Positions 1 to 33,118 of a stretch of DNA of 33,118 nt are shown one piece after another. The notes under the pieces are model-generated. The model was not told where the DNA came from and made no database searches. It worked only from the letters and a program-made list of their open reading frames with translations. The translations under genes and the position numbers were made by a program. The stretch is from Mariniblastus sp. GTDB taxonomy: Bacteria > Planctomycetota > Planctomycetia > Pirellulales > Pirellulaceae. Numbering within the stretch: position 1 is the stretch's first letter; each line of letters starts with the position of its first letter. The stretch is taken from positions 1 through 33,118 of the forward strand of contig JALZWN010000043.1 in assembly GCA_023300235.1 (NCBI GenBank), read 5' to 3'.

Positions 1-148
1 GTGAACAAAACGGCTGCATAAAAGTAGCAGGACTGACAAAAACGCGAGGCGTCTCAGAAAACTCATGTTAGCAAGAATGAATAAGGCAGTGGGGCGATCG
101 AGAGTTGTTCAAACCCAGCTCACAAATAACCCCCTTAGCAGTGGTCCG

Positions 149-1408
149 CTAACTTTTTTGCCTTTTCAGTGCCGAACGCTGATGACCGACCAACCCTTCC
201 AACTCCGCCAATCGGGCGGTATCGTCAACCAACGCCTGCGGAGCCGCATCCAGCTTCAGCCAAGTCCGCACACGAACGAACGTAAACACATTCAAACCCG
301 CACTAAAACGTGCGCTTCCAGCAGTTGGCAGCGTATGATTCGGGCCGACGCCGTAGTCGCCAAACACTTCGGCCGATTGGTGGCCGATAAACAGACAACC
401 CGCATTAACGACTTTATCAGCAACCGCTTGAGCATCGTTACAGTGCAACTCTAGGTGCTCGGGAGCCAACGCATTACATGTCGCGATGACTTGATCGACC
501 GACTCGCACAACACTGCGGCTCCGTTTGCTAGTGCCACTTTGGCTGTCGCCGCGGTTGGCAAAACACCTAACTGCTTGTCCAATTCAGCTTCTACTTTTC
601 CAATTAACGGGGCATCGGTCGTCACCAAAAACGCCCGAGCATCCTCATCGTGCTCGGCTTGGGCCAACAAATCAGCCGCCACTGTCGCCGGATCAGATGA
701 CTGATCACCGACCAGCACCAACTCCGAAGGCCCAGCCAGCATATCAATGCCGCAGTCGCCCGAGACAATTTTTTTCGCCGCAGTCACCCAACGGTTCCCT
801 GGACCAACGATCACGTCACAGCGATCAAAGCCTTCAAAACCGTAAGCCATCGCGGCAACCGCCTGAGCCCCCCCAACGGCCAACACGCGATCGGCGCCCG
901 CCACTGCCGCAGCGGCCAACATTAAATCACTCGTCCCCGGCGTCGCCAACACTACTTGTCCACAACCAGCCACCACCGCGGGAACCACCGTCATGATCAC
1001 CGTTGACGGCAACGCATACCGCCCCGCCGGCGCGTAACATCCGGCTCGCTCTACCGGAACGATCGAATGCCCCGCCTTACCACCGGGAACATCCATTTCC
1101 AATTCTGACAAAGCGTCCAGCTGAGCTTGAGCAAAATCACGCACGCGATCGGCAACTCGTTCCAGCAGCGCCAAGTCATCCGCGTCCAACCGTGCCTTGG
1201 CCGCGTCCAACGCATCACGTTCGATCAACAACGGTTGTCCATCGGCGCGCCCATCGAACTTTTTCGCGTAATCAATCAACGCATCGCGTCCGCCCTCGCG
1301 CACGCCGTTCACGATCGACTCGGCAGCCGTCAACGTCGCCTCATCTAAAGGCTTTGGAGCGGCGTCAGGTCGAAAGTCGCTGGCCTTAATGGTTTTCAAC
1401 AAAGTCAT
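149..1408 (-). CDS. hisD: Histidinol dehydrogenase HisD
   Basis: Catalyses the last two steps of histidine synthesis, the NAD-dependent oxidation of L-histidinol to L-histidine, in the cytosol. The 419-residue product is the usual length for the family. Expected zinc ligands are visible as Q250 and H253 (in LLAQAEHDED), D351 (in FGDYGVGPNHTLPT) and H409 near the C-terminus. The catalytic Glu-His pair is E317/H318 (APEHLEL), and the GPSELVLVGD segment is also present. The ATG overlaps the stop of the upstream hisIE gene in an ATGA, so the two are translationally coupled. It is the last gene of the his operon. No convincing terminator was seen between its stop and the window edge (positions 1-148). 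Identification is secure. Confidence 0.97.
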   Translation of the reverse strand: MTLLKTIKASDFRPDAAPKPLDEATLTAAESIVNGVREGGRDALIDYAKKFDGRADGQPLLIERDALDAAKARLDADDLALLERVADRVRDFAQAQLDALSELEMDVPGGKAGHSIVPVERAGCYAPAGRYALPSTVIMTVVPAVVAGCGQVVLATPGTSDLMLAAAAVAGADRVLAVGGAQAVAAMAYGFEGFDRCDVIVGPGNRWVTAAKKIVSGDCGIDMLAGPSELVLVGDQSSDPATVAADLLAQAEHDEDARAFLVTTDAPLIGKVEAELDKQLGVLPTAATAKVALANGAAVLCESVDQVIATCNALAPEHLELHCNDAQAVADKVVNAGCLFIGHQSAEVFGDYGVGPNHTLPTAGSARFSAGLNVFTFVRVRTWLKLDAAPQALVDDTARLAELEGLVGHQRSALKRQKS

Positions 1409-2466
1409 TCTTTTTCCAACTTATTTTTGCGACGGACCACTCGGCTCATGCGTCGCGATAGTTCGTCATAGACTCGGTCCAACGTCACACCGTTTTTCAA
1501 CATCGCAACCAGGCTAAAGTACAACACGTCCGCGGCTTCCCAAGCGATCTCGTAATCGTCATCCGCTTGGCTGGCCTCGGACAACTCCTTAGCCTCTTCC
1601 AGCAACTTGGCCTCCAACATCGCCGCGTCATTGGCCAGCTTTCGCGTAAACGACTTCGGATCGTTATCATTAATCCGTTCGACCAACCGATGCATCACCG
1701 TTTGGATCGAACGATATTTGCCAAAGCAAGTGTACGATTTACGATGACAAAAACCGGGAGCCGCCTGGGTTACCCGAAACAGTAAACAATCGCGATCACA
1801 ATCAAAGCGAATCCCAAGCAATTGCTGAGTCGCACCGCTAGTCTCGCCTTTAATCCACAAACCGTCACGACTACGTGAGTAATACGTACCGACTCGATTT
1901 TCGATCGCATACGCCAGACTATCCGCATTCGAATAAGCCAAACCTAACGCGACGCCCAACGGATCCACAATCACCGTCGACCACAAACCGTCAGGACGAT
2001 CCGAAACTAACACTTGCTCAAAAAAGCTCGTAATCACGTCGTTGTTTTCGACCAAAAACTCGGCGTCGATCAAACAGTCAACCCGAGCCATTTCCAGTTC
2101 TGCGATTCGGTTTGACTGAGGATCGGTCATCCGAACAACATGATCCTTTGGGACCGCTTGATCTGGCGTGTCGATGTCCAAACACTGAACCGTCCGGTCG
2201 ACCGGGATCGTCTCGTAAGCCTCCGCGACCGCCGCATCACAAAGAATCAAAGAACCACCGACGTTCAGCAGCTTCAAGCAATCTTCTTCCGGCAGGTCAC
2301 CCGTTTCCAAAATCAAATCAACGCCGCCACCTGTTTTTTTGATCGTCGTTTCAAGCGTCGCAACGTGTTGGCTGCCGATGCCCAAAATCGCCAAGCGACC
2401 GAACAGGCTCCAGTCCTGAACTTTTTCCGGCGTGGCTTGGTCGGCAGTAAGAGTAGGAATAATCAT
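1405..2466 (-). CDS. hisIE: HIS4-like phosphoribosyl-AMP cyclohydrolase / phosphoribosyl-ATP pyrophosphatase with extra N-terminal domain
   Basis: Bifunctional enzyme of steps 2 and 3 of histidine synthesis. With the ATG at 2466 it has 353 residues. The first 160 or so form a domain not found in ordinary bacterial HisIE. HisI follows at about 163-255, with YYSRSRDGLW, the metal-binding DCDRD (222-226) and CHRKSYTCFGK (from 240). HisE follows at about 268-353, with EEAKEL and AWEAADVLYF. The architecture and motifs such as GTYYSRSRxGLWxKGETSG and SxxCFGK read like the fungal HIS4 protein, where HisD is fused behind HisE; here hisD is the next gene, overlapping by 4 bp. A longer reading from a GTG at 2535 would start inside a 50-bp palindrome. 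I prefer 2466 because the peptide then begins MIIPTL, like the start of HIS4. The role of the N-terminal domain is unknown to me. Confidence 0.93.
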   Translation of the reverse strand: MIIPTLTADQATPEKVQDWSLFGRLAILGIGSQHVATLETTIKKTGGGVDLILETGDLPEEDCLKLLNVGGSLILCDAAVAEAYETIPVDRTVQCLDIDTPDQAVPKDHVVRMTDPQSNRIAELEMARVDCLIDAEFLVENNDVITSFFEQVLVSDRPDGLWSTVIVDPLGVALGLAYSNADSLAYAIENRVGTYYSRSRDGLWIKGETSGATQQLLGIRFDCDRDCLLFRVTQAAPGFCHRKSYTCFGKYRSIQTVMHRLVERINDNDPKSFTRKLANDAAMLEAKLLEEAKELSEASQADDDYEIAWEAADVLYFSLVAMLKNGVTLDRVYDELSRRMSRVVRRKNKLEKE

Positions 2467-2523
2467 GATTGGTTTTCTTGTTTTAACTATGGCATCGACT
2501 TCCAGCCTTTGCTGTTTTTGAAA

Positions 2524-2573
2524 GTCGCCTTTCACTCCGTGAAAGAGCGCTCTTTCACGGAGTGAAAGGCGAC
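2524..2573. repeat. Perfect 50-bp palindrome between hisF and hisIE
   Basis: Two 25-base arms (2524-2548 and 2549-2573) are exact reverse complements with no loop, centred on GAGCGCTC. The arm sequence, with CGCCTTTCACTCCG, recurs in degenerate form at about 9440-9460 and 18138-18165, and as a fragment near 18330-18350, so it belongs to a dispersed repeat family. It sits in the 134-nt gap between hisF and hisIE. In RNA it would form a very stable hairpin, but no U-run follows on the minus strand, so it is not a typical intrinsic terminator. It may protect or punctuate the message. Confidence 0.9.
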
Positions 2574-2600
2574 ATTCTTGGCCAGAACATTAGCCCTAAA

Positions 2601-3353
2601 TCAAATTCGGACGTGAACTCCGAGCCGATCCAATTCCTGTTTGACTTTCATCACCGTTGTATTCCCATCATGGAAAATCGACGCCGCCAGCACCGCATGC
2701 GCTCCGTGCTCGAACGCCTCGATCATGTGCGCCACCGAATCCGCGCCCCCTGAGGCAATCACGGGCAAGCTACAAGCCTCCGTCACCGCCGACAACATTG
2801 GCAAATCGTAACCGTCACGCGTTCCATCGCGATCAAAACTGGTCAGCAAAATCTCACCAGCACCCAACCGCTGAGCCGTCGCGGCCCACTCGACCGCGTT
2901 CAAGGATTCCGCTTCGGTGCCGCTTCGCGTCAACACTTGGAACTCGCCGTCGGTCGTTTTGGCATCGATCGCAACCACTGTACATTGAGCCCCAAACCTA
3001 GCCGCCATGTCGACGATCAAATCTGGATTCCGCACAGCCGCCGAATTAATCGAAACCTTGTCCGCCCCAGCGTTCAATAATCGCTCGGCGTCTTCGATCG
3101 TTTTGATACCACCGCCAACGGTCAACGGAATGCTCAACCGCTTACGAACTTTGTCGACCGTTTCCAGCATCGCGATGCGTTCTTGCCGAGTCGCCGTGAC
3201 GTCCAGCAAAACCAGTTCATCGGCGCCTTGTTCTTCGTAATGAAACGAAAGCTCAACCGGACAACCCGCGTCGCGCAAGTTTTGAAACTTCACGCCCTTG
3301 ACGACTCGACCGTCATTCACATCCAAACAAGGAATCACTCTTGATTTAAGCAT
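2601..3353 (-). CDS. hisF: Imidazole glycerol phosphate synthase, cyclase subunit HisF
   Basis: TIM-barrel subunit that joins ammonia from HisH with PRFAR to give imidazole glycerol phosphate and AICAR. The 250 residues match the usual length. Catalytic D11 (VIPCLDVNDGRVVKG) and D130 (VVAIDAK) are both present, as are the phosphate-binding loops TVGGGIKT (78-85) and VIASGG. The start overlaps the end of hisH by 8 bp, as expected for two subunits of one complex. It is clearly HisF and not HisA, as shown by the N-terminal motif and the VKGVKF segment. HisA is not found next to it, although in many bacteria it lies between hisH and hisF. Confidence 0.97.
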   Translation of the reverse strand: MLKSRVIPCLDVNDGRVVKGVKFQNLRDAGCPVELSFHYEEQGADELVLLDVTATRQERIAMLETVDKVRKRLSIPLTVGGGIKTIEDAERLLNAGADKVSINSAAVRNPDLIVDMAARFGAQCTVVAIDAKTTDGEFQVLTRSGTEAESLNAVEWAATAQRLGAGEILLTSFDRDGTRDGYDLPMLSAVTEACSLPVIASGGADSVAHMIEAFEHGAHAVLAASIFHDGNTTVMKVKQELDRLGVHVRI

Positions 3354-3969
3354 CCTGTTGCTCCTGAATTACATTACCAGCGACCCAGTTGGCCAGCACG
3401 CCTTGGCCCCATTCACCGGACAACTCTGGGTGAAACTGACACGCCAACGTTTTCCCTCGCCAAACACTGCTCACAAACGTGCCGCCGTACTCGGTTTCCG
3501 CGTAGCCCCAACCCTCGGGCGGAGTCGCGGTCAAACGAAACGAATTCGCGAAGTACGCCTCGCCGGCCGTGTAAGGTGCCGTCGATTGTTCTTTAGGTGT
3601 GACCGCGTTCCAGCCTAACTGCGGAACCGGCACGTCAGCATCAAAGCGTTTGATCGTCTCCGGAATCACCGACAGCCCAACCGCCGATTCGGCTTCTTCT
3701 GATGAATCGCAAAGCAACTGCATGCCCAAACAAATGCACAACGTCGATTTACTTGGATCCTGCAGACGCTGCTTCACCGCCTCCCGCAAACTCAGCCGAT
3801 CCAAACTCTCCGCCGCCGCCGCAAAGGCACCCACGCCCGGCAACACCACATGCGAAGCGGTTTCAATTTCGTTTGCATCTTCGGTCAAATCCCAAGCTTG
3901 ACCCAACCGATCGAACGCCGCTTGCAGCGATCGAATGTTGGCAACGCCGGTATTAATAATCTGTATCAT
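3346..3969 (-). CDS. hisH: Imidazole glycerol phosphate synthase, glutamine amidotransferase subunit HisH
   Basis: Class I glutaminase that supplies ammonia to HisF. It has 207 residues. The nucleophile is C80 (CICLGMQLL), and the His/Glu of the triad are H180 and E182 (CQFHPELSG). The oxyanion-region motif PGVGAF is at 44-49 and PQLGWN is near 116-121. A small deviation is that the segment usually read as YFxHSY in HisH is YFANSF here (139-144), so the conserved His is Asn. It abuts hisCB (stop of hisCB at 3970) and overlaps hisF by 8 bp, so it is co-transcribed. Confidence 0.96.
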   Translation of the reverse strand: MIQIINTGVANIRSLQAAFDRLGQAWDLTEDANEIETASHVVLPGVGAFAAAAESLDRLSLREAVKQRLQDPSKSTLCICLGMQLLCDSSEEAESAVGLSVIPETIKRFDADVPVPQLGWNAVTPKEQSTAPYTAGEAYFANSFRLTATPPEGWGYAETEYGGTFVSSVWRGKTLACQFHPELSGEWGQGVLANWVAGNVIQEQQDA

Positions 3970-5706
3970 TTACAAAACTCCCTTGGTGCTGGGCACATCG
4001 CCCTCGACTCGTGTCAGCGCCTGATTGAATGCTTTGGCCATCGACTTAAACGCCGCTTCAGCTCGGTGATGATCGTTCGCCCCTCGCAACACATCCACGT
4101 GCAAACTACAACGCAACGTCATCGCCAACGATTGGAAAAAGTGAGTGATGTTCTCACAAGCCCACTGGCCGACCATTTCGCGTTCCAAAGCCAAGTGAAT
4201 CTCAGGCCAAGGACGAGCACTCAAGTCAACAACCGTTCGAGCGAGCGCTTCATCCAGTGGAGCATAAGCGTAACCAAAACGCTTGATGCCTTTGCGAGGA
4301 CCAAGAGCTTCGTCGATCGCCTGGCCGAGTGCGATGGCACAGTCTTCGGCGGTGTGATGATCATCGACTTCCAAATCACCATCGCAGATCAGCTTCAAAT
4401 CAAAGCCAGCGTGAAACGCGAACGCGGTCAACATGTGATCCAAAAAACCAATGCCCGTCGAAATCTCGACTTTCGCATTACCGTCTAGGTTCAACTGCAG
4501 ATCGATTTTGGTTTCTTTGGTATCGCGTTTAATCGACGCCTGCCGAGTTACCCCTGCATCGCCGGGTTGTCGCGTGACAAGTTCACTCGGGTCAGGAGTC
4601 TCTTGATCGGCGACCAATTCAGCAGCGAACGCAACGCCCGCTGCCGCTTGGTGCAGTTCATAATCCGAATCGCAAACTTCACACAACGCTTTTGCTAACC
4701 GCAAATAATCCCCGACGGTTGCCGGACACGTGATTCGCAAAAATTTGGCGAGCACCGGTTTTCCCGCAAACTTGCGAACGCCGATCCCTGTTGCCGCCAA
4801 ACCATCCCACACCGCGTCGGCATCAGAAAATTCCGTCAATAAGTAGTTGCCGCCTGAGGGTATCGGTCGACCGCCACAAGCAGCCAACAGCTCAAACATC
4901 AGTCCCCGAATTTTTTTGATCCGAGCCACGCCTTCCACCATCAGCGGCTTGAATTGTTCCAGCGCCACCCGAGCAGTCTCGAGCGACACCGCGCTGACGG
5001 GGTAGGGCCCCGATGCGTTTCGGATCGCCGTCGCGAACTCGACGTCCGGCGCGATCATGAAACCAACTCGTAATCCCGCCAACCCCCACGCTTTGGAAAA
5101 CGTCCGCACGATCATGATGTTTTCGTCCGCCGTCAACTGCGCCGATGGATCTTCATCGGCGAATTCAACATAAGCGTGATCGACCAACAATTTCGCGCCA
5201 TTCTTTTTAGCTGCTTCGTTGATTTTAAAAATATCATCCAGCGAAACCATCGCCCCGGTTGGATTGTTCGGCGTGGTGACAACCACCAACGCCGTCGTTC
5301 CATCGATTCGGGCGATCAATTGGTCAACCGGGAAATCGCCCTCCAACCAAGGCTCGACATCCATCGATCCGTCATAGTTGTCGGTGTAGATCGAAACCAT
5401 CTCAAACGACGGTGCATGCGTGACCACCTTGCTTCGCGTTTCCGTGACAAGGTTACCGACGATGCGGTCGATCGAATCATCGCCGCCGGCAGTCACCACG
5501 ATTCGTCCAGCATCCACACCCACCCACGCCCCGATCAAATCTTGCAGGGCTTGATGAGACGGGTACTGCGAAACAAAACGAGAATCCAACTGACGCCAAT
5601 AGGCCGCCAAGTCCGGAATCACACATTGCGATTCGTTACCGCTAAGCCGCAAGTCGATTTCGTGTTTGAACGCTGGCGTTGAATAGGCTTGATTAATTTT
5701 TGCCAT
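3970..5706 (-). CDS. hisC-hisB: Fused histidinol-phosphate aminotransferase (HisC) and imidazoleglycerol-phosphate dehydratase (HisB)
   Basis: A 578-residue protein with two complete enzyme domains. Residues 1 to about 350 are a fold-type I PLP aminotransferase of the HisC family: TPNNPTG at 145-151, D176 and Y179 (DHAYVEF), the PLP lysine K205 in RTFSKAWGLAGLRVGF, and the substrate-binding arginine R325. After a linker of about 35 residues, about 385-578 are IGP dehydratase with GFLDHM (420-425), DDHHTAED (448-455) and NDHHRAEA (544-551), the metal-binding motifs of HisB. The enteric HisB fusion partner is a HAD phosphatase, which is absent here, so histidinol-phosphate phosphatase must be encoded elsewhere. 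No stop or frameshift lies between the domains. It lies 160 nt after hisG and abuts hisH. Confidence 0.95.
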   Translation of the reverse strand: MAKINQAYSTPAFKHEIDLRLSGNESQCVIPDLAAYWRQLDSRFVSQYPSHQALQDLIGAWVGVDAGRIVVTAGGDDSIDRIVGNLVTETRSKVVTHAPSFEMVSIYTDNYDGSMDVEPWLEGDFPVDQLIARIDGTTALVVVTTPNNPTGAMVSLDDIFKINEAAKKNGAKLLVDHAYVEFADEDPSAQLTADENIMIVRTFSKAWGLAGLRVGFMIAPDVEFATAIRNASGPYPVSAVSLETARVALEQFKPLMVEGVARIKKIRGLMFELLAACGGRPIPSGGNYLLTEFSDADAVWDGLAATGIGVRKFAGKPVLAKFLRITCPATVGDYLRLAKALCEVCDSDYELHQAAAGVAFAAELVADQETPDPSELVTRQPGDAGVTRQASIKRDTKETKIDLQLNLDGNAKVEISTGIGFLDHMLTAFAFHAGFDLKLICDGDLEVDDHHTAEDCAIALGQAIDEALGPRKGIKRFGYAYAPLDEALARTVVDLSARPWPEIHLALEREMVGQWACENITHFFQSLAMTLRCSLHVDVLRGANDHHRAEAAFKSMAKAFNQALTRVEGDVPSTKGVL

Positions 5707-5755
5707 GATTCGTTTCTAATTGGATTCCTGAGAATACTAGGATTCTTCTTTTCAT

Positions 5756-5785
5756 TGAATTTAGCCGCTTTGAATTTAGCCGCTT
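5756..5785. repeat. Short tandem duplication in the hisG-hisC gap
   Basis: A 15-bp unit (TGAATTTAGCCGCTT) is repeated exactly twice, back to back, in the 160-nt non-coding gap between hisG and the hisC-hisB gene. It looks like a recent slippage or duplication event and has no obvious regulatory meaning. Confidence 0.85.
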
Positions 5786-5866
5786 TGGCGATAGCCGCAG
5801 TTTTGCAGTACAACAACCGTAACAACGGCTAAACTTGCCAATGCTCGTTTTTACTTTCGAAAAAAC

Positions 5867-6742
5867 CTACGAAATCAATTGTTCAACCGTCGTTGTAACA
5901 ATCGAACTCGCTCCAGCGGCCTTCAACCGAGGAATTACGTCTGCCAATTCTTTCCTCGGGATCGCCGATCGAATCGCAAACCAGTCCGAATCCGACAGCG
6001 GCGAAACCGTCGGCCGTTGCAACGACGGCAACACAGCCAACACGGCGTCCAGATCCTTTTGCTGCACGTTCATGTCCATCATCACTCGGCTTCGAGCTTG
6101 CAGAACCGCGTCGATCAACAACACAAAGTCATCGATAACGGCCTTTCGCGCCGGATCAGCGACGGCTTCTTTAGAAGCGTACAGCCGAGTCGAACTGGTC
6201 ATGACGTCGTCGATGATCTGCAATCCGTTTGCTCGCAACGTCGATCCGGTCGCCGTGTTGTCGATAATGCAATCGGCATCTTCTGGCGGAAACACTTCGG
6301 TGGCTCCAAAGGTTTGTAAGATCTCCGCATCGATGCCATTCTTGGCAACCCACTGTTTTGCCAAAGCAGGGTATTCGGTCGCGATCACGATTTTGCGATT
6401 TGGCAGTTTGCCGTTTTCCAAAATTTCGATCGGAGCCGCCACGACCAACCGCACTGGGTTCAGCCGCGTGTCCAACAACTCCACCAGTTCGGTGCCAGTT
6501 TCCTGCACCCAATCTTCACCCGCGAAGCCCATATCGCGAGCACCAACTTTCAGCATTCCAATGACATCACGAGGCTTGAGCAGTTTCGTGCAATAATTGG
6601 GCAGCGAAATAACCGGCCGATAACCGCGCTCTGACTGTCGCACGGAAATCCCAGCGCCTTTTAGCAAACTGAGCACTTGATCGTACATTCGGCCTTTGGG
6701 CAACGCCAAGCGAATGCTGCAGGGTTCTCTATCTAATGACAT
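5867..6742 (-). CDS. hisG: ATP phosphoribosyltransferase HisG (long form)
   Basis: First and committed step of histidine synthesis, joining ATP and PRPP to give phosphoribosyl-ATP. At 291 residues it is the long (HisGL) form, with the extra C-terminal ACT-like domain (about 215-291) that binds histidine for feedback inhibition, so it does not need a HisZ partner. The N-terminal IRLALPKGRMYDQ and the PRPP-binding segment CIIDNTATGSTLRANG (from about 158) are clear. An AAGG ribosome binding site lies 5-6 nt before the ATG. It is the first structural gene of the operon and sits directly behind the attenuator terminator at 6772-6801, so its expression should depend on read-through of that terminator. 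Confidence 0.97.
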   Translation of the reverse strand: MSLDREPCSIRLALPKGRMYDQVLSLLKGAGISVRQSERGYRPVISLPNYCTKLLKPRDVIGMLKVGARDMGFAGEDWVQETGTELVELLDTRLNPVRLVVAAPIEILENGKLPNRKIVIATEYPALAKQWVAKNGIDAEILQTFGATEVFPPEDADCIIDNTATGSTLRANGLQIIDDVMTSSTRLYASKEAVADPARKAVIDDFVLLIDAVLQARSRVMMDMNVQQKDLDAVLAVLPSLQRPTVSPLSDSDWFAIRSAIPRKELADVIPRLKAAGASSIVTTTVEQLIS

Positions 6743-6771
6743 GGTGACCTTATAGTGTTTCTTATAACCAC

Positions 6772-6801
6772 AAAAAAACGCTGACCGAAGTGGCCAGCGT
6801 T
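6772..6801 (-). terminator. Attenuator terminator in front of hisG
   Basis: Read on the minus strand, AACGCTGGCC and GGTCAGCGTT pair as a 10-bp stem (one G-U) around a 5-base loop, followed directly by a run of seven T (6778-6772). It is a textbook intrinsic terminator, but it lies upstream of hisG by 29 nt and downstream of a His-rich leader peptide, which is the layout of a his attenuator. An alternative pairing is visible: bases 6836-6826 can pair with 6798-6790, which is the left arm of the terminator, giving a possible antiterminator. Confidence 0.92.
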
Positions 6802-6818
6802 CTATTATGTATCAATAC

Positions 6819-6890
6819 ATTTTCAGCTAAGTCCACGACCGATTAACGGTAAAAGTGGTGCAAGTGATGCGAGTTGTTGGAGCTGAAAAT
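6819..6890 (-). promoter_or_regulatory. Long-range 10-base pairing of the his leader RNA
   Basis: ATTTTCAGCT at 6890-6881, inside codons 2-5 of the leader peptide, is exactly complementary to AGCTGAAAAT at 6828-6819, which follows the leader stop codon. This is the position of the 1:2 pairing in classical attenuators. Part of the second segment (6828-6826) is shared with the putative antiterminator, so the two structures exclude one another. A ribosome stalled on the His codons would cover the first segment. The pairing is seen directly; the switching mechanism is inferred. Confidence 0.75.
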
Positions 6891-6893
6891 CAT
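6843..6893 (-). CDS. hisL: His leader peptide (HisL-like, 16 residues)
   Basis: ATG to TAA encodes MIFSSNNSHHLHHFYR. Four of 16 residues are histidine, in the block HHLHH, the composition expected of a ribosome-stalling leader that senses charged tRNA-His. The known enterobacterial HisL has seven consecutive His. The ORF ends 41 nt before the start of the terminator stem (6801), and hisG begins 100 nt after the leader stop. No Shine-Dalgarno sequence is evident. The predicted promoter places the transcription start at or within a base or two of this ATG, so it may be translated from a leaderless message. The gene name is given by function; sequence homology to enterobacterial HisL is not claimed. 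Confidence 0.88.
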   Translation of the reverse strand: MIFSSNNSHHLHHFYR

Positions 6894-6899
6894 GGCAGT

Positions 6900-6927
6900 A
6901 TCTTAAACTTGACAAACCCGATGTCAA
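6900..6927 (-). promoter_or_regulatory. Predicted sigma-70-type promoter of the his operon
   Basis: On the minus strand a perfect -35 TTGACA (6927-6922) is followed after 16 nt by a -10 TAAGAT (6905-6900). The expected start of transcription, 6-8 nt further on, coincides with the A of the leader-peptide ATG at 6893. The -35 is also the left half of an inverted repeat, TTGACA-7 nt-TGTCAA, that could be a repressor site or chance. Confidence 0.7.
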
Positions 6928-7355
6928 CGGCAAAAGCTGCATTTGCCCTCGGCCATTCCCAGCAATCTAGGCTACTCAGCCCCGCCTTGCGGGTTCTTCA
7001 AAACATGCAAACCGGGCAACTTAACCGGACAGTGGCTTTGCCAGCGATCATACCTGTGGACGATTTCACCAACCACGTCGCTCCATGAAAACCAGTGACT
7101 TGTTTTCCATTAGAAACGCAGACTTCAACTAGCCTCGGATTGACACAGATTTCCACCGATTCCATGGCGGTCTAACTTTCCATTCGCCCAATAAATGCCC
7201 TCTCCCCAAATCCCTCCAGGACCGATCAATCTAACTCATCTAGAAAAGTAACCGCAAACCCTCAATAATGCTCCTCCGACCATCATTTGCTTAGCTAATC
7301 AGCTTCCACCGCTTGCCAAGCATCCAAACTCCCCCAGCCGCTAAAGCCGTCAATC
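6928..7355. other. Non-coding gap between the his promoter and the helicase gene
   Basis: This is a 428-bp divergent intergenic region. Beyond the his promoter at its left edge I see only a small CCCGC/GCGGG hairpin near 6980-6995. No ORF has protein-like composition, and no repeat of the families found elsewhere in the window is present. The promoter of the helicase gene must lie here but no clear box was found. Confidence 0.6.
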
Positions 7356-9350
7356 GTGAAATCAACAGACATCCTCGGCAACGGCGGCCGCATCGCTCAG
7401 CGGCTCGAAAACTACGAAGAGCGTCAACAGCAACTTGACATGGCCGACGCCGTCGCCAAAGCCATCGCCGACAAAAAGCACTTGGTCGTCGAAGCCGGAA
7501 CCGGCGTTGGCAAAAGCTTCGGCTACCTCGTCCCCGCGATCCTGTCGCTGCAAGACTCGCAAGAAAAAGAAGACGGCGGCAAACGGCGGATCGTCGTCTC
7601 CACGCACACCATTAGTTTGCAAGAGCAACTGATCACTAAAGACATCCCGCTACTCAACAGCGTCATCCCGCTCGAGTTCTCAGCCGTACTCGCCAAAGGC
7701 CGCGGCAACTACCTGAGCCTCCGCAGACTCAACCGCGCGTTGCAAAACAGCGACAGCCTGCTGGAAACCGAAGACCAAATCCACCAACTCCGTGAAGTCG
7801 CCAAATGGTCCAAAACCACCACCGACGGATCACTCGCGGACTTGCCGATCAAAGTCAATCGAGAAGTCTGGGACCAAGCACGCAGCGACAGCGGCAATTG
7901 CTTGGGCCGCAAATGCCCGACCCATGGTGACTGCTTCTACTACGCCGCTCGCAAGCGCCTCCAAAACGCCGACATCTTGATCGTCAACCACGCCTTATTC
8001 TTTAGCGATCTTGGCCTGCGAAGAATGGGCGTGAACTTACTGCCCGACTACGACGTGGTGATTTTGGACGAAGCCCACACCGTTCAAGACGTCGCCAGCG
8101 ACCACCTTGGACTCGGCCTGACCATGGGCCAGATCGAATACAACCTGAACAAACTGTACAACCAAGGCACCAATAAAGGCCTGTTCGTGCAACACGAATT
8201 CGCCAAAGGACAAAAGGCGGTGTTAGTCGCCTACAACGCCAGCGAAGATTTCTTTTCGGAGATCACCGGCTGGGTCGTCAACAATTCAAAAGACAACCAA
8301 CGCAAAAGCCAAACCGTTCGCGTCCCCAAACCCTACATCGTCGAAAACCAACTCTCGCCGCACCTAAGCAACATCGCCAACATGGTGCGTCAATTCGCCG
8401 AAGACAAACAAAACCCGTCCGAAAAACAAGACCTGGTCTCCAGCGCCGAACGGCTTGAAACCATCGCACTCGAAATCGAACAGTGGCGGACACAAGACAT
8501 CCAAGACGGCGTGTTCTGGGTGGAATCGAGCATGAATCGGTGGGGGAAACAACAGGTCAAACTTTGCGCCTCGCCGATCGACATCGGCCCAGTAATGCGT
8601 CAAGAACTATTCAACAAAACCGACACCGTTGTTTTGGCCAGTGCCACATTAGCCGTCGGCGGGCAGTCGTTTGATTTCTTCCGCGAACGAATTGGTTTGA
8701 CTCAGTCGGAATCGGCCAAGCTCGGCAGCCCCTTTGACTATAAAAAACAAGCCAAACTGATCTTGGTCACCAACCTGGCTTGCCCGTCTAAAGACCGCGA
8801 TACCCACGAGCGACAAGCCATCGATGCGATTCGACACTACGTTCAGCAGACCGACGGCCGAGCGTTCGTGTTATTCACGAGCTACCAGTTTATGAACCGA
8901 GCCGTCCGCGAACTGACGTCATGGATGAGCTCGCAGAATCTGGCTCTCTATCAACAGGGGGTGGGAGTTTCTCGAACCCACCTGTTGGAGAAATTTAAAG
9001 CCAACCCCCGAGGCGTTTTATTTGGCACGGCGAGTTTCTGGCAAGGCGTGGATGTCCAAGGCGACGCATTACAAAACGTAATCATTCCCAAGCTTCCTTT
9101 CAGCGTCCCCGACCAACCGCTACTGCAAGCTCGTCTCGAAGCCATCCGCAAAGCCGGCGGTAAGCCCTTCAACGACTACCAGTTGCCCGAAGCGATCATC
9201 AAATTCAAGCAAGGCTTCGGTCGCTTAATCCGTAGTAAAACCGACACCGGACAAGTCGTTGTCCTTGACCCCCGAGTCACCACAAAAGCCTACGGCAAAA
9301 TCTTCATCGAGTCGCTGCCCGAATGCACCATCGTTCGAGAAACGATTTAA
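7356..9350 (+). CDS. DinG/XPD-type superfamily 2 DNA helicase
   Basis: ATP-dependent 5'-3' helicase of the DinG/YoaA/XPD group, probably acting on damaged or structured DNA. The 664 residues contain Walker [10 protein letters not shown] (46-54), DEAH (238-241), the helicase-C segment [13 protein letters not shown] and the final motif GFGRLIRS. Three of the iron-sulphur cysteines are seen at C182, C187 and C193 ([12 protein letters not shown]). The fourth, which in DinG usually follows GRxNYxC, is replaced by serine (S121 in [12 protein letters not shown]), and there is no other Cys in the first 181 residues. The start is a GTG; the next ATG (7440) would remove conserved residues before Walker A. 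It stands alone, transcribed away from the his operon. Confidence 0.9.
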
Positions 9351-9377
9351 GGAGGCGGGAGACTGTAGCACCGCAAT

Positions 9378-9475
9378 GGAAGCCCGCGGCGTTAGCAAGA
9401 ACCCGAGCGTAAGCGAGTCAATGTGGTGATAGTAATTCCCGCCTTTCACTCCACCAAAGACCGTTCGGCTGCGGC
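9378..9475. repeat. Degenerate copy of the dispersed inverted-end repeat
   Basis: Contains AAGCCCGCGGCGTTAGCAAG, then CGTAAGCGAG, AATGTGGTGATAG and CCGCCTTTCACTCC. The same blocks, with changes, occur in the elements at 14943-15112 and 18109-18488 and in the 2524-2573 palindrome. It is a decayed, incomplete member; the ends are approximate. Confidence 0.55.
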
Positions 9476-9492
9476 GTGCCAGATAAAAAACC

Positions 9493-9564
9493 AACCACGG
9501 ATGAACACAGATAAACACGAATTCCCAAACGCACATCCGTGTTTATCAGTGTCCATCCGTGGTT
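9493..9564. repeat. Inverted repeat with 27-bp arms (AACCACGGATGAACAC type)
   Basis: Arm 9493-9519 (AACCACGGATGAACACAGAT...) and arm 9538-9564 (...ATCCGTGGTT) are reverse complements with two mismatches around an 18-bp loop. A relative lies at 31495-31524. Elements of this kind are widespread in environmental bacteria and often cause spurious ORF calls; the one seen here is on the minus strand across 9225-9536. Confidence 0.85.
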
Positions 9565-9635
9565 ATAAACTTCTCCAACATGTGCAGCAAAAAAACGCTC
9601 GTTCCGAACCGAAGACCTAACCCGCTGGCTTATTC

Positions 9636-10247
9636 TTGGAAAATCCGTACCAAACTCCGATCACTCAACAAAACAAAGATCCTGCACCGGTTTCCCTAAC
9701 GACAGGCGTCGAGTTCCTCCTAGCAGTGTTGGCAACGGGCTTGCTGAGCTTAACAGGACTGGTCATCCACTGGGCTTGTCAGATAGCCCCCTATGACGCA
9801 GTTTTAGAAAACCAAATTTGGGTCGTCCTGTTTGCTTCAACACTTGCATTGGTCAGCATCCCGTTTGCCCGAACGCGACGCCTTTGCTTGCCAGTGTCGA
9901 ACCTTATTTGCGCTTTAGCCGGAATAGCAACTCTGCTGTACCTCGGCTATTCGTCGGCAATCGCTTGGTACCTCGGCGTACATTATGAGTATTACGCCTA
10001 CCTGAATCGCGCGCTCGCAGAACACCTATGGATCTTCCAATCGATCATCGCGGTGCTCACGCTGGCCCCACTATTGTTTTTGATCAATCGACTTCGACAT
10101 TCGGTCTATCTCTCCGCTTTTGTTCAGGCGTTTATTTTGACGAGTGCTGCGTTTTTCCTACGTGTCAATTTCATCATGCAATACTCGGACGAGTTCCCGA
10201 CATCTTGGCTTCAGTTTTTTTGGCCGGCCGTTAGCTCGCTGCCTTAA
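9636..10247 (+). CDS. Multi-pass membrane protein with N-terminal NPYxxP motif
   Basis: A 203-residue hydrophobic protein of unknown function. It starts (TTG codon) with MENPYQTP, a short N-terminal motif common to many small planctomycete membrane proteins and also present in the protein at 15652-16056. About five membrane segments can be picked out, near residues 24-46, 61-77, 86-110, 132-152 and 160-176. The TTG start is chosen because it puts NPYQTP at the very N-terminus. Its 3' end converges with pabB, the two stop codons being only 13 nt apart, so there is no room for separate terminators. No catalytic motif is seen. Confidence 0.75.
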   Translation: MENPYQTPITQQNKDPAPVSLTTGVEFLLAVLATGLLSLTGLVIHWACQIAPYDAVLENQIWVVLFASTLALVSIPFARTRRLCLPVSNLICALAGIATLLYLGYSSAIAWYLGVHYEYYAYLNRALAEHLWIFQSIIAVLTLAPLLFLINRLRHSVYLSAFVQAFILTSAAFFLRVNFIMQYSDEFPTSWLQFFWPAVSSLP

Positions 10248-10260
10248 GTTAGAAAACCCC

Positions 10261-11715
10261 TCACTCAACAATCGCCTGCAACATACTCGCCGCCTTCGTC
10301 CAAGTTTCTTTATGTTCGGCATCTGGATCCGACTGCACCACCACACCACCGCCAACGGGAACCTGCCACCAACCCTTGGACGCCGTGATCGTACGAATCA
10401 AAATATTCAAATCCGCCGATCCATCAAAACCCAAGTACCCCACCGAACCGCAATAGGCCCCACGCGACGTCGGCTCTAACGCCGCAATGATCTCCATCGC
10501 TCGAATCTTGGGGGCACCCGTGATCGAGCCACCGGGAAAAATCGCCGCCAGCAAATCGCACAAACTCGACTCGGCCCGCAACTTTCCCTCAACCGCAGAA
10601 ACCAAATGCAACACGCTTTGATACGCCTCAGGTTGGCAAAGCTGAGTCACACAGATCGAATCGTCCTCGCAAACGCTCGCCAAATCGTTCCGCATCAAAT
10701 CGACGATCATTGTGTTTTCCGCCCGATCCTTTTGACTGGCCAACAACCGTTCCTGCTCGCGGAGATCAACCATCGGTTGCCCCGTCCGCGGGCGAGTACC
10801 TTTGATCGGCCGAGTCTCAACCGTCCGATCGCGGACCGAAACCAATCGCTCAGGTGACGCACTAATAATCTGCGTGTTAGTTTCCGAAATCCCAGCCATG
10901 TCAAAGTAACAACTAAACGGCGCCGGATTACAAGTTCGAAGCCGCTGATACAACGTCACCGAATCCGTCGTAATCGGATGCATCAAACGCTGCGAAAGAT
11001 TGATCTGAAATACATCGCCGGCAACGATGTAGTCGATACACTTTTGCACCGCTTCGACATAGTCATCCGCCGAAAAATCGCTGACCAGTTGCTTAAGCGT
11101 CGGGTGCGAACAAGAAAACTGCGGGGCTAACATCGACGGCGAAATCTCCGGCGAAATCTCCGGAACAAGGGCAGGGCAGTTCGCGCCTTTCTCGTCAGTC
11201 CCGCACAGCAACCCCTCAAAAAAGTCTGCCCGCTCAATCGCTCGCTTTTCCCTCGCCGCTGGATCGGTTTCAGGAAAGCCTTGCGAGATCAACCAAGTTT
11301 TGTTTTCAAAATGATCCCACGCAATCACCACGTCATAGGCCCCAACCACGATCGCCGGCAGCTCAAACTCATCATGCTCGGCCGCATCGATCTTTTCAAA
11401 ACTGCGGTTCAAATCGTAGCTGAACATTCCAGCCACCCCACCTTGCATCGGAGGCAACCCCTCGATCGTCTCGGCCGAATACTTTTCCAACATCGCTTCG
11501 ATCGCAACCAACGGATGCCGATCGCCCACCGGCACCACCACCGTCTCGAACGGATCCGCCATCGCAAAGCTATATCGGCCAAACGGTTTTTGAACAACAG
11601 CTTTTCGCTCGATCGCCCCCGCAGGCTTCACGCTTTCCAGCAACAAACACCCCGGCAGCGAAGCCAATCGCTGCAACGCAGTTTCGACAGATAAAGAAGA
11701 TAGTTCTCGGTACAT
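10261..11715 (-). CDS. pabB: Aminodeoxychorismate synthase component I PabB
   Basis: Converts chorismate and ammonia to 4-amino-4-deoxychorismate, the precursor of p-aminobenzoate. The 484-residue chorismate-binding enzyme has SPER (287-290), PGGSITGAPK (394-403) and AENTMIVDLMRNDL (332-345). The key residue is K305 in RPIKGTRPR: PIKGT is typical of PabB, whereas anthranilate synthase TrpE has PIAGT. A short in-frame duplication (PEIS PEIS, 185-192) sits in a poorly conserved linker. It begins 9 nt after the stop of the dihydropteroate-synthase-like gene, so the two form an operon supplying pABA-containing cofactors (folate or methanopterin). No glutaminase (PabA) gene is adjacent. Confidence 0.93.
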   Translation of the reverse strand: MYRELSSLSVETALQRLASLPGCLLLESVKPAGAIERKAVVQKPFGRYSFAMADPFETVVVPVGDRHPLVAIEAMLEKYSAETIEGLPPMQGGVAGMFSYDLNRSFEKIDAAEHDEFELPAIVVGAYDVVIAWDHFENKTWLISQGFPETDPAAREKRAIERADFFEGLLCGTDEKGANCPALVPEISPEISPSMLAPQFSCSHPTLKQLVSDFSADDYVEAVQKCIDYIVAGDVFQINLSQRLMHPITTDSVTLYQRLRTCNPAPFSCYFDMAGISETNTQIISASPERLVSVRDRTVETRPIKGTRPRTGQPMVDLREQERLLASQKDRAENTMIVDLMRNDLASVCEDDSICVTQLCQPEAYQSVLHLVSAVEGKLRAESSLCDLLAAIFPGGSITGAPKIRAMEIIAALEPTSRGAYCGSVGYLGFDGSADLNILIRTITASKGWWQVPVGGGVVVQSDPDAEHKETWTKAASMLQAIVE

Positions 11716-11724
11716 GATCGTTGC

Positions 11725-13116
11725 TTAAGATTGCTTTCGTCGTTTTGAAATTCGATGCCGATCGGCTTCAGAAACCGTCAAGAAGCCCCAATCAAGCGCC
11801 TGATCTTGGTTGTATTGTTTTCCCAACTGCAACGCCGTCATCGCTTTGCACATTTCAAAGCCAAGATAAAACGCATGCGATGCATCAACATTGGTCGCCC
11901 CGCTATCCATTAACGCATCAAAGATCTTAAACGGATCGGCACCACTAAAATGTTCACCGCTACCGATCAAATGCAACAACCCGTTGTCAGCAAGGATCCG
12001 ATAGTTATGGTCTTTAATATTCGCGGCCAGTTCGGCGATTTGCTGCGGCTCGTAAGACAACACCTTCGCGTCTCGCAGCAACAGCAACTCTTCGGACAAA
12101 TGCTTAGGCGGTACTTGCTGATCCACCGCAAAATGCACCAACCGCCGAGCGACATCGCATTCTTTGACAGAAGACCGAGCCCAATTAATCACCTGCGTGG
12201 TCAACACTCGCGTGATGTTCAGCTCTTGGCAAATCGCCAGCAGCAACATATTCACACCCGCCGAATCAACGTCCGTTAGTTCGGTGATGTTTCCAATCCC
12301 CATCATCATCGGCGCGTCGGGCCATTTTGCTCGAACGTCCAGATACCGTTTGATACTCTTTGCAAACCCAAACCCAATCGGCTCTAAAATCGGATCCAAC
12401 CGCACTGGCACATTTTGGCCCGCCAGCATCTCGACCGTCGCATCCATCGAATCGATGTTTTGAATGTCGTCTGGGATCACCACCACCTCGCAGCCCCAAT
12501 CAACCGCGAACTCTCGATTGAACTCGTTCACCGACAACACCAACTCAGCCCCGGCTTTCACTGCCGCCGAAATTTCAACCGGATTCAAACTATCAATCGA
12601 AACTCGATGTCCGGCGTCGCGCAACGCCTTCACGCAATCTCCAACGCCTTGCCAGCACGAATTGGGCTCGCAGCCGACGTCGATCAAATTTGCTCCGTCG
12701 TTCCTCATCGCATCCGCCATCGCCAAAATGTCCGGCAACGATTTTCGCGGCGCATGATTTATTTCCGCAATGATCTCAATGTCCCACTCGCCCAGCCCGT
12801 CGCGGTTTGGTTTTTGCCCGAAAAATTCCGGCAATCGGCGGAGGTCCTTAGGGCCAATCTCGATCGGAATGTTGGTCACCGCTTGCAGCGGCGACAAGTC
12901 ACCATCACAGTAACCGGGTAGAATGATCTTGGTCGTTTCCGGCGGGACATCTAGCCGCGGAGCAATCCATCGAGGGGTCAGCAGAGCAGCGACGGTAATT
13001 GGTAGCGTTTGTATCGAATAGTCAAAGCCCGCTTTGGGGCCGAGTTCAATAAGAATCGCTTCCAGCGCTGCGCTGGCCAACCGGCCTGTCGTAAAATGAA
13101 TTTTCTCGCGAAGCAT
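11725..13116 (-). CDS. Dihydropteroate synthase-related protein (archaeal/planctomycete type, DUF6513 plus DHPS-like barrel)
   Basis: About 463 residues from the ATG at 13116. The N-terminus, MLREKIHFTTGRLASAALE, matches the beginning usual for this family; a reading from 13266 would add 50 residues of poor composition over the divergent promoter region. The middle (about 110-330) is a DHPS-like TIM barrel with the segments DGANLIDVGCEPNS and HRVSIDSLN. The C-terminal part (about 340-463) corresponds to the extra domain of the archaeal dihydropteroate synthase-related family (TIGR00284), known in organisms using tetrahydromethanopterin and in planctomycetes with the H4MPT C1 pathway. It is followed at 9 nt by pabB, consistent with a role in pterin/p-aminobenzoate coupling. 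The substrate is not proven. Confidence 0.85.
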   Translation of the reverse strand: MLREKIHFTTGRLASAALEAILIELGPKAGFDYSIQTLPITVAALLTPRWIAPRLDVPPETTKIILPGYCDGDLSPLQAVTNIPIEIGPKDLRRLPEFFGQKPNRDGLGEWDIEIIAEINHAPRKSLPDILAMADAMRNDGANLIDVGCEPNSCWQGVGDCVKALRDAGHRVSIDSLNPVEISAAVKAGAELVLSVNEFNREFAVDWGCEVVVIPDDIQNIDSMDATVEMLAGQNVPVRLDPILEPIGFGFAKSIKRYLDVRAKWPDAPMMMGIGNITELTDVDSAGVNMLLLAICQELNITRVLTTQVINWARSSVKECDVARRLVHFAVDQQVPPKHLSEELLLLRDAKVLSYEPQQIAELAANIKDHNYRILADNGLLHLIGSGEHFSGADPFKIFDALMDSGATNVDASHAFYLGFEMCKAMTALQLGKQYNQDQALDWGFLTVSEADRHRISKRRKQS

Positions 13117-13275
13117 CCGGCCAACATAAGTCGATACAAAATTAAATTCCAAGTTTGCTTGAACATTATCACCGAATCGATTGCCTACGGCTACTGCTAA
13201 GGCAAACGACGGGTGTGGATTTTTATTCCAAATCTGCTCGAATGCACAGCCAACACTGCCCCTCACTGGTATCCC

Positions 13276-14406
13276 ATGAAAGCGTTACGCTACGCAAAAA
13301 GACTCATCGGCTTCGACTCGACCAGCCACAAGTCGAATCAGGAGGTCAGCCAGTATATCGACATGAAGCTAATCAAGTACGGCTTCGTGGTCGAACGCGT
13401 GGAGTATCCAGACCCCAGCGGCCAGCTAAAAGTAAACCTGATCGCGAAAAAGGGTTCCGGCGACGGCGGGCTCGGCTACTTTGGACACTCCGACGTCGTG
13501 CCAGCAGAAAAATGGTTCACCAACAAGTTTACTGGCTTCCAACCAGCGATCGCACGTGGGCGCCTGTACGGTCGCGGCAGCTGTGACATGAAGGGCTCAC
13601 TGGCTTGCATGATGGCCGCGTCGCAACAGTTCGCTTCCGAAGAACTCAAAAAGCCTTTGTACTTCACCATCACCGCCGACGAAGAAGTCGGTTTCAGCGG
13701 CGCCCGCGCGGTAGTCAACGAAAGCAAACACTATCGCGAAATGGTTTACCATCGCACAAAAGCCATCATCGGCGAACCGACGATGTTAGAAGTCGTGCAT
13801 GCTCACAAAGGCTCCGTTAAAATCACCGCCACCGCAACTGGCGTGGCAGGACACTCCGGCGGACGCATCGGCGAAAGCGCGAACCTAAAAATGATTCCGT
13901 TCTTAACCGAAATGAAAAAGCTACGCGACGAAACCGAAACGGAATCCCAATGGCGGAACCAAGCATTTGATCCGCCGACGCTGTCTTGGAACATTGTCAT
14001 CAAAGACGACGCCCCCGCCTTTAACGTGACCGCCGGCCAAAGCGTTTGCACAATGTACCTACGACCAATGCCAAACATTCAAATCAATCCGATACTGGAG
14101 CAAATCCAACAAGCGGCGGCTAAGTTTGATTTGGCCCTGGAAGCGAACAACTGGGGGCCCGGTATGTTCACCGATCCCGACTCCCATTTTGTTCAAGAGA
14201 GCCTAAAACTGACGTCCAACGAGTCCTCCCAAACCGTTCCCTATGGAACCGACGGCGGCATGTTCTCCGAACTTGAGCACAAAATCGTGTTCGGCCCCGG
14301 CAATATCGCTCAAGCACACGCCATCGATGAATGGATTTCGCTGGAACAACTTGAAAAAGGCACCGAGATGTACGCCAAAATGATCCGACGTTGGTGCTGC
14401 CGTTAA
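13276..14406 (+). CDS. M20-family zinc deacetylase, ArgE-like
   Basis: Metallohydrolase of 376 residues in the acetylornithine deacetylase / succinyl-diaminopimelate desuccinylase / carboxypeptidase G2 group. Metal and catalytic residues are visible: H71 (YFGHSDVVP), D104 (GRGSCDMKG), E136-E137 (ADEEVGFSGA), the GEPT segment, and a late His in AQAHAIDEWIS. The dimerisation domain motif AGHSGG is also present. The start at ATG 13276 (MKALRYAKRLIGFDS) fits the family; a longer reading from 13213 adds 21 unlikely residues. It diverges from the DHPS-like gene, with about 160 bp between the starts. An ArgA-like acetyltransferase follows 71 bp later, suggesting an arginine or acetyl-amino-acid role. 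Exact substrate uncertain. Confidence 0.85.
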   Translation: MKALRYAKRLIGFDSTSHKSNQEVSQYIDMKLIKYGFVVERVEYPDPSGQLKVNLIAKKGSGDGGLGYFGHSDVVPAEKWFTNKFTGFQPAIARGRLYGRGSCDMKGSLACMMAASQQFASEELKKPLYFTITADEEVGFSGARAVVNESKHYREMVYHRTKAIIGEPTMLEVVHAHKGSVKITATATGVAGHSGGRIGESANLKMIPFLTEMKKLRDETETESQWRNQAFDPPTLSWNIVIKDDAPAFNVTAGQSVCTMYLRPMPNIQINPILEQIQQAAAKFDLALEANNWGPGMFTDPDSHFVQESLKLTSNESSQTVPYGTDGGMFSELEHKIVFGPGNIAQAHAIDEWISLEQLEKGTEMYAKMIRRWCCR

Positions 14407-14477
14407 CCAAAAACACCGTTAACGAGTACAATACCCGCTGCCAACCGTCGCTGCCAAAGTCCCGCTGAAGCCCCTCC

Positions 14478-14891
14478 ATGTCGTTCGAAATCAAACCCGC
14501 CACCCAAGACGATCTTGCCCCGATCAGCAAGTTCTTGCAACCGTTCATGGACGCACAGTATTTACTGCAGCGCGATCCTGCTGAACTACAGCTATTGATG
14601 CGGCACGGGTTCAAAGCCGTATCGGTGGACGACGGCTCCGTCATCGGTTTCTGCGCACTTGAGATTTACTCACGGAAGCTTGCCGAGATCCAATGTTTGG
14701 CAGTCGAAGAATCGCACCAACGCAAAGGCATCGGCCGTCAACTGGTCGACGCTTGTGTTCGAACAGCCAAAGAAGAAAACGTGTTAGAGCTGTTAGCCAT
14801 TTCTAGTTCCGAGACCATGTTCAAAGCATGCGGGTTTGACTATTCCTTGCCAAACCAAAAACGCGCGTTCTTTTATCAAACCAAAGACTAA
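14478..14891 (+). CDS. GNAT acetyltransferase, similar to N-acetylglutamate synthase ArgA
   Basis: A 137-residue single-domain GNAT protein. The acetyl-CoA motif A is IQCLAVEESHQRKGIGRQLV (about 73-92, QRKGIGRQL pyrophosphate loop). The N-terminal part, with a PFxDAQYLLQRDPAELQLLM-like segment, resembles the short-form ArgA acetyltransferase domain (typically PFVDxGxLLPRTxEEL). The C-terminal end, with MFKACGFDY, fits the family's FxxxGF. It lies 71 bp downstream of the ArgE-like deacetylase on the same strand, which supports an arginine link: one enzyme puts the acetyl group on glutamate, the other takes it off ornithine. Another amino-acid acetyltransferase remains possible. Confidence 0.78.
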   Translation: MSFEIKPATQDDLAPISKFLQPFMDAQYLLQRDPAELQLLMRHGFKAVSVDDGSVIGFCALEIYSRKLAEIQCLAVEESHQRKGIGRQLVDACVRTAKEENVLELLAISSSETMFKACGFDYSLPNQKRAFFYQTKD

Positions 14892-15244
14892 CGCCGACGC
14901 ATGAAAACCCGTCGCGCCAGCAAGGCACCTCGCACCAATCGAAGCCCGCCGCGTAAGGGCTTGTTGATTTAATAGTTTTCGGCGAAGCTTAAACAAGAAG
15001 CCTAAACAATGTGGTGATGGGCTTCCAGCCTGTCATGCGCGCAGGCAGTCTGGAATTCATTCTAGCGGACGGATTTGTTGACTAAATCAACAGGCCCTCA
15101 CGCGTCGGTCTACCAAGGCACCCAACTTCAAAACCTGATTTATCCCGGCCTGGGCACGACCGTTGTTTTTCCTTGCTCTCGGCATCGGCTAGATTAAATT
15201 TGATGCAAATCAGCCACCGCATCTCAACCCACTAAAACCCAGCC
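14892..15244. other. Intergenic region holding repeat copy A
   Basis: This is 353 bp without a gene. Most of it is the inverted-end element at 14943-15112, preceded at 14908-14930 by another short fragment of the same end sequence (CCCGTCGCGCCAGCAAGG). The remaining 130 bp before the next small gene show nothing recognisable. Confidence 0.7.
14943..15112. repeat. 170-bp repeat element with inverted ends (copy A)
   Basis: The left end 14943-14971 (AGCCCGCCGCGTAAGGGCTT...GATTTA) and right end 15083-15112 (TAAATCAACAGGCCCTCACG...) are imperfect inverted repeats of about 29 bp. The interior, with AATGTGGTGATGGGCTT and GTCATGCGCGCAGGCAGTCT, matches the element at 18109-18488 in the opposite orientation with about 90% identity over roughly 75 bp (14999-15075 against 18372-18448). 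No ORF of its own. It looks like a small non-autonomous, MITE-like repeat. Confidence 0.8.
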
Positions 15245-15514
15245 ATGCTTCCAATCATCCTATTCGCCGATCGCAACAGTGCCGCCAACGTTTGGCTTAG
15301 AGAAAACCCGTTAGTCCTGAGTGCGATTGCGGTCGTCATCGGTCTTGCATTGCTGTTCTTCGGAATCACGGGATTGACGAGCGGTTCAACACAAGGCAAA
15401 TTCGGCAACACGCTCTCCGGCGGTTCGGCCACGGCAGTCTCGGTCGTCCGGCTAATCGGAGGCATCGGGGCAATTCTTTTCGCGATCTACGTGGCGATCT
15501 TTGGTGCTTGGTAA
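15245..15514 (+). CDS. Small membrane protein with two transmembrane segments
   Basis: 89 residues, ATG start. Two strongly hydrophobic stretches (about 23-45 and 68-87) flank a short polar loop rich in Gly/Ser/Thr (TSGSTQGKFGNTLSGGS). No ribosome binding site or known domain is visible. The clean alternation of polar and hydrophobic segments and the lack of a better reading frame support a real gene. Function unknown. Confidence 0.6.
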   Translation: MLPIILFADRNSAANVWLRENPLVLSAIAVVIGLALLFFGITGLTSGSTQGKFGNTLSGGSATAVSVVRLIGGIGAILFAIYVAIFGAW

Positions 15515-15651
15515 AAGCGTCCATGGGCGATCGGCTACTCGCACGCTCGTACTGGCATTGACCATGCCGTTGCGTCCCAAAGATTTGTAAGGCATGAAAA
15601 GGCACAACGCCACTCGCCTCAGACATCGCCAGCCAAACCACTCGACGTAAC

Positions 15652-16056
15652 ATGCATGACCAAAATCCCTACACCCCACCATCGCTCCAACGGAATCCTC
15701 TGCCAACCAAGTCTCCTACTGACCTCGATCCAATTGATCTCCCACCGAAAGACCGTCAGAAAATCGAGGACTTGATCAGCGAAGCGAGAAAGTATTACTT
15801 AGGCATTTTCACATGCATTTTCTGCATCCCGTTTGGCATCCTCTTCTTTCCAGCTTGGTATCTATTTCTGCTGGTGAAATGGCATTCCTTTGCCGCCAAA
15901 TATCCCGCCTTGCTTGAAGCGGGACTTCCAACGGACTCAATTCAAGCAAGATTCAAATCGTCGCGGTGGAAACTAATCTTAGGATCGGCAGTGGCGTCAC
16001 TCGCATTTACATTTCTCTTTGGCCATTTCGCCAGCCGTTACTTGGCAACCAACTGA
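15652..16056 (+). CDS. Small membrane protein with N-terminal NPYxxP motif
   Basis: 134 residues beginning MHDQNPYTPP, followed by a Pro/Lys-rich cytosolic stretch to about residue 40. Two hydrophobic segments follow at about 49-74 (one long or two short, containing FCIPFGILFFPAWYLFLL) and at about 109-130. The NPYTPP start resembles NPYQTP of the protein at 9636-10247, a motif typical of planctomycete membrane proteins. It converges with the CPBP protease gene, which ends 32 bp away on the other strand. No enzymatic motif; function unknown. Confidence 0.72.
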   Translation: MHDQNPYTPPSLQRNPLPTKSPTDLDPIDLPPKDRQKIEDLISEARKYYLGIFTCIFCIPFGILFFPAWYLFLLVKWHSFAAKYPALLEAGLPTDSIQARFKSSRWKLILGSAVASLAFTFLFGHFASRYLATN

Positions 16057-16088
16057 TCAAAAACATGCCTGCTTAGTAACCCGCCGCC

Positions 16089-16853
16089 TCACACCTGCGT
16101 CCAAATGAAGTACCCGAGCGTAAAAATTCCCGCGTCAACGATCGCATGGCTCACCCACGCCGACCACAACGTTCCGTCGCGTTCATACATCCACGCCCAA
16201 ACAACGCCGCCAACGGCAATCGAAACCGAAATCAAATAAGTCCACGGCGAATCCCAACCAAAGAAAAACGCCAACACGATCACGTGATGAGCCGCAAACC
16301 CAACGCTGGAGAGCACATTCGCAATCGTCCGCGAATAAAACCGCTTGCTCAAGTCATACACGAACCAACGCCAGTAGTACTCTTCCATAAACGAATGGAA
16401 CACCGTGTAGAACACCCCCATGGCGGCATAAGTACCGACCGACGCCAAGCCCATCGAATCGATTTTTTCTTTGACCATCCCCGTCAAACGCACACCAGCT
16501 TCACTCGGGCCGATCACCAACCAAAACAACACCACCATCGACGCCGCGACCAAAACCCCAAATCCGATCCCCAGGCCAAGACCAGGTTTACGCTTCACCT
16601 GATCCGACGCTTGGTCGGATGTTTTCCAAAAGCTCAACCGATATCGAAAAAACAACCACACCCAGACCACCGGCAAACCAAACTGCAACGTCTTCCCAAC
16701 CCCATACGCAGACTGTTGCAATGAAGCCACCGAATCCGCCAGCAAATTAAAGTAAACGTAAGTAACTGCCGACGGAAATAGGATCGCAAACCACAGCACA
16801 AAAAAGTCGTACTTGGACCCAACGGACTTCGGATCTTGACTTGGTAAATTCAT
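16089..16853 (-). CDS. CPBP-family intramembrane glutamic protease (CAAX protease-like)
   Basis: 254-residue multi-pass membrane protein. The family motifs are all present: motif 1 EEYYWRWF with E157, E158 and R162; motif 2 FAAHH with H189/H190; motif 3 SHAIVD with H236 and D240. Bacterial members act as intramembrane proteases in bacteriocin immunity or protein processing; the substrate here cannot be told. It lies 44 bp downstream of the DegT-type aminotransferase gene on the same strand and is likely co-transcribed with it. About six to eight membrane segments are apparent. Confidence 0.88.
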   Translation of the reverse strand: MNLPSQDPKSVGSKYDFFVLWFAILFPSAVTYVYFNLLADSVASLQQSAYGVGKTLQFGLPVVWVWLFFRYRLSFWKTSDQASDQVKRKPGLGLGIGFGVLVAASMVVLFWLVIGPSEAGVRLTGMVKEKIDSMGLASVGTYAAMGVFYTVFHSFMEEYYWRWFVYDLSKRFYSRTIANVLSSVGFAAHHVIVLAFFFGWDSPWTYLISVSIAVGGVVWAWMYERDGTLWSAWVSHAIVDAGIFTLGYFIWTQV

Positions 16854-16897
16854 CTATCAGATTCGTTTTTAAAAATAACGGATGCTCAATGTGATGT

Positions 16898-18007
16898 TCA
16901 ATGAATAGACATCAAATTCTGCTTCAAACAACTTACGATCAACTCTAGCGTCGCCAGTTCGTGCAACAACACCGGATGGCTAATCAACAGCGTCTGCTCT
17001 GCCGCGATTTTTGAATTCGGCAGTTCAACTGGTTTACGACAACGTCGCTGGGATCGTCGATAAAACCCCCGAAAACCTAAGCCCACCGGCAAACCATCGG
17101 CTGCTAGTCGATCAACGAACGTTTCCACATCGACCTCAGCATCGACGCGAACGGGGATTTTGTAAATCGCATTCACGCTTTGTCGATTTGCACCGTGATC
17201 AGTCATTGTTGAAAAACCCAACGTTGACAAGCCTTCCACTTGATTGACTTGCTCGCACAAAAACGCCGCCGATTGAAAACGCCGCCCCGTCAATTCACTC
17301 AACTGATCCAACTGAGGTAGCAAAGCCGCCGCCTGCAATTGCGACAACGGAAACGAATCATTGCCTCTTTCAGAATATACTTTAATACGTTGAGCAATTG
17401 TTTCATCGTCCGTCACAATAGCGCCACCGCGGCCCGCCGACAATAGTTTACTTCCGCCAAAACTAAACACTCCGACGTCGGCCAAGGCCCCCAGGGGACG
17501 ACCGTCCAAGCTTCCGCCGGGGCTTTGGCAAGCGTCTTCGACGATCTTGACCGGGTAACCACTGGCTTCCACGATCGTTTTTATCTTGCGGACATTCGCG
17601 ATTTGGCCGTGCAGGTGTGAAACCAAAATCGCTTTTGTTTTTTCAGAAATCGCCACCGCAATATCGTTTGGCTCAACCACCCAACCCCCAGCCTGAACAT
17701 CCACCAACACCGGCGTCGCACCAATAGCCTCGATCGCCCGAAAGTTCCCTGGGAAATCGTACGCTGCCAACACGACCTCGTCGCCCGCCGAAACACCAGC
17801 TCCTCGCAACGCCAACTCGACCGCGATCGTCCCGCTACAACACAACAACGCATGCTCGACCGACAGCCACTGTTGTAAGTATTTGATCAACCGATCCGTA
17901 TACCGACCGTGATAAGCTCCCCAGTCACCGTCATCAATCGACGCTAAAATGGATTCGCGAATGAATTCGCAGGCAACCGGCCATTTGAAAGATAAATGCT
18001 TCAACAT
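16898..18007 (-). CDS. DegT/DnrJ/EryC1/StrS-family PLP aminotransferase
   Basis: Sugar or aminocyclitol aminotransferase family, 369 residues from the ATG at 18007. The PLP lysine is K187 (FSFGGSKLLSAGRGG), with the cofactor-ring aspartate D158 (IVEDACQSPGG) and the LLCCSGTIAVELAL binding segment. A longer reading to 18136 is not credible, because its first dozen residues are translated from the end of the repeat element at 18109-18488. Such enzymes transfer an amino group to a keto-sugar in surface polysaccharide or antibiotic synthesis. No other sugar-nucleotide gene is adjacent, so the substrate is open. The CPBP protease gene follows at 44 bp. Confidence 0.87.
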   Translation of the reverse strand: MLKHLSFKWPVACEFIRESILASIDDGDWGAYHGRYTDRLIKYLQQWLSVEHALLCCSGTIAVELALRGAGVSAGDEVVLAAYDFPGNFRAIEAIGATPVLVDVQAGGWVVEPNDIAVAISEKTKAILVSHLHGQIANVRKIKTIVEASGYPVKIVEDACQSPGGSLDGRPLGALADVGVFSFGGSKLLSAGRGGAIVTDDETIAQRIKVYSERGNDSFPLSQLQAAALLPQLDQLSELTGRRFQSAAFLCEQVNQVEGLSTLGFSTMTDHGANRQSVNAIYKIPVRVDAEVDVETFVDRLAADGLPVGLGFRGFYRRSQRRCRKPVELPNSKIAAEQTLLISHPVLLHELATLELIVSCLKQNLMSIH

Positions 18008-18108
18008 GTGTTCTTTATAACTGAAACTTCGCGTCAAGTCGTCGGTGGTCTTCAAACTATCTTCGACAGCGGCCGGATTGACGGCAGGGCAGAACTTGAC
18101 TGCTCTAA

Positions 18109-18488
18109 TAGCCCGACGCGTCAGCGAGGAACGCAATGTCGCCCTTTACTCCGCAAAAGAGCGCTACCTTCGGTGAACGTTCACAATGCAGATGGCTCTG
18201 AACAAACAGCCGTATTTTAGACCGACGTTTACCCAAAAAACTCAAGAGGAGTGGCTGGATGAGAGATTTGTCGAGTGCACCTTCGCTTTGTAGAAATGTG
18301 GTCCTGCTGGTGCGCCCATGCAAACGCTTCTTTCATGGAGAAAAAGGCGACTATCTGCGCATGACTAAATCCGTCTACTAAAATGAGTTCCAGACTGCCT
18401 GCGCGCATGACAGGCTGAAAGCCCATCACCACATTGTTTAGGCTTCGCCAAAACATATTAAATCAACAAGCCGTAACGCGTCGGGCTA
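18109..18488. repeat. 380-bp repeat element with inverted ends (copy B)
   Basis: Ends are TAGCCCGACGCGT at 18109-18121 and ACGCGTCGGGCTA at 18476-18488, a perfect 13-bp terminal inverted repeat. Its right part matches copy A (14943-15112) in reverse orientation. Its left part carries a GTCGCCCTTTACTCCGCAAA segment related to the 50-bp palindrome at 2524-2573, and another fragment of that palindrome lies near 18330-18350. The short ORFs inside have no protein-like character. Probably a composite non-autonomous element. Confidence 0.78.
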
Positions 18489-18645
18489 CCATTTATAACG
18501 ACTTCCTGATTTGCAAAACTGATTCATCGTAGGATTGACGGTTCAGTGATAGTATTCATTACTGAGCAGCGGTAGAATAAAGCAGCCTATAATAAAACAG
18601 TCTAAACGACGTTATCACCTTACACGAAACTTTGCAGAGTCCCCC
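18489..18645. other. Gap between repeat copy B and the GTPase gene
   Basis: 157 bp, AT-richer than its surroundings. It should contain the GTPase promoter; a TTGACG at about 18536 is a weak -35 candidate without a convincing -10. Nothing else seen. Confidence 0.35.
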
Positions 18646-19740
18646 ATGAAGCCGATTCGTTTTTTGATGGTGGGTGGTTTTTTAGGCGCAGGCAAGACTA
18701 CGACGATCGGCAAGCTGGCCGCTCATTACGTCGCCGCCGGAAAAAACGTCGCCTTGGTCACCAACGACCAAGCCTACGATCTGGTCGACACTCACACGCT
18801 ACGAGCCCAAGGGTTCAACGTCGGCGAAGTTCCAGGAGCCTGTTTCTGTTGCAAGTTTGACGACCTGATCGACACCGTGGGTTCGATGTCCAACGAACAA
18901 ACTCCCGATATTGTCATCGCCGAACCAGTCGGCAGTTGCACCGACTTGGTGGCCACCGTGATCCAGCCCATGCGAGAACTCTTCGGCGACCGCTTTGAAT
19001 TAGGCCCGTTGGTGGTCTTGTTAAAACCCAACCATGGCAAAAAAATTCTATCCGAAACCCAAGGCAAAGGGTTTTCCCCCAAGGCCGAATACATCTTCCT
19101 AAAACAGCTCGAAGAAGCCGACTCGATCGCGATCAACAAAATTGACCGCATCAGCGACGCCGATCAAACTCAACTACTAGAACTGGTCGGAAGACGATTC
19201 CCGGACGTGAACTGCTTTGGGCTAAGTGCAAAAACCAGAGCCGGGTTTGAAGATTTGATCGCTGCAGTCGAAGCCGAACCGATCAAACGAAACCAAATGA
19301 TGGAAATGGATTACGTCACCTACGCAGAAGGCGAAGCAGAACTCGGCTGGCTGAACTGCCAGATCACTGCGTCTTCGGATTCACGTTTTGAATTGGACGA
19401 CGTGGTACTAAAAATCGTCGCCCAAATCGGCGAACGGTTGAGCACCGCCGGTCACGAAGTCGCTCACTTAAAAGTGCTCGGCCAAACGCTAACCGACGCC
19501 GCCGTTGCGAATCTCGTCGGCTCGAGTGTCGAAGCGGAATTGAGCCTCGCCAGTGAAATCAAACCCACGCAAGCCGATTTGTTAGTCAACGCCCGAGTCG
19601 CTGTCGATCCAGACCAGCTACGCGAAATCGTTTTGGCCGTAACACAGCAACTGGCCAGTCAGTTGAGCATATCGCTAACCGTCGGCAACATCCAAAGCTT
19701 CCGCCCCGGCAAACCCGAACCGACTCATCGCTCGCAATAG
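18646..19740 (+). CDS. CobW-like G3E-family P-loop GTPase (putative metal chaperone)
   Basis: 364 residues. Walker A GFLGAGKTT (11-19), the zinc-binding CxCC motif CFCC (66-69) and the guanine-specificity motif NKID (164-167) place it in the COG0523/CobW branch of the G3E GTPases, which insert or deliver metal ions to target enzymes. The C-terminal 150 residues do not look like the usual CobW C-terminal domain: no His-rich metal stretch is present, and the region contains segments such as ADLLVNARVAVDPDQLREIV. The start ATG at 18646 has no strong SD. It is monocistronic by context, so the client enzyme cannot be inferred from neighbours. Confidence 0.86.
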   Translation: MKPIRFLMVGGFLGAGKTTTIGKLAAHYVAAGKNVALVTNDQAYDLVDTHTLRAQGFNVGEVPGACFCCKFDDLIDTVGSMSNEQTPDIVIAEPVGSCTDLVATVIQPMRELFGDRFELGPLVVLLKPNHGKKILSETQGKGFSPKAEYIFLKQLEEADSIAINKIDRISDADQTQLLELVGRRFPDVNCFGLSAKTRAGFEDLIAAVEAEPIKRNQMMEMDYVTYAEGEAELGWLNCQITASSDSRFELDDVVLKIVAQIGERLSTAGHEVAHLKVLGQTLTDAAVANLVGSSVEAELSLASEIKPTQADLLVNARVAVDPDQLREIVLAVTQQLASQLSISLTVGNIQSFRPGKPEPTHRSQ

Positions 19741-19952
19741 AATTTGCAAATCGACACCCGGTCAACAATCCGACTCGCTCGTCCGGCACCGATCAACAAT
19801 CCAACAAAAAAATGAACCATTCGCAACCAAAATGCGTTTAGCTAGATGTCATTTCTCAGACATCAACCGCAGGGATCGCGGCGACTAATTTTCGTCATCG
19901 ACGTTGGTGCAAAACCAACGCCGATACACCTATCGCCAACCCAAGAGCCCCC

Positions 19953-20138
19953 ATGAACAACCGCCTCATCCACCCGCCGACAATCGAGCTTCCCTCCAAT
20001 CCATTCGAAGCCCCACTTCGCATGGACGTACAAACATTTTTGGACTTTAGCTTTTGGATGTCAGAAGAATTATTGGACTTAGAAGCCCAACACGCACCCA
20101 AAGTTCCCATTCAGAAATTCAGCAAAGCCTTGCACTAA
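19953..20138 (+). CDS. Possible small soluble protein, 61 residues
   Basis: ATG to TAA. The peptide has an amphipathic, acidic middle (FLDFSFWMSEELLDLEAQ) and a normal amino-acid balance, unlike the chance frames around it. No known domain. A hairpin (CGTTGGT/ACCAACG) lies about 30 bp upstream. An opposite-strand frame over the same bases (19895-20110) is less protein-like. Plausible but unproven. Confidence 0.45.
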   Translation: MNNRLIHPPTIELPSNPFEAPLRMDVQTFLDFSFWMSEELLDLEAQHAPKVPIQKFSKALH

Positions 20139-20262
20139 AATTGCCTTCCAGCCAAAGCCAAACTTCTCAAGACAGGCGACGTTGATGGGCGACAGCGTCC
20201 ATTTCAAGAATCCCATTTGCCGCCAAGTATGCGGTTGGCTGACACCGAAGGGGCATTTTCTT

Positions 20263-20374
20263 TCCCGATCGGTAACTTTCTTGCTGCAAACGCTTAAAAC
20301 GATGCTAAATTATCCCGTTCGGTAACATTTTGGTCTGTGTGACCAAATCCCTTTCCAATTGTCCCGATCGGTAC
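20263..20374 (+). promoter_or_regulatory. Three operator-like boxes in front of hipBA
   Basis: TCCCGATCGGTAAC at 20263-20276, TCCCGTTCGGTAAC at 20313-20326 and TCCCGATCGGTAC at 20362-20374 share a CCGWTCGG core, which is palindromic in the outer two. Spacing start to start is 50 and 49 bp. The last box ends 5 bp before the likely hipB start. This fits autorepression by the HipB-like regulator, as in the E. coli hipBA promoter, which has several spaced operators of a different sequence. Confidence 0.75.
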
Positions 20375-20379
20375 AAAAC

Positions 20380-20592
20380 GTGAGCACCATCAAGACGCCA
20401 GCGGATCTAGGCAAGGTTATCCGCCAACGCCGTAAAGCAGCCAAGCTTACCCAAAAGAAAGCCGCAGCGCTCGCCGGGATTGGCGTGCGTTTCCTTTCCG
20501 AACTCGAACGCGGCAAGCCCACTGCGCAAATCGGGAAGACGATCAAAGTCGCTCAACTACTCGGCCTGGAGATTCAGATCAATGAGCGATAG
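20380..20592 (+). CDS. hipB: HipB-like antitoxin, XRE-type helix-turn-helix
   Basis: 70 residues from a GTG at 20380 (STIKTPADLGKVIRQRRKAA...); a TTG at 20359 would lie inside the third operator box. The helix-turn-helix is in KLTQKKAAALAGIGVRFLSELERGKPT, with LSELERG the usual end of the recognition helix, followed by KTIKVAQLLGL. It overlaps hipA by 11 bp, which couples the two. The protein should neutralise HipA and, with it, repress the promoter through the three upstream boxes. Confidence 0.9.
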   Translation: MSTIKTPADLGKVIRQRRKAAKLTQKKAAALAGIGVRFLSELERGKPTAQIGKTIKVAQLLGLEIQINER

Positions 20593-21859
20593 CCTGCCAG
20601 TCTCAAGCCAACAAAAACTTGATGTCTACCATGAAACGCAACTCGTCGGCAAAATCTCTTCTGCCGATGGCGTGCGGATGCAGTTTGCATATGCCGACAA
20701 TTGGCAGAGTAACAAAGCGTCGTTTCCCATTTCGTTTTCGATTCCATTGGATGCTTCACCGATCGAAAACGAAGCTGCCAATAATTTTTTCGTCAACCTG
20801 CTACCCGAAGAGCAAATTCGTCGACGGACCTGCAAAAAACTCGGCATCTCAGAGGGCAATCATTTCGAACTTTTGAAGCGTATCGGCGGTGACTGTGCAG
20901 GCGCGCTGACGATTGTCCAAGAGCACGCAAAACTCCCAACGCGTCAAAACGAGTACACTCCCATTTCTGACCTTCAGCTTGCCACATGGTCACGCGGGGA
21001 TCAATACGCATTCGCGCAAGTCGCAGGCGAGCAAGACGTCAGGCTTTCACTTGCAGGCGCTCAAGACAAACTCCCGGTCAAGGTAATCGACGGCAAGCAA
21101 TTCTACTTGCCGACGGGTAATTCGCCCTCGACACAGATCTTAAAATTCGCCTCTCATTTTTCACACCTTCCCGAAAACGAAACCTTTACAACGATGCTCG
21201 CCAGAGCCGTCGGTGTCGACACGGTAGACATCTCACTCCACCAAACCAGCGAATCTCGAATCGCGGTTATTCAACGGTACGACCGCCTTACCGATGATCA
21301 AAAATGCGTACGAGTTCACCAAGAAGATTTTTGCCAAGCGTTAGGCATTCATCCAGAACGAAAGTATCAGCAAGAAGGTGGCCCCAAATTACAGGATTGC
21401 ATCAACCTGATCAAAGACGCTTGTTCGGTCCCGTTGGTAGAGCTAGAAAAATTCGTCCGTTGGACATTGTTTAACTGGTTAGCTTTCAACGCAGACGCGC
21501 ATGCCAAAAACATTTCGTTCCTTTTCATCGATGGCCAGACGAAACTAACACCGTTTTACGATCTCGTTTGCACAGGCAACTACCCGCAACTTAGCAAAAA
21601 TCTTGCGATGAGCATTGGCGGAGAATTTAATCCGGGCGCAGTGCACGTCAAGCATTTACAAAAATTTGCGAGCGAACTGGACATGAGTTATTCCTACGTC
21701 AACGAGCTAGCCACCGAAACGCTTGAACGATTGCAAGATTCGATGGCATCTACCATCGACCAGTTCAAAGACCGCTACGGCGATTCACCGATCCTACAGC
21801 GTATTCCCGTTGTCATTAAGAAACGCTGCAACCGAGCCCTCAAGGACTCGCTCACATAA
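20582..21859 (+). CDS. hipA: HipA-family serine/threonine kinase toxin
   Basis: 425 residues from the ATG at 20582. The N-terminal domain (about 10-115) matches the HipA N-subdomain 1. Kinase motifs follow: the LSLAGAQDKLPV loop (156-166), ATP-binding lysine K188 (ILKF), catalytic D305 in NADAHAKN (303-310) and metal-binding D327 in PFYDLVC. All key residues are intact, so it is likely an active toxin. E. coli HipA phosphorylates glutamyl-tRNA synthetase and induces persistence; relatives may have other targets. It overlaps hipB by 11 bp. A reading from 20480 would run through hipB in another frame and is not credible. Confidence 0.92.
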   Translation: MSDSLPVSSQQKLDVYHETQLVGKISSADGVRMQFAYADNWQSNKASFPISFSIPLDASPIENEAANNFFVNLLPEEQIRRRTCKKLGISEGNHFELLKRIGGDCAGALTIVQEHAKLPTRQNEYTPISDLQLATWSRGDQYAFAQVAGEQDVRLSLAGAQDKLPVKVIDGKQFYLPTGNSPSTQILKFASHFSHLPENETFTTMLARAVGVDTVDISLHQTSESRIAVIQRYDRLTDDQKCVRVHQEDFCQALGIHPERKYQQEGGPKLQDCINLIKDACSVPLVELEKFVRWTLFNWLAFNADAHAKNISFLFIDGQTKLTPFYDLVCTGNYPQLSKNLAMSIGGEFNPGAVHVKHLQKFASELDMSYSYVNELATETLERLQDSMASTIDQFKDRYGDSPILQRIPVVIKKRCNRALKDSLT

Positions 21860-22010
21860 CCAGTTGGCGATCAAGGCATCGATCAAAGTCCTCCCCCGCC
21901 CGATACCTTTCGTAAAACTGCGATCAAGTAAATAATATCAGCCAGCCAACCGTTTGCTGCCATCCGCGACGGCAAACACCCAACAAGTCATTTTGGACCA
22001 GGCAACCGTT

Positions 22011-22310
22011 ATGAGATCCGCATTGCGCTTAGCGCTGGCAATGTTTGTAATACTTGCCGGAACAACCGTGCAAGCCGACGATCCGCCCAACGTACTGTTC
22101 ATTTCTGTCGACGACATGCGTCCCGAGATCGGTTGCTACGGCAACACCGAAATCATCACGCCCAACTTCGATGCTTTTTCAAAACGGGCACGACCTTTCT
22201 CAAATCGTATTGCCAAGCCGCCGTCTGTGCTCCGTCCCGAGCGAGCGTGATGACCGGCTTGCGTCCTGACTCAACTCGCGTCTGGGATTTACGACCCAAG
22301 TTTAGCGAGG
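22011..22310 (+). pseudogene. Sulfatase remnant (arylsulfatase/iduronate-2-sulfatase type), frameshifted and truncated
   Basis: From ATG 22011 there is a signal peptide (about residues 1-22, ending VQADD), then [20 protein letters not shown], the metal-binding start of a formylglycine sulfatase, up to DAFSKR near 22187. The family match then continues in another frame with [29 protein letters not shown], including the active-site CAPSR. One missing G in the GGG run at 22186-22188 would explain the shift. After DLRPKFSEA (about 22310) similarity stops, so some 350 or more residues are lost. Non-functional. Confidence 0.88.
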
Positions 22311-22639
22311 CTGGGACGGGATGCATTTTCACGCACCAGAGAACCAACGGTCCGGCAGTGAATTGATATTGCAATGGGACTATAAAAACAGTCAGGCCCT
22401 TGGTCTTTTTAGCTCCTACAATCCAGAAAGGACTGAAATATAAGGAGGTAGTGTGGTTTGGAACGGCGCGGTCGCCTCCGCCTTCCGAATCGTCGTTAAA
22501 CTCAGCGACTAAATCCGCGGAAGAACCGCACCAAATCCCGAATCCAGTTCATGCAAAAAACGGTTGCGGAGCAGGGCTTGGTAGTGAGCCTTTAGCTGCA
22601 AGAGATCGTTTCTTGGGGCAGAAGCACCACTTGGCGAAT
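22311..22639. other. Debris region after the sulfatase pseudogene
   Basis: About 330 bp. A frame without a start (22317-22442) encodes a short peptide ending in LFSSYNPERTEI that might be a fossil of another gene; I do not recognise it. The rest shows no coding signal, repeat or terminator. The region looks like the scar of the deletion that truncated the sulfatase. Confidence 0.4.
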
Positions 22640-23062
22640 CTACTCAGATTTCAAGTCGAAGTTAATCGTGTTGTAGCCACTCTCGACAGTCTCGGTCAGC
22701 TCTGTCTTTTTCAGATCACGATACTTTGGAGGCATCGTTTCTTCTCGCCCTTTGCCACCGGTTGTGCTTTCAGCATGATCGTCTAATCGATTAACCTTGG
22801 TCGAGATCGTCACTTTGTGTTCGCCAAGCACCGCCCCCTTAATGTCTCTGGTATAGGTCAACTCATAGTGACCTTCTTCGTCGGTAACCCCAGTCGAACC
22901 ACGAGCATCTACAGGGTGAAAGGTTACCGCTGCCCGGTCTATCGGTATACCGTCCAGGCTTACAACACCTTCCACTTTACCAACACCGTCATCTGCGCAA
23001 CCGATAAAAAGCAATAACAGAACGCATAACGACAGTGGGGAAAACTGAAATCGACAATTCAT
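22640..23062 (-). CDS. Small lipoprotein with carboxypeptidase-regulatory-like (beta-sandwich) domain
   Basis: 140 residues. Signal peptide with lipobox FIGC, the lipidated cysteine being C22. The mature part reads VEGVVSLDGIPIDRAAVTFHPV...GVTDEEGHYELTYTRDIKGAVLGEHKVTIST, a transthyretin-like/CarboxypepD_reg fold common in planctomycete surface lipoproteins. It lies 367 bp downstream of the DUF1559 pseudopilin on the same strand, a pairing often seen in planctomycetes. Probably exported and membrane anchored; role unknown. Confidence 0.85.
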   Translation of the reverse strand: MNCRFQFSPLSLCVLLLLFIGCADDGVGKVEGVVSLDGIPIDRAAVTFHPVDARGSTGVTDEEGHYELTYTRDIKGAVLGEHKVTISTKVNRLDDHAESTTGGKGREETMPPKYRDLKKTELTETVESGYNTINFDLKSE

Positions 23063-23429
23063 TTTTTACCTTTACTTTGTGTACAAAACTGCTGCTCGCA
23101 AGCTACAGCATTTTAGGTCCATCCGGGTTTACTGTGGTGGCTTGATAAGCAGACAATTGGTTCCCATGTAACCTTATCGAATGAGGGTGCTATGTTTACG
23201 CGATCAGAAAAGGACTAATTTAAGAAAGCCCCTTTAAAAAACATGCTCACGGGATTTCCCCAAGACCACATCCGACGTGTAAGCATGCCAACATTCGGGA
23301 GACACCCTTGCCCTCAAAGCCGTGAAGCATGGCACCCGGCCCATGACAAAACGCTTGGAATACCTACCCGAGCCACAATAAAACCAGAAGAACCGCATTT
23401 AAGCATCTAAAACCGTCATCAAAAATAAA
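23063..23429. other. Gap between DUF1559 and lipoprotein genes
   Basis: 367 bp without a recognisable gene, repeat or strong terminator. Short frames here have no protein-like composition. Confidence 0.5.
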
Positions 23430-24413
23430 TCAGTTGCCCAAGGACGGAGCCTCTCCGCCCGCTTTCGTTCCCATGGCTTCATAGATGTTGCCGGCAATAA
23501 TCTCTGACACAAACGCTACCGAACCATCAGCGCGACCAAAGTTTGCCCCAGCGGGGTGAAGGCTGCCGAGTGCAGTTAATCGGCCACCTAATGAGTCTCG
23601 AACAGAATTGAGCGTGTATTCAGCATCTGAATCGGTTGGCCCCAAACATTGGTTTAGCCCTTGAGACCATACAGCACCGCACCACGTGGCGGCGGCTCGA
23701 AGTCTTCTTCTGTTCCACTGATCGACAGTCACCAAACCGCCGTCACGCTCTCCGATAAGGAACGTGTTCGAACCGCCATCTGATATTTCACCGAAGCTAA
23801 CATCAGAATTGAGGTATAGGATCCCGGGGAACTTCAATAAAAAACGTTGCGCACCAGATGTGATCGCCCCAGTTCGATCCGGGGTGAATTGTTCGTAATC
23901 GTCGATTATACCAAGCGATAAATTTCGATACCTAGGTCCCAACACACCCACATAGTTGCTCTTCCCGTGTTGATTTTCGCCATCAGGCGTTCTCCCTCGC
24001 ACTGTGTTCACACCTTCCATCTCATCCGAAGGGCAATGGAATACTGGCAATATCAGCTCTGCAGTATCGCCATGAGAAGCGTCGACCCAATCCGGCATCG
24101 TAAAATTACACGATTGTGTTAGTAGAATCTGGTAGACAGAATCTTGTTCAACAAACGGAAGAATGATTGAACTCCAATTGAGCCCCCGAGACCGAAGAGC
24201 ATTCCCCGTGATCCCCGCCGGGAAATGACTGTGGGCACTTTCATAATTCAGCATCCCAAGAGCCATTTGCTTCATGTTATTGTTACAAACAGTCCGCCGG
24301 GCAGCTTCGCGGACGGTCTGGACCGCAGGCAGCAGCATTCCGACAAGAATTCCAATCACCGCAATGACCACCAAAAGCTCAACGAGCGTAAAACCGTTTC
24401 TGCGTTTTTTCAT
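23430..24413 (-). CDS. DUF1559 (SBP_bac_10) pseudopilin-like protein
   Basis: 327 residues. The type IV prepilin leader MKKRRNG is followed by FTLVELLVVIAVIGILVGMLLP, with cleavage expected after G7 and the glutamate at +5. Next comes the VREAARR...CNNNMKQMALGMLNYESAH segment and the DUF1559 body, ending in the family-typical DGSVAFVSE (H-X9-DG) region. Planctomycetes carry dozens to hundreds of such genes. A GGAG ribosome binding site lies 6 nt before the ATG. The lipoprotein gene downstream may be co-transcribed. The exact function of the family is not known; a role in pilus- or type II secretion-like structures is inferred from the leader. Confidence 0.94.
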   Translation of the reverse strand: MKKRRNGFTLVELLVVIAVIGILVGMLLPAVQTVREAARRTVCNNNMKQMALGMLNYESAHSHFPAGITGNALRSRGLNWSSIILPFVEQDSVYQILLTQSCNFTMPDWVDASHGDTAELILPVFHCPSDEMEGVNTVRGRTPDGENQHGKSNYVGVLGPRYRNLSLGIIDDYEQFTPDRTGAITSGAQRFLLKFPGILYLNSDVSFGEISDGGSNTFLIGERDGGLVTVDQWNRRRLRAAATWCGAVWSQGLNQCLGPTDSDAEYTLNSVRDSLGGRLTALGSLHPAGANFGRADGSVAFVSEIIAGNIYEAMGTKAGGEAPSLGN

Positions 24414-25018
24414 AGGAACTCCAAACCCGACGAACAGACCTAAGGAATTTACAATCTCATGGTAGATTAAATCGTACCATTTCTAACGCGAGCACTGAAA
24501 AAAAACCGAAATACCCAAAAATATGGCCTTGAGTAAATCGTTCAAGAGCCCCGTTGATTGCTGCCAGACGCTCACAAAGTGAATAGGTGATCCACTCCCA
24601 CCAAACTGTGGTCGAAAAACCGGCCTCGTTCCTGAATTCCCGCCATACTGGGTCGCAGATCTCACCGATCATCCGACTCGGATACTAGCAAGCGGTTCAG
24701 CTAAAACAACATGATAGAATCAACCCTCACGCTTACCCCACACACCTTCAGAGAGGTCGCCATTTAAAAGGTGGCGGCCCCACATCGCCTAGCCGAACTC
24801 CACGGCCGAACTCCACGGCCGAGTTACAAAGCCGTTACTTGGGGTATAAAAGTTTCCGTTCAGGTTTTCGTTTCATCAAATTACCAACAAAATAAAACAA
24901 CGCTTGATCTCCACAACTAAGCTGGACAACGCTTCGACAAAATCAGATTGGCGTGACCGGCCAATTACCTGCCAACGTTTCAGAATCAGCACAAACCCTA
25001 TTTCACCCTGAAAACAAA
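24414..25018. other. Divergent intergenic region
   Basis: 605 bp between the DUF1559 gene and the phosphodiesterase fusion. It contains a 13-bp direct duplication (CCGAACTCCACGG twice near 24793-24820). A minus-strand frame of 71 codons (24457-24672) has no recognisable domain and I do not call it. No terminator or promoter box stands out. Confidence 0.45.
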
Positions 25019-27952
25019 ATGCCCAACTCAAAGAAAGTTCTGCTGATCGGCTGGGACGCCGCCGACTGGAAAATCATCAACCAATTGATGGACAGCGGCA
25101 AGATGCCGCACACTCAAAAACTGGTCGAAGGCGGCACGATGGGGAACTTGCGAACCCTCTCGCCTGTCTTATCTCCCATGCTGTGGACTTCGATTGCCAC
25201 AGGCAAACGCCCAAGCAAGCACGGCATCTACGGTTTCTCTGAACCAAATGCGGCGCGTACCAACGTACAGCCCATGAGCAACGTGTCTCGAAAGTGCAAG
25301 GCAATATGGAACATCCTCAATCAGAATGACCTTCGTTCGTTGGTCGTGGGCTGGTGGCCCAGTCACCCTGCCGAGCCGATTGATGGTGTGATGGTTTCAG
25401 ACTTTTTCCACAAAGCACCCAAGAGCCCTAGTGATCGTTGGGAACTGTTACCCAAATGTGTACACCCACCCGAGCTGACAGCTAAGCTTTCTGAATGCCG
25501 GGTGCACCCCATGGAATTAACACGCAATGACATCCTGCCATTTCTTCCGCAGGGATCCGCAATCGACCAAAACGTCGACAAGCGTGTTGCTTCGGTCATG
25601 AAAGTGCTGGCCGAGTGCTCCACCATTCATGCCACAGCAACAGAGTTGTTAGAAAATCAAGAATGGGATTTTGCCGCGATCTATTACGACGCCATTGACC
25701 ATTTTTGTCATGGGTTTATGAAATACCATCCGCCGCAGCAACCGCAGGTCAGTGATGATGATTTCCGAATGTACCAACACGTAGTAACGACTGGATACAT
25801 CTACCACGACATGATGCTGGGGCGATTGCTTGAACTGACCAATGAAGATACGACAGTGATGTTGATTTCCGATCACGGATTCCACCCTGACCATCTTCGG
25901 CCCAAAGGGATTCCATCCGAACCGGCTGGCCCCGCGGTTGAGCATCGCGATTACGGAATCTTTGTGGTCAACGGCCCTGGCATCCAAAAGGATAAATTGA
26001 TTCACAGCGCTAACTTGCTGGACATCACCCCGACCTTGCTTTCCCTGTTTGGTTTGCCAGTCGGCGACGACATGGACGGCAGACCGCTGTTGGATATCTT
26101 TGAGAAAAAAACCGAAGTCGAATGGATCGACAGCTGGGAACAGCTTGAAGGCAACGATGGACGACACCCAAAAGACATGGTGATCGCCGCAGCTGAATCG
26201 CAGGCGGCACTGGACCAGTTGGTGGCATTGGGCTACATCAACGCCCCTGATAGCAACGTCGAAAAAGCCATCGCCGATACCCAGCGCGAACTGGACTACA
26301 ACCTTGCCCGTTCGTTCATGGATGAAGACAAACATGGCGAAGCGATTCCGCTACTTCAAAGCCTGTATCTTGATTACCCCTTGGAATTCCGCTTTGGGAT
26401 CCAGTTAGCCAACTGTTTACGTGCAACGAATCGTACCGCCGATCTCAAGGCACTGCTGGCAGACCTTAGAGGACGATGGTTGGTAGCCTCCAAGGCCGCG
26501 AAAAAGAGGCTCACGGGAGTCGCCCAACTAGCCCGCGAACGAAAAGCCGCATGGCAAGAACTAAAGAAACGGGATGACGAAAACAACGACAAAGACGTCC
26601 TACCGTTGGCAAAGGTTTCCGCTGCAGGCAAACCAGTACTTTTCGAAGACAACGAGGCCATGGTCATCAGCAAGCTTCGCGCTACTGCTCGCGGCAACCC
26701 GCAAACACTCGACTTTTTGGCAGCGACCGTAGCGGCAGCCGAAGGAGATTTCCAGCAAGCAATCGAACTCCTCGCGCCGACGAAACTGACACGGTCACCC
26801 AATCCGGGATTCCAGTTTTATGTCGGCAATGCGTACGTTGGTTTGGAGCAATATGAAGATGCCGAGGCTGCCTTTAAACGTGGATTGGAACTGGACGAGT
26901 TTAACCCGAACTGCATGATGGGATTATGCCGCACGTACATCGAATGGGGGAAAGTCCGTAAATCATTAGACTACGGCAAACATGCCATTGGCTTGAAATA
27001 TCGTTTTCCAGTCGCTCACTACTTCTATGCGAGGGCACAAAACCGAAGCGACAATAGCAAGGGCGCGATCAAGTCATTGCAAACCGCGATCCAACAGAAC
27101 CCCAATTTCAAGGAAGCTCATGAATTACTAGCGACGATTTATGATTCGGTCGGCGAACAGCAGTTGGCGATTGAACATCGTGGCAGCGTCAAGAATCTAG
27201 AAGCCGAAAATCAAGAGGTGATTGCCGAAGCGGCGGGAACACTAAAATTTCCGCCGCTGGAAGATCTCGATTTTGAAAAGATCTTACCTGAAATGCCCAG
27301 CGAGGTTCTTTCCAAAAAAGGAATCCTTCCTCGCCTGTCACAGCCACCGCAGAAGTCCGCCACTGAGCAAAATCCTTCAAAATCGGAGCAGCCAGAAATC
27401 ATCGTTGTCTCCGGTTTGCCTCGCTCAGGAACTTCGATGATGATGCAAATGCTGGTCGCCGCTGGACTGGAAGTCTACACCGACAAACAGCGACTGGCGG
27501 ACGAAAACAATCCCAAAGGATATTTCGAATTGAACGCAGTCAAAGGACTGGCGACCGACAATGCATGGGTCAAGGATTGCCGAGGCATGGTCATTAAGGT
27601 GGTTGCGCCGGTCGTCCCATATCTGCCTCAGAATGAACGGTATCGGGTGGTATTCATGCAACGAGACATCAAAGAAATCGTCGCGTCCCAGAATCGCATG
27701 TTAGAGCGAATGGACAAGGAAGGTGGTGATATTGAAGACGATAGATTGCGGGGAGTTTTCGTTCAGCAAATGCAGTTTGCCACCCAAATCGCCGTCGCTC
27801 ACGGCAATCCTCTGCTGCCAGTAAACTATGCCACTGCAATCGAGAATCCGGAAGTGATCGCTCAACAAGTTGCCGATTTTTTAGGAATGGAATTAGACAT
27901 TCCGGCGATGGTCGCAGCCGTAGACCCTTCACTACACCGCGAAAAAGCTTGA
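25019..27952 (+). CDS. Three-part protein: alkaline-phosphatase-superfamily phosphodiesterase, TPR repeats, sulfotransferase-like P-loop domain
   Basis: 977 residues from ATG 25019 (MPNSKKVLLIGWDAADW); a GTG at 24953 would add 22 residues. The first 390 or so residues are a type I phosphodiesterase/nucleotide pyrophosphatase domain: DAADW with the metal Asp, the nucleophile Thr near 57 in LWTSIATGKRPSKHGI, DHFCHG near 226 and SDHGFHPDH near 284. TPR-like helices fill about 410-740 (for example NAYVGLEQYEDAEAAFKRGLELD). The last 180 or so are a sulfotransferase-type P-loop domain with SGLPRSGTSMMMQML at about 798-812 and NPKGYFEL. No signal peptide, so cytosolic. Such a fusion suggests coupled handling of a phosphorylated or sulfated substrate; this is inference. 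Confidence 0.88.
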   Translation: MPNSKKVLLIGWDAADWKIINQLMDSGKMPHTQKLVEGGTMGNLRTLSPVLSPMLWTSIATGKRPSKHGIYGFSEPNAARTNVQPMSNVSRKCKAIWNILNQNDLRSLVVGWWPSHPAEPIDGVMVSDFFHKAPKSPSDRWELLPKCVHPPELTAKLSECRVHPMELTRNDILPFLPQGSAIDQNVDKRVASVMKVLAECSTIHATATELLENQEWDFAAIYYDAIDHFCHGFMKYHPPQQPQVSDDDFRMYQHVVTTGYIYHDMMLGRLLELTNEDTTVMLISDHGFHPDHLRPKGIPSEPAGPAVEHRDYGIFVVNGPGIQKDKLIHSANLLDITPTLLSLFGLPVGDDMDGRPLLDIFEKKTEVEWIDSWEQLEGNDGRHPKDMVIAAAESQAALDQLVALGYINAPDSNVEKAIADTQRELDYNLARSFMDEDKHGEAIPLLQSLYLDYPLEFRFGIQLANCLRATNRTADLKALLADLRGRWLVASKAAKKRLTGVAQLARERKAAWQELKKRDDENNDKDVLPLAKVSAAGKPVLFEDNEAMVISKLRATARGNPQTLDFLAATVAAAEGDFQQAIELLAPTKLTRSPNPGFQFYVGNAYVGLEQYEDAEAAFKRGLELDEFNPNCMMGLCRTYIEWGKVRKSLDYGKHAIGLKYRFPVAHYFYARAQNRSDNSKGAIKSLQTAIQQNPNFKEAHELLATIYDSVGEQQLAIEHRGSVKNLEAENQEVIAEAAGTLKFPPLEDLDFEKILPEMPSEVLSKKGILPRLSQPPQKSATEQNPSKSEQPEIIVVSGLPRSGTSMMMQMLVAAGLEVYTDKQRLADENNPKGYFELNAVKGLATDNAWVKDCRGMVIKVVAPVVPYLPQNERYRVVFMQRDIKEIVASQNRMLERMDKEGGDIEDDRLRGVFVQQMQFATQIAVAHGNPLLPVNYATAIENPEVIAQQVADFLGMELDIPAMVAAVDPSLHREKA

Positions 27953-28165
27953 TTCAAAAATAAAAATTGTCGTCTCCTCATTTTCTTAAATCACTTGTGT
28001 TTTCCATGCGAAAGCGACCTAGCTTTCGCGTTGGGGTGCTATTCCCTTCCACTTTGAGGTCAGTTTTCATTGAATTAGGCACATTTTTTGCTTTCGCAAA
28101 TTCGTGATCATCGTTAAACTGACATTCTTCATTTCCTTCCCCCTTCACTTCTTGGAGCTACTCAA
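27953..28165. other. Promoter region of the dockerin/PEP protein
   Basis: 213 bp. A GGAG ribosome binding site (in CTTGGAGCTACTC) lies about 9 nt before the ATG at 28166. No terminator is evident for the gene before it. Confidence 0.4.
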
Positions 28166-29131
28166 ATGAAACCCACAACAAACAAACTTGCAGCGGCCTC
28201 GTTCGGCGTTGCCTTAGCTTCTTTATATTCAGCTCCAGAGCTTTGCGCCCAAGTTGATTCCGACCCCACCACTGGTGACATATCGTTCGCGATGCCTGCG
28301 ACCGTTCCTTTTTTTGGGGGCCGCGGGTTCTCTAACGACGGCATTGACATTGTTCTTGGTGGCCTAACATCCAACATTGGCTACGGCTCCCCAGTTGATC
28401 TCAGATTCTTCAACGACGGTGATTACGGTTTTGGAGTCAATGGTGCGAGTAGCTTTTCGCTGCTCCAACCCGGTGACGTGTTCAGTGGCGGAGGAGTTCG
28501 TACACTCTCTATTTCTGCGTCCGAAACTGGCATTCATACCATCGGTTTTACGGACAATGGTCATGTAGGTTACTTCCGGGTGGACCTCGGGCAGCCAGGT
28601 GATGATATTATTTTGCTCGGTGGTGAAGTCGCTCTAAGTGCAGACGGAGTTCTGAGCAATGGTGATTTTACGATCACGATTCCAGAAATTGCTGATGACG
28701 CTGTTTTACTGGGCGATGTCAACTTGGACGGCACGGTTAACTTCTTGGACATTGCTCCTTTTATTAGTCGTCTAACGATGGGCGATTTCCAAGCCGAAGC
28801 TGATATCGACGGAAACGGCGCAGTCAACTTCTTGGACATTGCACCCTTCATTGGAATCCTAAGCGGCCCATCACCTGTCCAGGTAAGCTGGTCCGATTCG
28901 ACCGGGAAACCAATTGAGCGTGCTGTCGCCGGCAATGAAGCGGTCGAACGACAGCTTCAATTGATCGAACAAAAGCTGAACGGCGAACTCATCGCTGCGT
29001 TGGCTCAATCCAGCAATGCCACTGCCGCACTAACGAACCAGCCAGAGCCCGCATCCATCGGTTTGGCTTCACTGGCGTCGGGGGCTGCTGGTCTTCGTCG
29101 ACGTCGCGAAGCGGCAACAACCGTCGCCTAA
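28166..29131 (+). CDS. Secreted protein with two dockerin type I repeats and a PEP-CTERM-like tail
   Basis: 321 residues. A signal peptide covers about 1-28 (ending ELCAQ). A Gly/Asp-rich beta region spans about 30-175. Two calcium-binding dockerin repeats follow, GDVNLDGTVNFLDIAPFI (from about 182) and ADIDGNGAVNFLDIAPFI (from about 212), with D/N-x-D/N-x-D/N-G loops. The C-terminus has PEPASIGLASLASGAAGLRRRR (from about 293): PEP motif, short hydrophobic stretch, Arg cluster, as in PEP-CTERM exosortase substrates. It is thus probably exported and surface-processed. Dockerin and PEP signals often occur together in planctomycetes. A strong terminator follows at 29157. Ligand unknown. Confidence 0.87.
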   Translation: MKPTTNKLAAASFGVALASLYSAPELCAQVDSDPTTGDISFAMPATVPFFGGRGFSNDGIDIVLGGLTSNIGYGSPVDLRFFNDGDYGFGVNGASSFSLLQPGDVFSGGGVRTLSISASETGIHTIGFTDNGHVGYFRVDLGQPGDDIILLGGEVALSADGVLSNGDFTITIPEIADDAVLLGDVNLDGTVNFLDIAPFISRLTMGDFQAEADIDGNGAVNFLDIAPFIGILSGPSPVQVSWSDSTGKPIERAVAGNEAVERQLQLIEQKLNGELIAALAQSSNATAALTNQPEPASIGLASLASGAAGLRRRREAATTVA

Positions 29132-29156
29132 TTAATTCGACCAAGTTGAACTACAT

Positions 29157-29193
29157 AAAAACGGCTGGCTCTATCGAGCCAGCCGTTTTTTTT
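29157..29193 (+). terminator. Strong intrinsic terminator after the dockerin/PEP gene
   Basis: A perfect 15-bp stem (AAAAACGGCTGGCTC and its complement) around the loop TATC, followed by eight T (29186-29193). The A-run on the other side could make it work in both directions. Confidence 0.95.
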
Positions 29194-29504
29194 GTGCGAT
29201 CAGCATCACCTTGTCGTCGAGCACATAGCGAATTCGTCTGCGGCGTCTAACGTGCCCCGGAATCGAATCATAACCTTCTATCAATGAATTCTTTTGGGAA
29301 CACCGGCTTAAGTCGATGCCTTCCTTACTTGATTGTCCAATTCGTCTTCCAGCAGCTTGACACGAACTTTCAAACGCGTTATCACGAATAAAGTTCTACA
29401 CCAAACTTTTCATTCCGGTCGATCTTTTCAAGACGCCGCATCGGTGTTTAGCCAATCTATCGCTGAAACGCAAAAACCGATCCAACTCATCCAGCTACAA
29501 CCCC
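29194..29504. other. Leader region of the phosphatase gene
   Basis: 311 bp. On the minus strand an open frame of about 50 codons without a clear start ends inside the terminator hairpin and has a run of arginines; it is probably chance or a fossil. No promoter box or ribosome binding site for the phosphatase gene was recognised. Confidence 0.4.
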
Positions 29505-31427
29505 ATGCTCCGAACCTATCTACTCGCCCTCGCGATTTCCCTTGTCACTTGCGTGGCCACAGCCCAAACCCAACCGGCAACCAGCGCTGAGATTTACGGT
29601 CAGAAATACAAACAGCTTGAAACACTCACCACAGGTGAGTGGTGGAAACAGAAGCCCAGCAAGAAATATCGCCTGCCAATGAACGTCGAACGCGACAAAG
29701 TCGTCGCCTTTGCCGTCTACGCCCACGACCACGACACATTGAAAATGACCGCTCAGCTATATCCGCTGATGCCAGATGAACCCAGAACAGCTCGACTGGA
29801 ACTAAAGCAGCCCGACGGTACGTGGAAAGAAGTCGCACAAGAAAAAGTCTTTGACCTGGGCTGGAGCGCTCACTTCCGTATCGCCAACTGGGACAACACA
29901 AAAGACGTCGTCTATCGAGTACGACATGGCGACAAAGCTGAGTTCGAAGGACTGATCCGCAAAGACCCGATCGATAAAGACACCATCGTCATCGGGAATT
30001 TGTCTTGCAACTCAAGTAAACCTCCCTATGGCCGAAAAAACTTGGTCAAGAACATCAAGCTACTCGACCCTGACATGCTGTTCTTTGCCGGCGACCAGTC
30101 TTACCACCACCTAGAACACACATTTGGCTGGCTGGAGTTCGGCGTTCAGTTCGCCGAAGTGTTAAAAGATCGTCCCGTCGTCACGATCCCTGATGACCAC
30201 GATGTGGGACAAGCAAACATTTGGGGCGAAGGCGGCATTGAAGCCACCAATTCGAAAGGCACCAGTGGCGGTTATTTTTTTCCAGCAAAGTATGTCAACC
30301 AAGTCGAGCGATGTCAGACTTGGCATTTACCGGATGCCGCCGACCCGACTCCCGTCCAACGCCGCATCGGTGTCTACTACACCAACTTGGTCGTTGGCGG
30401 AATCGACTTCGCAATCGTGGAAGATCGTAAATTCAAAAGCGGCCCCCAAGGCAAGATCCCCAAAATGGGACCACGCCCGGACCATATCAACGACCCCAAA
30501 TACGACCGAGCTTCCGTGGACGTTCCAGGGCTTAAATTACTGGGCGATCGTCAATTAGAGTACTTGAGACAGTGGAGCCAAGACTGGGCGGGCGCAGAAA
30601 TGAAATGCGTGCTCAGCCAAACCGCGTTCTGCGGCGCCGTCCATTTACACGGCTCGGAAAAAAATCGCCTACTGGCGGATCTGGATAGTAACGCCTGGCC
30701 ACAAACCGGTCGCAACAAAGCTTTGATTGAAATCCGTCGCGCCTGGGCGCCGCATCTGTGTGGCGACCAACATCTGGGCGTGGTGGTTAAACACGGCATC
30801 GAAGAACACCGTGACGGACCCTACGCTTTCACCAGTCCAGCGATCGTAAATACCGTTTACGGTCGTTGGTGGCACCCACCCGAAGAAGAAGCCGGCCCAA
30901 ACCCTGTCCCCAACAGCCCGCTTCCATGGACAGGCGACTACCTAGACGGACTGGGCAACAAAATCAACATGATGGCCTACGCCAACCCACCCAACCGCAA
31001 AAACGAAAAGAAACGTGGCGACGGTTTTGGTATCGCTCGATTCAAAAAATCCGATCGAACCGTGATTTTCGAAGCTTGGCCACGTTTTTGCGATGCATCC
31101 AAAGGAGATACAGAACAATTCCCTGGCTGGCCAATCACCATCAATTATCGCGACAACGATGGCCGTAAAGTCGTTGGTTATTTGCCAGAGATTGTGGCTC
31201 CCGAAGGTATCCACCCCGTCATTCAAGTTATCGAAGAAGAATCAGGCGAAGTGCTGTATTCCGTTCGCGCAATCTCAAACCGATTCCGTGCTCCGGTATA
31301 CTCCAATGGCAGCCACACGATTCGTTTCGGCAATGACAAACCCAATGTAAATAAGCTAACGGGGCTCAAGCCAGAAGCTAAAAAAGCGGCGACCACGATC
31401 GACATCAAGCTTCCAAGTGCAGAGTAA
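29505..31427 (+). CDS. PhoD-like metallophosphatase (alkaline phosphatase D family), secreted
   Basis: 640 residues. A signal peptide (MLRTYLLALAISLVTCVATA) with likely cleavage after A20. An N-terminal beta domain runs to about 155, followed by the calcineurin-like phosphatase core: FAGDQSYHH (194-202), TIPDDHDVG (227-235) with the metal-binding Asp/His, VEDRKFKSG, and a late GDQHLG. These fit the PhoD family, whose known members are phosphodiesterases/alkaline phosphatases using Fe/Ca. It is longer than B. subtilis PhoD (about 550-580). It probably acts outside the cytoplasm, scavenging phosphate from organic esters. No pho-box was identified. Two terminators follow. Confidence 0.87.
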   Translation: MLRTYLLALAISLVTCVATAQTQPATSAEIYGQKYKQLETLTTGEWWKQKPSKKYRLPMNVERDKVVAFAVYAHDHDTLKMTAQLYPLMPDEPRTARLELKQPDGTWKEVAQEKVFDLGWSAHFRIANWDNTKDVVYRVRHGDKAEFEGLIRKDPIDKDTIVIGNLSCNSSKPPYGRKNLVKNIKLLDPDMLFFAGDQSYHHLEHTFGWLEFGVQFAEVLKDRPVVTIPDDHDVGQANIWGEGGIEATNSKGTSGGYFFPAKYVNQVERCQTWHLPDAADPTPVQRRIGVYYTNLVVGGIDFAIVEDRKFKSGPQGKIPKMGPRPDHINDPKYDRASVDVPGLKLLGDRQLEYLRQWSQDWAGAEMKCVLSQTAFCGAVHLHGSEKNRLLADLDSNAWPQTGRNKALIEIRRAWAPHLCGDQHLGVVVKHGIEEHRDGPYAFTSPAIVNTVYGRWWHPPEEEAGPNPVPNSPLPWTGDYLDGLGNKINMMAYANPPNRKNEKKRGDGFGIARFKKSDRTVIFEAWPRFCDASKGDTEQFPGWPITINYRDNDGRKVVGYLPEIVAPEGIHPVIQVIEEESGEVLYSVRAISNRFRAPVYSNGSHTIRFGNDKPNVNKLTGLKPEAKKAATTIDIKLPSAE

Positions 31428-31494
31428 TCGCGGTGTCGGTGAAGGAATTCAAGCGTCAATGGACCCCAACAAACGCAAATTCCTGCTATCGAAT

Positions 31495-31524
31495 ATTCGC
31501 GTTTATTTGCGTTCCGTCGTGGTT
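31495..31524. repeat. Degenerate relative of the 9493-9564 inverted repeat
   Basis: Reverse complement reads AACCACGACGGAACGCAAAT..., matching the arm at 9493-9519 and its flank in roughly 24 of 30 positions. A partial left arm (AACAAACGCAAATTC) lies at about 31478-31492. Confidence 0.6.
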
Positions 31525-31584
31525 ACAACTTTCACAGGCGTAGCCCTGACGAATCTTCAGTTCCGTCGACCGCGATAGAAAACA

Positions 31585-31622
31585 AACAGGCCATTGACCA
31601 TCCCTTGGCCTGTTAATTTTTT
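31585..31622 (+). terminator. Intrinsic terminator after the PhoD-like gene
   Basis: AACAGGCCA (31585-31593) pairs with TGGCCTGTT (31606-31614), a 9-bp stem with a 12-nt loop, followed by AA and six T. Confidence 0.8.
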
Positions 31623-31641
31623 GCTGCCCAGAAGAACCAAT

Positions 31642-31675
31642 AAAAAAGGCTTGCCGATACCGGCAAGCCTTTTTT
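31642..31675. terminator. Bidirectional intrinsic terminator between converging genes
   Basis: A perfect 15-bp stem (AAAAAAGGCTTGCCG and its complement) with loop ATAC; the A-run on one side and T-run on the other give a U-tract in both directions. It lies between the PhoD-like gene (plus) and the sigma-factor gene (minus), as expected for a shared terminator. Confidence 0.95.
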
Positions 31676-31724
31676 CGTCAGATCCTGAAAGCTATTGCCT
31701 TCAATTGTACGCTTCAAATTTTCA

Positions 31725-32510
31725 CTAGCGATTGAATTCAATTCGGCGGCGGCCTAACTGCTGCTGCAAACGCTGCACGATGCTTGAGTGCATCTGACTC
31801 ACTCGGCTCTCGCTCAAGTCCAGTGTCATGCCGATTTCTTTCATCGTCAATTCTTCATAGTAATAAAGAATGATGATCAAACGCTCGTTACGATTAAGGC
31901 CTTTGGTCACCAAACGCATCAAATCATTCTTAGCGACACGTCGCGTTGGGTCTTCGCCTTTTTTGTCTTCCAAGATGTCGATCTCACGAACATCTTTGTA
32001 GCTGTCGGTCTCGTACCACTTCTTGTTCAAACTGATCAAGCCGACTGCATTCGCATCAGACATCATTTTTTCGGTTTCTTTAACCGTCAGTTCAAGCGTC
32101 TGCGACAACTCAATCACCGTCGGTGCTCGACCAAGCTTGGTTTCGAGTTTACGAGTGGCATTGTTGATCTTGCTGGCTTTTGAACGGACCAAACGAGGAA
32201 CCCAGTCCATCGTACGCAGTTCATCCAACATCGCTCCGCGAATACGCGGTACGCAGTACGTCTCAAACTTAACGCCACGTTCGAGATCGAAAGCATCGAT
32301 CGCGTCCATGAGTCCGAAAACGCCAGCTGAAATCAAGTCATCCAGTTCAACGCCATCGGGCAATCGCTGCCAGATTCGTTCACCGTTGTACTTGACCAGC
32401 GGAAAATAACGCTCCATCAAACGATTGCGAAGCAATTTGTTGGTACAGTCTGGTTTGTATTCATTCCAGACAGCTTTGATTTCTTCGACGTCTGCTGCAC
32501 TTGTCGCCAT
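31725..32510 (-). CDS. FliA/WhiG-type RNA polymerase sigma factor
   Basis: 261-residue sigma-70-family protein of the group that includes flagellar sigma-28 and WhiG. Region 2 is LISAGVFGLMDAIDAFDLERGVKFETYCVPRIRGAMLDELRTMDWVPR, including the typical RGAMLDELR and DWVPR. Region 3 follows. Region 4 contains LNRNERLIIILYYYEELTMKEIGMTLDLSESRVSQMH. The ATG at 32510 has a strong GGAGG five nt upstream; a longer frame from 32606 has an improbable N-terminus. Planctomycetes use such factors for flagellar genes in swarmer cells, but no flagellar gene is in this window. Its transcript ends at the shared terminator at 31642-31675. Confidence 0.93.
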   Translation of the reverse strand: MATSAADVEEIKAVWNEYKPDCTNKLLRNRLMERYFPLVKYNGERIWQRLPDGVELDDLISAGVFGLMDAIDAFDLERGVKFETYCVPRIRGAMLDELRTMDWVPRLVRSKASKINNATRKLETKLGRAPTVIELSQTLELTVKETEKMMSDANAVGLISLNKKWYETDSYKDVREIDILEDKKGEDPTRRVAKNDLMRLVTKGLNRNERLIIILYYYEELTMKEIGMTLDLSESRVSQMHSSIVQRLQQQLGRRRIEFNR

Positions 32511-33024
32511 GCAATCCTCCGTGATTGATATGCGAGACTGCCACGAGGGCAATGTCGGTTTTAACCGCGAACAGAGATACCAACGAATTGGTTTTCCCAA
32601 GTTCACATTTGTTCTAAATTTCTTGAGTCCACCGAGCGGATCACTAACGATCGTTTCGATGGGTGGTAAATATCAGATTCGGAGGATTCGCGTCAATGAA
32701 AAAATTACACGTTTCGTGTAAAAGTTGGACGGTTTTTCGCGTTTTTTTTCGAAACCTGATCTTTGAGACAAAGAAAGTCCGCTGTCTTCAAAGCTACGCT
32801 CAACTCATCATCGGACTTGTGAACGTGAGGGCTTTAAAAAAAGTTCCGATTAGTAAACGAGGGGGCTTTCGGTTGCTAGCGTTAGCAGTGATTAAAGAAA
32901 ACACGCCCCCTGAAGGCAGGGCAACGCCATAACAGTAAATAATCTGTGATTATCCGTATCGAAACTTGGCTCAAACCTCAGCCAACCTTCAGAGTCCCTA
33001 GGTAGCCCCAAGGTAGATTCTATC
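32511..33024. other. Upstream region of the sigma-factor gene
   Basis: 514 bp. GGGGGC (near 32862) and GCCCCC (near 32911) could form a long-range stem enclosing a TGCTA/TAGCA hairpin, hinting at a structured leader or chance pairing. No convincing gene. The plus-strand frame 32663-32932 has a plausible tail but no domain or ribosome binding site. Confidence 0.35.
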
Positions 33025-33102
33025 GCCGACGACTTTTGCCGACGACTTTTGCCGACGACTTTTGCCGACTACTTTTGCCGACTACTTTTGCCGACTACTT
33101 TT
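33025..33102. repeat. 13-bp tandem repeat, six copies
   Basis: Six back-to-back 13-bp units: three of GCCGACGACTTTT followed by three of GCCGACTACTTTT, differing at one position. The unit length is not a multiple of three, so this is a non-coding microsatellite-like array at the right edge of the window. The ordered 3+3 pattern suggests stepwise duplication. Confidence 0.95.
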
Positions 33103-33118
33103 TCTCATTCACAATCTG

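Follow-up and report, generated by a model that had tools for sequence, protein, structure and literature searches.

The minus strand of the window, by which we mean the whole stretch of 33,118 nucleotides that was analysed, carries a his operon in the order hisG-hisCB-hisH-hisF-hisIE-hisD, with all elements of a leader lying 5' of it: a promoter, a short open reading frame (ORF) with a run of histidine codons, and a terminator. The question raised by this locus is whether the operon is controlled by ribosome stalling on the leader, as had been proposed in an earlier reading made from the sequence alone (the sequence-only reading). The layout, together with the conservation of the codons, terminator and pairings in relatives, supports that proposal, and we put the probability at roughly 0.9 that the element is a ribosome-mediated (leader-peptide) transcription attenuator which senses charged tRNA-His and controls the his operon. 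The features concerned are as follows.

6922-6927, minus strand: −35 box TTGACA (window promoter scan; similar boxes lie 5' of most homologous leaders)
6900-6905, minus strand: −10 box TAAGAT, ending 6 nt before the leader ATG (promoter scan and spacing statistics)
6843-6893, minus strand: leader peptide ORF MIFSSNNSHHLHHFYR, 16 codons plus stop, probably leaderless (homologous His-rich leaders)
6881-6890, minus strand: region 1, codons 2-5, ATTTTCAGCT (exact complement of 6828-6819; 1:2 pairing in relatives)
6819-6828, minus strand: partner of region 1, AGCTGAAAAT (exact reverse complement of 6890-6881; shares 6828-6826 with region 2)
6826-6836, minus strand: region 2, putative 5' strand of the antiterminator, GUGGACUUAGC, starting after a 6-nt gap behind the leader stop codon
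6790-6798, minus strand: region 3, left arm of the terminator and putative alternative partner of region 2 (pairing and step-by-step model)
6772-6803, minus strand: intrinsic terminator (regions 3:4), a perfect hairpin at 6803-6775 with seven T at 6778-6772
5867-6742, minus strand: hisG, ATP phosphoribosyltransferase, long form (TIGR00070 and TIGR03455 above cut-off)
3970-5706, minus strand: hisC-hisB fusion, 578 aa (aminotransferase and IGPD domains)
3346-3969, minus strand: hisH (TIGR01855)
2601-3353, minus strand: hisF (TIGR00735)
1405-2535, minus strand: hisIE with an N-terminal extension of about 180 aa, family unassigned (domain searches)
149-1408, minus strand: hisD (TIGR00069)

Among the operon ORFs scanned, hisA was not recognised, and the N-terminal ~180 residues of HisIE gave no Pfam match up to E = 5. 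Judged by length only, hisG is followed by an open frame of HisC-HisB-like length in loci L052, L054, L056, L060, L063 and L071, and by a shorter frame of 409 codons in L064 and L080.

The 16-codon His ORF described in the sequence-only reading lies at 6893-6843, and that reading is correct to the base. Of the 358 ATG ORFs of 10-40 codons on both strands of the window, this is the only one with at least four His within six codons. The 10-base pairing claimed in that reading between 6890-6881 and 6828-6819 is indeed an exact reverse complement, and an exact pairing of at least 10 bp between the ORF and the downstream sequence arises in 1 of 1000 dinucleotide shuffles. As also described there, 6836-6826 (GTGGACTTAGC) is able to pair with 6798-6790 (GCTGGCCAC), an antiterminator pairing that uses the left arm of the terminator, and the perfect terminator with its seven T lies just before hisG (start at 6742). 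Folding of the leader RNA, which the same reading had recommended, places the complete leader 6.6 standard deviations below shuffles (z −6.6), with 0 of 200 shuffles equally good. By duplex energy alone, the window's own pairings are not significant (p = 0.145 for 2:3 and p = 0.155 for 1:2), and the support for them comes from the relatives.

In the proposed mechanism, RNA polymerase would start at or beside the leader ATG, and a ribosome would probably load straight onto the leaderless message. When charged tRNA-His is scarce, the ribosome would stall on the His codons, disturbing region 1 and freeing region 2, which could then pair with the emerging left arm of the terminator (region 3) and let the polymerase continue into hisG. 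With ample histidine, the ribosome would get as far as the stop codon and cover region 2, and the terminator (3:4) would form. Without translation, the 1:2 pairing would occupy region 2, and termination would be the default.

The competing structures were analysed in a set of leaders from the window and its relatives, in which 90 candidates, less four judged spurious (L042, L065, L066 and L072) and 13 second copies (from the same or a near-identical contig), leave 73 distinct leaders; L126, which has a His-rich ORF missed by the candidate picking, is counted as lacking a leader. An alignment of the genus leaders was read by eye and feeds no count. A terminator is present in 72 of the 73 (L096 is the sole leader without a detected one), the terminators having been chosen automatically, with a few picks that include spurious outer pairs and one, in L081, that is probably the wrong hairpin. 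The 2:3 antiterminator pairing beats dinucleotide shuffles at p ≤ 0.05 in 44 of 72 distinct loci (median z −2.0), where 3.6 significant loci would be expected by chance. The 1:2 pairing, between the first part of the ORF and region 2, reaches p ≤ 0.05 in 30/72. Region 2 itself moves: within the genus it mostly follows the stop codon, and in many loci outside the genus it coincides with the last ORF codons, as in L076, where GGCCGGCG pairs with CGCCGGCC. Both sides of the 2:3 pairing vary between loci, for example GTGGaCGG with CCGaCCAC in L016, L017 and L019, and GGTCGGCG with CGCCGACC in L069, covariation being judged from such examples of two-sided change. Exchanging partners between loci discriminates weakly, in that a foreign region 2 binds equally well in a median 25% of cases and the native region 2 falls in the best tenth for only 14 of 72 loci, probably because the terminator arms are alike.

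The effect of the ribosome's position was followed in a simple step-by-step model of the emerging RNA. With the ribosome stalled on the His run, 70 of 72 loci have at least five bases of the left arm paired to upstream sequence before the right arm has been transcribed (in the window, nine bases at −9.3 kcal/mol), compared with 30 of 72 when the ribosome sits at the stop codon. At equilibrium, the complete leader contains the terminator in 69/72 loci with the ribosome at the stop, and the terminator is still in the minimum-energy structure of 48/72, the window included, with the ribosome stalled. This preference for the terminator despite a stalled ribosome means that read-through would have to be kinetic. 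Attenuator decisions are usually kinetic. A short ORF rich in cognate codons and an intrinsic terminator before the first gene are both present, and for the relatives' set we predict an antiterminator that draws on the terminator's left arm and is kept from forming by a ribosome on the stop codon. By these sequence-testable features, the element is of the leader-peptide attenuator kind.

The promoter of the window, TTGACA-16-TAAGAT, matches the consensus and lies directly 5' of the leader ORF. With 6 nt between its −10 box and the ATG, transcription is expected to start at or beside the A of this codon, and we predict a start at or next to 6893, whereas the sequence-only reading had named a start downstream of 6801 as an observation that would speak against attenuation. 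In 64 of the 73 distinct leaders, the −10 box of the best sigma-70-like site within 100 nt upstream is separated from the start codon by 5-10 nt, compared with 9.7% of shuffled upstream regions, suggesting that the leader ORF is probably leaderless. Because start codons were picked partly by promoter score, the count was repeated on leaders with one possible ATG only, of which 44/52 show the same spacing; so do 11 of 14 leaders in a later-fetched set, a few of which resemble earlier ones. These numbers bear on an alternative in which attenuation is ribosome-mediated but the message has a normal 5' UTR, with transcription starting further upstream and the boxes adjacent to the ATG not being a promoter. 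The promoters are inferred from the sigma-70 consensus only, the best one falls outside 5-10 nt in 9 of 73 leaders and in 3 of 14 of the later set, and a Shine-Dalgarno-like 4-mer occurs upstream of 8 of the 73, all of which would suit such a message. However, the excess over shuffles at 5-10 nt and the 65 of 73 leaders lacking a Shine-Dalgarno-like 4-mer argue against it, and we consider a conventional 5' UTR improbable. The description of this attenuator as classical in the sequence-only reading therefore holds for the layout, but not for the leader ORF, which is probably leaderless.

The closest named relatives of the window (HisG 62-72% identical) are Mariniblastus, Pirellulaceae, Planctomycetaceae or Planctomycetota by title, so that the planctomycete setting stated earlier was right. 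A HisG match was found in 24 of 28 genomes of the window's genus. A His leader with terminator precedes hisG in all 19 genus genomes with the window's HisG type (window included) and in none of the five that carry another HisG. The two types of this one genus are well separated in identity to the window's HisG (65-72% for L002-L020, 30-33% for L021-L025). The presence of quite different HisG types within the genus suggests, from these sequences, that hisG was replaced together with its attenuator.

The same relation to HisG holds further out, in several sets that overlap in part. In the family sample, 6 of 7 fetched loci with 45-65% HisG identity have the leader (L026 does not), compared with 0 of 18 at 36-40%, where a match in L042 was judged spurious. 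Among named relatives, the leader is found in 38 of 47 loci, 17 of the 38 being titled Phycisphaerae or a lower rank; in this set, 13 are further copies of loci counted elsewhere, and three further matches were judged spurious. A phylum sample of 392 evenly chosen genomes gave 154 HisG matches at E ≤ 1e-40, of which 30 were given loci; the leader is present in 22/27 loci at 46-58% identity and in 1/2 at 40-42%. From the other 124 matches (32-40% identity), 40 loci were picked by hand, and a His leader was found in one, L172, with two of the 40 regions being cut short at a contig end (L158, 300 bases; L161, 497 bases). In total, the leader was seen in about 6% of the 392 genomes (window aside), and so not in most planctomycetes. 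The later-fetched set, collected around one sample genome, has the leader in 14 of 17 new loci at 45-56% identity (of the three without, L296 begins at a contig end) and in 0 of 4 at 36-37%; this set was counted for leaders and promoter spacing and is partly dependent on the others, as L282 and L284 resemble L064/L092 and L286 resembles L068. Placed on a HisG tree with 111 rows, the leader is carried by 72 of the 88 members of a single clade and by 0 of the 23 rows outside it, in a topology that is midpoint-rooted, has several long branches and whose bootstrap is not fully settled. The sequence-only reading had regarded a lack of conservation in close relatives as decisive against itself; the His codons, terminator and competing pairings are all kept.

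Two further observations concern single His leaders. In L172, a distant HisG (34% identity) is preceded by a His-rich leader with a terminator-like hairpin, which may have arisen independently. Similar His leaders also occur in metagenome-assembled contigs titled Euryarchaeota, Spirochaetes, Bacteroidetes, Armatimonadetes, Myxococcales and Zixiibacteriota (loci L070, L081, L082, L084, L089 and L097), the assignments being title-based.

Outside the His run, the peptide sequence differs widely among clades. This variation weighs against the idea that the leader RNA or peptide, once released, has an additional function in trans, in the manner of Sinorhizobium peTrpL/rnTrpL, and no result of the analysis hints at a trans target. 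A parallel does exist in the S. meliloti trpL attenuator RNA, for which trans roles are reported and which likewise starts with a leaderless ORF (PMC7298713, in the portion available to us), but we regard an additional trans function here as very improbable.

The recurrence of the leader also bears on a reading without any attenuation, in which an ordinary intrinsic terminator happens to lie beside a chance His-rich ORF and hisG is transcribed from a separate promoter located downstream of 6801. Taken by itself, the hairpin with its seven T does make a good terminator. However, leader, terminator and promoter spacing recur jointly before hisG in many genera, and a scan of 5600-7360 gave nothing promoter-like on the minus strand in the interval from the terminator to hisG. 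Moreover, the first large gene upstream (7356-9350) is transcribed in the opposite direction, leaving no obvious upstream transcript for such a terminator to end. Coincidence is thus hardly credible as an explanation. Nor do we give more than a very slight chance to a histidine-sensing T-box or a repressor protein controlling the operon, with the ORF incidental: T-boxes and HisR do control his genes in other phyla (PMC9413887, in the text at hand), but the window has no T-box at the Rfam threshold, none is among the nine matches of the leader up to E = 10, and neither device accounts for leaders with 3-9 His codons.

Leaders for other amino acids were sought as well. A strict pattern for leaderless leaders has three matches in the window's own genome, one of which is the his leader. 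A looser pattern gives 46 matches in three genus genomes vs. 52 in a reversed control, and no second amino-acid-rich leader before a terminator was seen among the 30 of these 46 that were inspected (the window's his leader aside). In the regions upstream of leuA and ilvB, surveyed in 15 genomes, the three genus genomes have no leader, and two Leu-rich ORFs were found in one non-genus genome; they lie in tandem 5' of leuA in L231, and behind each comes a hairpin that resembles a terminator and has a T run. Before trpE, short ORFs with Trp runs (e.g., RGWWWRW and SGWWWRW) occur in six genomes from a single Phycisphaerae-related family (L206-L210 and L255, with L256 and L258 as second copies). 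These ORFs have −10-like boxes 6-7 nt before the ATG, and their terminators are mostly indistinct by eye.

Taken as a whole, it is likely, though less firmly so than the attenuator reading of the window itself, that a his attenuator lineage with leaderless leader peptides exists in at least two Planctomycetota classes (Pirellulaceae, Phycisphaerae) and is tied to one HisG lineage, with leaderless Trp leaders before trpE in the six genomes in addition. Leader-peptide attenuation requires coupled transcription and translation, and the cell plan of Planctomycetota has long been debated. If the attenuator works as proposed, the ribosome follows the polymerase closely in this phylum. If the leader is leaderless, the ribosome must load on a bare 5' AUG as it leaves the polymerase, so that initiation would be tightly coupled to transcription, and the leader would be a natural system in which to study ribosome loading on bare 5' AUGs. 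The element is also a candidate for a new RNA family and for a histidine-tunable switch in planctomycete genetics.

The sequence-only reading was aware of no description in planctomycetes, and we likewise found none of a his attenuator in Planctomycetota among the open-access papers listed on planctomycete or Phycisphaerae attenuation, leader peptides and leaderless ORFs, a body of text outside which lie most subscription papers and the survey of Lopatovskaya and others (2010). The portion of PMC4833913 at our disposal reports a peak in leader-gene distances in Planctomycetes and names no his attenuator there. According to excerpts of PMC2965389 (2010), leader-peptide systems had until then been shown only in Proteobacteria and Actinobacteria, to which that study adds Firmicutes, and excerpts of PMC9413887 add Firmicutes his attenuators. 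His leader attenuation, described mainly in proteobacteria according to the sequence-only reading, is not confined to them and is reported in Firmicutes too (same excerpts). The mechanism is known, and is apparently undescribed in Planctomycetota.

How does the element compare with known systems? The Rfam model RF00514 scores 131.6 bits on E. coli (positive control); it is below threshold in the window and in eight relatives' loci, and with the limit relaxed to E = 10 it still has no match in the window leader. Searched against Rfam to E = 10, this leader has Thr_leader as its best cis-regulatory match, at 18.8 bits vs. a threshold of 55. By its sequence, the window leader is not in the Rfam His_leader family. 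T-box riboswitches share the task, controlling his operons in Firmicutes and Actinobacteria (PMC9413887, from an excerpt), and one has been proposed for the his genes of Corynebacterium (PMC3896937, also from an excerpt); however, they have no leader peptide, and the window gives no T-box match. Closer in kind are the his attenuators of Firmicutes, with 3-5 His codons and with terminator and antiterminator hairpins before his genes (PMC9413887, as excerpted), and the His leaders before hisZ and a hisS paralogue in the same phylum (PMC2965389, as excerpted). They belong to another phylum and are likened to the window by description only.

With respect to the start of the message, the nearest parallels are Sinorhizobium meliloti trpL (PMC7298713) and Streptomyces lividans leuL and trpL (PMC8079986), in which, as far as the available text of these papers goes, the leader ORF of the attenuator begins at the RNA 5' end. 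Streptomyces LeuL1 differs in having no typical terminator (PMC8079986, same text). These systems concern other amino acids and other phyla, and are likened by description only. The hisL of E. coli and Salmonella (RF00514, His_leader) shares with the window a His-codon ORF and a terminator-like hairpin before hisG (E. coli K-12 sequence). E. coli hisL is leadered. Its −10-like TAGGTT, placed by eye, ends 38 nt before the ATG, compared with about 6 nt in the window, and the promoter scan at 9 of 12 matches gives no site at TAGGTT. Competing hairpins are likewise common to the window and the his attenuator of E. coli and Salmonella (PMC3896937 and PMC9413887, in the portions available). It is the leaderless start that probably separates the planctomycete attenuator from the E. 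coli type.
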